Source of the DNA: Candidatus Methanogaster sp.
Lineage (GTDB): Archaea > Halobacteriota > Methanosarcinia > Methanosarcinales > Methanogasteraceae
Reading direction: 5' to 3'
Assembly (NCBI GenBank): GCA_003194445.1
Contig: PQXF01000003.1
Span: 1 to 64,000 of the forward strand
DNA: 64,000 nucleotides
A program made the position numbers and the translations under genes. Of this stretch, positions 1 through 64,000 are shown one piece after another (the first letter of the stretch is position 1; each line of letters begins with the position of its first letter). Under the pieces are notes generated by a model. It did not search any database. It was not told the DNA's origin and worked only from the letters and a program-made list of their open reading frames with translations.

Positions 1-139
1 TGTCGGTGCGAAGATAAGTCCGCATCTTTGCTCGTGGGATGAGTTAACCGAAGAGGTGAAAGAATATGATCGGCAGACCGTGCGTGGGATTCCCGAATTC
101 CTTGCGAAGGTGGGATTTGAGGTGTATAGGATGGATTGA
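1..139 (+). CDS. C-terminal end of a RyR-domain protein (5' truncated by window edge)
   Basis: Frame from nt 2 reads VGAKISPHLCSWDELTEEVKEYDRQTVRGIPEFLAKVGFEVYRMD*, matching the RyR-domain C-terminal pattern (W-[ED]-L-x(5)-DR-x-[AT]VR-x-IP-x-L). Confidence 0.6.
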   Translation, partial: VGAKISPHLCSWDELTEEVKEYDRQTVRGIPEFLAKVGFEVYRMD

Positions 140-184
140 AAGATTTTGTGAGATATAGTATATAATAGAGATAGAGAGGAAATT

Positions 185-2575
185 ATGAACAGCGATAATA
201 CATACGATATTTTTCTCAGTTACCATCACGCAGACCGGGTAGAGGTTGCGAAGATATGCAAAGCTCTTCATGATAAGGGCTTGAACGTCCGGATAGACGA
301 AACCGACGTCTCCGACTATGCGAGAATTACCCGGTCCACCGTTGACGGGTTTGCCAGATCAAGGGTGCTGCTTGCGTACTACTCCCGTAACTATTCGCGA
401 TCCCGTGTCTGCCAGTGGGAGCTTACCGCTGCCTTTCTTGCGGCACAGCACGAAGACGACCCGCGGCGGCGCGTACTGGTAATCAATCCTGAGAATAAGT
501 GGGAGCACATCTTGCCTGTGGAACTTAAGGATGCAAAAGTCCCTGATTCCGGTGATCTCGACCGCCTGGCATCCCGCGTGAAAGCACATGTTGATGAGAT
601 AAAAGGCACAATCGGAGAGATTCGTGCGCTTAATCCGCCAGCATGGTACGGCAGAAGAGGAGTCGGATCCAACCGGTTCGTAGGCAGGCTCCATTACTTA
701 TGGCAGATTCACTCAGCCCTTCATGCCTCTGATTCCCCCATCATCACAGGGGCTACAACTGTCTATGAGGTTGCACAGATCTACGGGATGGGGGGCGTTG
801 GCAAGTCGCTTCTTGCTGAGGAGTATGCACTTCGGTTCGCAGCAGCATTCCCGGGCGGCATCTTCTGGCTAAGCGCGTTTGGAAACGACGATGTCAAGGC
901 GGGGCTCTGTGCGGAAAGTCGAGAAGCTGAACTTTCCGGGCAGATCAGAGGAATTGCTGCTGCTCTCGGGATTCCTGTGCAAGATAGAAGCCCTGATGAG
1001 ATCGAAGGTGCGCTGAAATGGAAACTTGGAGCCATGCAAAAACCATTCCTCTGGGTGGTGGATGATCTTCCTGCGGGTATGGATGAGGATACTCTGCAGA
1101 GATGGCTTGCCCCACATCCACTCGGAAAGACACTGATCACCACCCGAACTCGGGAGCATGACGCTTCGGGGAAACCGATCGGTCTGGGTGTGCTGGAGCC
1201 GGAAGAGGCGTATGAACTTCTCACATCGTGGCGAAGACCGAGAGGAACTGATGAGGAAACTGCCGCCCACGGTCTTGCAAAAGATCTCGGGTACCACACC
1301 CTTGCCCTGAACGTGGCAGGCGCCGCGCTCCGCGCATCTGCTGGCATCCAATCCTTTGCCGAGTTCAGAAAAAACATATCTATCTCGAGCAGCGATTCGC
1401 TTGAACGACTGGCAAAAGACTTTGCCGGGATCCTTCCAAACAGACATGAGAAGAGCATTGCCAGCACATTCCTCCGCAGCATCGAGCGTCTCGATCCTAC
1501 TGGATGGGACTTCCTGCGACTGGCGTCAGGGATTGCTGTGGCGCAAATACCTGCTTCGCTGGTCAGTTCCGTATTTCGTGAGGTGGACGGACTTGATGAC
1601 GCGCCGGCACGAGATCGGGCAAGTCATGCCATAGACCAGGCAGGAAATCTTTCCCTTGCAGAGAGGGCAGAAGATGGGGAGGGAGCCATCACTGTTCACA
1701 CCCTCATCTCCCGCACGGTGCGGTTCAGAGACCCAGAGCATGAGCGATCCGGAGAGCTGTGGGATGCGGCTCTCAAGGTACTGACATCCATGTTTCAAGG
1801 GAACGCGGGCGACCTGGGAACCCCTGGTGAGCTGGAACTGGCAGTAACCCACGCAAGGGAGCTAGTGGAAGGGGGCAAAGACCTTCAGACAGCAGAACTT
1901 ATGGGATGGGTCGCAATGTACGACCATGCCAGAGCGGCATACGGGCATGCAGAAGACTTACATCGCCGTCAGTGGGAGGTCAGGCGCCGCAGTCTCGGAG
2001 AGGAGCATCCCGACACCGTAACCTCGATGAACAATCTTGCCATGATGCTTCTGGCTCAAGGCGATCTTGCAGAGGCACGAGAGATTCAGGAGCAGGTGCT
2101 TGAGACAAGTCGGCAGATACTTGGGGATGAGCACCCTAACACACTCACATCGATGAATAATCTTGCCCTGACTCTTCAGGCTCAGGGTGATCTCACAGGG
2201 GCGCAGGAGCTTCAGGAGGATGTGCTTGAGACAAGTCGGCAGATACTTGGGGATGAGCATCCCGACACACTCAAATCGATGAACAATCTTGCCGAGACGC
2301 TTCAGGTTCAGGGTGATCTTGCAGAGGCACGAGAGATTCAGGAGCAGGTGCTTGAGACAACGTGGCGCGTACTTGGGAGTGAGCATCCATCCACATCCAT
2401 TTCAGCCTGGAATCTTTTTTCGACCTATATTGCTATGGATGATTCCATCGGAGCCAGAACAGTTCTCGAAACTGATCTTATCTGGCTTCGGGACCGCGAT
2501 CCTGCGTCGCTTGGAGCAGTCCAGCAGAAGATTCGAGAAACAATTACCCAAATGATTGAGAAAGCAAAAAAGTAA
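185..2575 (+). CDS. TIR-NB-ARC-TPR STAND protein
   Basis: N-terminal TIR (DIFLSYHHADR...CQWELTAAF), Walker A GMGGVGKS, Walker B FLWVVDDLP, C-terminal 42-aa TPRs (EHPNTLTSMNNLALTLQAQGDLTGAQELQEDVLETSRQILGD). Confidence 0.9.
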   Translation: MNSDNTYDIFLSYHHADRVEVAKICKALHDKGLNVRIDETDVSDYARITRSTVDGFARSRVLLAYYSRNYSRSRVCQWELTAAFLAAQHEDDPRRRVLVINPENKWEHILPVELKDAKVPDSGDLDRLASRVKAHVDEIKGTIGEIRALNPPAWYGRRGVGSNRFVGRLHYLWQIHSALHASDSPIITGATTVYEVAQIYGMGGVGKSLLAEEYALRFAAAFPGGIFWLSAFGNDDVKAGLCAESREAELSGQIRGIAAALGIPVQDRSPDEIEGALKWKLGAMQKPFLWVVDDLPAGMDEDTLQRWLAPHPLGKTLITTRTREHDASGKPIGLGVLEPEEAYELLTSWRRPRGTDEETAAHGLAKDLGYHTLALNVAGAALRASAGIQSFAEFRKNISISSSDSLERLAKDFAGILPNRHEKSIASTFLRSIERLDPTGWDFLRLASGIAVAQIPASLVSSVFREVDGLDDAPARDRASHAIDQAGNLSLAERAEDGEGAITVHTLISRTVRFRDPEHERSGELWDAALKVLTSMFQGNAGDLGTPGELELAVTHARELVEGGKDLQTAELMGWVAMYDHARAAYGHAEDLHRRQWEVRRRSLGEEHPDTVTSMNNLAMMLLAQGDLAEAREIQEQVLETSRQILGDEHPNTLTSMNNLALTLQAQGDLTGAQELQEDVLETSRQILGDEHPDTLKSMNNLAETLQVQGDLAEAREIQEQVLETTWRVLGSEHPSTSISAWNLFSTYIAMDDSIGARTVLETDLIWLRDRDPASLGAVQQKIRETITQMIEKAKK

Positions 2576-3034
2576 CCGTCTGAAAAGTCGATCGGGAAAT
2601 GACGGTCTGCTTGCATGAGATTGAACAGAGCACGAATCTGCGTATAAGAAGGGGGTGTAAAATAGGGTAATGAAAAGATGTACATACCCCGCACTGAATC
2701 GGTCATATTTTTGTTTCATTGCAGTGCTGGAACGAAAGTGTCTTTCCAATTAGATTGAACCGATTGCTACTGGTTTTTTTTACACCATGAAAGAATTGGA
2801 CTGATAGTTGGGGTTCATAATCGGACTACTGAAACCACTGCACTGAACTGGTCATATTTTTGTTTCGTTGGTATTTGATGCAAAGATCGTAACTACTCAG
2901 GCACCTAAAACCACTATCATGAGACTTCACAATGCAGAGACTACCTGAGACATGGGGGTACTGTAACCAAACCGGGAATTTAACCGCCGAGTGCGAGAGA
3001 GGAGCGTAGAGGGAAAATAAATGGTTCGGCTGTA

Positions 3035-3240
3035 AATTATGTTGATCTCGATACTGCAAGGACGCGTCTGCCAGGGGTTCTTTCCGACAAGGTCTGCCTG
3101 ATCGTGCCGGATGATCTCTGGAACGTCGCTCATGCCACACCATTTACCAATGCTCTTGGTCCGCGCTGCCGTCTGCTCGTAACCACGCGTGATGGTAGTC
3201 TGGTAACCGCACTGGAACGAAAAAGCACTGGCTTGCAGCT
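3035..3240 (+). pseudogene. Remnant of an NB-ARC NTPase gene
   Basis: Frame reads VDLDTARTRLPGVLSDKVCLIVPDDLWNVAHATPFTNALGPRCRLLVTTRDGSLVTALE, an NB-ARC Walker B/RNBS-B segment with no intact ORF on either side. Confidence 0.6.
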
Positions 3241-3453
3241 CGAAGATAAAACATCCCACCATCGATCTTCGCGACTGCCAATTCCGATAAGCTTTTGTAC
3301 AGCTCGCCATCTATATTTATATGCTTGTAAAGCCCGGACGTAGATTAGATCCAAGCGTGTAAATTCCCTTCTTTTGATTATATAAGGGGGGATTGGTGCT
3401 TAAACAATTACCGAACAATTGGTGAATTGGATGTGCGATAGACCAGTTAAAAC

Positions 3454-6400
3454 ATGGAAAACCGTGTGGGTGTGTCAACATGGCAGCGTCTTTTGTACAA
3501 ATATAGTTGGGAGATACACATGAGCGATCAGAATCATTTTGACGAGGAACGCATTATCAACGCCGTTTTATCCTTCATAAATGCGAAGACATGGGCAGAT
3601 AGCAAGGCGATCGTGCAGGCACATCAGGACGATCTGCTGACATCTGCCGCAATCCAGGTCTTTGAATCCCTGCTAATACGATACAAGGATGACGAAAAGG
3701 CGAGACGTCTCCTTGAGGATCATCGTTCGCTGCTTCGCAGGTGCCAGAGCGAAGGAATCGATGCTGCTTTCACGGATCGTCTCCAGGCGCGGCCCATACC
3801 CGATATCCCGCCGGAATTATTGGATCGATTAAGGTCTGTCCAGACAGATGCGGAATTACGCGAGCTGATCAGAGAACACCCTGAACTGCTGCCAGTTATC
3901 GAGCAGATTGCCACCCAGTCACAGGCTCCACAGGGAAGCTCTACCGATGTTTCCGATCCGGACGAACTACCTGCGTTGCTTCAAGAGTTGCAGGGATTAA
4001 ACCGTCTATCCGATATGCCTCGCCGTGTAGAGTTATGTCAGATCGCACTTGGGCTGGTGAACCAGAGCGCGCAACCAGAACTGTGGGGCGGGCTGCAGGT
4101 CGAGCTTGGTAACAGCCTTGCTCAAAACCCGCTTGGTCACCGTGCCGAGAACATCGATCTTGCAATCGAGCACTACAACCAGGCACTGGAAGTCTATACA
4201 CGCGAGGCATTCCCAGAGAAGTGGGCAGGGACCCAGAACAACCTGGCTAACGCGTACAGTGACCGCATCAGGGGGGAGCGAGCAGAGAACATCGATCTTG
4301 CAATCAAGCACTACAACCAGGCACTGGAAGTCTATACACGCGAGGCATTCCCAGAGAACTGGGCAATGACCCGGAACAACCTGGCTAACGCGTACAGCAA
4401 CCGCATCAGGGGGGAGCGAGCAGAGAACATCGATCTTGCAATCGAGCACTACAACCAGGCACTGGAAGTCTATACACGCGAGGCATTCCCAGAGAAGTGG
4501 GCAGGGACCCAGAACAACCTGGCTGTCGCGTACAGTAGATGCATCCGTGGGGAGCAAGCCGAGAACATTGAACTTGCAATTGACCACTACAACCAGGCAC
4601 TGGAAGTCATGACACGCGAGGCATTTCCAGAGGACTGGGGCATGACTCAGAATAACCTGGCTATCGCCTACAGGAACCGCATACGTGGCGAGCGTGCCGA
4701 AAATATTGACCTTGCGATCGAGCACTACAACCAGGCACTAAAGGCCCATACACGCGAGGCATTCCCTGAGCAGTGGGCCGGGACCCAGAACAACCTAGCT
4801 ATCGCCTACAGGAACCGCATACGAGGGGAGCGAGCCGAGAACATTGAACTTGCAATTGACCACTGCAACCAGGCACTGGAAGTCTATACACGCGAGGCAT
4901 TCCCAGAGGACTGGGGCATGACTCAGAACAACCTGGCTAACGCGTACAGTGACCGCATCCGGGGGAAGCGAGCCGAGAACATCGATCTTGCAATCACTCA
5001 CTACAACCAGGCACTGGAAGTCCGGACACGCGAGGCATTCCCAGAGGACTGGGCCATGACCCAGAACAACCTGGCTAACGCGTACAGTGACCGTATCAGG
5101 GGGGAGCGAGCAGAGAACATTGACCTTGCCATCGACCACTACAACCAGGCACTGGAAGTCAGGACCCTCGAGCGTTTTCCTGCTGATCGTCGACAGACAC
5201 TCCGCAACCTGGGCGACTTGCGCTTTGCTGAGCAGAGATGGGAGGATGCGCTGGCAGATTATGATGGAGCGATTGAGGCTGGCAACGCAGTTCTGGCAGA
5301 GGCGCACACCGAGGTTGGCCGCAGGGCAGAGGTGTGGGAGACATCCGGGCTGTATGCGCGTTCAGCGTATTGCTTGTTGAAACTTGAGCAGATCAATGAG
5401 GCGGTTATTCGGCTGGAAGATGGTAAGACACGTCTTTTAACAGAGGCTCTGGCTCTGGCTGATGCTGATCTGGATATGCTCTCTGTTACGCAGAGGCAGG
5501 AGATGTTAGAGGCGCGTGAGGCAGTACATTTGCTGGAAGATGAGATGCGTCTGTCTTCTGATGTTCCAGGTCGTCGCAGCGATGTTGAACTTGGTGATCT
5601 GCTCCGCAGGAAGCGTGCCTGTCTGAATGAGCTTGTTGATACTTTGCGCGTAGAGCATCCTGATTTTATGCCAGGGGGGCTTGACCTGCCCGAGATTCTA
5701 AGCCTGGTACCCGAGGGTGGAGCACTGGTAGCACCACTTGTCACCTCTATGGGTAGCGCGGTCATTGTAATACCTTATGGGGCAGGTTCGGTTGAATCTG
5801 ATCACGTGGTTCTGCTGGATTCCTTTATTGAGGATGACCTGCTCAAGCTACTGCGAGGACCTGCGGACGAGACCGGGCTGGGCGGCTGGATGGGTGTATA
5901 TTTTGCATTCTGCAATGAGATGACAGAAGCTGCTACGAAACAATGGCTGGAGTTGATCGAAGAGTTCACAGGCGAGCTCTGGACCATGCTTATGGGTCCG
6001 GTTCACCAAAAACTGCAGGATCTGAACCTAACTGAAGCTGCGCCGGTTATCCTGATGCCGCAGGGATATATGGGGCTGTTGCCCATGCATGCAGCATGGC
6101 GTGACCTGGACGGTGAAAGACGCGCCTTTATCGATGACTACACAGTGACTTACGCGCCGAGTGCATATTCTCTCAGCATAAGCAAAGGGCGCATGCAGGA
6201 CCCATCTCGACAAAAACCCTCACTACTAACAGTTATCAATCCAACAGAGAATCTGGACTACGCCCCGGTAGAAGGTAAGGCTATGGAATCTCTATTTGAC
6301 CCTGCAGACCGGGAGACACTGTCAGGACGTAAAGCTACAAAGGATGTGGTTGTGGAAAAGGTCCATGGACGGACATACTTACATTTCTCCTGTCACGGCT

Positions 6401-6882
6401 TTTACAACTGGCAGGATGTGATGGGTTCAGGGCTGGTGTTGGCGAACCATGACATCTTGACCCTGTCTGAGATCATTTCAAGTCTTAAACTTGACATAGC
6501 GCGGCTTGTGACCCTTTCAGCCTGCGAGACCGGTATGACTGATATCAAGCAGTCACCAGACGAATTCATAGGGCTTCCAACCGGTTTTCTTCAGGCAGGC
6601 GCTGCTGGTGTTATAAGCACACTGTGGGCTGTCAACGATGCAGCCACCAGCTTGCTGATAAAACACTTTTATCGGGAGCATCTGGAGAAAGGGCTGCCGC
6701 CTGATCAGGCGTTGCGCTCGGCTCAATTGTGGTTGCGAGGCGCAACACGCAAGGAACTGGGCGAAACCTATAAGTCCATTGATCATGAGGCATACCGTGA
6801 GTTTGTTATTAACGGAGATCCCAGTGATAAGCCATATACCAATCCATATTATTGGGCGGCTTTCACATTTACAGGTGTATAA
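3454..6882 (+). CDS. TPR-CHAT protein (caspase-like CHAT protease with TPR array)
   Basis: About eight 46-aa repeats (AENIDLAIEHYNQALEVYTREAFPEKWAGTQNNLANAYSDRIRGER), then CHAT with catalytic His (YLHFSCHGFYN) and Cys (LVTLSACETGMTD). Start may be the downstream ATG MSDQNHFDEE. Confidence 0.9.
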   Translation: MENRVGVSTWQRLLYKYSWEIHMSDQNHFDEERIINAVLSFINAKTWADSKAIVQAHQDDLLTSAAIQVFESLLIRYKDDEKARRLLEDHRSLLRRCQSEGIDAAFTDRLQARPIPDIPPELLDRLRSVQTDAELRELIREHPELLPVIEQIATQSQAPQGSSTDVSDPDELPALLQELQGLNRLSDMPRRVELCQIALGLVNQSAQPELWGGLQVELGNSLAQNPLGHRAENIDLAIEHYNQALEVYTREAFPEKWAGTQNNLANAYSDRIRGERAENIDLAIKHYNQALEVYTREAFPENWAMTRNNLANAYSNRIRGERAENIDLAIEHYNQALEVYTREAFPEKWAGTQNNLAVAYSRCIRGEQAENIELAIDHYNQALEVMTREAFPEDWGMTQNNLAIAYRNRIRGERAENIDLAIEHYNQALKAHTREAFPEQWAGTQNNLAIAYRNRIRGERAENIELAIDHCNQALEVYTREAFPEDWGMTQNNLANAYSDRIRGKRAENIDLAITHYNQALEVRTREAFPEDWAMTQNNLANAYSDRIRGERAENIDLAIDHYNQALEVRTLERFPADRRQTLRNLGDLRFAEQRWEDALADYDGAIEAGNAVLAEAHTEVGRRAEVWETSGLYARSAYCLLKLEQINEAVIRLEDGKTRLLTEALALADADLDMLSVTQRQEMLEAREAVHLLEDEMRLSSDVPGRRSDVELGDLLRRKRACLNELVDTLRVEHPDFMPGGLDLPEILSLVPEGGALVAPLVTSMGSAVIVIPYGAGSVESDHVVLLDSFIEDDLLKLLRGPADETGLGGWMGVYFAFCNEMTEAATKQWLELIEEFTGELWTMLMGPVHQKLQDLNLTEAAPVILMPQGYMGLLPMHAAWRDLDGERRAFIDDYTVTYAPSAYSLSISKGRMQDPSRQKPSLLTVINPTENLDYAPVEGKAMESLFDPADRETLSGRKATKDVVVEKVHGRTYLHFSCHGFYNWQDVMGSGLVLANHDILTLSEIISSLKLDIARLVTLSACETGMTDIKQSPDEFIGLPTGFLQAGAAGVISTLWAVNDAATSLLIKHFYREHLEKGLPPDQALRSAQLWLRGATRKELGETYKSIDHEAYREFVINGDPSDKPYTNPYYWAAFTFTGV

Positions 6883-6897
6883 CGAGAGGAAAGGAAG

Positions 6898-7758
6898 ATG
6901 CCAGGCATAATGACCCCTGACAACATACAAGCAGCACTCGATAGTCTTGAGAGCGAACTGCCCTCACTGACAGGCAAAGAAGCATGGGAGACGATCAAGG
7001 ATGAGTTCCGTGCACTGGAGCATGGGCTGCAAGAGAGCGACGATCCTGAAGAACGCGACAGACTTGCATCGGAACTGGTCGACCTTCTGGTCCCTTATGA
7101 ACGTGCACGAGACCAATTGAGGGAAGAAACCCGCCTCCAGCATATCCGTGCCGTGCTTCAAGATACGATAGAGACCGACCTGCCGGCATTTGCCGCAACG
7201 ATGAGTGTGGACAACAATATTGTTGAGCCCTCTGCAGACATTGCCATGAAATCCATGGTAGTGGATCCGGATCAAGAAGAGGCGGGGTTGCGTCTCATCA
7301 CGATCAAAGAAGGTGGTATAGCACCAGGCAAAAGCATCAAGATCCGCAACTTTCATCTCGACCTGCCTTCGATGACTGAATTGATAGCCAGCTCCACAAT
7401 TACTGGTACTACAGTCATCACGCAACCGGACCCTCATATCGTAGTTGCTGGAGTGCTACTGATAATCAGCAGTTTGACTGAGACGGTAACAAGCAAGCTC
7501 TCCGAAGAGGTGACGAGCGTATTCTGGGGTCTTGTTCTGGCACGGGACAGAGACAGCTCAGCCGGAGAGTGCCTCATCGCAGAATGTACAAACAATGAAC
7601 GGATAAAATATGGACGTCAGCAGCTCACAGACGAGGGCGTGAGAGATGCCCTGCACCGGTTGGAGACGATCAGGAGCGTTGAACTGGTGGACGGAAAAGA
7701 AGACACGGAAGACAAAGAAAACACCTGGCGGATCGTGGAAAAATATGAGATAAAGTAA
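6898..7758 (+). CDS. Hypothetical protein in an apparent operon with TPR-CHAT; possible protease substrate or effector
   Basis: Starts 15 bp after the CHAT stop, with an AGGAAAG-type SD. Helical N-terminus, one hydrophobic stretch (DPHIVVAGVLLIISSLTETV), winged-helix-like C-terminus. Confidence 0.7.
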   Translation: MPGIMTPDNIQAALDSLESELPSLTGKEAWETIKDEFRALEHGLQESDDPEERDRLASELVDLLVPYERARDQLREETRLQHIRAVLQDTIETDLPAFAATMSVDNNIVEPSADIAMKSMVVDPDQEEAGLRLITIKEGGIAPGKSIKIRNFHLDLPSMTELIASSTITGTTVITQPDPHIVVAGVLLIISSLTETVTSKLSEEVTSVFWGLVLARDRDSSAGECLIAECTNNERIKYGRQQLTDEGVRDALHRLETIRSVELVDGKEDTEDKENTWRIVEKYEIK

Positions 7759-7983
7759 TTGTCAGGTCCACTACAGAATCGTGTGATGAAATTATGTCTG
7801 CCGCCGCCGGGCGCCATTTAGATCCAGAAGCGCAAAGGCACAGATATTGCGATGCATAAACATGGGTCAACAACCAGAAACCCTCCATGAAACAACCAAC
7901 ATTTCATATATATCGTACAAAAATCCATCTTTTCATACGACATACCGGAAACTACTTGACCCACCAGACCGGAAGTCAAGACC

Positions 7984-9306
7984 ATGGATGAACGAGAACT
8001 GATCGAGATCTTAAACCCGTTCAATTTCTGGAGAGCAAGTCCTTTCACAGGCATAACCCGTCCGAAGTACTTAAATGAACTCCACAGGCTCACATCGACA
8101 GGTCAGGTTGTCGTTGTAACAGGTGTCAGACGAAGTGGCAAGACCACGATTCTTGTCCAGTTCATACATCACCTGATCGAAAGCAAAAACGTGCAGGCAT
8201 CGCAGACGCTGTATGCAAACCTCGAAGATCCGAGACTGCCTGTAAATGACGGTCCCAGCCTCCTTGACGAGCTTATGGCGTCCCATCAGGCGTTTGTTGA
8301 TCCGCAGGGCTTGCGCTACCTGATCCTTGATGAGGTCCAGCGACTTCCTGATTGGGAGCGATGGGTCCGGATCCAGCAGGAGATAAACCCGGGTCTGCAT
8401 ATCATCGTCTCGGGCTCATCTGCAGAACTGCTCTCAAAAGAACTGGCAACATTGCTCACAGGGAGGCATCTTGATCTCGAGGTCTTTCCCCTTGATTTTT
8501 CAGAGTACCTCCGTTTTCATGGCATCGATCCTGATGATCCCCTGGCAGATGCCGGAAGGATAAAGAGTCTCTCATCCGAATACATATCGGCATCAACCTT
8601 CCCTGCGGTCGTTCTGACGCCTGAACCCGATCTTAAGGAACGGATGGTGCAACAGATATACCGGGATATCATCAACCACGATGTTGCCCGCAGATATGAG
8701 GTGCGGGAGATCGAGAAGCTGGAAGCTGTGGCAACGACGTTTGTAGCGTCTGTTCCGGGTCCGGTTACGCTAAATGGCACAAGACGTGCACTTGGCAATC
8801 GTGTTTCACTCGATTCGATCGAACGATACTCCAGGTATCTTGAAGAGCCGTACCTGCTCTTTTTTTTAAACACACATTCATTTTCCGAGGGTAAGAGAAA
8901 GCGAAGTCCGAGAAAGGTGTATGCTGTGGATAGCGGCATTCTGATGACAGTTTCCCATCGTTTCTCGAAAGACCGCGGGAAATTACTGGAAAATGCGGTA
9001 TTTCTTGACCTCAGGAGGAGCGGGTGTGAGATGTATCGTTTGATGGACAAAAAGGAGGTTGACTTTCTGGTATGGAAGGGAACTGCGCCAGTAGCATTGA
9101 TCAATGCATGTCTGGATGTCTCAAACGCTGACACAAAGAAACGGGAGGTCGATGGACTACGAAATGGCATGCGCAAGTTTGATATGGACCGTGCACTGGT
9201 CGTTACATTAAATCACAGCGAAACGATCTCTGTAGAAGAGGGAGTGGTAGAATTTCTGCCGTATCGAAATTGGGCGTTGCAGAAAGGAAGGAATCAACTC
9301 GATTGA
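7984..9306 (+). CDS. AAA ATPase with DUF4143-like C-terminus
   Basis: TGVRRSGKTTILVQFI Walker A, YLILDEVQRLPDWERWV, IIVSGSSAELLSKELATLLTGRHLDLEVFPLDFSEYL, C-terminal KEVDFLVWKG. Confidence 0.9.
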   Translation: MDERELIEILNPFNFWRASPFTGITRPKYLNELHRLTSTGQVVVVTGVRRSGKTTILVQFIHHLIESKNVQASQTLYANLEDPRLPVNDGPSLLDELMASHQAFVDPQGLRYLILDEVQRLPDWERWVRIQQEINPGLHIIVSGSSAELLSKELATLLTGRHLDLEVFPLDFSEYLRFHGIDPDDPLADAGRIKSLSSEYISASTFPAVVLTPEPDLKERMVQQIYRDIINHDVARRYEVREIEKLEAVATTFVASVPGPVTLNGTRRALGNRVSLDSIERYSRYLEEPYLLFFLNTHSFSEGKRKRSPRKVYAVDSGILMTVSHRFSKDRGKLLENAVFLDLRRSGCEMYRLMDKKEVDFLVWKGTAPVALINACLDVSNADTKKREVDGLRNGMRKFDMDRALVVTLNHSETISVEEGVVEFLPYRNWALQKGRNQLD

Positions 9307-9474
9307 ATGCTTGATGATATCTGTTCCGGTCTCGGAAAACGGTGGGAGTAACGATAAGAATGCAATCAATGACGGCACGAGAATCGGCAACTTAAACAAC
9401 CTGAAATACTTTTTCTGACATAATATCGCTATCTCATCATACCTTTCGTATGAACCCGGACCTATAATCACTTC

Positions 9475-10026
9475 TTCTCCATCCATAAGCTTGAACCTTC
9501 CAAGAATAAATAAATTGCTCGAGCAATCCTCACAGACGCTCCAGATCCCGATTCAACACAGCAACCCACCACCATCTCGCCATATCAACAAGATCCTTGC
9601 TAAACTGCCCTGATACCCGGTAGACCCCTCTCTTATTCGTGATCATTCCGGAACCGAGCAGTTTGTCTCACACCCGCATAAAAAGAGGATCTGCTGACCC
9701 CCAACTCACGGAGCAGTTCTGCCCACTCGCTCGTCCGTATCGGATTTCCGGATGCCTCCCGTTCGAGGATCATCTCAAGGAAGCTCTGCCCCCGGATCGC
9801 AGTGCTCTCGTCCTGGAAGAGACGGCGCATCAGTTCATAGAACGGATCACGGGATGCAGTGACCCTCGTGTTTGCGTCCGATCTGATGATAAAACTGGTC
9901 GAGGTGCGCGGAGCATCCTTCACCAGTGTCATACTATAGTCGGGGTTTTTGCGTCTATGGATCTTCGCAGCACCGACCTCTCAAGATCGACATACTCATC
10001 ACGCAGCGTGTGGGCGATATGCGTCT
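9475..10026. repeat. Direct repeat copy 1 (~0.55 kb)
   Basis: Near-identical to 10593-11140, starting at TTCTCCATCCATAAGCTTGAACCTTCC and running into the 3' part of DUF2551. Confidence 0.85.
9536..9932 (-). pseudogene. Frameshifted copy of the wHTH-like protein at 10644-11045
   Basis: MTLVKDAPRTSTSFIIRSDANTRVTASRDPFYELMRRLFQDESTAIRGQSFLEMILEREASG... identical N-terminus, then a shift in the TTTGTCTCACACCCGCATAAA region (copy 2 has TTTGTTCCGCATCGCATAAA). Confidence 0.7.
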
Positions 10027-10032
10027 CACTCC

Positions 10033-10260
10033 CTAAAGCAGTTCGATCAGATCGTCCTTCTCAAGTCCGGTCTGTTGGAGAATGTCGAGAAGTGTGCCTT
10101 TTGCAAGTTCTCGATGCAATGGGACAACGGTTTTGTAGGTTCTTCCAGTGGTGATCTTTTGGAGTGATACATGACTGCCCCTCTGCCGCACTTCGATAAA
10201 ACCGACTCGTTTCAGTGCAGCTATAAGTTTTTTACCCGATATTATGGGGAGTTTATGCAT
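10033..10260 (-). CDS. hicA: HicA-family toxin (mRNA interferase)
   Basis: MHKLPIISGKKLIAALKRVGFIEVRQRGSHVSLQKITTGRTYKTVVPLHRELAKGTLLDILQQTGL; G-S-H catalytic motif. Confidence 0.88.
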   Translation of the reverse strand: MHKLPIISGKKLIAALKRVGFIEVRQRGSHVSLQKITTGRTYKTVVPLHRELAKGTLLDILQQTGLEKDDLIELL

Positions 10261-10468
10261 GAGCAACTTCAACTGTGGTCCAGAACGGTGTGGAGGTCCC
10301 ACTATGCAGGTCATCTATCCCAAAACTCTCGATATAAAGATATATGGCTTCCTTGATGTTTGCCTGCGCTTCTTCAAGGGACTCGCCCTGAGAGGTCACA
10401 CCGAGCGCGGGGCATCTCGCAATAAAGAACTTGCCTTCCTTCACGATGGATACTATGAATGTTCCCAT
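10253..10468 (-). CDS. hicB: HicB-family antitoxin
   Basis: MGTFIVSIVKEGKFFIARCPALGVTSQGESLEEAQANIKEAIYLYIESFG; overlaps hicA by 8 bp. Confidence 0.88.
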   Translation of the reverse strand: MGTFIVSIVKEGKFFIARCPALGVTSQGESLEEAQANIKEAIYLYIESFGIDDLHSGTSTPFWTTVEVAHA

Positions 10469-10592
10469 ATCGACCTCCGATTCTGTTATGGAGCTATTCT
10501 GACCCCGTTATAGATTAACCTTGCTCTTTGATCTCTTATGATATACAGGGTCCACAATCCCCATAGAAACCCCGCCGATAGAGCCAGAACTA

Positions 10593-11140
10593 TTCTCCAT
10601 CCATAAGCTTGAACCTTCCAGGAATAAATAAATTGCTCGATCATCACAGACGCTCCAGATCCCGATTCAACACAGCAACCCACCACCATCTCGCCATATC
10701 AACAAGATCCTTGCTAAACTGCCCTGATACCCGGTAGACCCCTTTCTTGTTCGTGATCATTCCGGAACCGAGCAGTTTGTTCCGCATCGCATAAAAAGAG
10801 GATCTGCTGACCCCCAACTCACGGAGCAGTTCTGCCCACTCGCTCGTCCGTATCGGATTTCCGGATGCCTCCCGTTCGAGGATCATCTCAAGGAAGCTCT
10901 GCCCCCTGATCGCAGTACTCTCGTCCTGGAAGAGACGGCGCATCAGTTCATAGAACGGATCGCGGGAAGCGGTGACCCTCGTGTTTGCGTCCGATCTGAT
11001 GATAAAACTGGTCGAGGTGCGCGGAGCATCCTTCACCAGTGTCATGCCGCATTCTGGGTTTTTGCGTCTATAGATCTTCGCAACACCGATCTCACAAGAT
11101 CAACATACTCATCACGCAGTGTGTAGACGATGTGCGTCTT
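10593..11140. repeat. Direct repeat copy 2 (~0.55 kb)
   Basis: Same sequence as 9475-10026 with a few substitutions and indels. Confidence 0.85.
10644..11045 (-). CDS. Winged-helix-like archaeal protein, intact copy
   Basis: 133-aa ORF ([34 protein letters not shown]) coupled to the upstream DUF2551 gene by a 4-bp overlap. Confidence 0.65.
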   Translation of the reverse strand: MTLVKDAPRTSTSFIIRSDANTRVTASRDPFYELMRRLFQDESTAIRGQSFLEMILEREASGNPIRTSEWAELLRELGVSRSSFYAMRNKLLGSGMITNKKGVYRVSGQFSKDLVDMARWWWVAVLNRDLERL

Positions 11141-11383
11141 GTATGACTGCTTCTGCGCATGGAGAATGCCGAGTTTGGAGTGGATATATCCAACCATCGA
11201 TGCAACGGTCTTGTGGGTGACCTTGAATTTCTTAGAGAGGGAGTCGTGTAGAAGATCTACAGTTATCCGTTTGACCCTCAGTATGGTTTTCATAACGGCA
11301 TACCGAATACCATCGGCGTCCAGCTCAAGATACCGTTCCAATCGCCTCTTGATTTTTGTTCGAAATGAACTCATGCATACCAT
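11042..11383 (-). CDS. DUF2551-family archaeal protein
   Basis: MSSFRTKIKRRLERYLELDADGIRYAVMKTILRVKRITVDLLHDSLSKKFKVTHKTVASMVGYIHSKLGILHAQKQSYKTHIVYTLRDEY. Confidence 0.75.
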   Translation of the reverse strand: MVCMSSFRTKIKRRLERYLELDADGIRYAVMKTILRVKRITVDLLHDSLSKKFKVTHKTVASMVGYIHSKLGILHAQKQSYKTHIVYTLRDEYVDLVRSVLRRSIDAKTQNAA

Positions 11384-11424
11384 CCCATAAATTATATCTC
11401 AAATATGTGGCACATATATCTCCA

Positions 11425-12693
11425 TCATAGTTGAGCGAATCTCGCTGCTTCACCAAGTTCCTCCTCGATCCTTATAAGTTGGTTGTACTTGGAGGTGCGC
11501 TCTGACCTGGCAGGTGCTCCGGTCTTTAGGAGATCAGCACCTATCGCAACAGCGACATCAGCGATCATTGAGTCGCATGTCTCGGCAGACCGGTGACTCA
11601 CCACAACCCGGTATCCGTTCCTGTGCGCCAGATATGCAGCATCAAACGCTTCAGATACCGTTCCGATCTGGTTTAACTTGAGTAGCAGCGCATTCGCAGC
11701 TCCGGTGTCGATCCCGCGCTGCAACCTCTCGATGTTGGTTACGAAGATGTCATCACCTATGATGACTCTGTCCGTTGCCGCGGTCAGTAGGGTAAAGTCC
11801 TGAAATGCCTCCTCGTGGAACGGATCCTCAAGTAAGAAGATCGGATATGTCTTTATCAGGTCAAGGTAGTAATCGACCATCTCGCTGCCGTCGAGTTTTG
11901 TACCGTCGATCAGGTACTTCCCGTCTTTGAAGAACTCGGATGCAGCGGCATCGACCCCAAGTGTGACCTCTGCTGTGGTATAGCCTGCCTCTTCGATGGC
12001 GGAAACGATCGCATCGAGCGCCTGACCCGTATGATTCATCGGCGGCGCATAACCGCCCTCATCGCCGACATTGCCTGCGCCCGATCCGTACTTCGCAGTC
12101 AGGATTCCTTTGAGTGTATGGTAGACCTCTGCCCCGATCCGTACTGCTTCCGCGCACGTCGGTGCGCCTTTCGGCTGGATCATGAACTCCTGGATCGCAA
12201 GGTCGTTTCCGGCATGTTCGCCCCCGTTTAAGACGTTCATGGTCGGGCAGGGCAGCACACACGCCCGGATGCCTCCCAGATACGCATACAATGGCAGACC
12301 CGCAGAATTCGCAGCAGCCTTTGCAGCAGCCATCGAGACACCGAGTATGGCATTCGCGCCAAGCTTCGACTTGTTCGGCGTGCCATCGAGACCGATCATC
12401 GTCTGATCGATCGCGCGCTGGCTCCGCACGTCCATGCCAATGATCTCATTTCTGAGTGCGGTATTCACGTTTTCAATCGCATTCAAAACGCCCTTCCCGC
12501 GATACCGATCACCGCCGTCCCGAAGTTCAAGCGCCTCGTTTGTGCCTGTCGATGCGCCTGAAGGAACGCCAGCGCGTCCAAATCCGCTTGGCGTCTCAAG
12601 ATCGACCTCAACTGTAGGATTCCCGCGTGAATCCAATATCTCTCTTGCGTGAATATATTCGATTGTGTATGGCAAGAATACCACCGTTTCCAC
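11425..12693 (-). CDS. eno: Enolase
   Basis: IHAREILDSRGNPTVEVDLETPSGFGRAGVPSGASTG...LLKLNQIGTVSEAFDAAYLAHRNGYRVVVSHRSAET. Confidence 0.97.
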   Translation of the reverse strand: METVVFLPYTIEYIHAREILDSRGNPTVEVDLETPSGFGRAGVPSGASTGTNEALELRDGGDRYRGKGVLNAIENVNTALRNEIIGMDVRSQRAIDQTMIGLDGTPNKSKLGANAILGVSMAAAKAAANSAGLPLYAYLGGIRACVLPCPTMNVLNGGEHAGNDLAIQEFMIQPKGAPTCAEAVRIGAEVYHTLKGILTAKYGSGAGNVGDEGGYAPPMNHTGQALDAIVSAIEEAGYTTAEVTLGVDAAASEFFKDGKYLIDGTKLDGSEMVDYYLDLIKTYPIFLLEDPFHEEAFQDFTLLTAATDRVIIGDDIFVTNIERLQRGIDTGAANALLLKLNQIGTVSEAFDAAYLAHRNGYRVVVSHRSAETCDSMIADVAVAIGADLLKTGAPARSERTSKYNQLIRIEEELGEAARFAQL

Positions 12694-12823
12694 GATTGTA
12701 TTTCAAGTATTTTAGGTTTCTGGTATTTAACGCTGACGGACTGTGATCGACACATTCATATTGTATGGCATTCATCCAATAATAAAATACAAACTAAAAT
12801 ACAAACAGGAGAGATAGTTAGAA

Positions 12824-14866
12824 ATGGACAACACATTATATCTTGCGCCCGTGGCAGGCATTATCAGTCTGGTGTTTGCGGGCGTGTTTGCGTATCTCGT
12901 TTTGAAACAACCAACTGGTACAAAAGAGATGCAGGCGATCGCATCGGCAATACAAGAGGGTGCGATGGCGTATCTGAACCGCCAGTATAAAACGGTTGCA
13001 ATCGTTGCGATCATACTGGCTGCCCTGATGTATACCCTGCTCGATGACGGTGTAAAGATCGCTTTCGGATTCCTTGTCGGCGCAGCAGCGTCCGCGCTGG
13101 CGGGATACATCGGCATGAACGTCTCGGTTCGCGCGAATGTGAGAACCGCAAACGCTGCAAAGGACGGTCTCGAAAAGGCACTATCCATTGCGTTTCGTGG
13201 CGGCGCGGTGACCGGGCTTGCCGTGGTCGGTCTTGCACTGCTCGGCACAAGCGGGTTTTACATACTGTACGGCGGAGAGCCGGCAGACGTTGATCTGATC
13301 GTAGGCTTTGCCTTTGGCGCAAGTCTGATCAGCCTCTTTGCGAGGGTCGGAGGTGGGATCTACACGAAAGCCGCTGACGTCGGCGCGGATCTCGTCGGCA
13401 AGGTGGAGGCAGGAATCCCGGAGGATGACCCCAGAAACGCGGCTGTGATTGCTGATAATGTCGGGGATAATGTAGGGGACTGCGCGGGCATGGGCGCTGA
13501 TCTCTTCGAGACGTATGTGGTCACATCGCTTGCTGCGATGCTTCTTGGAGCAATTGTGGTCGCACAATATCCAAATGCGGTCACGTATCCGCTGATTCTT
13601 GGATCGGTCGCGATTCTTGCATCGATACTTGCTATATTCTGCGTCAGACTCGGCAAGAGCAAGAACATCATGCACGCCCTATACAAGGGTGTGGCGGCAG
13701 CGGCACTGATCTGTCTTGTGGCGTTTTATTTCGTTACCGACTGGATGATGGGAGACATCAGATTCTGGTATGCGTCGATCGTCGGGGTTGTGATCATGGT
13801 GTTGATCGTGATCATCACCGAGTATTACACTGCACTTAATTTCAGACCTGTGAAGGCGGTAGCACGCGCAGCTGAGACCGGTGCAGGCACAAATATCATA
13901 TCAGGGCTAGCTATTGGTCTCGAAAGCACGGCGATGCCTGTTATCGTGATCTGTGCAGGCATCCTGGCAGCGTTTGCCGTGGTTGGTGGTCTTGCAGATC
14001 CTGCGATGGGGTTATACGGCATTGCGATAGCTGCGGCTGCGATGCTCTCCACGACAGGGATCATCGTTGCCCTCGATTCATACGGACCGATCACTGACAA
14101 CGCAGGTGGTATCGCAGAGATGGCTTCGCTTCCATCGAGCACCAGGGACATAACCGATCAACTCGATGCCGTCGGAAACACCACAAAGGCGGTGACGAAA
14201 GGATATGCGATAGGATCAGCCGCTCTTGGAGCACTTGCGCTCTTTGCCGATTACAGGCACAAGGTAGGGCTTGATATTGGCGAACTCGGTCTTGACAACC
14301 CGCTGGTACTGGTTGGGCTCTTTATCGGAGGACTCCTTCCGTTCCTGTTCAGCGCAGTTACGATGAATGCGGTAGGGAAAGCCGCTTTTAAGATCGTGGA
14401 AGAGGTAAGAAGGCAGTTTCGGGAGATCCCCGGAATCATGGAAGGGACAACAAAGCCGGAGTACGGAAAAGCGGTCGACATCGTGACAAAAGCAGCGATC
14501 AACTCGATGGTGGTCCCGGGAATCCTTGCAATCGGCGTTCCCTTAATTGTTGGGATCCTGCTCGGCAAGGTTGCGCTCGGCGGTTTTCTGATCGGGATTA
14601 TCGTTGTCGGGCTTTTGATGGCGCTATTTATGGCAAACAGCGGCGCTGCATGGGACAACGCCAAGAAGTTAATCGAGGACGGTGCGCATGGCGGCAAAGG
14701 CTCTGAGGCACACAAGGCAGCGGTCGTTGGTGATACTGTCGGTGATCCGTTCAAGGACACGTCAGGACCTGCGCTAAATCCACTTATTAAGGTGGTCAAC
14801 ATCATCGCGATACTCTTCGCGACTATGTTTGGGACCGGGCTTCTGTTCGGAGGAGGAATCCTCTGA
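12824..14866 (+). CDS. hppA: Membrane-bound ion-translocating pyrophosphatase
   Basis: [50 protein letters not shown]-terminal [21 protein letters not shown]. Confidence 0.96.
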
Positions 14867-15186
14867 ACAGTCTCTTTTTTTCTGGACGAAAAACCGTGTC
14901 GTGAACCTCGGAAGGTTCATATATTTTAGTATCTTCTGAACCCGGGTTTTGGAAAACCACTGGATAACAGAGGAACACATAGAAAAACAGGAACTTTCTA
15001 TTATTTTCTGGGGAGAAGTCGAATTTTGTAGTATCCAATCATCCTGAAAATGCGCTCAACATTCCTACCAGCGTGTGCCGGCAACGGGTGGACGTCTCTG
15101 CTATCGGGCAGGCAATCGCGAACATTTGAGAATCCTCACCCGCGTCAATTTCCTGTGGTTAAAGTATACCACCGGCAATCACTATA

Positions 15187-16041
15187 TTGATCCCCATGAA
15201 CGAATCAGACGGATTTATCGGCATCGGAACCTTCTCGATGATCACCAGACTGACCAGGCGAGCCCTCCGGTTGTACGATGAGAAAGGCTTGCTGACTCCT
15301 GCAAGAAGGGAGATAACGGGTTACAGGCAGTACGCCTACCAGCAGATACGGAGAGGTATCCAACTAAAGCGCCTTTCCGATCTTGGTTTCGGCATCCGGG
15401 AGATGAGGGAGATTATGGACGCTCTGGACGGACTTGCAGATGAGGCGCGGCTTGATATCATCCTTGAGAAGAGGCTTAAGGATGTGAGTGTCGAGATATG
15501 CCGTCTTGAGAAGATCAAGGGATCGTTACTGACCAGGAGTTTCCTGGAGGTGGTCTACTTGGATAAGAACGAACCAACTGTAAAGGATGTGCCCGATCAG
15601 AGGGTAGTTAGCAGAAGGGAGAAAGGGACGTATCAGGACGTGATACCACACCTCATGAATGATCTCATGAAAACGGTCTTCGGTCCTGAGAACCAGCGGG
15701 CGCAGGTGAAGTGCACCGGCATGCCCATAACAATCTACCACGACAACGAATATAAGGAGACGGATGCGGACATCGAGGTTGCGTTCCCGATATCAGGGAG
15801 CATCACTGTGGGTCCCGAGTACGACGTGAAGACACTGGAAGGGAGGAGAGTCGTCTCCTACATCCACAAGGGTCCGTATCAGGATGTGGGCGTGGCTCAC
15901 GAGGTAATTCACGAATACATGGCGAGAGAGGGGCTTAAAGTGGCAGATGTCTGCCGCGAGGTCTACTTAAACGACCCGAATGAGACGCCTGAGGAAGAGC
16001 TGCTTACAGAGATACAGGTGCCAGTGACAGTGACGGCGTAG
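15187..16041 (+). CDS. MerR-family regulator with GyrI-like effector-binding domain
   Basis: FSMITRLTRRALRLYDEKGLLTPARREITGYRQYAYQQI plus C-terminal GyrI-like domain; true start may be internal. Confidence 0.85.
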   Translation: MIPMNESDGFIGIGTFSMITRLTRRALRLYDEKGLLTPARREITGYRQYAYQQIRRGIQLKRLSDLGFGIREMREIMDALDGLADEARLDIILEKRLKDVSVEICRLEKIKGSLLTRSFLEVVYLDKNEPTVKDVPDQRVVSRREKGTYQDVIPHLMNDLMKTVFGPENQRAQVKCTGMPITIYHDNEYKETDADIEVAFPISGSITVGPEYDVKTLEGRRVVSYIHKGPYQDVGVAHEVIHEYMAREGLKVADVCREVYLNDPNETPEEELLTEIQVPVTVTA

Positions 16042-16067
16042 CACGGGGGACCCACCCCCGTTTTTTT
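16042..16067 (+). terminator. Hairpin plus T-tract terminator
   Basis: cacgggggacccacccccgttttttt just after the MerR/GyrI stop. Confidence 0.65.
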
Positions 16068-16175
16068 GATAGAGATATTTTATGAAGATACGATCAAGAG
16101 GGGAGTAAGAAGTGGATATGCCGCATATATATGAAATTCCGAACCCCGCCTTCGGAAAGGAAAATATGTAATATT

Positions 16176-16538
16176 ATGAAACTAACAGAAGAACAAGGAG
16201 ATAAAAATTATGAAAAAATAAGCAAAATTAAAGTGGGGATTGTTTTCGGCATAATTGCCGGAGTAATCGATGTGATACCGATGATTTTCCAGAAACTGAC
16301 ATGGGATGCAAATTTATCGGCATTTTCATTATGGGTAATCGCAGGTTTCATGATTGCGACATCGAACCTAAGGATCAATGGCGCGTTAAAAGGGATTTTA
16401 ATCTCCTTTTTGCTGCTTATACCTTCAGCAGTAATAATTGGTTGGCACCAACCAGCAAGTTTGATTCCAATTGTCATAATGACTCCAATTTTAGGTAGTT
16501 TATTGGGTTATTTTATATCCCACATTCCGCAAGCGTAA
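16176..16538 (+). CDS. Small multi-TM membrane protein
   Basis: MKLTEEQGDKNYEKISKIKVGIVFGIIAGVIDVIPMIFQKLTWDANLSAFSLWVIAGFMIA...; several hydrophobic segments. Confidence 0.6.
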   Translation: MKLTEEQGDKNYEKISKIKVGIVFGIIAGVIDVIPMIFQKLTWDANLSAFSLWVIAGFMIATSNLRINGALKGILISFLLLIPSAVIIGWHQPASLIPIVIMTPILGSLLGYFISHIPQA

Positions 16539-16767
16539 TTTGGAATTCTAACATTTCAGAATCTCGTTTTAGAGGATGATATTTTCCATACGGAATTATT
16601 TTATGCCAACGGCTCCGCTCGCATGCTCATAGTCACGAATTACGCTAATCAGACGAATAGCATGAATCTATGTGGCAACATCTACCGTATTCGTGTCATT
16701 TGGGTCATTGGTCCCACGCGGGCGGAAACCTGCACCATTATGTACTCCTGCGCACACATAACCAACC

Positions 16768-18096
16768 ATGACCTGCCTGATCTTCGATCCGTTCATGGGC
16801 GCATCCGGGGACATGATCATCGCTTCCTTAATCGATCTTGGAGCCAATTCCGCACGCATCAGAGAGATCATGGAATCAGTAGCGCCAGTCACCGTGGATA
16901 TCGGAAGGACTACGAAGAACGGGATCTCTGCAACCCGGGTCCGCGTGTCAGAGACCACAGACAAATCCGAAACCAGCACATATCCTGCGATCGCAAGCGA
17001 TATCAGGTCGTCAGGATTGCCAGACCCCATCGTTAGAGACGCGCTCGCCATCTTCAGCCGCATCGCCTCGGCAGAATCGAGGGTTCATGGTGTAAGCGAG
17101 GACGAACTCCATCTCCACGAACTCGGGCAGGCGGATGCCATAGCAGACGTGGTCGGCGCATCTACTGCGATCCACGATCTTGCGCCTTCTCGGGTCTTTT
17201 GCGCCCGGATCGTTGCGGGCAGGGGTTTTGTGGATACTGCGCACGGAAGATGCCCGGTGCCAGCACCAGCCACGCTTGGGATCCTTGCAGGTTCCGTGCT
17301 TTCGTGGGAGTACGGGAGCATCGAGCACGAATTGCTGACCCCGACCGGTGCCGCGATACTCGCGCATCTGGTAGGTCAGGCAGAACCCGGTGGTAGTGGC
17401 GGCAACAGTGGTAGTAGTAGTACTGGTGGTGGTGGTAGTGGCGGCGGATGCGTCGCAACCGGTATCGGATATGGGGCGGGGAAAGCGGATCTCGAGATTC
17501 CGAACGTGTTGCGTGTCATCCGGTGCGAAGATGAGCGCCGGGGTCAGGAGCTGGGGAAGGGACATGTTCAAGGTCATGTTCCGGGCAGTGGTGCGGGTGC
17601 GGATATATGGCGGGGCGGGGATGCGTCCTTCTGGCGGGATACTGTCGAGGTGCTCGAGACGTCGGTCGATGACGTGACCGGCGAGGTACTTGGCAACCTG
17701 ATCGATGAACTGATGGCGTTTGGAGCGCATGACGCGATCATAATCCCTGCGACGATGAAGAAAGGACGGAGCGGGCATCTGATCCAGGTGATCGTAAAAC
17801 CCGGGGACGCGGCACGGATCGCACAGAGGATCATCAAGGAGACCGGTTCGCTTGGCGTGCGGATATCACCCACCAAGCACAGGTTGATCGCAAAGCGGAA
17901 GATGGAGTCGGTCAGGATCGAGATCGATGGCACGGAGTGGGATGCCGCGGTCAAGATAGCGACCGATGAAGGCGGCTGTATCTTTTCCATATCAGCCGAG
18001 TTTGAGGATGCGAAGACGATTGCGCAGGAGACTGGCGTGCCTGTGCGCGAGGTGATGCGCAGGATTGTGGATCTTGCATGGATCACCCTTGTTTGA
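16768..18096 (+). CDS. larC: LarC-like nickel-insertion protein (DUF111) with Gly/Ser-rich linker
   Basis: CLIFDPFMGASGDMIIASLIDLGA; ELLTPTGAAILAHLV; VEVLETSVDDVTGEVLGNLIDELMAFGAHDAIIIPATMKKGRSGHLIQVI. Confidence 0.9.
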   Translation: MTCLIFDPFMGASGDMIIASLIDLGANSARIREIMESVAPVTVDIGRTTKNGISATRVRVSETTDKSETSTYPAIASDIRSSGLPDPIVRDALAIFSRIASAESRVHGVSEDELHLHELGQADAIADVVGASTAIHDLAPSRVFCARIVAGRGFVDTAHGRCPVPAPATLGILAGSVLSWEYGSIEHELLTPTGAAILAHLVGQAEPGGSGGNSGSSSTGGGGSGGGCVATGIGYGAGKADLEIPNVLRVIRCEDERRGQELGKGHVQGHVPGSGAGADIWRGGDASFWRDTVEVLETSVDDVTGEVLGNLIDELMAFGAHDAIIIPATMKKGRSGHLIQVIVKPGDAARIAQRIIKETGSLGVRISPTKHRLIAKRKMESVRIEIDGTEWDAAVKIATDEGGCIFSISAEFEDAKTIAQETGVPVREVMRRIVDLAWITLV

Positions 18097-18695
18097 CCAT
18101 ACGTGACAAGATGACACTGTGGCGTCATTTTGAGGTTGGATTTTGTAAGTTCAAATCGGTGTCTATGAATGGGTATACCACAAAATAACCATTTCCTCGC
18201 CCTTATGGGCTTCACTCTGTCCGTCATATTGTAGTGCAACGTTCCCGGCTATGTACCACTACCACTTTTCGGTAGGAAAACCCATATCCAAAATATAAAA
18301 GAAGATAATGTATTTATTTCTTGGATTTAAATATGATTCGATGGAAGACCTCCTTATAGCATTGTTTTATGGATTTAAAAGAGACTATCCAGTTATTCTT
18401 GAAGATTCCCCCACCATCTTGGTAAATAATTGAGACCGGGTGTTACGATAACGTAACTCCGGGAATGGGGCGATTTTGTCTCTATCGACTGACCAGTATC
18501 TCCTTTTCGACGATATCTGCATATAAACAGCTACAATATCAACCCTTAAATCTACACACTTTCCATTTTTTACTTTTTATGTGCCTAACGCAAGACTAAA
18601 AGTTAGATGAGTAAGATCAAGAGTGTAGGGTACGCGACTGAGCAGGAATTGCTGCACAATCAATGCGTTGCCTGCGCACATAATCATTCGACGTG

Positions 18696-19061
18696 TCAAT
18701 AGCAAAAATCAAGAGACATTTCTGTCTCCTGCAAGAAATCGACCCCGAGTATCGCTTCGACACCCTCGTCATCGATGTCATCCGTCCCAAACGGCTTATC
18801 AGAAACGCCAACGGCCATCACGATCTCAACCCCGCTCCACAGTTCCCTGATCGTTACATCAGCATACTTTCCTTCCAATATGGTATCTGAAGCACATATC
18901 ACCTTGAAAACTCCGTATAAGTCGGAATTAACTTTAACTGCCAACCGTTCGCTAATCACAGTTTCATCAGCACCGGTGTCTATAATTGCGACGGTCGTGG
19001 TTTTCCTGTTGCCATATCCAACTTCAACCGGTCGGTAAATCTTTCCCATGCTTGCCACCAC
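18696..19061 (-). CDS. Retropepsin-like aspartic protease domain protein
   Basis: VAIIDTGADETVIS (D-T-G-A) and EAILGVDFLQETEMSLDF. Confidence 0.75.
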   Translation of the reverse strand: MVASMGKIYRPVEVGYGNRKTTTVAIIDTGADETVISERLAVKVNSDLYGVFKVICASDTILEGKYADVTIRELWSGVEIVMAVGVSDKPFGTDDIDDEGVEAILGVDFLQETEMSLDFCY

Positions 19062-19245
19062 TCATTATCCATAATATTCTATTTCTTCTTTTGTAATTAT
19101 GCAAATCACCTCGGACGTCAACAAAATCCCCTTCTGTGAATATATCGAGTTGGTCTCTGTATAATTCCTTCAATCTGGATATTACACCCCCTCTTTGCTC
19201 TTTGTCCACTTCGTATTTGATCTCCTTGATCTCAATTGTTCGCAT
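19024..19245 (-). CDS. Small hypothetical protein upstream of and overlapping the retropepsin-like gene
   Basis: MRTIEIKEIKYEVDKEQRGGVISRLKELYRDQLDIFTEGDFVDVRGDLHNYKRRNRILWIMSGG. Confidence 0.5.
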   Translation of the reverse strand: MRTIEIKEIKYEVDKEQRGGVISRLKELYRDQLDIFTEGDFVDVRGDLHNYKRRNRILWIMSGGKHGKDLPTG

Positions 19246-19432
19246 TACCATGGTGGTTTTTTGGTATCCGCTCCAAATTAGAGGGTAACTCGAAGAAGTG
19301 GAAGTATACTGAATCCTCAATGATGGTGTTAGTATTGCCATCTGACAAGCAATGAATCGCTATATCAATGGTTTTATCACATCGCTCCATTCGATAGAAT
19401 ACTATCTATACTAGGAGAGTAAAGGTTGTCTC

Positions 19433-21126
19433 ATGAATTTATCAGGGATCGCGCAGACATTGGAGACGATAAATATCCGCCCGGATGAAATTCATGATGA
19501 ACAACTGTCAAAAGCCTTCCGCATCCTTCTCCAGCTAATCGAAGAATTGAATGGGCACGTCGAGAAATTAAAAGCAGAAAATCAGAAGTTGCGAGATGAA
19601 ATCATCCTGATGAAAGGGGAGCAGCCAAAACCAGACGTTAAACCCTCCGGGAAGAATCCGAACGTTGACATCTCTTCAGAAGAAGAAAGAAAGCCCAAAA
19701 ATACTCCAAAAAATAAGAAATCGAAAACGAAAAAAGACAAGATAAAGATAGACCGTGTTGTTGTGTGTGAGGTGGATAAAGACATTCTGCCGGATGATGC
19801 TGAGTTTAAAGGATATCAAAACGTGGTAGTTCAGGAAATCAAAATCATTACAGACAATGTCGAGTACAGAAAGGAGATCTACTACTCGCCGTCTCAAAAC
19901 AAGACCTATATGGGGAAAACACCGTCTGAAATCGAGGGAGAATTCGGTCCCGGTGTGAAATCTCTGGTTCTCACACTTAAACATGTTGCCAATGTGTCAG
20001 AATCAAAGATACATGATGTCATGGACAATTTCGATATCCACATCGCTCCATCAACGATTTCTCGCATTAATACGAAGAATAATGAACTATTTCACCAGGA
20101 AAAAGCTGATATCTTCAAGGCAGGGCTGCTCTCCACCGGTTATCAGCAGATGGATGACACCAGTTCCAGGGTCCATGGGCAGAACCACTATGCACTGAAT
20201 CGTTTGCAACCCATTCTACACCGCTTACTTCACAACTCCTCGAAAGGATCGTCTAACTGTTCTCGATGTACTACGGGGTGACCCGGACGGAGAATCAAGG
20301 AGTTATTTGTTTAATGAAGAAGCTTTCGACCTGATGGCAGAGTTTAGACTATCTAAAAAATTAATCGGCAGGTTACGAGAGCTAATTTCTGGTAAAACAA
20401 TGAATGAATCACAGATGCAGGAGTTACTTGATACAATCTACCCTACTCCTGACAAGGGCAAAAATAATCGAACAAGGATTATGGAAGCTGATGCTATTGC
20501 AGCTTATCACCATCAAACAGACTTCCCAGTAATTCCAACACTTTTAACGGATGATGCACCCCAGTTCAAGCGGCTTACCTACGAGCAGGCACTGTGCTGG
20601 GTTCATGACGGACGAAACTACAAGAAGCTACACCCCATAGTGCCAGTGCACCGTGAAAAACTAGGGAGAGTTTCTGGGTATGTACTGGGATTATTACAGG
20701 AAACTTCTGGAGTTCAAGGAAATTCCTAATTCAGATGAGGTTACGCGCTTGTCCGCTGAATTTAATAGCTTGTTTGCAACAATTACCGGGTATCCAGCCC
20801 TGGACGACAGGATCACAAAGACCCTGGCTAAGAAGTCGGAGCTCCTAATAGCACTGAAATATCCTGAAGTGCCCTTGCACAACAACGAATCAGAATTGGG
20901 GGCAAGAGCTCAGGTCCGCAGGCGAGATGTGAGCCTGCACACCATGACAGAAGACGGTACAAAGGCGAACGATACCTTTTTGACGATTGTAGAGACTGCA
21001 AAGAAATTGGGTGTGAGCGCGTATGCATATATCCATGATCGTGTCAGCAAGCGCTTCTGCATGCCATCGCTTGCGAAAATGATTAGGGCGAAAGGGGTTT
21101 CGGGGATGGACTATGATGCAGGTTGA
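19433..21126 (+). pseudogene. Frameshifted IS66-like transposase
   Basis: Three consecutive ORFs (19433-20281, 20307-20729, 20680-21126) make one transposase, including GYQQMDDTSSRVHGQNHY and LALKYPEVPLHNNESELGARAQVRRRDVSLHTMTEDGTKANDTFLTIVETAKKLG. Confidence 0.8.
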
Positions 21127-21277
21127 TGATAGTGTGGCGCGCGTGGGTGGATGAGTATGTTGCTGCGTGATTAGTGGTAGCTGGTACTCTGGTTTTGGTA
21201 ATCCGGTGTATGACTGAACAGTAGTTTCAACTCAGGTGGGAATGGTAGTGTATGTCGTTACTCTGGGGTATCACCAA

Positions 21278-21532
21278 TCAATGGGATGCTTTTACCCTAC
21301 TTTTTGGAGTGGATACTCCCCCATCATGTACATAGTAGTGCATACATGCCTCTATGGAGATCGTGAATCCAAGAGGCACCGGGATACCAATATTCGTTAT
21401 CTCAGCGAGATTTGCTCCCTTTGACCCAAGGAGATCTTTCATTCGAGCGTTACCTCCGGATCTTCCGTCGCCGAAGAAGTAGACAGATCTCTTTGCATTC
21501 ACGTTATTCTCATCCTTTCGGATATATGCCAT
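21278..21532 (-). pseudogene. N-terminal remnant of pyruvate phosphate dikinase / PEP synthase-type enzyme
   Basis: [54 protein letters not shown], then the ORF ends after ~80 aa. Confidence 0.8.
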
Positions 21533-21547
21533 CTCTGATTGCGTCGT

Positions 21548-22633
21548 TCAGGACTCGCGCTTGACCATATAGTCTGCCCACGTCAGCAGGAGATCCTTAT
21601 ACCTTGACCCGGGCACTGTTTCTATCTGCTCTTTCGCTTCATCAACGTAACTGTCAGCAAGTGCTCTTGTGTACTCGATGCTTCCAAGTTCGGATAGAAG
21701 ATCCACGACCTCGCTGACCTCCTCGGCAGATGCGTTCTCATTACCAAGTAGCGTAGACATGCGCCTCTTCTGCGCCTCATTTGCATTCGAAAAGGCATGG
21801 TACACAATAAGAGTCCGTTTCCCTTCCCTGATGTCGGAACCAACAGTCTTTCCGAGCTTCTTCGTATCCCCAACAACGCCAAGGATATCGTCCTGCAACT
21901 GGAACGCGGTGCCGCACCTGCCTGTAAACTGTGATATCGACCTGACCAGCTCGTCTTCGCGATTCGTAGTAGATAGTCCGATCATTGCACCGGCAGCTCC
22001 TGCGAACTCATACAATGCACCTGTTTTTCTCCACAGCATCCCGAGTATCTTATCTTCGCTTAACGATTCAATCGGAGCTTTCGAGTACTGGACATCAAAT
22101 ATCTGCCCGGAGAGTAGCGTCAGCACGACATCGGTCTCCATCATCCTGATCAGGTGCAGCACAACAGCCGGGTCGACGCCGTGCTCAGCAAGTTCGGATA
22201 AGAGTGAGACCGACCAACCCTGCTGGACATCGCCTGCAAGTATCGCAAGCGATGTGCCGTAGTGTGCAGCATTGTCGCCATCATAGTCAAGATCTAGCCC
22301 CCTCCTGCGAAACTCCTCGTGCACCGTGTATCCGCCGCGCCGCATACAATCCCGGTCGATGACGTCATCGTGCACAAGCGTCCATGTGTGGAATACCTCG
22401 GTAGCAGCCGCCGCAGGAATCGCAATCTCTTCATCGCCACCGGCAGCGCCGCACGAGAAGAGCAGTACGGCAGGCCGCAGCGATTTTCCTCGCCTCCCGC
22501 CCAAGTACAGGTACACCGAGTCGTGAATCACTTCGGAAGCGAACCGCTTCTGATACCGGGCGGATGTGAGATACTCGTAGACGAGATCGCCGCGCTTTGC
22601 AAGCTCTTTCTCAAATTCATCCATGTTAATCAT
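21548..22633 (-). CDS. idsA: Polyprenyl (geranylgeranyl/farnesyl) diphosphate synthase
   Basis: LVHDDVIDRDCMRRGG (FARM-type), FQLQDDILGVVGDTKKLGKTVGSDIREGKRTLIV (SARM). Confidence 0.93.
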   Translation of the reverse strand: MINMDEFEKELAKRGDLVYEYLTSARYQKRFASEVIHDSVYLYLGGRRGKSLRPAVLLFSCGAAGGDEEIAIPAAAATEVFHTWTLVHDDVIDRDCMRRGGYTVHEEFRRRGLDLDYDGDNAAHYGTSLAILAGDVQQGWSVSLLSELAEHGVDPAVVLHLIRMMETDVVLTLLSGQIFDVQYSKAPIESLSEDKILGMLWRKTGALYEFAGAAGAMIGLSTTNREDELVRSISQFTGRCGTAFQLQDDILGVVGDTKKLGKTVGSDIREGKRTLIVYHAFSNANEAQKRRMSTLLGNENASAEEVSEVVDLLSELGSIEYTRALADSYVDEAKEQIETVPGSRYKDLLLTWADYMVKRES

Positions 22634-23970
22634 CCAAGAACTAACTCCTCCCCGTTTCTGAGCAGATGGAGCGTATCACCGAGTACGTATCCTGTACTCT
22701 CAGCCATCTCGATATAGGAACTGTGCATCACGAGGTTTCCGTGCGCAGGGATCACATGTTCCGGATTTATCATGCGTAGCAACTCCCAGTGATCCTCCTT
22801 CGATGCATGTCCTGAGACATGAACTCCATCATATATGCGTGCTCCGCGCATCACGAGTTTCGTCTCGAGGGCATGCCTGTTTGCACGTGTGCTTGGTGTT
22901 GGAATCACATTTGCAGAAAATATTACCTTGTCCCCGCTCTCAATCTTGTAACCCGTATTATCCATCGATATTCGCTCAAGCACCGCACCAGGCTCCCCTT
23001 GATGCCCTGTTACGATCGGAAGATACTTCTCCTTTCCTTCAGCTGTTATTCTTGTAAACGCTTTATCTATGTTCTTCCGCACGCCGTATATCCTCAGATC
23101 TTCCGGAAGCTGGATATACCCCATTTTCGCTGCCAATTTCACATATTTATCCATCGAGCGTCCCATAAGTACGGGAATACGATCCATCTTCTCTGCGATT
23201 TCTAGGGTAGCAGCGATCCTTGCGATGTGAGACGAGAACGTGGTCACGATGACCCCTGACTCGGTCTCCTCGGTACCGGTGAGCACATCGTTGAGCATAG
23301 CCTTTGCGATCCGTTCTGACGGTGTCTTTCCAGTGATGGCGGCATTGGTACTCTCCGTGATCATCAAAAAGACGCCTTCCTTGCCGATCTGCTTGAGCCG
23401 CTCTAAGTCTGGTGGCTCTCCGAGCGTCGGCGTCCGGTCCATCTTGAAGTCATTGGCATACAGAAGGATGCCCCGCGGGGTGTGCACCGCAATAAAGACA
23501 CAGTCAAGTGTGCTGTGCTGGACCCTTATGAACTCTATCGAGAGGTTTTTTGAGACCTCCTTTGTCTCGCCAGCGTTCATCTCGACCAGTTCATTCTCTG
23601 CCGGGAACTTCCGTTCCGACTTGATCAACTGTTTGATAAGACCGATCGTGTATGGGGTTGCGATGATCGGGGCACGGTACCTGTGTGCCAGTTTCGAGAT
23701 TGCCCCTATGTGATCGAGGTGCCCGTGTGTACAGACGATTGCACGAACCGTGCCTTTCACTCCTTTCATCACGGTATCGTCCGGTATCGCGCCTATCTTG
23801 ATCAGATCGAGCGAATGCATCCGTTCGATCTCCACATCCTCATGAATCTGTACCTGATCGAGACGAAGCCCCATATCGAATATGATGATGTCGCCACCGA
23901 CATGCACCGCGGTCATGTTCCGCCCCATCTCATTATATCCACCAACTGCAATAATTCCAATATCGTCCAA
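22630..23970 (-). CDS. rnj: RNase J-type beta-CASP ribonuclease
   Basis: VCTHGHLDHIGAI metallo-beta-lactamase motif, DGVHVSGHASKEDHWELLRMINPEHVIPAHG. Confidence 0.93.
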   Translation of the reverse strand: MDDIGIIAVGGYNEMGRNMTAVHVGGDIIIFDMGLRLDQVQIHEDVEIERMHSLDLIKIGAIPDDTVMKGVKGTVRAIVCTHGHLDHIGAISKLAHRYRAPIIATPYTIGLIKQLIKSERKFPAENELVEMNAGETKEVSKNLSIEFIRVQHSTLDCVFIAVHTPRGILLYANDFKMDRTPTLGEPPDLERLKQIGKEGVFLMITESTNAAITGKTPSERIAKAMLNDVLTGTEETESGVIVTTFSSHIARIAATLEIAEKMDRIPVLMGRSMDKYVKLAAKMGYIQLPEDLRIYGVRKNIDKAFTRITAEGKEKYLPIVTGHQGEPGAVLERISMDNTGYKIESGDKVIFSANVIPTPSTRANRHALETKLVMRGARIYDGVHVSGHASKEDHWELLRMINPEHVIPAHGNLVMHSSYIEMAESTGYVLGDTLHLLRNGEELVLG

Positions 23971-24430
23971 TTATAGTCCTCCGTGCGAAAATATTATTAT
24001 CATGAAAAAAAGTGTAGACGTGAGGCGTCTTAAGGGATGTGGTGGGTTTCCGGATTTTGACTCTTTGGTAATTCTCGTGATGCACACCTCAGTGATAAAT
24101 TGAGCAAATAACAAAACACCCCATATAATATACGTTAGGTATGATCCATCAAGTAAAATCATATATTCGTGATAAAATCAACACCAGGAGATGGCTGCGC
24201 CGATGCTCTCGCATTCACGAATGGTGACGAACGCCGCGAATCGCACGAATCCACTTTTCACAAAATCAGAGTGTTTTCACTGAATACTTCGATTGTGCCG
24301 GGTGTTGGTTATAAGCCCCGAAATTTCAATAATCCTGGAAGCCGACGTTCTTTGTGCAACGGAAGGCAGCATTCACACCACCGTTAGTCAAATCCTCCGG
24401 TCTTGGACTATAGCAGGGAGCTCTGGGACA

Positions 24431-24875
24431 GTGCGAGGTGATGTGAGTCCGAGTGGGGTATAAGACCGCAGCATGGTGCCAACGGCTTTGCTACGCTACG
24501 CTTCACATTATCAAACGGAGACGCTTGGGTTCTCGGGAGGCCCAATATGCTCTCCTTGTTCTCCCTATAGGGGCAGGAGTATATGCTATCAAGCCTATAA
24601 GCAGCAAGATACCGCAAAAAAAGCATATTGGGAGTCGGATCAGCCTATGATGCCGTTGAAGCAGGGCAATGCCTGTGGGGGACGGGGCTGACAGTTGAAC
24701 CGTTGGGATCTGGGCACATCTTCCGCACTCAGATGCGGGTTAAGGGCGCTAACAAAACCGTACCCACAACACATCCGAAAGGAGGGGGGAGGGTTCTTCT
24801 GAAGAGCCGGATGAGGGAGATCTTCTCGTCCGGTTCTGTGAGGGGGCTCATAGTAACCTTGGGGCTATTACCTCA
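24431..24875 (+). ncRNA. ORF-less group II intron-like RNA (approximate boundaries)
   Basis: GTGCG 5' start at 24431; domain V-like gagccggatgagggagatcttctcgtccggttc at 24804-24836 (AGC triad, GAGCCGGA/TCCGGTTC stem) followed by tgtgagggggctc and a DVI-like hairpin; upstream ccgtacccacaacacatccgaaaggagggggg typical of such introns. Confidence 0.65.
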
Positions 24876-24940
24876 AAAAAGGTGCGCTATGGGCTCTACT
24901 CGACACCGAGTAAATCACGGGATTTTTAGACAGTGCCGTG

Positions 24941-25777
24941 TTACGGTAGCATCATCCAGCCCATCCCACCAGGCTCGATCTCGATGATCTGTTCTCCGCC
25001 CTGGTAGACTCTGATCACACCTGACTCGGAGACGACAACCGCAACAGCATCGGTTTCAGCGGTGATCGCGGCTGATGCAGCATGTCTGCCGCCAAGACCC
25101 TGCTGGATGCGCACCGATCTGGCATCCACATCGAGATACCTGCCTGATGCGCAGGCGACCCCCTCACCAGATATCACGAAAACGCCGTCCAGTTGCGCAA
25201 ATTCCTTAAACGTCTCCCAGTTGCCATGGTCTGTGATTATCAGGTCATGCTGGTCGTGTCCTTTGAATGGGTTTAACAGGAGTTGGTGTGATGCGCGCAG
25301 AACGTTCTCCGCAGCCCCTATAACGAAGGCGGTGCCGATGTGTCTTCCTTCCCTTCCTTCGAGTGCGAGTTCGAGTGCGAGTTCCATAACTGCGCGGAAC
25401 GCGTCCGAATTTACCAATCCCTCGCGTTCTTGCAGCGATTTTACTGCATAACTCTCTCTTGGGTCGTATACAATAATCGAATCAAAACTTGGACCATCGA
25501 TCACCCCGACGACCACACCGCTTATCGCGCCCTTCAGATACCCCGCGACAGCGATCCCCTGGATACGCGCATGGAGTACGGCCTCCTCCTTTTCGACGTG
25601 GTTCGGGATGATCCTGTACAGCAGATCAGATGCCTGTCTCGGCATAACCATGACTGGAATCTCGGTCTCTATCCCGATACGCTCGGAAGTGTATGAATCC
25701 GGAAGTAATATGGCGGATGCGTGGATGCATTCTGCAATATCGACTACCGACTGGATTATTGCTTGTTTTGCCTGCAT
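24941..25777 (-). CDS. dacZ: Archaeal diadenylate cyclase (c-di-AMP synthase, DAC domain)
   Basis: LDGVFVISGEGVACASGRYLDVDARSVRIQQGLGGRHAASAAITAETDAVAVVVSESGVIRVYQGG. Confidence 0.9.
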   Translation of the reverse strand: MQAKQAIIQSVVDIAECIHASAILLPDSYTSERIGIETEIPVMVMPRQASDLLYRIIPNHVEKEEAVLHARIQGIAVAGYLKGAISGVVVGVIDGPSFDSIIVYDPRESYAVKSLQEREGLVNSDAFRAVMELALELALEGREGRHIGTAFVIGAAENVLRASHQLLLNPFKGHDQHDLIITDHGNWETFKEFAQLDGVFVISGEGVACASGRYLDVDARSVRIQQGLGGRHAASAAITAETDAVAVVVSESGVIRVYQGGEQIIEIEPGGMGWMMLP

Positions 25778-25985
25778 AAAATCCTCTCAATTAGGCATAT
25801 AGATTATATGCGCCCATTCAATAAAAACCTCCCTGCCCGTGCGGGTGCTCATAAGTATGAAAAAAGAACATATCTTTCAACCATAACTGTGTATGTGACA
25901 GCCTCGATGAACCGCAAACTATTTTAGTTCCCATGATCCCAAACATACCCATACACCAGAATCAATCGTATCAATGAGGTGAAAC

Positions 25986-26447
25986 ATGGCAAATATCTTC
26001 ATTTATCCAAGCAACAGTCTGATCCTGTACGACCTGGTCGAGCGTTTCGGCCATGCGCCGCTTGCAGTCATGCAAGAGATCAAGAAAAGAGTGACTACCG
26101 CCGGAATTGACTCGCCGCCACTTAATATCACGCCGGAGGATCCAAAGATTGGGCTTAAGTACGCTGCTGTCGAGGTGCCTGCTGGTGTGCGCGGGCGCAT
26201 GTCTCTTCTGGATCCGCTCATTGAGGCGGCAGAGGCGGCGATCCTTGTCGAGGACGCACCGATCGGGTTTGGGTGCATGGGCTGCCAGCGGACAAGCGAA
26301 CTTGTGGGGTTCCTGATACGCGCGAGACGTATCCCTATTCTCGAACTTAACTATCCGACATCGGATGATGCGGCAGAGAATTTCGTGTACCGGATATCCG
26401 AGTTCTTAAATGGACTTGGAGATGGTAAGGAGGCAAAGAATGGGTGA
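25986..26447 (+). CDS. Methanogenesis marker protein 5
   Basis: [23 protein letters not shown]...[47 protein letters not shown]; first gene of the mmp cluster. Confidence 0.85.
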
Positions 26448-27672
26448 AATCGAGGTCGCACAGATCTCTTGTGGTTCCGAATACACAGGAATTCAAGGAG
26501 AGATCGAATCGGCAGCAGAGCAGGTTGGAGCGAAGATCATCTTCCCGGACATCGATCTCGAGGAAGTGGAGGCGGCAGAAGCAAAATTCGGGCTAAAGGT
26601 GACGAGTCCTGACCTTAAACTTATGCTTGCCCGCGCAATCTCGGTCGTCGAGGGACATACCACCGCTGATGCCGTTTTCATCGGGACGTGTTTCAGGTGC
26701 GCAGAAGGCGCGCTCGTCAGAAACGAGATCCGCAGGTACATCCATGATAACTCAGGGCTTCCTGTGATCAGTTACTCGTATACAGAACGCACTACGGCAG
26801 ACACGCTTCTCACAAGGATGGAGGCACTGACAACCATCGCAAAGAGGCGCAGTCTGCTTGCACGCGAGAAACAGACAGGGATTACAGCTGGAATCGACTC
26901 AGGATCGACCACCACAAAGGCGGTGATCATGAAAGACAACGAAATTCTCGGATTCGGGTGGGTCAGTTCCACCGATGTCTTGAAGAGCGCGGAGGAGGCT
27001 TACTCAACCGCTCTTAAGGAATCCGGAATCGAAAGGGGTGCGATTCAGGCGATAGGGGTGACCGGATACGGCAGATTCATATTAGGAAGGGAATTCAATG
27101 CCGATCTGGTCCAGGAAGAGATTACAGTGAACTCGAAAGGCGCGGTCTACCTTGCTGACCGGCAGAAGGGTGCAGCGACTGTAATCGATGTCGGCGGGAT
27201 GGATAACAAGGCGATATCGGTGCAGGACGGAATCCCAGGAATCTTTACGATGGGTGGGATCTGTGCCGGTGCATCAGGGCGTTTCCTTGAGATGACTGCA
27301 AAGCGTCTTGGCGTTGACATCACCGAACTTGGAAAACTTGCGCTTGCAGGCATGGCATCCAACATCTCGATGAACAGCTACTGCATCGTATTCGGAATCC
27401 AGAGTCTCGTGAACTCGCTATCGAAGGGCGCGCGTCACGAGGATGTCGCAGCAGCGGCCTGTTACAGCGTGGCAGAGCAGGTCTTTGAGCAGCAACTCCA
27501 GGAGGTCGAGGTGCGGGAGCCAGTGATCATGGTCGGAGGCACGGCACTCATCGAAGGCTTACCGCAAGCGATGCGTGAACTGCTACAGGCAGAGGTGATT
27601 GTGCCGCCTTATGCACAGTTAATCGGCGCTGTCGGTTCCGCTCTCTTAGTATCAGGTTTTATCGAGGAGTGA
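26440..27672 (+). CDS. Methanogenesis marker protein 15 (BadF/BcrA-type ATPase fold)
   Basis: [78 protein letters not shown]; start overlaps the mmp5 stop. Confidence 0.88.
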
Positions 27673-27679
27673 CTGAAAC

Positions 27680-28276
27680 ATGTTGCCGCTCGAAGTGTTC
27701 AGGGTCGAGTCTCCGGATAAAACCGGCGCCGAAGCTTACGAATCAGTGATCCGTGATGTCCTCGCTGATCTGGAACTCACTACGGTATTGGGGCGTCTAT
27801 GGGTACACATCGATCCAGCTGAGCCGGTTTTCCTCTTCTGTACGCTGATAAGAACCGGTCTTCCACCGATCTGTGTCAAGGATATGGCAGATATCTCGAC
27901 AGGTACGCCGAGCACTAAACAGGTGGAGCTGAAACTCACAAACGAAGAACATGTCTCGACACTGCTAAGCATCCTCTGGATAGAGTATGGACGCGAGAAC
28001 GTCTCGCAGCCAGAACGGCTGGTGATAACGATAGACACCGAAGAGAAGGACCGGGTTGCAAAAGAGCTTGTAGACGTGGTCATCGCAGATCCGCGCAGGG
28101 AGATCGAGACGAGACTTGCCGATGCGCTGCTCCGGATCACACCAGAGGGTTTTCGGGTGCGTCATCACGTTTCAACCGGATCAGAGATGTTATTTGTGGC
28201 ATCAGAGGATTCTATAAAGCCAGAGTGGGTCATGAAAGCTGAAAATATGATGGATCAACTGAAGGAGGATTTATAA
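27680..28276 (+). CDS. Methanogenesis marker protein 17
   Basis: MLPLEVFRVESPDKTGAEAYESVIRDVLADLEL; position between mmp15 and mmp7. Confidence 0.82.
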   Translation: MLPLEVFRVESPDKTGAEAYESVIRDVLADLELTTVLGRLWVHIDPAEPVFLFCTLIRTGLPPICVKDMADISTGTPSTKQVELKLTNEEHVSTLLSILWIEYGRENVSQPERLVITIDTEEKDRVAKELVDVVIADPRREIETRLADALLRITPEGFRVRHHVSTGSEMLFVASEDSIKPEWVMKAENMMDQLKEDL

Positions 28277-29199
28277 TGCTTGAACCAATCATGTATGAGG
28301 GCGGCGTCTTCAAACATAACCTTGTCATCGAACTCATAGAGGATCTTGGCGGATACGTCCTCCAGACCAATTACATGCAGACCGAGGTCATGATCCAGAT
28401 GCTCTGCCCGCATGAAGACATATCCATGCTCGAAGATCTGGCAAAGGAACTCCGCGCCAAGATCACAAGAGCGCCGCTTACTGGCACCGACATCATCGTG
28501 ATCGCGCCGACACTGGCGTACCACCACCTTCCGCACCATGCGTGCGATGTGGCAGAGTATATGCGCAGGTTTGGAGCAAATACAACGTTAATCGGGCTTG
28601 CAAGAGGTGTCGGGCGTCGGATTGCACAGATATCTGCAAAAGAACGTGCACTGGCTAATGAACACGATATTGCAGTCTTTGCGCTCGGAAACTTCGAAGA
28701 CTGCCTGATAAACAAGAAGTACGTCCTCTACAAGGATCTCGACGTGCCATGCATCATCACAGGTACGCCAGAACTTCCGGAGCCACCAATGTATGCGAAA
28801 GACTATGTCGGGCATCTCGGAAGAATCGCGCACCGGCTGAAACTCGAAGGCGAACTTGACGCTCTTGACCGGCTGGTCGAGACTGTTGGCAAAACCCTTG
28901 ATGAGCAGCGGATAGATATATCAAAGGATCCATTGACCACCCAGCCGGCACGCATCATGAAGGAGATCAAGGAACAGATACCGGAAATCAATAAATCCCT
29001 ATCTCCAGCCCCTATCACGCTGCAACTCATGGGTGCCCGCGTAAAACTGTCCTATCCACAGCATAAGGAAGCGATCGAGAATGTAACATTCGAGGAAGGT
29101 GCAACCCTCCGCGAGATTGCAAAGGTGCTGCCGTCAGGGGTGCGAGATTATATGTTAATAAGAATATTACCAAAATCGGTGACCGGTTTCGTTATTTAG
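28276..29199 (+). CDS. Methanogenesis marker protein 7
   Basis: MLEPIMYEGGVFKHNLVIELIEDLGGYVLQTNYMQTEVMIQMLCPHEDI; start overlaps the upstream stop by 1 nt. Confidence 0.85.
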   Translation: MLEPIMYEGGVFKHNLVIELIEDLGGYVLQTNYMQTEVMIQMLCPHEDISMLEDLAKELRAKITRAPLTGTDIIVIAPTLAYHHLPHHACDVAEYMRRFGANTTLIGLARGVGRRIAQISAKERALANEHDIAVFALGNFEDCLINKKYVLYKDLDVPCIITGTPELPEPPMYAKDYVGHLGRIAHRLKLEGELDALDRLVETVGKTLDEQRIDISKDPLTTQPARIMKEIKEQIPEINKSLSPAPITLQLMGARVKLSYPQHKEAIENVTFEEGATLREIAKVLPSGVRDYMLIRILPKSVTGFVI

Positions 29200-29226
29200 A
29201 CGTTAGGATAGGAGTCGGAGGCACGA

Positions 29227-29700
29227 ATGGACATCGAGAAGATCCAGCGGATCATGCGGATGAATCCTGATGAGGCGACTGAGGAACTGCTTGATAGCGT
29301 TGAGAAGTACTACGGCGAGATACCATACATCCTGCAGTTTATGAAGGAGACGCCGGAACTGCTGGTTCCAAAGATTCTCTATGACAGCGCGATCATACGA
29401 GAGTTCAAACGTCTCGACCCGAAGACGGTTGAACTGATCTCAATAGGCGTATCTGCCGCGATCAGGTGCGACCACTGCCTGAGAGTGCATGTCCGCATCG
29501 CAGAGAAACTCGGGTTGTCGAAGGAAGAGATCTTCGATGCGATCCTGATCGCTGGCACGCTCTCGAACGCGACCGTGCTCGCTTATGCCACGCGGGTGCT
29601 GGACTCGGAGACTGGAACCGAGCGCGGGTCCGGGTCCGGCTGCGCGCTCTGCGATGTTGGGTGTGGTGACCGCGACGGCGATGAGGAATCTGGGAAGTGA
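29227..29700 (+). CDS. Carboxymuconolactone decarboxylase / AhpD-like protein
   Basis: LIS IGVSAAIRCDHCLRVHVRIAEKLGLSKEEIFDAILIAG (CxxCxxxH). Confidence 0.85.
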   Translation: MDIEKIQRIMRMNPDEATEELLDSVEKYYGEIPYILQFMKETPELLVPKILYDSAIIREFKRLDPKTVELISIGVSAAIRCDHCLRVHVRIAEKLGLSKEEIFDAILIAGTLSNATVLAYATRVLDSETGTERGSGSGCALCDVGCGDRDGDEESGK

Positions 29701-29963
29701 GAACGCTTCATAGCCATCGTTCGCGTACAAGCTGTAACGACTCCGTCATTACTCCGGTGTATTGACCGATCTCCTGATTACGATTCTCAGGTTTTCTGGC
29801 AAGAAAAATAACCGCAGAGAACGGATGGTGCAGAGCTTTTTTTGTTATCTTCTATAATAATTACTTTTAAGGTTAATAATATTTCACCTAAAAGTAAATC
29901 AGAAATTTTGGAATGTGCGCGTGTGCGTACATGTTCTGAAGTTTGAAGGAATTGGGTTTTGTC

Positions 29964-30512
29964 TCATTTTTGTTTTCGTTTGGAAAAATGCGGATTGTGT
30001 TCCAAAATTTTCTTCACGGTCCATCTGGCAAGGTCGCCGGTTACTTCTTGGCAGGCAGGACGTGCACGCGATAGACTCATAAATTCTTGCATAGCTTCCG
30101 GATTGGTGAATCTGTAGGATTTTCCCAAGAGATGGAACTGAACCTCCTGACAGGTTATGTGACCGTATTTCTCCTGCATCTTTTTACCCACCTCAGCAAC
30201 CACACTGGTGACGTTGAGCATCTTCATCATGTCCTCGGGTTCCCCCTTTGTAAGGTCGAAACTATAGCTTATTGCCATAGCGGCACCAGCCATGGCACCA
30301 CATGTTCCAACAGCCATATTGCCAGTTCCACCGACAAAACCCATGGCAGCTTTCCAAACGTCATTAACCACAGGATCGTCTTCGTAGCCCAGAGTGTCCA
30401 TAACCGCAGCAAAAACACCAGGGGCACAGGCATACCGCATCAAATAATCAGACCCACGATTGTAGGCCTCATCCAAAACTTCTATATCTATTTCTGATTT
30501 TTCCGTCATCAA
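29964..30512 (-). CDS. C_GCAxxG_C_C-family-like protein
   Basis: RYACAPGVFAAVMDTLG...GGTGNMAVGTCGAMAGAAMAISY...CQEV conserved cysteine spacing. Confidence 0.7.
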   Translation of the reverse strand: MMTEKSEIDIEVLDEAYNRGSDYLMRYACAPGVFAAVMDTLGYEDDPVVNDVWKAAMGFVGGTGNMAVGTCGAMAGAAMAISYSFDLTKGEPEDMMKMLNVTSVVAEVGKKMQEKYGHITCQEVQFHLLGKSYRFTNPEAMQEFMSLSRARPACQEVTGDLARWTVKKILEHNPHFSKRKQK

Positions 30513-30719
30513 GTGACCCTCCTAATGAGTTTTCTCTTTTAGCATTAAAAATTTTTCCGTAACAGAGTTCCCGCGTGCGCTCATTTGAATTTCCCTCCAT
30601 CTTTCTTTCTATCGAGTTTATTATTTATATATACGTATGTTTCACAATTGAAGTTAACCACTTTTAGATTTTATTTTTCTCCGCAAACTCTCGCGTCCTC
30701 CGCTGTTGAATTCCCTGCT

Positions 30720-31844
30720 TTAATCCCCGTGATATGCTCTGTTCAGCAGGAACTTCACTGATTTTGATCCGCGGTCTCGAAGCAGGTGATCCGCGAGCAC
30801 GATAGCAACCATAGCCTCAGCAACGGGAACCATCCTGGGCGGGATCGTTGGATCGTGCCGCCCCTGTATCGTGATCGTGGTCTCGCTCATCGTTCTGATA
30901 TCCGCGGTCTTCTGAGGACTTGCGATGGACGGCGTCGGTTTCACTGCGATCCTGCACACGATCGGCGCGCCTGTTGAGAGCCCTCCGAGAATGCCGCCAG
31001 CGTTATTCGTCTCCGGAACTACGGTTCCATCCGATACCAGAAACGCATCGTTCATCTCGCTGCCCCGCATGGTGGCGCACCCAAAACCTGCCCCGATCTC
31101 AACGCCTTTCACTGCGCCGATGCTCATTAACGCCTTCGCAAGGTCACCATCCAGCTTGTCAAAGACCGGCTCTCCGACGCCAGCAGGCACACCTGTTGCC
31201 ATGATCTCGACGATGCCGCCGATGCTGTCTTTCTGTTCACGCACCTCTCCGATCAGCTCGACCATCCGCGCCGCGGCATCCGGGTCAGCGCACCTAACCG
31301 GCGTCTCTTCGATCCGTTCTCTGATCTCTGGCGGCGTCATCTCACATTCACAGGCTCTGATGCCGCCGAGTTCTATGACGTGCGCAACCACATCGATGCC
31401 TGCCTCTGCAAGCATCTTCTTTGCGACGGCTCCTGCGGCAACTCTTCCCACGGTCTCCCGCGCTGATGCACGCCCGCCGCCGCGGTAGTCCCTGATCCCG
31501 TACTTGACCTCGTACGGGTAATCCGCGTGCCCGGGGCGCGGCGTGTCTTTGAGTCTCTCATAAGGCGATGAATCGACGTTCCGGTTCCAGACGATCATCG
31601 ATATCGGCGTTCCGGTCGTCATTCCCTCGAATACGCCTGAAAGAATCTCGACAGCGTCCTCTTCCTTGCGAGGAGTTGAGATATCGCTCTGCCCGGGGCG
31701 GCGGCGGTCGAGTTCCTTCTGGATGTCTGCTTCAGAGAGAGGAATCTTTGATGGGCAGCCATCGACGACGACGCCGATTGCGGGTCCATGACTCTCGCCC
31801 CACGTTGTTACGCGGAATACTGTTCCGAATGTGTTTCCTGACAT
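30720..31844 (-). CDS. aroC: Chorismate synthase
   Basis: [69 protein letters not shown]. Confidence 0.97.
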
Positions 31845-31986
31845 TTATTAGATCTCACCAGTTACAAATCGCGCTCTAATTACGTAACTTTTTATCTAAT
31901 TTGGCTGTTATTGAACCTATTAACTTATTATAAGTAGCATCATCTATATGAATTTGCATAATTTGATTTGCCACTTAAAAAAAGAT

Positions 31987-32163
31987 TTATTTTGTCCCAT
32001 CGGGGGGAAAAGAAACCCCATGAGGTACACAAATGGGGTACTTCTCGATTACTTCTCCTAATTCATCAAAAAAGCATTCATCACAATAAACGCCTTCTTC
32101 AACATTATGTTTGCCCGTTAAGAATTCTTGTATTGTGATTCCACATCTGTTGCATTTATTCAT
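31987..32163 (-). CDS. 58-aa zinc-ribbon-like small protein (not in the ORF track)
   Basis: MNKCNRCGITIQEFLTGKHNVEEGVYCDECFFDELGEVIEKYPICVPHGVSFPPDGTK*; two CxxC pairs. Confidence 0.55.
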   Translation of the reverse strand: MNKCNRCGITIQEFLTGKHNVEEGVYCDECFFDELGEVIEKYPICVPHGVSFPPDGTK

Positions 32164-32637
32164 AATTCCTCTGATCGCATGACCTTTGGTGTTCAGCGAT
32201 TTGGTCTCTCTTACTTATATCATTCCTTTTTACTGGGATTCAACAATAAACAATCTTTATGCGTACTATATAAACTTTTCGGGGTAGTTTCAGGTGGAGA
32301 TTAAAAACCGAAACAGAGATGGAGTCTATACCCCCCATAAAACCCTTCCGCACACGCGACCACCCCGACCCCCAACACATGCGAAATCATCATACCAGTC
32401 CCCGAAGTCACCATACCCCGTACACTTGAGTACCGCGCTTGTACATCGCGGTTTCATGCTGTTCATTTCACCGTGTGCTTCATCAAGTTCGCCGTGGCAA
32501 GTCAACAGCGATACCGACATAATAGATAGACCACACCGCCTCCTGCGCTGTGGTCAATGCCGTCGTAATACTTAAATCTGACCGAACCCTGTGTGCATAA
32601 ACCTAATCCATCTCTGCTGCCGCGCCTCGCACCCAAT

Positions 32638-33162
32638 TCAATAATACTCGATCCCCTTCGCAGTAAGTTCCCGCCGTTTCTTCTCCATGAAACCATAGAC
32701 AACAGAGTGCGGCGCACCATCGATCAGCATATCGACTGCGGTCTTTGCGACATGCACCTGCTCAGGATACCCGATGATCGCCACGGTCTTTCCGTAGACT
32801 GAGAGGTCGACATGGGTTATACTCTCAATTAGCGTCCTTGTCTTCCCGCCGCTGCCGATGATCCTGCCTCTGACGCGTGTCAGCGTCTTTTGTGTGTTCG
32901 CGGGTATATTGACCACATCATAGATGAGAAGCTCGTCACCGAAGAGTTTGACAGCCCGCTCAGGGCTGAAACCCCGCCCGATCGCCGAGATGACCTCAAC
33001 CGCCCGCATACCCTGTAATGGGTCCTCTGGTGAGAGAAGCTGCACATTGCCGGATTCGCTGTCGATATCCAGCGTTGCGGTCGAGAGTTCCTCGAGCGCT
33101 TTTTTGGTGACGCCTTTCGGCCCGATCACTGCGCCAATTCGATCCTGTGGGATTTTAACGTA
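32638..33162 (-). CDS. Archaeal KH-domain RNA-processing protein (Pno1/Dim2-like)
   Basis: [92 protein letters not shown]. Confidence 0.9.
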
Positions 33163-33583
33163 CATTAGCACCCAGTTTCGTGCTAACTTCGCCAAGTTTG
33201 ATGTATTTAATCGTCCCTAGCCTCGTTATACTCGCTTCAGGTATCGTACCCGCGTCCGATCCTGCAAGTTCTGCAGGAGTGCCCACATACACGCGCAGTC
33301 TCGACAGTGCGTCGCGTCCACGCATCCGTTTGTGCGGGAGCATGCCGCGGATTGTCCGTTTCATGATCTGATCCGGTCTCGTCGGGAAGTATGGTCCGCT
33401 TTCTGTTGATCCCCTGTCCACCTGCTCCTTATATTCTCTGTGCGTGGTGATCTTGCTCCCGGACACCACAGCGCGTTCGGCATTGGTGATCGCAATGGTC
33501 TCGCCGCTTAACAGTCTTGAGGCGACGACGCTTGCGAGCCTGCCAAGAATCAATCCATCTGCATCGATAATTACTGTATTCAT
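33155..33583 (-). CDS. rpl13: Ribosomal protein L13
   Basis: [41 protein letters not shown]...[17 protein letters not shown]. Confidence 0.95.
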
Positions 33584-33587
33584 GAAA

Positions 33588-33956
33588 TCACCTGATTATC
33601 CGCACATTTGATCCATTGGGCGCTCTTGCCGCCAGTTCCTCGATCGCGAGGCATTCCCCGCCAGCATCTGTGATCTTCGACCGTGCGCCATCGCTGAAAT
33701 CGAAAGCACCCACGACCACCTGATGGTCTAACTCGCCTGCGCCAAGCACCTTGCCGTGTACAACGATAGTCTCACCGTCCGCAGTATGCCTGTTGATGTG
33801 GCTCACATTTACTGTCGCATAACCTCTCTTCGGACCTTGCATGCGCTTTGCGATCTCTCGCCATATCGGAGCGTCGTTCTCGCGTGATATGGATTTAAGA
33901 TCCTCTATCAGGGATATGATCCGCGGATTTGTCTTTTTATATTGTGTTTTGCTCAT
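33588..33956 (-). CDS. rpl18e: Ribosomal protein L18e
   Basis: [51 protein letters not shown]. Confidence 0.94.
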
Positions 33957-34458
33957 TCGCTTCCTCCAAGACTCACATAGAATTCATGTTCGAACCGTTA
34001 TGCCGGTTCATGCGCCGTTGGAATGTGATCATCTGTTATCGTCTGTAGAAAAAGTTTGCGGATGGTCCGGGTTGTTATGCGTTATGTGAAGAATCATGGA
34101 ATGTCCGCGACCGTCCGCAAGAGACTTTTATAATACTCTCTGGTAGCCCATCATTCCAACAGGTGCATACATTATGAAAGATTTAACATATATATAAGAG
34201 TTATATTAGTATACATAGTAAATATAAATATATGAATTAATAAGTCACGCTTGAGATAATCACAACCAAGAAATTCATGATGCTTTTTGATATTATCACT
34301 CTGACGCCTGATGAATTTGAGAATGAGGAATCGCCTGTCGCTAAATACGCCAAAAATGGACGCTGATGTACCGAGTGTAAAAACAAGTAGATCGCCCAGT
34401 ATGGCAAATTATCGCATGGTGACACTACCTTAATTTCACGCGAAGACAAGACATAATC

Positions 34459-37050
34459 ATGCAACCCGATCGATTCACATTAAAAGCACAGGAAGCGCTG
34501 CAGACCGCTCATGGAATCGCGACTGAGTATGATCATCAATATATCGATTGCGAGCACCTCCTGCTTGCGCTCTTGCGAGATGAGGGAGGTCTTGCTCCGA
34601 GAATCCTTGCGAAGGTGGATATATCGCCGGAATTACTGAGGGGGCAACTTGAGCAACATCTCTCAGAACAGCCGCAGGTGACCGGCATAACCGAGATCCA
34701 CATCACAGAGCGGTTCAACAGCGCGCTCATCGCTGCGGAAAAGGCTGCAAAGAAACTGAAAGATGAGTACGTAAGCGTTGAACACCTCTTGATCGCGTTG
34801 ATCGAATCTGATGGCGTATGTGGGAGAATCCTTGCGGAATCCGGCGCAACACACGACAGATTGCTCGAGGCTCTCAAAGAGGTTCGAGGAAGCCACAGGG
34901 TAACCTCACAATCACCGGAATCGACCTACGAGGCGCTCCAGCAGTACGGAATCGACCTAACATCATCAGCAAGGGAGGGAAAACTCGATCCGGTTATTGG
35001 AAGGGATGATGAGATCAGACGGACGATCGAGATCCTCTCAAGGCGGCGAAAGAACAATCCGGTCTTGATCGGGGAGGCAGGGGTTGGAAAGACCGCGATC
35101 GTGGAGGGGCTCTCCCAGAGGATCGCAAATCAGGATGTTCCAGAGGGACTTAAGGAGAAGAGCATCATTGCGCTTGACATGGGTTCGCTTCTGGCTGGCG
35201 CAAAGTTCAGGGGCGAGTTTGAGGAGCGGCTGAAAGCTGTTCTGAAGGAGGTTGCGGATTCCAAGGGCGCGGTCATCCTCTTCATCGATGAACTGCACAC
35301 CGTTGTAGGTGCCGGCGCTACCGAGGGCTCGATGGATGCGAGCAACCTGATGAAGCCGATGCTTGCAAGAGGAGAACTCCACTGCATAGGAGCAACGACG
35401 TTAAATGAGTACAGGAAATACATCGAGAAGGATGCTGCGCTTGAACGAAGGTTTCAGCAGGTGCTTGTGGAGGAGCCGGATGTTGCGGACACAATCTCAA
35501 TTTTGAGGGGGCTTAAGGAGCGCTACGAGGTTCACCACGGCGTCAGGATCAAGGATGCTGCGCTCGTAACTGCTGCGGTGCTGAGCCACAGGTACATTTC
35601 AGACCGATTCCTCCCTGACAAGGCCATCGATCTCGTGGATGAGGCCGCAGCGCGGATCAGGACAGAGATCGACAGCATGCCAACCGAACTGGATGAGATC
35701 CGGCGCAGGATCATGCAGCTTGAGATCGAACGCGAGGCTCTTAAGAAGGAGAGCGACGCGGCGTCGAAAGAACGGCTTGAGACTCTGGAGCGGGAACTTG
35801 CAGACCTTAAGGCCGATTCAGACAGCATGAATGCGCAGTGGCAGTCAGAGAAGGATGCGATCTCGAAGATGCGGGAGGTCAAGCGGGAGATCGAGGATGT
35901 GAATGTCCAGATCGAGCTTGCCGAGCGGGAGTATGACCTGAACCGGCTTGCGGAACTGAAGCACGGGAAGCTCCCCGCACTTGAACAGCAACTCGCTGAA
36001 GAAGAGGGGGGGCTGAAGGCGAAGCAGACCGCATCAACGCTCCTGAAAGAAGAGGTGGACGAGGATGACATTGCAGAGATCGTGAGCAGATGGACGCATA
36101 TTCCTGTTAGCAAGATGATGCAGGGAGAGCGGGAGAAACTCCTTGATCTTCCGGATGAACTGCACCAGAGGGTTGTCGGGCAGGACGAGGCTGTACAGGC
36201 GGTATCAGATGCAATCCTGCGGGCTCGTGCAGGGATTTCGGATCCTAACCGCCCGATCGGGAGTTTCATATTCTTAGGTCCGACTGGTGTTGGGAAGACC
36301 GAACTCTGCAAGGCGCTTTCCGAGTCGCTCTTTGATTCGGAGAATAATCTGATCAGGATCGACATGTCCGAGTACATGGAGAAGCACACCGTAGCCCGGC
36401 TGATCGGCGCACCTCCCGGGTATGTTGGGTATGATGAGGGCGGGCAACTTACAGAGGCGGTTCGCAGGAAGCCTTACTCGGTCATCCTGTTTGACGAGAT
36501 CGAGAAGGCTCATTGTGATGTCTTCAATATCCTCCTGCAGATTCTTGATGATGGCAGGCTCACTGATTCGCACGGGCGGACTGTGGATTTCAAGAACACA
36601 GTTCTAATTATGACCTCAAATATCGGGAGCGATCGTATCTATCAGGATCTCTCGAGCGGTGTCGGCGCGGATTATGAGCAGATACGGGATGTGATCCTAA
36701 AGGATCTGTCCACCTGTTTCAGACCGGAGTTCTTAAACCGGGTCGACGAGACCGTTGTCTTCAGGGCGCTTACAAAGGAGCAGCTTGTCGCGATCGTGGA
36801 CATCCAGATCAGGTATCTGACCAAACGACTGGGGGATCAGAGAATCGAGCTTGTGGTCAGTCCCGAAGCGAAAAAGTATCTCGCGGATGCCGGATACAGC
36901 CCGGTTTACGGGGCGAGACCTTTGAAGCGGGTGATCCAGAAGGAGGTTGAGACTGCACTCGGGCGGCTGATCGTGGCGGGGGATGTCGCGGAGGGCGTGA
37001 AGGTCGTTGTGGACGCGAAGGAGGGGGGGATCGAGATGAGGGTGGAGTGA
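34459..37050 (+). CDS. clpB: ClpB-type AAA+ disaggregase
   Basis: [21 protein letters not shown]; two Walker A ([18 protein letters not shown]); [40 protein letters not shown]. Confidence 0.97.
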
Positions 37051-37085
37051 GGGGGACGCTGAGTATATAAGATCGTGAGATATCG

Positions 37086-37391
37086 ATGAAAGGTAGACAA
37101 CGAGTACCTTCTTGGCTTGAAACGCCACTGCTCTCGAAGATCGATCCGCATATAGAGACGCGAAAGCAAGAACTTCCGTTTGGAGAACTCACATGGGAAG
37201 ATTTCGAGAGATTGTGCCTGCATTTGGTGCGGTTAGGATCTAACGTGGAGCACTGCCAGCTTTATGGTGTATGTGGTCAAAAGCAGAAAGGGATCGACTT
37301 CTATGCTCGGAAAACGTCTGCAGATAAATATAGTGTTATAGTCAAAAACCTTAGGTTTCTAACTTATTCCGCCAATATTAGAGCAGTTTGA
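37086..37391 (+). pseudogene. Truncated N-terminus of a restriction-endonuclease-like (Mrr/DUF4297-type) protein
   Basis: LTWEDFERLCLHLVRLGSNVEHCQLYGVCGQKQKGIDFYARKTSADKYSVIVKNLRF; REase-fold N-terminal pattern truncated and with a degraded ExK-like motif. Confidence 0.5.
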
Positions 37392-37489
37392 ATCGCGATT
37401 TTCGTAAGCAGAAGCATGATAAATTGAATAACCGTCTATTCATTTGTAAGATTTGTTTCGTTCTTGATTATTTAATTGATTTTAAAAAT

Positions 37490-37778
37490 ATGGAATGGGA
37501 AACGCCTGCTCCGGGTGTACGATACAAAGCGCATACCCATGACAATCATAAGATTCGGCTGTTAGAATTTACAGAGGAATTCGTTGAGGACGATTGGTGC
37601 ACCAAAGGGCATACGGGCTATATCGTAGAAGGCAACCTTCTGATAAACTTTAATGGAAGATTGTCAACCTTTAGAGCGGGAGATTGGGTTATTCATACCA
37701 GAAGGAGAAGAAAACAGACATAAAGGAAAGGTTGCAAAAGGTGAAAAGGTATTAATTATCTTGTTTGAAAATGTATGA
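37490..37778 (+). pseudogene. Frameshifted cupin-domain protein
   Basis: MEWETPAPGVRYKAHTHDNHKIRLLEFTEEFVEDDWCTKGHTGYIVEGNLLINFNGRLSTFRAGD, then continues in another frame as GLFIPEGEENRHKGKVAKGEKVLIILFENV*. Confidence 0.65.
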
Positions 37779-37926
37779 ACCTGAAACACCACATATCAAA
37801 GTGTATCTGGCTTCGTGCCACCATCACCGCCCGAATCCCTCCGACGGCCGAACTTCGGATATGCTCGAAACGACGAACAAACACCTCTCCGCTTACTCTG
37901 CACACCATGCGGCGGGGCTTTACATC

Positions 37927-39234
37927 ATGAATATGACAACAATTGAATCCATAGCCGGAATCGACGTTTACCTCACAAAAACTCCGGGCATCGGCGGCGT
38001 AGTCCGTTCGGATGCGTCTGACTTTCGGGTTACAGAGGTCTGGGCACCCGGGAAAAGCACGGATGCAGAGAATGGAAAGTATCTCATCGTAGAACTCACA
38101 AAGAAGAACTGGGACACCCACCATCTGATCAGGGACCTCTCGAGATGGTTCAGGGTCAGCAGATCCAGATTCGGGTGGGCTGGCACCAAGGATACGCGGG
38201 CTGTAACCACCCAGCGGATCGGTATCTGGGATCCGGATCGTACCATCGAGGCAAAGATCCCCAACTTCCGCATCCCAAACGTCGAGCTCAAGATCATCGG
38301 GCGGTCGAACCGGAAGATCAGTCTCGGCGATCTCTGCGGCAATAGGTTCAGGATCACAGTGCGGGAGATCGATGAAACAGAAGAGGAGGTCAGGGATCGC
38401 GTAAATCGCGTAACCGGTGAACTCTCTCATGCGGGAGGCATGGCGAATTTTTATGGCGAGCAGCGGTTCGGAACAATCCGCCCGATCACACACGAAGTCG
38501 GCAGACTCATCGTTGCAGGTGATTTCAAGCGCGCGATGATGACGTATCTTGCAAAACCATATCCGGATGACCGGTCTTATGAAATTCGCAGTCGTCTGTG
38601 GGATACTCATGATTTCAAATCGGCACTGACAGAGTTTCCGAATCATCTGCGGTACGAGCGTGCAATGTTAAACTATCTGGTCAAACAACCGGATGATTAC
38701 ATCGGCGCATTTCGTGTGCTGCCAAAAAACCTTCTGAAAATGTTTACGCACGCATACCAGTCATTCATATTCAATAAAATCCTGAGTAAGCGCATAAAAG
38801 AGGAGATTTCACTAAATCAGGCGATAGTCGGGGATGTCGTATGTTTCAGAGGCAGCGATGGTCTGCCAGATGCGTCGAGGACGCAAGAAGTGACACAGAC
38901 GGACATCGATGGTATCAACAACCTCATCCGCAAAAAACGTGCGTGGGTTACTCAATCCTTGATCGGGCACGGCTATGAACCAGGGAGCGGTATCGAGAGC
39001 GTGGTGTTATCCGACCTCGGAATCGATCTTTATGAGTTGACTCGCGGGTTTGAGGTCGCAGAGATGCCGGAACTTGCTTCGAAGGGCGGATGCCGGGCGG
39101 TTGTGATCGGCGTCGATCCGGTCTTTGATGTGAGCGCGGATGGCGGTGGTGATGGGGTGGGCGCAACTGCCGAGTTCTTCCTGCCGAAGGGGTGCTATGC
39201 CACGGTCCTGTTGCGCGAGTATATGAAGGATTGA
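37927..39234 (+). CDS. truD: tRNA pseudouridine synthase D
   Basis: FRVSRSRFGWAGTKDTRAVTTQRIGIW; GGMANFYGEQRFGTIRPITHEVGR. ORF extends 5' to 37765 but the probable start is internal (MNMTTIESIAG). Confidence 0.92.
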   Translation: MNMTTIESIAGIDVYLTKTPGIGGVVRSDASDFRVTEVWAPGKSTDAENGKYLIVELTKKNWDTHHLIRDLSRWFRVSRSRFGWAGTKDTRAVTTQRIGIWDPDRTIEAKIPNFRIPNVELKIIGRSNRKISLGDLCGNRFRITVREIDETEEEVRDRVNRVTGELSHAGGMANFYGEQRFGTIRPITHEVGRLIVAGDFKRAMMTYLAKPYPDDRSYEIRSRLWDTHDFKSALTEFPNHLRYERAMLNYLVKQPDDYIGAFRVLPKNLLKMFTHAYQSFIFNKILSKRIKEEISLNQAIVGDVVCFRGSDGLPDASRTQEVTQTDIDGINNLIRKKRAWVTQSLIGHGYEPGSGIESVVLSDLGIDLYELTRGFEVAEMPELASKGGCRAVVIGVDPVFDVSADGGGDGVGATAEFFLPKGCYATVLLREYMKD

Positions 39235-39285
39235 TGCACCCATTGTCCGCGATTTCCAGAAATTAATCCAAGGGAACATGCGCAG

Positions 39286-41808
39286 TCATTCGCTCTTCGC
39301 ATCCAGGAACTCAACCGTTGTGCTGCCTTTAAGTTTCACAATCTTCCCGTACTCCGCCTCCGCCTTCACGGTTGCAGTTCCGCGTGACGCGGAGGATGTG
39401 GATATTAGGGTGGACATGACAGAAGCGCGCCCACGAGGTATCTTGACCGGACTCTCTATCGCTCCGATGTCAGTTGCCAGAATGACTGTCGTATCGTTCG
39501 GAACCGGGATTGGTATCTCGTTATCGTCCTTTGTCAGTAGCTCTATCTTTATCATTGATCTCGATTCACGGCCTGCTACGATCTCGGCCGGATCTGCTGA
39601 GAGTTTCAGTTTGACTTCAGGCATCTTGGTCAGATCACAATGGACTGGGGTCGTTTGGTTGGCGATGACGACTGCGCCTCTTTCATAGCCGAAATAGCCG
39701 AGTTTTAAAAATAGAACATTGTGAGGACCTATCAGGACGTTATCTACCGTCTTCGGCGATCTGCCATTGTATCTCATGTCCACGAATACCACAGCGTCTG
39801 ATGGGTTAGAAGTCGCATGTATCGAGCCGGTTTTGTTCGATTTGTTTTTTGTACCTCTTCTATTCCGTGCCGATCTATATATCGAAAGAGCGCCTGCAGC
39901 CAGTGCTGCTATCATCGCTGCCAGAACGGCTGGATCTGATATATGCTTTGAGATGTACTCTGAGAGGCTGGAGACATTGGTCTGCACAATCACCTCACCA
40001 CCCCCGTCCTCGCCCCCGTCCTCTTCTGCCGGGTCATGAGGTGTCTCGATGTGTGCGGTCGGAGGTATCTCCAGCGGAACAGTGATCAGATCAGAGGCCG
40101 ACCCTTCTCCTGTCAGATCCCCGATCTCTGCTTCGGCATGTATGGTATACCTCGTTTCCATATGGACTGCTGGCGCGGCAAAGATCGAGAAGAATCTACC
40201 ATCCTTATCCGTCGATCCTGCATCGGGGTCGAGATCGCCGGTTGTAGTTATGAGGGATATGGATGCATTTTGTACAGGATCCCCATCTGCGGTGACCCGA
40301 ACCGCTACCTCATTTGATTCGCCTGATGGTACCGGATCGGTGAAGATCGAGACCGATAGTGGCGACAAGACGCCTTCGACCGTGATGATCTCACTTATCT
40401 CGTTATTTGTTTCGTTTGACTCGGTTATCTTACCTGCAGCATCTATCGTTGCGGTTATCTCAAACTCCCCGGGCTCTCCAAATGTGATCGGTTCAAAGTA
40501 AACCGTCGCCACCTCGCCGGATCTCAGCGGGCGAACCTGGTGGCTAAGATCGCAACAGCCCCCAAGCAGCAGGGCGGTTTCCTCTGATGCACCACCTGCA
40601 TTCCTTACACTAACCCCAACGATTACCGACTCATTCATCCCCGGGTGTGTGGGGCCCCATGAGATGTCTTCGACGGTTAAGTCGGGTTGAGCAGGGCTAA
40701 CGACATCCAGATGGCAAGCATAATCGGGTCCGGCATTGATTATGGTGAGATGGTCATCGATCAATATCGCATACTTAAGCTGCACCATATTGGCGTCCAC
40801 GCCGTAAAAGATCTTATCCACATACACGCTAAAGATCGGTACATCGCCCTCGTGCCCTATATCCTCCTGATACACAAAGGTGCTCTTTGTCGGGACATCA
40901 TCGGTCGCGATCTCATACGCCAGCGGAAAGCCGGTGATGGACATGCGATTGTAGAATACATCCCCGGAATTCTGTGGTCTGATAATACCTGATTCCAACT
41001 CTTTACCATATCGTTGGATCGAAAGCCATATCTTGCCGCCTTTGAGATCGATCTGTTCCACAGCCAGATAGTATCCATATCCAAGATCCCAGACCTCTCC
41101 GGTTGCCATCGTATGTTTTTCATCTTCACCCATCTCCACAAGGATCGGTGATAGTACATTCGGCTTACCATTGATCGCCATATATTTTGTCCCAAAGTGC
41201 CTGACCGCAAGATATTCACCAATCTCATGGTTTGCGTAGTCGGACTCGACCGGGCAGGCGGTATGCACGATATCTTCCTCATAGGTGCGGCTGGAATAAG
41301 CTGGCAGAAATATCCATTCTCCTTCCTTATCCACAGTCGTACTTGCTTTGAAGTCTATACTATTGCCCGCTATTAACCAGTAGTTCCCATATCGGTGCCC
41401 AATGTCCCTCCCGAAGCTTCTGTCCATGCCATCAGGATCTCTTGCTGCCACAAACACCCCCTGATCACCAAACTGCACCGGGAATTCGATCGCCTTCAGC
41501 GTAAATGACACAGTCGCGGTGTCGCCCACCCTCAGAGGTTCCGGTCCGGTCACTTTGAAGTCAGAGAGCTCCGGATAAATACCTGACGTATCCGGACCAC
41601 CGTACGAGCAGAGAAGCGCAGCTTGTGCAGGAAGCATAAGGGATAAGAGCATCACTGTGAGTAGGACGGCTGATTTAATATATCCCGGGAGTGCCATCAG
41701 GCTTTTTTCATAGGGACATGCAGTATTAATAACTCTTGAGCGCCACTCCATGCTTATCGATCTCCAGATAGTCTGAAGAACCCCATACCCATGAACCAGT
41801 GTTCGCAA
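39286..41808 (-). CDS. Secreted S-layer-domain/CARDB/PEGA multidomain protein
   Basis: Signal-like AVLLTVMLLSLMLPAQA; S-layer-type GEVWDLGYGYYLAVEQIDLKGGKIWLSIQRYGKELESG; CARDB PDLTVEDISWGP; TM near AAMIAALAAGALSIYRS; C-terminal PEGA GSIHATSNPSDAVVFVDMRYNGRSPKTVDNVLIGPH. Confidence 0.8.
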   Translation of the reverse strand: MRTLVHGYGVLQTIWRSISMEWRSRVINTACPYEKSLMALPGYIKSAVLLTVMLLSLMLPAQAALLCSYGGPDTSGIYPELSDFKVTGPEPLRVGDTATVSFTLKAIEFPVQFGDQGVFVAARDPDGMDRSFGRDIGHRYGNYWLIAGNSIDFKASTTVDKEGEWIFLPAYSSRTYEEDIVHTACPVESDYANHEIGEYLAVRHFGTKYMAINGKPNVLSPILVEMGEDEKHTMATGEVWDLGYGYYLAVEQIDLKGGKIWLSIQRYGKELESGIIRPQNSGDVFYNRMSITGFPLAYEIATDDVPTKSTFVYQEDIGHEGDVPIFSVYVDKIFYGVDANMVQLKYAILIDDHLTIINAGPDYACHLDVVSPAQPDLTVEDISWGPTHPGMNESVIVGVSVRNAGGASEETALLLGGCCDLSHQVRPLRSGEVATVYFEPITFGEPGEFEITATIDAAGKITESNETNNEISEIITVEGVLSPLSVSIFTDPVPSGESNEVAVRVTADGDPVQNASISLITTTGDLDPDAGSTDKDGRFFSIFAAPAVHMETRYTIHAEAEIGDLTGEGSASDLITVPLEIPPTAHIETPHDPAEEDGGEDGGGEVIVQTNVSSLSEYISKHISDPAVLAAMIAALAAGALSIYRSARNRRGTKNKSNKTGSIHATSNPSDAVVFVDMRYNGRSPKTVDNVLIGPHNVLFLKLGYFGYERGAVVIANQTTPVHCDLTKMPEVKLKLSADPAEIVAGRESRSMIKIELLTKDDNEIPIPVPNDTTVILATDIGAIESPVKIPRGRASVMSTLISTSSASRGTATVKAEAEYGKIVKLKGSTTVEFLDAKSE

Positions 41809-42565
41809 GATTTTTATCCATCTTCACATACGGCTCGTGTGAATGGCCATATATCAAAAACTCGCCTTTATATTTTTCATTGACCAATTCGACAGCATAT
41901 TTTTCATATTTTTCCATACTCCTTTCTTCTGGTTCCAACATAATTTCATCTATTCTTTCTTTAATCCATGGCAACGTGGCTCCGGGATGAGGATCGGACG
42001 AATACCTACTAATACCAAGAAAGTTTCTGATCATATCCAGGATACCTCTTCCTTCTCCAATCTTTTCCCAGATAATCTCCGCAGCCTTCCCGACATCATC
42101 TCCAGCCATACAAAGTGCATCTGCAAACGTCTCGTAGGTCGCAAGCGTACCAAACTGCATGTTTTCAAGCTGGTACCCGTGTATAAAGCGATACTTAGTC
42201 CCGCCATATTCGAGGCCCAAGTCATGTTTAAGATCGAACTTCACTCCAAAGTAAGATTGAGGAAACCGTATCAGATGGAAATCATGATTCCCGACCACAT
42301 AGGAGATGTTTATCTCTGGCTCCATGCTCATGAGTTTCTGAATGATATCAGTATTCTCGAGCAGTACTCCGACAGGATCTCTCTTCCAGAACTCGAATAT
42401 ATCTCCAAGAAGAACGAGACGATCGACATCGTCCCCCAGATTATCTATGAAATCTATAAACTTGCTCCTGTTGCTGCATTCTATTCCTAAGTGCACGTCT
42501 GAGACGGCTATGCATTTTCTGTTGGTCATGGTTTTCTCCGTATATAATATAATGAAATCCATCAT
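41726..42565 (-). CDS. Calcineurin-like metallophosphoesterase
   Basis: CIAVSDVHLGIECSN, RLVLLGDIFEFWK, YVVGNHDFHL, IYGHSHEPYV. Confidence 0.9.
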   Translation of the reverse strand: MMDFIILYTEKTMTNRKCIAVSDVHLGIECSNRSKFIDFIDNLGDDVDRLVLLGDIFEFWKRDPVGVLLENTDIIQKLMSMEPEINISYVVGNHDFHLIRFPQSYFGVKFDLKHDLGLEYGGTKYRFIHGYQLENMQFGTLATYETFADALCMAGDDVGKAAEIIWEKIGEGRGILDMIRNFLGISRYSSDPHPGATLPWIKERIDEIMLEPEERSMEKYEKYAVELVNEKYKGEFLIYGHSHEPYVKMDKNLANTGSWVWGSSDYLEIDKHGVALKSY

Positions 42566-42591
42566 CTATTATTTGTATAAAATTTTAGTGG

Positions 42592-42782
42592 TCAGCCAAC
42601 ATAAAGCGGGTGAGCAGATATTTGGTTTAAATCTGTACTAAAGCTCAAATTAGATTGGTGTATTCGGATTCCAAATCTTCACTCATCTCAAGTCTAAGTT
42701 CGCCGCCTTCAATTATGGGCTTAAGTTCCTGTTGCTCTTCGACTGCTACTTCTTTCAGTAATTTCTTAAATTCTATCACCAT
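42592..42782 (-). pseudogene. Internally deleted third copy of the ~300-aa subtilase-partner gene
   Basis: Reads MVIEFKKLLKEVAVEEQQELKPIIEGGELRLEMSEDLESEYTNL then stop, followed in another frame by STDLNQISAHPLYVG*, matching the N- and C-termini of 44225-45130 and 46558-47451 with the middle missing. Confidence 0.75.
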
Positions 42783-42841
42783 CTTGTTCAGTTCTGCCAC
42801 CTCCTCTTATTTTTCAAAGCTTTTAAGATATTATATTGTCT

Positions 42842-44179
42842 CTATCCTTTACAATGTTTCTCAATTAGTAGGTCCAGAGCTTCTATACCCTCTTGTATCT
42901 CATTTCTAGCTTTTTTAATCTCGATACACAATTCTGTAAGACCTTGTCCGTCACTTCCTACCAGTCTGATATGGGCGGCTTTTGCATTGATAATTCCTGA
43001 TCCGGAGTGGATATCCCAATCCGACTGGCAGCAATCCTTGGATGTCTCTTGTAATACGGACTTGGCTTCGGCTGGTGTTAGATCACCTTTAACACACTTT
43101 AATAGAGCAATTACAGCCGCACCTACAGGATTTGCAGTAGACGTTCCATTATCACAGTCGCGGTAACCCTTAAAGTGGCTGATGCTGCATAAATCAGGCT
43201 TTTTATCATCAAGAGCACCTGGTCCACAACTGGTGTATCCGATCCATTCATCGCGTATATTAGCTGCTCCAAATGTGATTACCTCTTCCAAGCTATTGGC
43301 TCCCCAGATACTACGCCCAGTACCTACATCACCGCCACATCTCGTGCTTGGGCACATGGGACCGCAGTTCCCAGCTGCGAAAGTGACAATGATACCAAGC
43401 TGTATTGCCTCTTTGACTTTCCTGGTAAAAGGATGGTTTTGGTTCCTGGCATAATCAGGACCCCATGATTCCTGATATATTCCCCAACTGTTGGACATTA
43501 CTTGAGGGGTTCCGTCTTCTTTAAATTTGTCGATAGCCCATTGAAAGCCCGATATCGCGTCACTGAGAGCGCCTTCCACACTACCAGATCCTTTCAGTAC
43601 TCCAATATCATATATCTTCGCTTCCGGACAAATATGTGTTGCGTCGTATGCACACATGGTCCCGTGACTACCTGCGTCCGTTCCAGGACCATAAACCGTA
43701 CTTGGAGACCACCCGTCTGAATATGCCGGCACTTCACTCTTGTCCACACCTGTATCACATATAGCTATGGCAATTTCAGCCCCTTTATATCCTTCGTTCC
43801 AAATATAATCAGCTCCCAGATAACGCACAACATCGTCCAGATCTCCTTTAGCAGTCAGATGTTCGCAATCATAAGGTTCGCATGGACGTGTTATGTCCAA
43901 AGTCTCAGAGTTAAACGGTGCTATCTTAGCGTCGGTCCAGACATTTTCAACGTTCGGTGCTCGTTTCAACTCTTCTATTTTTTCCTCCGGTATTTCTCCA
44001 CGGATACATACCGTACCTGCTAGGGGTTCTTTAGTTAACGAAATACTCTTCTCAGTGGGGAGAATTGCACGCCACGTCTCATCAGACTCGAACCCATAAT
44101 CCTCGCACATGCGCACCAGGTTCGGTACCAGAGACATATCAAGCTTTGGAACCCTCAATTCTACAATAACTTTTGTCAT
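42842..44179 (-). CDS. Subtilisin-like S8 serine protease, copy 1 (no signal peptide)
   Basis: ICDTGVD (Asp), GSHGTMCAYD (His), FAAGNCGP (oxyanion Asn), NGTSTANPVGAA (Ser); Cys-rich. Confidence 0.93.
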   Translation of the reverse strand: MTKVIVELRVPKLDMSLVPNLVRMCEDYGFESDETWRAILPTEKSISLTKEPLAGTVCIRGEIPEEKIEELKRAPNVENVWTDAKIAPFNSETLDITRPCEPYDCEHLTAKGDLDDVVRYLGADYIWNEGYKGAEIAIAICDTGVDKSEVPAYSDGWSPSTVYGPGTDAGSHGTMCAYDATHICPEAKIYDIGVLKGSGSVEGALSDAISGFQWAIDKFKEDGTPQVMSNSWGIYQESWGPDYARNQNHPFTRKVKEAIQLGIIVTFAAGNCGPMCPSTRCGGDVGTGRSIWGANSLEEVITFGAANIRDEWIGYTSCGPGALDDKKPDLCSISHFKGYRDCDNGTSTANPVGAAVIALLKCVKGDLTPAEAKSVLQETSKDCCQSDWDIHSGSGIINAKAAHIRLVGSDGQGLTELCIEIKKARNEIQEGIEALDLLIEKHCKG

Positions 44180-44224
44180 TTATTTTTCTCCATAATTTTA
44201 AAAAAATAAAATTTTGACTGTTGA

Positions 44225-45130
44225 TCAGCCAACATAAAGCCAGGGAGCACATATTTGGTTCGAACCCGTACTAAAGTCTAATGTTACGCAGGAGCCGTTT
44301 CCCTTTGCGTAGACGTCCAAACAGGTTCGGACCCTTATCCATGTCCGATCGTTTCGCCGTAAGATTGCAGCGTAATTGACGCGTCTGGCAGTGTCAATTC
44401 TTCTGTGGCCTGATATATTGGAACCTGCTACGTGGAGAACGTTCCACTTGGACCAGCCTTTCCAGTTATTCTGATGGGCATTCATTCGTATATCTATATC
44501 GGCTCTTACATATTTGCAGTTATACCACTTATCATTGGCTTTAACTGTGCAATATCCGTTGTAATAAACTCTTGCCACGGCATTATACCATTTAGTCCAC
44601 TTTGGTCTGAAGCTGTACCACCAGTCTACACATATTCGTCTACTTGTGCTTCCACCAACACATCCCCACCCGTCTCCACAGGTCGAAACGTATGCCTTCT
44701 GACATACTTTATTCGATGGAGGTATTAGGTCCATTGCCATGGCATCCGAATCGCTTATTGTAAATCCCACAGGGACGAGGATTTCCATCTCTTCGCCTGC
44801 CAGAGATTGGTCCGGTGACATCCCTCTTTCTTCAGCCAATTGCTGCAAGACGAGCTGCTGTTCGTCGCCCATCACCAAAGCAGGAGTTACCTCAGCTATC
44901 CATTTTTCAGTTGCTTCAGCATCCTTGCGCTCTTGCAGTTCGAGCTGTTCAACATCCAGTCCGGATTGTCTCAGTAGATTGGTGTATTCGGCTTCCGAAT
45001 CCTCACTCATCTTAAATCCAAGTTCGCCGCCTTCAGTCATGGACTCAAGTTCCTGTTGCTCTTCGGCTGCTACGCCCTTAAGCAGTTCTCGAAATTCTGC
45101 TTCCACTTCTTCTTTTTCGTCCATATACAT
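44225..45130 (-). CDS. Subtilase-paired protein, copy A: acidic N-terminus plus W/Y/C-rich C-terminal domain
   Basis: 301-aa ORF 45 bp upstream of subtilase copy 1; homologous to 46558-47451. Confidence 0.8.
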   Translation of the reverse strand: MYMDEKEEVEAEFRELLKGVAAEEQQELESMTEGGELGFKMSEDSEAEYTNLLRQSGLDVEQLELQERKDAEATEKWIAEVTPALVMGDEQQLVLQQLAEERGMSPDQSLAGEEMEILVPVGFTISDSDAMAMDLIPPSNKVCQKAYVSTCGDGWGCVGGSTSRRICVDWWYSFRPKWTKWYNAVARVYYNGYCTVKANDKWYNCKYVRADIDIRMNAHQNNWKGWSKWNVLHVAGSNISGHRRIDTARRVNYAAILRRNDRTWIRVRTCLDVYAKGNGSCVTLDFSTGSNQICAPWLYVG

Positions 45131-45174
45131 TGCCTCCTTTTATTTTTCAAGGCTTTTAAGATCTTATATTGTCT

Positions 45175-46512
45175 CTATCCTTTACAATGTTTCTCAATTA
45201 GTAGGTCCAGAGCTTCTATACCCTCTTGTATCTCATTTCTAGCTTTTTTAATCTCGGCACACAATTCTGTAAGACCTTGTCCGTCACTTCCTACCAGTCT
45301 GATATGGGCGGCTTTTGCATTGATAATTCCTGATCCGGAGTGGATATCCCAATCCGACTGGCAGCAATCCTTGGATGTCTCTTGTAATACGGACTTGGCT
45401 TCGGCTGGTGTTAGATCACCTTTAACACACTTTAATAGAGCAATTACAGCCGCACCTACAGGATTTGCAGTAGACGTTCCATTATCACAGTCGCGGTAAC
45501 CCTTAAAGTGGCTGATGCTGCATAAATCAGGCTTTTTATCATCAAGAGCACCTGGTCCACAACTGGTGTATCCGATCCATTCATCGCGTATATTAGCTGC
45601 TCCAAATGTGATTACCTCTTCCAAGCTATTGGCTCCCCAGATACTACGCCCAGTACCTACATCACCGCCACATCTCGTGCTTGGGCACATGGGACCGCAG
45701 TTCCCAGCTGCGAAAGTGACAATGATACCAAGCTGTATTGCCTCTTTGACTTTCCTGGTAAAAGGATGGTTTTGGTTCCTGGCATAATCAGGACCCCATG
45801 ATTCCTGATATATTCCCCAACTGTTGGACATTACTTGAGGGGTTCCGTCTTCTTTAAATTTGTCGATAGCCCATTGAAAGCCCGATATCGCGTCACTGAG
45901 AGCGCCTTCCACACTACCAGATCCTTTCAGTACTCCAATATCATATATCTTCGCTTCCGGACAAATATGTGTTGCGTCGTATGCACACATGGTCCCGTGA
46001 CTACCTGCGTCCGTTCCAGGACCATAAACCGTACTTGGAGACCACCCGTCTGAATATGCCGGCACTTCACTCTTGTCCACACCTGTATCACATATAGCTA
46101 TGGCAATTTCAGCCCCTTTATATCCTTCGTTCCAAATATAATCAGCTCCCAGATAACGCACAACATCGTCCAGATCTCCTTTAGCAGTCAGATGTTCGCA
46201 ATCATAAGGTTCGCATGGACGTGTTATGTCCAAAGTCTCAGAGTTAAACGGTGCTATCTTAGCGTCGGTCCAGACATTTTCAACGTTCGGTGCTCGTTTC
46301 AACTCTTCTATTTTTTCCTCCGGTATTTCTCCACGGATACATACCGTACCTGCTAGGGGTTCTTTAGTTAACGAAATACTCTTCTCAGTGGGGAGAATTG
46401 CACGCCACGTCTCATCAGACTCGAACCCATAATCCTCGCACATGCGCACCAGGTTCGGTACCAGAGACATATCAAGCTTTGGAACCCTCAATTCTACAAT
46501 AACTTTTGTCAT
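45175..46512 (-). CDS. Subtilisin-like S8 serine protease, copy 2 (no signal peptide)
   Basis: 445 aa, identical to copy 1 except CAEIKK versus CIEIKK near the C-terminus. Confidence 0.93.
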   Translation of the reverse strand: MTKVIVELRVPKLDMSLVPNLVRMCEDYGFESDETWRAILPTEKSISLTKEPLAGTVCIRGEIPEEKIEELKRAPNVENVWTDAKIAPFNSETLDITRPCEPYDCEHLTAKGDLDDVVRYLGADYIWNEGYKGAEIAIAICDTGVDKSEVPAYSDGWSPSTVYGPGTDAGSHGTMCAYDATHICPEAKIYDIGVLKGSGSVEGALSDAISGFQWAIDKFKEDGTPQVMSNSWGIYQESWGPDYARNQNHPFTRKVKEAIQLGIIVTFAAGNCGPMCPSTRCGGDVGTGRSIWGANSLEEVITFGAANIRDEWIGYTSCGPGALDDKKPDLCSISHFKGYRDCDNGTSTANPVGAAVIALLKCVKGDLTPAEAKSVLQETSKDCCQSDWDIHSGSGIINAKAAHIRLVGSDGQGLTELCAEIKKARNEIQEGIEALDLLIEKHCKG

Positions 46513-46557
46513 TTATTTTTCTCCATAATTTTAAAAAAATAAAATGTTGACTGTTGA

Positions 46558-47451
46558 TCAGCCAACATAAAGCCAGGGAGCACGTATTTGGTTCGAACCT
46601 GTATTAAAGTTCAATTCTGCATAGGAACCCCTTCCCTTTGCGTAGACGTCCAAACAGGTTCGGACCCTGATCCATGCCCTATCTCTTCTCCTTAAGAGCA
46701 CAGGATAGTTGGTACGTCTGACAGCGTCAAATCTTCTGTGGACTGATATATTGGAACCTGCTACGTGGAGAACGTTCCACTTGGACCAGCCTTTCCAGTT
46801 ATACTGATGGGCATTCATTAGTATATCCACATCGGCTCTTGCATATTTGCAGTTATACCACTTATCATTGGCTTTAACTATATAATAGCCGTTGTAATAA
46901 ACTCTTGACACAGCATTATACCATTTAGTCCACTTTGGTCTGAAGCTGTACCACCAGTCTACACATACTCGTCTACCTGCCCTTCCACCAATGCATCCCC
47001 ATCCGCCTCCGCGGGCCCAAGCGGATGCATTCCAAGTTGTGTTATTTGGCACCCAGTCCATTGCCATGGTATCTGACTTGCTTATGGTATATCCCACAGG
47101 GGCAAGGAGTTCCATGTCTTCGCCTGCCAGAGATTGGTCCAGTGACATCTCTCTTTCTTCAGCCAATTGCTGCAAGACGAGCTGCTGTTCGTCGCCCATC
47201 ACCAAAGCAGGCGTTACCTCAGCTATCCATTTTTCAGTTGCTTCAGCATCCTTACTCTCTTGTAGTTCGAGCTGTTCAACATTCAGTCCGGATTGTCTCA
47301 ATAGATTGGTGTATTCGGATTCCAAATCCTCACTCATCTTAAGTCCAAGTTCGCCGCCTTCAATTACGGACTTAAGTTCCTGTTGCTCTTCGGCTGCTAC
47401 TTCTTTAAGCAGTTCTCGAAATTCTGCCTCTATTTCTTCTTTTTCGTTCAT
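46558..47451 (-). CDS. Subtilase-paired protein, copy B
   Basis: 297-aa paralog of copy A; shared RICVDWWYSFRPKWTKWYNAV-like core. Confidence 0.8.
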   Translation of the reverse strand: MNEKEEIEAEFRELLKEVAAEEQQELKSVIEGGELGLKMSEDLESEYTNLLRQSGLNVEQLELQESKDAEATEKWIAEVTPALVMGDEQQLVLQQLAEEREMSLDQSLAGEDMELLAPVGYTISKSDTMAMDWVPNNTTWNASAWARGGGWGCIGGRAGRRVCVDWWYSFRPKWTKWYNAVSRVYYNGYYIVKANDKWYNCKYARADVDILMNAHQYNWKGWSKWNVLHVAGSNISVHRRFDAVRRTNYPVLLRRRDRAWIRVRTCLDVYAKGRGSYAELNFNTGSNQIRAPWLYVG

Positions 47452-47594
47452 CTACCTTACCTCCATACCATCCTTGATGCACTTGTCAGTGGTACCCACG
47501 TTGGAAAGATATCCGCGCATCTTGGATTTTTTAACAGTGGTTATCAACACTGCCATATACCATATACCACAAATATCTATAAAACAACACGAAA

Positions 47595-47646
47595 CATTGT
47601 TCAGAAACATTGTTCAGAAACATTGTTCAGAAACATTGTTCAGAAA
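47595..47646. repeat. Four perfect 13-bp tandem repeats (cattgttcagaaa)
   Basis: cattgttcagaaa x4 in the divergent intergenic region between 47451 (-) and 47694 (+); each unit contains an imperfect GAA-N6-TTC dyad. Confidence 0.9.
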
Positions 47647-47693
47647 CATGTATTCCGAAACTATTAGGTAACATAACGACAGATATTATACCA

Positions 47694-47918
47694 ATGACGA
47701 CAGCATTTCGGATATCTGAAGAGATACTGGAATATATAAAAACAGGCGGCTGGATCACGGTCGGAGAGATCAGCGAGCAGGTTGGCATTGTGCCTGAGAA
47801 GTCAATTAAAATTCTTGATTTCCTCTCCGAATTCGGGTTTATAGAGTTTGATTCTGACAACTCGCGGATCAGAATCACCGACCTCGGAAAGAGATTTCTC
47901 GAACTACCAGAGATCTAA
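47694..47918 (+). CDS. Small winged-HTH protein
   Basis: MTTAFRISEEILEYIKTGGWITVGEISEQVGIVPEKSIKILDFLSEFGFIEFDSDNSRIRITDLGKRFLEL. Confidence 0.75.
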   Translation: MTTAFRISEEILEYIKTGGWITVGEISEQVGIVPEKSIKILDFLSEFGFIEFDSDNSRIRITDLGKRFLELPEI

Positions 47919-48151
47919 ATCTGCAATTCCCTTGCCTTCTCCACGAATGTTTTTCCGTCCTCGGTTATCTCATAACTGCTACCGTCTACTCTAACAAGTC
48001 CCTTTTCCAGCAGTAACTCAAGATATTTTGTCGCAAGATTGAAATTTAGGTTTGCTTTGTACACAATCTTCGTTTTGGTTGCGCCACCTGACACCACATC
48101 AAGAATCGCAATAATTATATCAAATTTGCTTCTTCGTTTCACGATGCACAC
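47915..48151 (-). CDS. Archaeal winged-HTH protein
   Basis: RSKFDIIIAILDVVSGGATKTKIVYKANLNFNLATKYLELLLEKGLVRVDGSSYEITEDGKTFVEKARELQI. Confidence 0.82.
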   Translation of the reverse strand: MCIVKRRSKFDIIIAILDVVSGGATKTKIVYKANLNFNLATKYLELLLEKGLVRVDGSSYEITEDGKTFVEKARELQI

Positions 48152-48229
48152 CTTCTCTGTAATACTGCGAACTCGAGGCTTCCGGTGGCGTTAGGTATGC
48201 CCTCTAACTATTAATATCTATCGCACACC

Positions 48230-50422
<2,193 letters not shown>

Positions 50423-50503
50423 TTATTTGTATTACTTTCGGCAGTACCCCGAAAACCGAAAACCGCGTAATGAAAAAGATCGGGGTCGTTAGACAAAAAC
50501 TCT

Positions 50504-52015
50504 CTAACTGAATTCCTTCTTCGTCTCTCCGCATTTTACGCACTTATGCACCGTGTACTTCTTGTGCGTTTTTAGCAATTCAAACTCATGGTCGCACTCT
50601 GATTCCGGTGTTTCTTCTTCCAATGCAGGAGACTCCACAAACCCCCTGAGCTTTGAGACCTTCTCCTGCATAGCATAAAACTCGTCCAGCATCCGATATG
50701 AATCACACAACAGCAGAAACCGCTGGGTATCGATGACCGGGATCAATGTACTGATAGCAGCGGAATCCAGAATCAGTTCCACTTCGAATTCATGACCCTT
50801 GTAGACGGCAGCGACGTGATCCCCCTGCCTGACCAGTCCAACGAGATCTTTAGCAACGACCGGATCGAATCGGTCAGAGGTATGGTCAAATACACGCACC
50901 CCTCCTGAAAAACAGTCGCCCTCACCTTTAAGGAACTCTTTTAACTCGATCAGGTCATCAACGGTGCAAAACGTAAAATTAAACTCTATAAGATCATTTT
51001 CGATACCGATAAAACCGGAGTCTTGATGATAATCGGTCATAATCCTGAACCTGTCAACCAACTCCTCACCATCCCGGCGGTATTTGAGATTGAGCTCTAC
51101 AGACGGAAGATTAAATATGTCGCACCCGTCCAGAGAACATATCTTGCAATCAAACGCGTCATTCGGTCTGCATTCAAAGCAAAAGTTACCGCGGGGCTCA
51201 TGATTGCCTGAAATCAGACACACACCCCCGTAACGGTCATAATTCTCGCAGATGCGGCAGCATCCGTAGATCTCCCACTCCTCTGATCCGATTACCTGAT
51301 AAACCCCCAGACGCATGATAGTATCCTCGGCTTCGGCAGATATATTGAAGTACATTCCTGAAAAATCCCTATATTTCTCTGCGATGGCTCTCATACGGGG
51401 TATGATCGCAGGGTTGTGTTGATCGTAGAAACAGGTACACAGATACGATAAATTACGCAGATCATCATCATCATCGCCCTCGAACCTATCGAGGAGTTTT
51501 ACCATAAAATCGAACGACCGCGGGTCCCGTATCTCTGACAGCGCGCCGAGCGTATAGATTATATCGATTTTATACCCATATCCATCGGTTTTCGGGTTAT
51601 CTATCCGGTAACCGATCCTATCGATCAGCGGCTGGACTGCAGGAGCTCCGATCTTCACAAGCGCAGCCAATGTGATCTCGCACAGATCATCCATACCGAT
51701 CTCGATCGCATCGATCAATGCAGGAATTGCAACCGGGCTGCCAATCTCGCCAAGCACATCCGCTGCGATGACGCAGCCATAAGATTCCTCATCATACAGA
51801 TAATCGGTCAGAGGTTCGACAACCACCTTGCCAAGTTCTGCCAGGCGTTTTTTAACAGAAATTAGCTCTGCTGCCAGTTTTTCATCCGATTCCGGATGGA
51901 AGTACTCTTCCAATTCCTTCTGCCGGCAATCGATCTTGTCACAGAGGTCATCCAGCGCACACAGTGCTTCGTCCATCGTTTCATCCACTGTTTCATCCAT
52001 CGTTTCATCCACCAT
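50504..52015 (-). CDS. HEAT-repeat protein with C-terminal zinc-ribbon-like motifs
   Basis: AADVLGEIGSPVAIPALIDAIE..., AALVKIGAPAVQPLIDRI; CRICENYDRYGGVCLISG, CVKCGETKKEF. Confidence 0.75.
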   Translation of the reverse strand: MVDETMDETVDETMDEALCALDDLCDKIDCRQKELEEYFHPESDEKLAAELISVKKRLAELGKVVVEPLTDYLYDEESYGCVIAADVLGEIGSPVAIPALIDAIEIGMDDLCEITLAALVKIGAPAVQPLIDRIGYRIDNPKTDGYGYKIDIIYTLGALSEIRDPRSFDFMVKLLDRFEGDDDDDLRNLSYLCTCFYDQHNPAIIPRMRAIAEKYRDFSGMYFNISAEAEDTIMRLGVYQVIGSEEWEIYGCCRICENYDRYGGVCLISGNHEPRGNFCFECRPNDAFDCKICSLDGCDIFNLPSVELNLKYRRDGEELVDRFRIMTDYHQDSGFIGIENDLIEFNFTFCTVDDLIELKEFLKGEGDCFSGGVRVFDHTSDRFDPVVAKDLVGLVRQGDHVAAVYKGHEFEVELILDSAAISTLIPVIDTQRFLLLCDSYRMLDEFYAMQEKVSKLRGFVESPALEEETPESECDHEFELLKTHKKYTVHKCVKCGETKKEFS

Positions 52016-52394
52016 TTCCGGGTATGCGGCCTATGCTAATATATCTTGTGGATTCGGGATCAACCCTGGATCCGCGCTTGGTTGTAGGTGAGATCGCTCT
52101 TGTTTATGAGCACAGGGACGTTTATGGCTGCTCAGTCAGAATCGGCATCCAACGGATTAATCTTTTAGTGAGGACTATGTGAAAATGAGTGGTTGATGTT
52201 AGTTTTGAGTGGATCTTTGAAAGATGAGCGGAGTATATCGGGCAGCCGTGGTGTCAGACTTCACGGACGCACACGGATTCCATGATCCCGGACGCCAGAG
52301 AGCCATAGTTGTGACAGTCTCCCCCTACAAATAGCAGAGTTTTCTGCCGCATATTTATAAACTCAAGAGACAATCCAGTGCATAGGGCATAAAC

Positions 52395-54293
52395 ATGCAG
52401 TTGTTATTAATTCACTCGGATTATATCGAATACGAGACAAAGAAGCGCACTCCGGTCGCAGAAGAGATCGACCCCTCTATGAAGAGCATCCGCATGGAAG
52501 AGGGATTGACCGCTTTTGTCGCTGTTGAGAGTTACGACGAGGCAGATCCGATCACCACAGCAGAGAAGGCGGTAGACGAGATCAGGAAGCTGGCAGAACA
52601 AGTAAAAACAGAACGGATAATGCTTTATCCTTATGCACACCTCAGTTCCGAACTGGCAAAACCCGTCGTTGCGGTCGATATCCTGAAAAGACTCGAAGAA
52701 ACTCTATCTCGCGATTACGAAGTAAAGAGGGCGCCATTTGGCTGGTACAAGGCATTCAAGGTCAGTTGCAAGGGGCACCCGCTCTCTGAGCTTTCGAGAA
52801 CGATAAGGGTCGGGACGGAAGGGACGGAAGAGAAAAAGGGGCAAGAAGGAAGAGAAGCGAGGGAAGAGATTATATCAGAGGCTCTGAAGTCAGAGGCGAA
52901 AGCAGTCTCGCACTGGCACGTTCTCACACTCGATGGGGAACTACTACCCCTCGAGGACTTCGATTTCAAAGAGCATCCGGACCTGTTGAGTTTTGCCGAA
53001 TATGAGACCGCGAAGAGCAGAGCTGTTGATAAGATCCCTCCGCATGTCGAACTGATGAGGCGGCTCGAACTTGCCGACTACGAGCCCGGCTCAGACTCGG
53101 GAAATATGCGATTCTATCCGAAAGGAACCCTTCTGAAACGACTTCTTGAGGCGCACGTTCTCGATACCGTTGGCGAGATGAATGCAGTCGAGGTCGAGAC
53201 CCCGGTCATGTATGATGTGAACCATCCGACACTGAAGAAGTATCTCGATCGCTTTCCAGCGAGGCAGTACTCAATAGAATCCGACAAGAGATCGTTCTTC
53301 CTCCGGTTTGCTGCATGCTTCGGGCAGTTCTTGATGAACCACGACATGACCATCTCACACAGGAATATCCCCTTAAAGATGGTTGAGATGACCAGGTACA
53401 GCTTCAGGAGAGAGCAGCACGGCGAACTGGTGGGACTGCGGCGGCTGCGCGCATTCACGATGCCTGACATGCACACGCTCTGCGCTGATATGGATCACGC
53501 AATTCTTGAATTCAAGGATCAGTACACAATGTGCATGAAGATGCTTGCAGATATTGGACTTCAGGATGATTACGAGGTTGCCATCCGGTTTACGCGTGAT
53601 TTTTACAATGAAAACCAGGATTTCATCAAAGAACTTGTCAAAATAGTCGGCAAGCCGGCATTGATCGAACTCTGGGACTCCCGATTCTTTTATTTCGTGA
53701 TTAAGTTCGAATTCAATTATATCGATGCGCTTAAGAAGGCGAGCGCGCTTTCGACGGTCCAGATCGATGTGGAGAATGCGGAGCGCTACGACATCGACTA
53801 TATCGACAAAAATGGGGCTGAACAGCGCCCGACAATTCTTCACTGCTCCCCGAGTGGCGCAATCGAACGATGCATCTACGCACTGCTCGAAAAGGCGCAC
53901 CTCACCTCGAAGGCAGGTGGCGTGCCATCTCTCCCGACGTGGCTTTCGCCGACACAGGTTCGGTTGATACCGGTTGCAGAGCGCCACATCGGATATGCAG
54001 AGGAGATCGCCGCCGCAATGAGTAATGTCAGGGCAGATATCGATGACCGTGATGAGACGGTCGGGAAGCGGGTTCGCGCCGCTGGCAGGGAATGGATCCC
54101 TTATGTCGTCGTAATTGGGGACAAGGAACTCGAAAGTGGTGTGCTTAGCGTAACGATCCGCGCTGAATCCGGAAAAGTGGAAGAGACTGCTCAGGAACTA
54201 CGCGATAGGGTGCTTGCTGAGACCGCAGAGATGCCGTACCGCCAGATCAATCTACCGGTGCTGCTTTCGAAGCGACCGATCTTCTTTGGTTGA
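52395..54293 (+). CDS. thrS: Archaeal-type threonyl-tRNA synthetase
   Basis: [24 protein letters not shown] (archaeal editing domain); [50 protein letters not shown]. Confidence 0.95.
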
Positions 54294-54344
54294 TAATATC
54301 ACACCTCACACATCAAACATCACATAGCACACAGGCGATGAATC

Positions 54345-55655
54345 ATGCTCAAGAAACACCACACGCAACTGACCGATTCCGAACTTGAAAGTCTCCTTGA
54401 CCGGGAGACCGGGATTGCGAAGGTAAAACCGGCAGTTTCAGCCATTTTAGAGGACGTAAAGACCAGAGGAGACGCTGCGTTAATCGAGTACACACACCGG
54501 TTCGATAATGTTAGTCTCTCTGCGATCGAGGTCGAAGGGAACTTCATATCAGAGGCATTTGAAGAGGTCGATTCCGAGATCCTGTGGCATCTCGAGACCG
54601 CTGCTGATAATATCAGGAGGTTTCACGAAGCCCAGCTCGAACCAGAGCTCTGGTTAAGCGAGATTACGCCTGGAATCAGCCTCGGGCAGAAGACCTCACC
54701 TCTTGACTGCATCGGTGCTTATGTGCCTGGCGGAAAGGCGGCATATCCTTCGACTGCGCTGATGACGATTATACCCGCAAAGGTTGCATCCGTCCCGGAG
54801 GCGGTTATATGCACACCGCCGATGCCTGGCGGAGATGGTAGCGTGAACCCGCTAACGCTCGCTGCCGCAGTGATTGCGGGCGCGGACAGGGTCTTTGCGG
54901 TCGGTGGCGCGCAGGCGATTGCTGCTATGGCTTACGGCACAGAGACCGTGCCTGCTGTCGACAGGATCGTTGGACCCGGGAATGTCTATGTGACCGCTGC
55001 AAAGATGCTGGTTTCAACCCGGATCGATTTTCCCGCTGGACCATCAGAGGTTCTGATAATCGCAGACGAGAGCGCAAATCCCGATTTCATCGCAGCGGAT
55101 ATGGTAGCGCAGGCAGAGCACGATTCCAATGCGGTATCGATCCTTGTAACAACGTCAGAGGCGGTTGCCGGGGAGGTGTTTGAACTGGTCGGATCACGGA
55201 GCGCAGATGCGGTTCGGTCAGAGATCATCGAAAAGTCACTCGAACACGGCGCAATCCTCGTCTTCGATTCGATCGATGAGTGCACCCGGTTTTCGAACAC
55301 GTTTGCGCCGGAACACCTTGAGATCATGGTCGAGAATCCGCTTGATGTGCTAAACAGCGTTTACAATGCCGGTTCGATCTTTGTTGGCGATTATGCGCCG
55401 GTCCCGGCTGGCGATTACGCGTCAGGCACGAACCATGTGTTGCCGACGGCAGGGCATGCGTGGACGTACTCAGGTCTGAACGTTTCCTACTTCACAAAAA
55501 AATCAAGCATCCAGATCATCAGCAAGGAGGGGCTATCGCAGATTAGGGATACGGTTGTTGCGATAGCGGATGAAGAGGGGCTTAAGTCTCACGCGGACGC
55601 TATTAAGGCGCGGTTTTCAGATGAGGAAGATCATCAGGTATTTATGGACGTATAG
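54345..55655 (+). CDS. hisD: Histidinol dehydrogenase
   Basis: DCIGAYVPGGKAAYPSTALMTIIPAKVA; ADMVAQAEHDSNAVSILVT; NHVLPTAGHAWTYSGLNV. Confidence 0.96.
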   Translation: MLKKHHTQLTDSELESLLDRETGIAKVKPAVSAILEDVKTRGDAALIEYTHRFDNVSLSAIEVEGNFISEAFEEVDSEILWHLETAADNIRRFHEAQLEPELWLSEITPGISLGQKTSPLDCIGAYVPGGKAAYPSTALMTIIPAKVASVPEAVICTPPMPGGDGSVNPLTLAAAVIAGADRVFAVGGAQAIAAMAYGTETVPAVDRIVGPGNVYVTAAKMLVSTRIDFPAGPSEVLIIADESANPDFIAADMVAQAEHDSNAVSILVTTSEAVAGEVFELVGSRSADAVRSEIIEKSLEHGAILVFDSIDECTRFSNTFAPEHLEIMVENPLDVLNSVYNAGSIFVGDYAPVPAGDYASGTNHVLPTAGHAWTYSGLNVSYFTKKSSIQIISKEGLSQIRDTVVAIADEEGLKSHADAIKARFSDEEDHQVFMDV

Positions 55656-55679
55656 CGTGTGTGGGATGTAACATATACT

Positions 55680-56271
55680 TCACACCGCCACAACTTGAGC
55701 TTTTTCAAACCTCTGAAACCGTAGTGTGAGCAAAGAGTCAAGTTCTTCTTTGTAGGTGGTGTCCGTCTGGTTCAGGCAGTTGGTGATGGCGTTTTTGAAA
55801 TCCTTAAACTCGGAATAGTATTTCGAATACAAACACTGTTTCTTAACGAATTTCCATAATCGTTCAATAAGCTTCAAATTTGGTGAATGCGGGGGAATGT
55901 AAAGTAATTCGATATCAAGGGATTCCGCTAACTCCCAAACAAGTTTACACTTCTGATATCTGGCGTTATCTAAAACAGGGGTGATTGGAACTCTGGTATC
56001 AAGGTGCGAAATGCGCCACAATAAATCACAAAAGCTCTGATGTCAGTCCGGCTCTTTGGACCAACTATCGATCGTATATCCTCCCCCGAGTTCGGGCATC
56101 TTTTCCTCGGTCTTCTTGTTGCCACGAGCAGAATAATTGTCCACGCATCTGATACCAGTGGTTAACTCCATCATGCACTGGTGGCAGGTAAATTATTATT
56201 TGTGAGTTGCCTAAGTTGCTGGTCATTGTGAGCGGTCTATCAAAACCTTCCCAACAAATCAAGGCGACCAA
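55680..56271 (-). pseudogene. Degenerate IS630-like transposase
   Basis: VPITPVLDNARYQKCKLVWELAESLDIELLYIPPHSPNLKLIERLWKFVKKQCLYSKYYSEF plus upstream out-of-frame fragment NSQIIIYLPPVHDGVNHWYQM. Confidence 0.8.
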
Positions 56272-56306
56272 TTAAATTAAATCAGATTGCCGCCACTATT
56301 GCTACT

Positions 56307-57341
56307 ATGAAGTGGCTTCTGAAGATGATCGTTACCTGTGCGATCATAAGCATACTCTCGACGGTCGCGGTTCTTCTCTACACATCCAACGAAGATACGT
56401 TACCGAGCCTCTGTGCAGTAAAGCCAGTCTACCTGCTGGCAGCGGTTCTCCTGCATACCCTCTCTTACGGCATCTGGGGGTTTCGGATATCGGTGCTCTG
56501 CAGGAGTCTTGGCGAGCGCGTGGGCATCACCAAGTCAACCGAGGTTGCAACCTCAAGCCTGCTCATGATGGCGATCACTCCATCGAGCGCGGGTGGTGAG
56601 CCGGTCATGGTCTACATGCTCACGAAGGAAGGGATAACACTGGGGAAGTCGTCCGCGATTGTCGTTGCAGGGAGATTATTCGACGCAGTTTTGCTCCTCC
56701 TTGCACTGCCACTTGCAATAATCACGTTAAAATGTATATCGTTCGAACTCGACATCCTCCTCATAGCTGCCGCGCTTACTATGGTGCTGGCGATAGCCAT
56801 ATTATGGACAATCATATTCAACCACGGTCGGTTCATCTCGGCTGTTACGGCGGCCACTGAGCGGGTGTTTCGTCTTGTAGGACGCAAGGATTCCCCTGAC
56901 ACGATCATCAGAAGGATAGAAGAGGAGATAATCGAGTTCAAGGATGGTTTTATAACAGGTGCCCGCGGCAGGAGGTCGGACATGCTTCTCGCAGCCGGTG
57001 CAACAATACTCTTCTGGACCGTCGAGTTCATGCTCATTCCGCTTATTCTCTACGGGCTCAATGTGCCGGATGCGTTCTCTCCCTCCCTGATCGCTGTCGC
57101 GTTCGCGGCCCAGGTAATTATCTCGATCGTCATGGTCGTGCCCCTGACACCGGGCGCGTCAGGGATTGCAGAACTCTCATCCACCGCACTGCTGGCTACA
57201 TTCATACCGCTCTATCTCGTTGGCATCGTGGTAATCTGCTGGAGGGCGGTGACATACTACTTAAACGTGATTGTGGGAGCGTTCGTGAGTATCAGGATCG
57301 TGAAGAACATGGACTACATCAAAAATCGGTTCTCCATGTGA
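56307..57341 (+). CDS. Flippase-like membrane protein (LPG_synthase_TM/UPF0104 type)
   Basis: ITPSSAGGEPVMVYMLTKEGITLGKSSAIVVAGRLFDAVLLLLALP; VPLTPGASGIAELSSTALLATF. Confidence 0.82.
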   Translation: MKWLLKMIVTCAIISILSTVAVLLYTSNEDTLPSLCAVKPVYLLAAVLLHTLSYGIWGFRISVLCRSLGERVGITKSTEVATSSLLMMAITPSSAGGEPVMVYMLTKEGITLGKSSAIVVAGRLFDAVLLLLALPLAIITLKCISFELDILLIAAALTMVLAIAILWTIIFNHGRFISAVTAATERVFRLVGRKDSPDTIIRRIEEEIIEFKDGFITGARGRRSDMLLAAGATILFWTVEFMLIPLILYGLNVPDAFSPSLIAVAFAAQVIISIVMVVPLTPGASGIAELSSTALLATFIPLYLVGIVVICWRAVTYYLNVIVGAFVSIRIVKNMDYIKNRFSM

Positions 57342-57415
57342 AGTTCGTTCATTCTCGATCCACAAATCCTCATGGCGGCATCATTTAATTAGTTAGAAGG
57401 TCGTAATCACTAAAT

Positions 57416-58666
57416 ATGCCGACCGGATCAGAGGGCAAGTTGGTGAAAGCAGACACTCTGAAAGATATGTACCGTGTTTTTGCTTATGAGCCGTTGACTA
57501 TGGACGATTTCGGATATTATGTAAAGAGAGAAAGCCCGAGAGAGAATTTCAGACTGGGTCTGCTGTGCGGCGGGAAGCGGTATCTGCTTGCCGGGCATAG
57601 CGGCTGCGGTAAATCAACCGAACTGATCAAATTATCCGATGAGCTGAAAGACAATTTCTTCGTTGTTTATTTTTCAGTGGAAGGGGAACTGGACATCGAC
57701 GACCTGCAATGCGAGGATGTGCTGGTTGCAATCGGGCTTAAGATATTCAAAGAGGCTAAACGAGTAGAAGAGGATGGATCGATCGAGAAATTAAACACTG
57801 ATATCATAGATGACTTCTATGAATTCCTCTCTGACGTAACAGAGATAAAAGTAGAGGAGAGAATAAAAGAAAAAGGAGTCGGAGCTAAACTAACATATCT
57901 ACTCAGTTTTTCGGGCTGGTTAAAGAGTGAATCAAGAACCAGAGTGGAGATGCGAAGAAAGTTGGAGCATCGATTGAGCGATCTTATCGAGAGAATCAAT
58001 AACATGGTAAGTGAGGCAGAAATCAAGACTAAAAAACCTGTTCTTGTCATAGTAGACGATCTGGAGAAGATTCCAAGGATAGACGCAGCAAAGAAGTTGT
58101 TTTATGAAGATATAGGCATGTTATTACAGATAAAACCCAGAATGATCTACACGATTCCTATTTCGCTGGTACTTGATCCGATTTTTGCTCAGATCAAATC
58201 GAGATTTGATGATGATCAGACACTTCCGAATATAAAAATAAAGGATAGAGATGGTAACTCATTGACAGGCGGCAAAGAATTTTTTGAGAATTTTGTTAAT
58301 AATCGGGTAGCGGACAAACAATTGATCGAAAAAGAAGCTCTGGATTTTGCGATTGAGATGAGTGGTGGGGTTCTTGGGCAGTTTGTGAACATCGTACGAA
58401 ATTCCTCCATATATGCTCTGCAGGATGGAGATGATTGTATAAAAAAGGGACATATAGAACTATATGTGCATAAGGAACGGAGAAGTTTTGATCGATTTCT
58501 CAGTTATGGTGATATTGAATTTTTGAAGGTGATTCGCGATAACAAGGATGCGAGGGACGGGGATACTTTATTAATGCTTCTTCACTCTTTAAGCATCCTT
58601 GAGTACCAGAATGATAATAACTGGTTCGATGTAAATCCGATCATCGTACCGCTGTTAGAAAAATGA
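57416..58666 (+). CDS. P-loop ATPase (split-STAND NTPase subunit)
   Basis: Walker A LLAGHSGCGKSTELIKLSDEL; Walker B PVLVIVDDLEKI; stop overlaps the next start (ATGA). Confidence 0.8.
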   Translation: MPTGSEGKLVKADTLKDMYRVFAYEPLTMDDFGYYVKRESPRENFRLGLLCGGKRYLLAGHSGCGKSTELIKLSDELKDNFFVVYFSVEGELDIDDLQCEDVLVAIGLKIFKEAKRVEEDGSIEKLNTDIIDDFYEFLSDVTEIKVEERIKEKGVGAKLTYLLSFSGWLKSESRTRVEMRRKLEHRLSDLIERINNMVSEAEIKTKKPVLVIVDDLEKIPRIDAAKKLFYEDIGMLLQIKPRMIYTIPISLVLDPIFAQIKSRFDDDQTLPNIKIKDRDGNSLTGGKEFFENFVNNRVADKQLIEKEALDFAIEMSGGVLGQFVNIVRNSSIYALQDGDDCIKKGHIELYVHKERRSFDRFLSYGDIEFLKVIRDNKDARDGDTLLMLLHSLSILEYQNDNNWFDVNPIIVPLLEK

Positions 58667-60048
58667 TCGATGCAAACGATCTCTTAGATATCGAAAGCGA
58701 ACTTGGGCGGATTGTTACGGAGTTAGAAGTATCAAAGGGTACTGGTGATGTCATAATTGCAGTATGTAATGATTTTTCTCTGCGGAAACTGATAACGGAT
58801 GAGATTGTAGGGAGAACAGGGTATAGCAGATACGACATACATCTTGATGAGAAGAACAAGAATTTGCCGAGGATATTATCTGAAGAAAAGGGTGAGATAT
58901 TGGATTCCATCGTTTTTGTTCACGGGATCGAGAAAGCGGAGCCAGAGATCTATCGGTATCTGAATTTCCAGCGGGATATATTCTATAAACTGAAGCAGAG
59001 GGTTGTGTTGTGGTGCTACGCAGGTTTTGTCGGGAATCTCCTAAAATATGCGGCTGATTTCTGGCGGTTCAAGGGAAATACTTATGAATTTGATTTGAAG
59101 GTGGAGAGAAAGCTTCCTGTTGTCCAGCACATGCTTTCAAAGGATATCCATTACAGAGATATAGATGAGTTGAACAGCAGAATAAAAATTTTTAAATATT
59201 TATTGAAAGAGATTACAAGCGATAAAGAGAAAGCAGATATGCTCCGGAAAATCGGGATGTTTTATTATTTAAAGGGAGAATACGATTCCGCACTGCATAA
59301 GTACAATCAGTCACTTGAAATTGTAAAGCTGCTTGGGGATCAACATGGAATAGCAAAAACGTTTTATGACCTCGCAATGATCCATCAGGATAAGGGTGAG
59401 TACGATACGGCATTGAATCTCTACAACCAGTCACTTGAAATCGAAAAATCGCTTGATGATCAACAAGGGATCGCATCCACGCTTCATAACATTGCAACAA
59501 TCCATCAGGATAAGGGTGAGTACGATACGGCATTGAATCTCTACAACCAGTCACTTGAAATCGAAAAATCGCTTGATGATCAACAAGGGATCGCATCTAC
59601 GCTCCATAACATTGCGCTGTTTCATAAAAACAAAGGAGAGCATGATATCGCGCTGGATCTTTATAGCCAGTCACTTGAAATCGAAAAATCGCTTGATGAT
59701 CAACGCGGAATAGCTTATACGTTCCATAACATCGCAATGATCTATCAGGACAAGGGTGAGTACGATACGGCATTAAATCTGTACAACCAATCACTCGAGA
59801 TCACAAAAACACTCGGTGATCAAATAGGAATCGCATCGACCACAGAACAGATCGGAACACTGCATTCATCCACAAAAAGATACAAAGAAGCACTGAAAAA
59901 TTTCATGGCCGCCGCCGAAATATTTGAAAATTTAGATTCACCATACTTACAAACAACACTCAATGACATCGACGCCATGAAACAGGAACTTGGTGAGAAG
60001 CGGTTCAAACGATATCAGAAGGAGATCGAGTCGCTCCATCTTGCATAA
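58663..60048 (+). CDS. TPR protein with degenerate NTPase-like N-terminal domain
   Basis: N-terminus GDVIIAVCNDFSLRKLITDEI...IYRYLNFQRDIFYKLKQRVVLWCYAGFVGNLLKYAADFWRFKGNTYEF; five ~40-aa TPRs (DKGEYDTALNLYNQSLEIEKSLDDQQGIASTLHNIATIHQ). Confidence 0.82.
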   Translation: MIDANDLLDIESELGRIVTELEVSKGTGDVIIAVCNDFSLRKLITDEIVGRTGYSRYDIHLDEKNKNLPRILSEEKGEILDSIVFVHGIEKAEPEIYRYLNFQRDIFYKLKQRVVLWCYAGFVGNLLKYAADFWRFKGNTYEFDLKVERKLPVVQHMLSKDIHYRDIDELNSRIKIFKYLLKEITSDKEKADMLRKIGMFYYLKGEYDSALHKYNQSLEIVKLLGDQHGIAKTFYDLAMIHQDKGEYDTALNLYNQSLEIEKSLDDQQGIASTLHNIATIHQDKGEYDTALNLYNQSLEIEKSLDDQQGIASTLHNIALFHKNKGEHDIALDLYSQSLEIEKSLDDQRGIAYTFHNIAMIYQDKGEYDTALNLYNQSLEITKTLGDQIGIASTTEQIGTLHSSTKRYKEALKNFMAAAEIFENLDSPYLQTTLNDIDAMKQELGEKRFKRYQKEIESLHLA

Positions 60049-60177
60049 CTCGCTCCATCACCCCTCCATGATTGCTTCCCGGATAACTATAGCGGTTGCG
60101 TCTCATGAAGCAAGAGCGCGAGACCTACAGCGACCGTAGTCGTCCCTGCCGCCTTTTTCCGCTTGCAACCGATATGA

Positions 60178-60678
60178 TCACGATCTAAGCGCCTCAAGAA
60201 GATTGCCTGCCTTTGATTCGTACTCCACGATGTACGCTGATGCCCGGATGGCAAGAGCCAGTCCGGTTTTGGGAGAGACGCCGCCCGTATCGCGAATCTC
60301 TTTGATCACCCCGTCGTATTGATCCGGATCTGTTACAGCGGCGACATTCCGAAAATTCTTTATCGCCGACTTCAGTAGCGCGACGCCCCCGATATCCATG
60401 TCCTCAATCGAGCTCATCGGGATCAGGTTCACGACAACGATTTCAATCCCCCCGGTAGCGATTGCGGCGTGGACTTCCGGATGGAGTGTCTTTATCCTGC
60501 CACCAAGCATCTCAGAAAATCCTGTCAACTCGGATACGTGGCTTGCCTGAATCCCGTTTCGTAAAATCGCTCTTGCAGTACCTTCTGTTGCGATTATCTC
60601 TATTCCAAGACTGGACAGATCGTTTGCAAACTTTTTAAGGTCTCTTTTGTCTGATACGCTTATCAGGGATTTTATCAT
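60178..60678 (-). CDS. Standalone IMP cyclohydrolase (PurH N-terminal, MGS-like) domain
   Basis: MIKSLISVSDKRDLKKFANDLSSLGIEIIATEGTARAIL...HVSELTGFSEMLGGRIKTLHPEVHAAI; no transformylase domain. Confidence 0.88.
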   Translation of the reverse strand: MIKSLISVSDKRDLKKFANDLSSLGIEIIATEGTARAILRNGIQASHVSELTGFSEMLGGRIKTLHPEVHAAIATGGIEIVVVNLIPMSSIEDMDIGGVALLKSAIKNFRNVAAVTDPDQYDGVIKEIRDTGGVSPKTGLALAIRASAYIVEYESKAGNLLEALRS

Positions 60679-60702
60679 TTCAATTCCCCTATTTGGATAT
60701 CC

Positions 60703-60843
60703 CTACATCTTTTCCATGATTTCAAGAAATTCTTTATCTTCTTTAAGAATTTCGTCGATCTCTTTCAGTGCTACCTTTTTGGGTACCTGTATCGATTTTA
60801 GATCCCCGTCTTCAGTCAGCACGAATCTGTTAAACATTTCCAT
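60703..60843 (-). CDS. 46-aa putative antitoxin of the Fic/Doc gene (not in the ORF track)
   Basis: MEMFNRFVLTEDGDLKSIQVPKKVALKEIDEILKEDKEFLEIMEKM*; overlaps the end of the Fic gene. Confidence 0.55.
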   Translation of the reverse strand: MEMFNRFVLTEDGDLKSIQVPKKVALKEIDEILKEDKEFLEIMEKM

Positions 60844-61183
60844 GTTCAAGCCTCCTGTATATCCATTCAATTAATTCGGAGTACACAATCTCGTTATTGG
60901 CTATTTTAAGCGATATATAGACCAAACCACTCAAAGGCGTATTGAGTTTGAAGTTGTTCTGCTTCAGAAATAATTTCATGGTTTCTGTGGCAGTTCTCTT
61001 ATTCCCATCGACGAATGGGTGACCTCGAACAATTTCATACCATAAAATTGCTGATATGGTTGCGATCTGTCGTCTGTAATCCTTCTTTGAGATTGTTGAC
61101 TCTATTTTTGTGATAAGAAAATCTACAGCACCTTGATTCAAAACTGATCCGCCCAGTCTCTTGTTTATCGCTACTCGCGTCAT
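60830..61183 (-). CDS. Fic/Doc-family protein
   Basis: VRGHPFVDGNKRTATETMKLFL (HPFxDGNKRT motif). Confidence 0.88.
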   Translation of the reverse strand: MTRVAINKRLGGSVLNQGAVDFLITKIESTISKKDYRRQIATISAILWYEIVRGHPFVDGNKRTATETMKLFLKQNNFKLNTPLSGLVYISLKIANNEIVYSELIEWIYRRLEHGNV

Positions 61184-61773
61184 CAGAAGTTGGTATTACA
61201 ATTTCGGTCATCTTTCCCTTGTACCCTGCTTGCTTTATCGATCATAAATTCCACATCCCTCCGAAACCGGCCGATCTTGCCAGTATTTCGGATTACGTGA
61301 TTCGCAGATGCGATTGCTTCAACGATGCCCCACCGCATCTCGCGCTCGTCCCGCGCCTTTAATGATTCCATGCTTGTGATAGTGTCGGATCGTTTTCTGC
61401 CGGAGATGCGCTTCAGGCGCGTATCGATCGGCGTATCGATCGCTATCAGCATAAAATCGTCTCCGAACTCACATCTGAAGCAATCCACCTCGGCAAGTCC
61501 TCTGATCCCGTCGATCACCACAGTATCAGCCGTTCCATGGAGTTTGCGGATCGCTGGAACGCACCGCTTTGCGATCGCATCCATCCCTTCTGCTGCCCTT
61601 AACTGGTCAGCAAGCCTGCCGATATTCGCGTCAATCGGGTCAAGCCCGCACCTCTCTGCTTCTTTCCGCACGGCATCACCCATCACAACCACGGGAATGC
61701 CACGCCTCTGCGCCACTCTTGATGCTTCCGACTTTCCTGATGCGGGCATGCCCGCGAACGCGATGATTCGCAT
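61183..61773 (-). CDS. UPF0200 / dephospho-CoA kinase-like P-loop protein
   Basis: MRIIAFAGMPASGKSEASRVAQRRGIPVVVMGDAVRKEAERCGL; VVIDGIRGLAEVDCFR. Confidence 0.88.
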   Translation of the reverse strand: MRIIAFAGMPASGKSEASRVAQRRGIPVVVMGDAVRKEAERCGLDPIDANIGRLADQLRAAEGMDAIAKRCVPAIRKLHGTADTVVIDGIRGLAEVDCFRCEFGDDFMLIAIDTPIDTRLKRISGRKRSDTITSMESLKARDEREMRWGIVEAIASANHVIRNTGKIGRFRRDVEFMIDKASRVQGKDDRNCNTNF

Positions 61774-61834
61774 GTCCTAAACCTCATCTGGCGCAACCCT
61801 TAACTGTTGGGATTGTGATCATAACATATTGTGC

Positions 61835-61908
61835 GCCGCTGTGGCTTAGCTCGGTAAAGCGGCTGATTCGTAATCAGCAGATCGTGGGTTCGAATCCCAC
61901 CGGCGGCT
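61835..61908 (+). tRNA. tRNA-Thr (anticodon CGT)
   Basis: Full cloverleaf by eye: GCCGCTG/CGGCGGC acceptor, GCTGA-TTCGTAA-TCAGC anticodon arm, GTGGG-TTCGAAT-CCCAC T arm, discriminator U. Confidence 0.95.
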
Positions 61909-61973
61909 TTCTGTAATCGATTGTGGAGGCGGTTGGCAGATAACTAAAAACAGTTGGTGAGAAGTGTATCGAA

Positions 61974-64000
61974 ATGAAAAGAGAAGACATTAAGCCAAAT
62001 ATAATCGTTAACGGACCGATTTTTTCAGAGCCCGTAGAGGTGATCACGGTTGTGCCGATGGATGATGCGATCAAACTCATCGGAAAGGGACTTATAACAG
62101 GCAAGGTTCATGAACCGATCCTTAACGCTGAACAACTCGAAACATTTGAGGCAACCCCTGAAAAGGAACCGTTTGATGGCGATCCTTCGCACTTTCGTCT
62201 TGGTATTGAAGCGTTGAGACTCGGCATGGCTTACGAATACGATCCGTACTTCTCTTTGTCTATCGCACGGGTTGATCCTCTACCCCACCAGCTTGAGGCG
62301 GTCTATGATTATTTCCTGACTCTTCCACGCATCCGGTTCCTTCTGGCTGACGACCCTGGAGCAGGAAAGACTATAATGGCAGGGCTTCTCCTGAAAGAGA
62401 TGAAAATTCGTGGTCTTGTTGAAAGAACGCTTATCGTGACACCCGCAAATCTTTCATTCCAGTGGCAGCGTGAGATGCTGGATAAATTCCACGAGAACTT
62501 TGAGATTATCCGTAGCGATGTACTCCGTGCCACTTACGGATCAAACCCCTGGCAGGAGAAGAATCAGGTCATTACGTCGATCTCATGGGTTTCGCGCATT
62601 GAGGATGCAAAGGAGAGCCTTCTCTCGTCTCACTGGGATCTGGTCATCGTGGATGAAGCGCACAAGATGAGCGCTTATAGCAGGGATAAAAAGACGCTGA
62701 TGTACCGTTTAGGTGAGAATCTATCATCGATGACAGGTCATTATATGTTGATGACTGCAACACCGCATAAGGGAGATCCCAAGAATTTCTGTCTCTTTCT
62801 GGAATTGCTGGATCGGGACGTTTATGGTGATGTGGCGAGCCTTGAAGAGGCTATGCGGCGTAATCATGCTCCATTTTATCTGCGACGTACTAAAGACGCC
62901 TTAGTTACTTTCCCCGATCCGGATACGGGTGTGGTTAAGAAAATCTTCACAAACCGCGAAGTACGGACTGTGGAATTTAAGATCGATGACGAAGAGTACG
63001 GTTTCTATGATGCACTGACTCGTTATGTGGAGGATCAATCGATAAAAGCATCACAGGACGATTCTCCGCGGGGCAGGGCGATGGGCTTCACGATGGCTAT
63101 GCTTCAGCGGCGATTTGCGTCCAGTGTTTATGCAGTGCGCCGTAGCCTTGAACGGATGCGCGATAAACGTCAGAAGATTCTCGAAGATCCGGAAGCGTAC
63201 CGGCAGGAGCAGATAACAAAACGCCGCCCTGATGACTTTTACGACAGGACGAACGAAGAGCAACAGGAAATAATCGACGAGCTGGAAGGTGTGGTGGCGT
63301 CTGTTGATCCGGGCGCACTGAAGGAAGATATCATGCAACTCACCAGACTCGCGGACCGTGCTATGGTACTGGAAGAGAGGGAAGTGGAATCCAAACTCAT
63401 CAAACTAAAAGAGGCGATCACCAAACAGGGAATCTTTGAGGATCCCAAGATGAAACTTCTCATCTTTACAGAACATAAAGACACTCTCGACTATCTGGTT
63501 GAAAAATTGCAGGCGTGGGGTCTAAATGTGACTCAGATCCACGGAGGCATGAAGATTGGGAATCAGGATACTTATGGAACCCGCCTTCATGCTGAGCGAG
63601 AGTTTCGGGATGATGTGCAGATTATGGTGGCAACAGAAGCTGCCGGAGAAGGTATTAACCTCCAGTTCTGCTGGTTTATGATCAACTACGACATCCCATG
63701 GAATCCGATGAGACTGGAGCAGCGCATGGGGCGAATCCATCGTTATGGTCAGGATAATGACTGTTTAATCGTAAACTTTGTTTCTACCAACACAAGAGAA
63801 GGACGTGTTCTACAGAAACTCTTCGACCGCCTGAGACAGATCGAAGCAGATCTGGACCCAAAAAGAACCGGAAAAATATTCAACGTTCTCGGGGATGTAT
63901 TTCCTTCAAACCAGCTGGAACGGATGTTACGGAAGATGTATGCCAGAAGCCTCACAGAGGAGGCTATCAAAGACCGTATAGTTGAGCAGGTGGACACAGA
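61974..64000 (+). CDS. SNF2/DEAH helicase, DISARM DrmD-like or RapA-like (3' truncated by window)
   Basis: MKREDIKPNIIVNGPIF...FLLADDPGAGKTIMAGLLLKEM; LVIVDEAHKM; TATPHKGDPKNF; VATEAAGEGINLQFCWFMINYDIPWNPMRLEQRMGRIHRYGQ. Confidence 0.88.
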   Translation, partial: MKREDIKPNIIVNGPIFSEPVEVITVVPMDDAIKLIGKGLITGKVHEPILNAEQLETFEATPEKEPFDGDPSHFRLGIEALRLGMAYEYDPYFSLSIARVDPLPHQLEAVYDYFLTLPRIRFLLADDPGAGKTIMAGLLLKEMKIRGLVERTLIVTPANLSFQWQREMLDKFHENFEIIRSDVLRATYGSNPWQEKNQVITSISWVSRIEDAKESLLSSHWDLVIVDEAHKMSAYSRDKKTLMYRLGENLSSMTGHYMLMTATPHKGDPKNFCLFLELLDRDVYGDVASLEEAMRRNHAPFYLRRTKDALVTFPDPDTGVVKKIFTNREVRTVEFKIDDEEYGFYDALTRYVEDQSIKASQDDSPRGRAMGFTMAMLQRRFASSVYAVRRSLERMRDKRQKILEDPEAYRQEQITKRRPDDFYDRTNEEQQEIIDELEGVVASVDPGALKEDIMQLTRLADRAMVLEEREVESKLIKLKEAITKQGIFEDPKMKLLIFTEHKDTLDYLVEKLQAWGLNVTQIHGGMKIGNQDTYGTRLHAEREFRDDVQIMVATEAAGEGINLQFCWFMINYDIPWNPMRLEQRMGRIHRYGQDNDCLIVNFVSTNTREGRVLQKLFDRLRQIEADLDPKRTGKIFNVLGDVFPSNQLERMLRKMYARSLTEEAIKDRIVEQVDT

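What the first reader, a model, noticed from the sequence alone, without database searches (positions are those of the whole stretch)
42592..47451. Tandem cytoplasmic-subtilase plus paired-protein array: candidate undescribed protease-substrate system
Seen in sequence: three units on the minus strand (two intact, one decayed). Each intact unit has a ~300-aa protein followed 45 bp later by a 445-aa S8 protease with a full Asp/His/Asn/Ser set. Neither protein has an N-terminal signal peptide. The partner has an acidic ~130-aa leader-like N-terminus (EAEFRELLKGVAAEEQQELES...EKWIAEVTPALVMGDEQQ) and then a W/Y/Cys-rich, basic C-terminal domain (WWYSFRPKWTKWYNAV...WNVLHVAGSNISGHRR). Established knowledge: subtilases and CHAT/caspase-like proteases often mature or unleash a genetically linked substrate such as RiPP precursors or gasdermin-like pores. 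Inference: the subtilase cleaves the acidic leader and releases the C-terminal domain as an effector, toxin or antagonist.
Basis: partly seen in the sequence, partly recalled or inferred. Interest (0 to 1): 0.85.

Follow-up and report, generated by a model that had tools for sequence, protein, structure and literature searches.

The report
Archaeal protease with acid-capped basic partner
An uncultured methane-cycle archaeon carries two back-to-back copies of a cell-internal protein-cutting enzyme, each paired with a previously unseen protein made of a strongly acidic front and a strongly basic back; the pair sits in a genomic slot that holds different protein-cutting enzymes in sister species, which suggests a swappable, tightly controlled protease system whose target is still unknown.

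Summary
The array is real: two intact partner-subtilase units plus one internally deleted partner remnant (no third subtilase). The subtilase is a pro-subtilisin with an intact catalytic set and an I9-like prodomain, in a clade of otherwise mostly bacterial proteases. The partner is an orphan: nothing in Pfam, NCBIfam, PHROGs, PADLOC, PDB, phages, plasmids, IMG/VR, GTDB contigs or 186 genomes of its order. Its acidic front (net -23/-24) and basic W/Y-rich back (+15/+19) are the most extreme such split among 122 ORFs of this genome. Three further findings. (1) In sister species the same slot, under the same winged-helix gene and 13-bp repeat array, holds a papain-family protease plus an acidic-leader protein; two other congeners lack the slot. 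(2) 41 of 46 clade relatives carry C-terminal modules; four repeat theirs as the next gene, six have repeat-rich tails next to RiPP-type enzymes. (3) Signal-less proteases nearby in evolution often sit beside their inhibitors. Best explanation: a regulated zymogen protease paired with a latent basic effector that it matures or controls (0.4). Rivals: partner is inhibitor, or targeting adaptor. The claimed generality of this exact pair is not supported, and cleavage is untested.

The parts
46558..47451 (-). Partner 1 (297 aa): acidic helical N-terminal part, linker, basic W/Y-rich beta-predicted C-terminal domain
45175..46512 (-). Subtilase 1 (445 aa): I9-like prodomain (residues 2-88), S8 catalytic domain, C-terminal helix 413-443
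44225..45130 (-). Partner 2 (301 aa), 79% identical to partner 1, nine Cys against four in its C-terminal domain
42842..44179 (-). Subtilase 2 (445 aa), one residue different from subtilase 1
42589..42800 (-). Remnant of a third partner: start and last ~16 codons, interior deleted, in-frame TGA
47591..47661 (.). Operator-like tandem array, 5.4 copies of 13 bp (GAAACATTGTTCA), kept in two sister species between the divergent winged-helix gene and the first cargo gene
47694..47918 (+). Divergent winged-helix protein (74 aa from the inferred ATG), possible regulator; Pfam match weak, below gathering score
47915..48151 (-). Winged-helix protein HTH_45 (78 aa)
47475..47545 (-). 5' leader segment upstream of partner 1, 74-75% identical to the segment upstream of the papain-family gene of the sister species
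41726..42565 (-). Calcineurin-like phosphoesterase, part of the same variable islet (remnant read by eye in sister species G005, absent from 15 relatives by protein search)

Best explanation
The locus is a regulated cassette that makes a zymogen subtilase together with a latent basic protein. Shown: the subtilase has a pro-subtilisin build (prodomain that probably autocleaves after Ile-Ala-Pro-Phe89), and the partner has an acidic, helix-predicted front and a basic, W/Y-rich, beta-predicted back joined by a fast-changing linker. Inferred: the acidic front keeps the basic domain neutral, as the acidic pro-pieces of prodefensins and eosinophil major basic protein do (my own knowledge). When the winged-helix protein releases the operator-like array, both proteins are made; the matured subtilase cuts the partner in or near the linker (about residues 115-150) and frees the basic domain, which then acts on nucleic acid, membrane or envelope, most likely in conflict with a virus or neighbour. 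The protease type is interchangeable, as sister species carry a papain-family protease and another acidic-leader protein in the same slot.
For: Array and ORFs. Zymogen model pLDDT 89.4, pTM 0.87; closest solved structures are unautoprocessed pro-subtilisin E and a prodomain form of a Thermococcus subtilisin-like protease. I-x-P-F prodomain end: I86 in 33, P88 in 31, F89 in 31 of 35 rows. Acidic/basic split ranks 1 and 2 of 122 ORFs. Linker is the most changed part, dN/dS 0.91 against 0.54 and 0.44 on either side; C-domain pS>pN p=0.026. Same slot in sister species G003 and G005 holds an acidic-leader protein with an Agglutinin_C-like domain (papain-like fold in MOA, PMC8244254) and a papain-family protease, behind the same winged-helix pair and repeat array; in G001 and G002 CDC48 and TruD are adjacent. 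Clade relatives link the protease to cargo-like modules: 41 of 46 ORFs have C-terminal extensions of 66-284 aa, and four repeat that module in the next gene.
Against: No cleavage, expression or toxicity data. The C-terminal domain has no recognisable fold or kin. The partner is an orphan, so co-occurrence cannot be tested. The Methanoperedens relatives have no such partner but an M4 protease with an emfourin-type inhibitor. The only x-x-Pro-[hydrophobic] site in the partner is at its extreme C-terminus (CAPW residues 294-297, RAPW residues 290-293), not in the linker.
Confidence: 0.4

Rival explanations
1. The partner is the inhibitor or immunity protein of the subtilase: it caps the protease in the cytosol, with its C-terminal tail or helical front, and is removed when the protease is needed or exported.
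For: In related archaea signal-less proteases sit next to inhibitors: M4 with emfourin (PF20242, E 2e-25 and 9e-13) and C1A followed by an ORF read by eye as chagasin-like. In the sister clade of this subtilase at least 20 loci encode a free protein related to the I9-like prodomain (hhalign E 8e-8). The partner's conserved C-terminal Ala-Pro-Trp resembles the subtilase's own Ala-Pro-Phe89 prodomain end; an A-P-aromatic occurs in about 5-6% of shuffled partners.
Against: The partner shows no relation to the I9-like region or to the free prodomain-like proteins. It is 300 aa with two parts, while the inhibitors seen are about 85-110 aa. The subtilase already carries a prodomain in cis.
Confidence: 0.25
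2. The partner is a separate targeting or adaptor subunit: its basic domain binds the target or a surface and its acidic helical front docks on the C-terminal helix of the subtilase, doing in trans what the fused C-terminal modules do in relatives.
For: Relatives carry fused beta modules such as DUF6623 (L015), repeat modules that look like beta-propeller lectin blades (cyanobacteria, by eye) and small W-rich domains; in L019, L031, L038 and L054 the same module also occurs as a separate next gene (E 8.5e-20 to 3.6e-8 to the subtilase tail). The window subtilase has no beta module but a 31-residue C-terminal helix.
Against: No detectable similarity between the partner and any of those modules. 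Docking not modelled.
Confidence: 0.2
3. A young, lineage-restricted gene pair without a dedicated joint function: an ordinary cytosolic subtilase and an unrelated orphan gene duplicated together by recombination.
For: Partner known from one locus only. The subtilase copies are near-identical by recent duplication or conversion.
Against: Partners diverged before the subtilase copies were homogenised (about 48 synonymous differences expected in the subtilase at the partner rate, none seen), yet both kept open frames and show pS>pN; the slot is an exchangeable protease site with a conserved putative control region.
Confidence: 0.12

Closest known systems
Pro-subtilisins of archaea and bacteria (MEROPS S8A; ProN-Tk-SP 3afg, pro-subtilisin E 3whi)
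   Same: Prodomain plus catalytic domain, full Asp/His/Asn/Ser set, predicted autocleavage after an aromatic residue.
   Different: No visible signal peptide, C-terminal helix, tandem pairing with an orphan partner; whole-chain TM-score about 0.6 and about 20% identity.
Subtilase and M4 protease operons of Ca. Methanoperedens with emfourin (protealysin-type, PMC9505478)
   Same: Closest archaeal subtilase relatives, 50-54% identical, signal-less by inspection.
   Different: Next genes are an M4 protease and an emfourin inhibitor, not this partner.
RiPP leader proteases of family S8 (LanP, PatA/PatG; reviewed in PMC10885120)
   Same: S8 protease linked to a leader-bearing polypeptide; some clade relatives sit beside ATP-grasp or LxmK-like enzymes.
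   Different: In the window no modifying enzyme was found among the neighbours scanned, and the putative cargo is a 160-aa domain, not a short core peptide.
Gasdermin-protease pairs of bacteria and fungi
   Same: Idea of a protease that unleashes a linked latent effector.
   Different: No gasdermin match; the acidic part is N-terminal and the partner C-domain is unrelated to any library model.

Membership tests
S8 pro-subtilisin | Asp, His, Ser triad and oxyanion Asn in a subtilase domain | tested here: met
   Pfam PF00082 E 7.9e-20; D142, H172, N271, S347 near-invariant
S8 pro-subtilisin | N-terminal I9-type prodomain ending at the active site | tested here: met
   beta-alpha-beta-beta-alpha-beta at 2-88 in a pLDDT 89 model; top PDB matches are pro-forms; no Pfam I9 hit by sequence; position of the prodomain end at the active site inferred from alignment, not measured
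S8 pro-subtilisin | Secretion signal | tested here: not met
   By inspection only: both copies begin MTKVIVELRVPK; no predictor available
RiPP system with S8 leader protease | Modification enzyme near the precursor | tested here: not met
   Neighbours scanned are ClpB, chorismate synthase, ThrRS, HisD, CDC48, S-layer-type protein and similar; not every ORF of the window was scanned
RiPP system with S8 leader protease | Short core peptide after a leader | tested here: not met
   C-terminal part is a 160-aa beta-predicted domain
Gasdermin-type pore protein with protease | Gasdermin fold of the partner | tested here: inconclusive
   No library hit, but the structure model is too poor to exclude a fold
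Protease with dedicated inhibitor | Partner related to a known inhibitor (I9, emfourin) | tested here: not met
   hhalign to I9-like region and free prodomain-like proteins P-value 0.9-1; no Pfam emfourin hit
Protease with dedicated inhibitor | Partner inhibits the protease | not testable with these tools
   needs biochemistry
Protease and substrate pair | Partner is cleaved by the neighbouring protease | not testable with these tools
   needs biochemistry

The most novel reading that the evidence does not exclude
A widespread, undescribed class of signal-less pro-subtilases in which the protease itself carries, or is paired with, the polypeptide it matures: fused RiPP-like repeat tails modified by neighbouring ATP-grasp or LxmK-like enzymes, fused or free beta modules, and in this archaeon a free acid-capped basic effector. 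The protease then acts as both leader and processing enzyme, which could supply the missing precursors of the peptidase-linked ATP-grasp loci (branches 7 and 8 of PMC8939145).
Probability: 0.2. Interest if true: 0.85.

Novelty: new variant of a known kind. Interest (0 to 1): 0.58.

Why it matters
If the basic domain is unleashed by the subtilase, this would be a protease-activated effector in a methane-cycle archaeon, a group with few described conflict systems, built on a protein family not seen before. The swap of S8 for papain-type proteases under one conserved control region would show that such protease cassettes are interchangeable. The clade of relatives gives a ready set of systems in which protease and cargo are fused or adjacent, so the question 'is the linked module the substrate?' can be tested in culturable bacteria.

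Tried and rejected
Partner homologs: Pfam, NCBIfam, PHROGs, PADLOC, PDB by sequence and profile, phages, plasmids, IMG/VR, GTDB contigs, 100 relatives, 393 genomes of the phylum, 186 of the order, and 24 genomes that carry a related subtilase: none; the weak hits L089-L095 and L105-L106 (E 0.009-0.5) do not fall on comparable proteins where inspected and are taken as chance. Partner structure: two-sequence alignment gave pLDDT 38.6, so no fold search was run on it. Partner related to I9 prodomain, free prodomain-like protein, C-terminal modules of relatives, or the acidic-leader protein of sister species: hhalign negative. Cyanobacterial downstream gene next to the subtilase is Crr6 (PF08847), a housekeeping gene, so that adjacency is not used as evidence.
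Full report
OBSERVATION. The window holds, on the minus strand, partner 1 (46558-47451), subtilase 1 (45175-46512), partner 2 (44225-45130) and subtilase 2 (42842-44179), with 45 bp from partner stop to subtilase start in both units. Downstream of subtilase 2 lies only a remnant of a third partner: its first ~53 codons joined to its last ~16, with a TGA in frame. So 'three units' should read two units plus a partner remnant. The subtilases differ by two adjacent bases in one codon of 1338 nt, while the partners differ at pS 0.170 and pN 0.103. About 48 synonymous differences would be expected between the subtilases at the partner rate and none is seen, so the subtilase part was duplicated or converted recently between partner genes that were already distinct. 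The partner frames are under purifying selection (pS against pN, Fisher p=0.015; C-domain p=0.026). The linker, codons 120-165, is the most changed part (dN/dS 0.91). An assembly error at these 1.25-kb identical repeats cannot be excluded without reads.

SUBTILASE. Pfam S8 E 7.9e-20. A model from 52 sequences (pLDDT 89.4, pTM 0.87) shows a beta-alpha-beta-beta-alpha-beta N-terminal domain (residues 2-88), the catalytic domain and a C-terminal helix 413-443. The best PDB matches are unautoprocessed pro-subtilisin E (3whi) and ProN-Tk-SP (3afg). The prodomain ends in Ile-Ala-Pro-Phe89; Ile86, Pro88 and Phe89 are kept in 33, 31 and 31 of 35 rows. By alignment with subtilisin this is the expected autocleavage site (inference). 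No signal peptide is visible. The tree puts the window subtilase in a clade of 48 with 100/100 support, near Ca. Methanoperedens and a deltaproteobacterium; most other members are bacterial.

PARTNER. No relative was found in any library or collection tried. The model is unusable in detail (pLDDT 38.6) but predicts helices to residue 111 and strands after 119. Residues 1-120 have net charge -24 and -23, and the last 160 residues +15 and +19. Among 122 ORFs of 250-500 aa from about 424 kb of the same genome these two are the most extreme (difference 42 and 39, next 24, median -3), and Trp plus Tyr reach up to about 16-17% of the last 160 residues against a median of 4.4%. The single x-x-Pro-[hydrophobic] site is CAPW/RAPW near the C-terminus, which resembles the subtilase's own IAPF prodomain end; an A-P-aromatic occurs in 5-6% of shuffles, so this is only a lead.

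THE SLOT. Next to the array are two winged-helix genes and a 13-bp tandem array of 5.4 copies (47591-47661; four exact 12-mers against 0.41 expected within one mismatch). In congeners G003 and G005 the same region follows the same CDC48 gene, with a winged-helix and repeat region 88-89% identical in DNA. The slot there holds an acidic-leader protein of about 200 aa whose C-terminal part matches Agglutinin_C weakly (E 4e-4, below the gathering score; the Marasmius oreades agglutinin domain of this type is an active papain-like protease, PMC8244254) and a papain-family C1 protease (E 4e-10). In G005 the papain-family gene is interrupted by two Ns in the assembly, and a remnant of the phosphoesterase gene can be read by eye. 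The 5' leader of partner 1 is 74-75% identical to that of the papain-family gene (E about 4e-8 to 2e-6). In G001 and G002 CDC48 and TruD are adjacent with nothing between. The slot is therefore a variable protease islet with a conserved putative control region. That the winged-helix proteins bind the repeats is inference.

FAMILY CONTEXT. In the GTDB scan (73 loci) 41 of 46 clade ORFs carry a C-terminal extension of 66-284 aa: repeat modules that look like beta-propeller lectin blades in cyanobacteria (by eye), DUF6623 in L015, small W-rich or YVW-ending modules, and repeat-rich tails. In L019, L031, L038 and L054 the module recurs as the next gene, 40-50 bp downstream (E 8.5e-20 to 3.6e-8 to the tail). 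Six members have repeat tails beside RiPP-type enzymes: L024, L037, L039 and L056 with an MvdC/D-like ATP-grasp, L025 and L059 with an APH-fold kinase whose best NCBIfam match is the lanthionine synthetase subunit LxmK (E 5e-10, 3e-10). The ATP-grasp of L037 is cut by the contig end and was recognised by its similarity to that of L039, not scanned. In the sister clade of 28, at least 20 loci encode a free ~90-aa protein related to the I9-like prodomain (hhalign E 8e-8). The Methanoperedens relatives sit beside an M4 protease and an emfourin inhibitor, and a C1A protease there is followed by an ORF that looks chagasin-like to me.

MECHANISM. Best reading (0.4): a regulated zymogen subtilase plus a latent basic effector held in check by its acidic front and released by cleavage in the linker. 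Shown: the parts, charges, prodomain, slot swapping and family linkage. Inferred: cleavage, release, activity of the C-domain, repression by the winged-helix protein. The main rivals are partner as inhibitor (0.25) and partner as adaptor (0.2).

CAVEATS. Known from one MAG locus; 'absent in relatives' is limited by MAG completeness (56-94% in this genus). Signal peptides judged by eye. Species identity is not told by the tools: an archaeon of the order of Ca. Methanoperedens with an mcr operon gene in the window.

Noticed in passing
L039:7752-9764, L037:7815-9590, L024:345-2204, L056:7923-9710: Subtilases with C-terminal tails of T-x4-D or K/D(E) repeats (L039 about 13 'GTPVVLD'-type units), near an MvdC/D-like ATP-grasp gene: graspetide-like cores that seem fused to a protease. 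L024, L037 and L039 share a motif PF[IV]L[AS]T.H....W after the repeats.
   Followed up: partly
L025:4912-6984, L059:7893-9947: Subtilases with about 20 Cys/Thr repeats (CPRPTLxGPR, CRPTRVPAT) followed by an APH-fold kinase whose best NCBIfam match is LxmK (class V lanthionine synthetase): lanthipeptide-like tails fused to a protease.
   Followed up: partly
L063-L082 (for example L068:9384-9638, L066:3685-3951): Free ~90-aa proteins next to the sister-clade subtilases, related to the I9-like prodomain and ending GPFSNPRIEPFG: a prodomain or inhibitor encoded in trans in at least 20 loci; two scanned members have no Pfam match.
   Followed up: partly
L120:3136-5276 and L118:7256-9408: Same slot in two congeners: acidic-leader protein with an Agglutinin_C-like (papain-like fold) domain and a papain-family C1 protease instead of the subtilase pair.
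   Followed up: partly
L125:1492-1962 and L126:1369-1821: More distant Agglutinin_C-like proteins (32-34% identity) elsewhere in this genome and in congener G006, without the acidic leader.
   Followed up: no
L020:7962-9770 and L029:7163-8755: Subtilase tails made of Tyr/Arg/Cys-rich repeats of unknown nature (YRATKNRKYLCLYYRYLGAYYCC).
   Followed up: no
L038:5831-6115 and the matching third gene of L054: Third gene of the Bacteroidota loci: small low-complexity protein with DAG-P motifs, precursor-like.
   Followed up: no
window 39286-41808: S-layer/CARDB/PEGA cell-surface protein next to the islet, diverged or rearranged in G005 and absent from the CDC48-TruD junction of G001 and G002.
   Followed up: no
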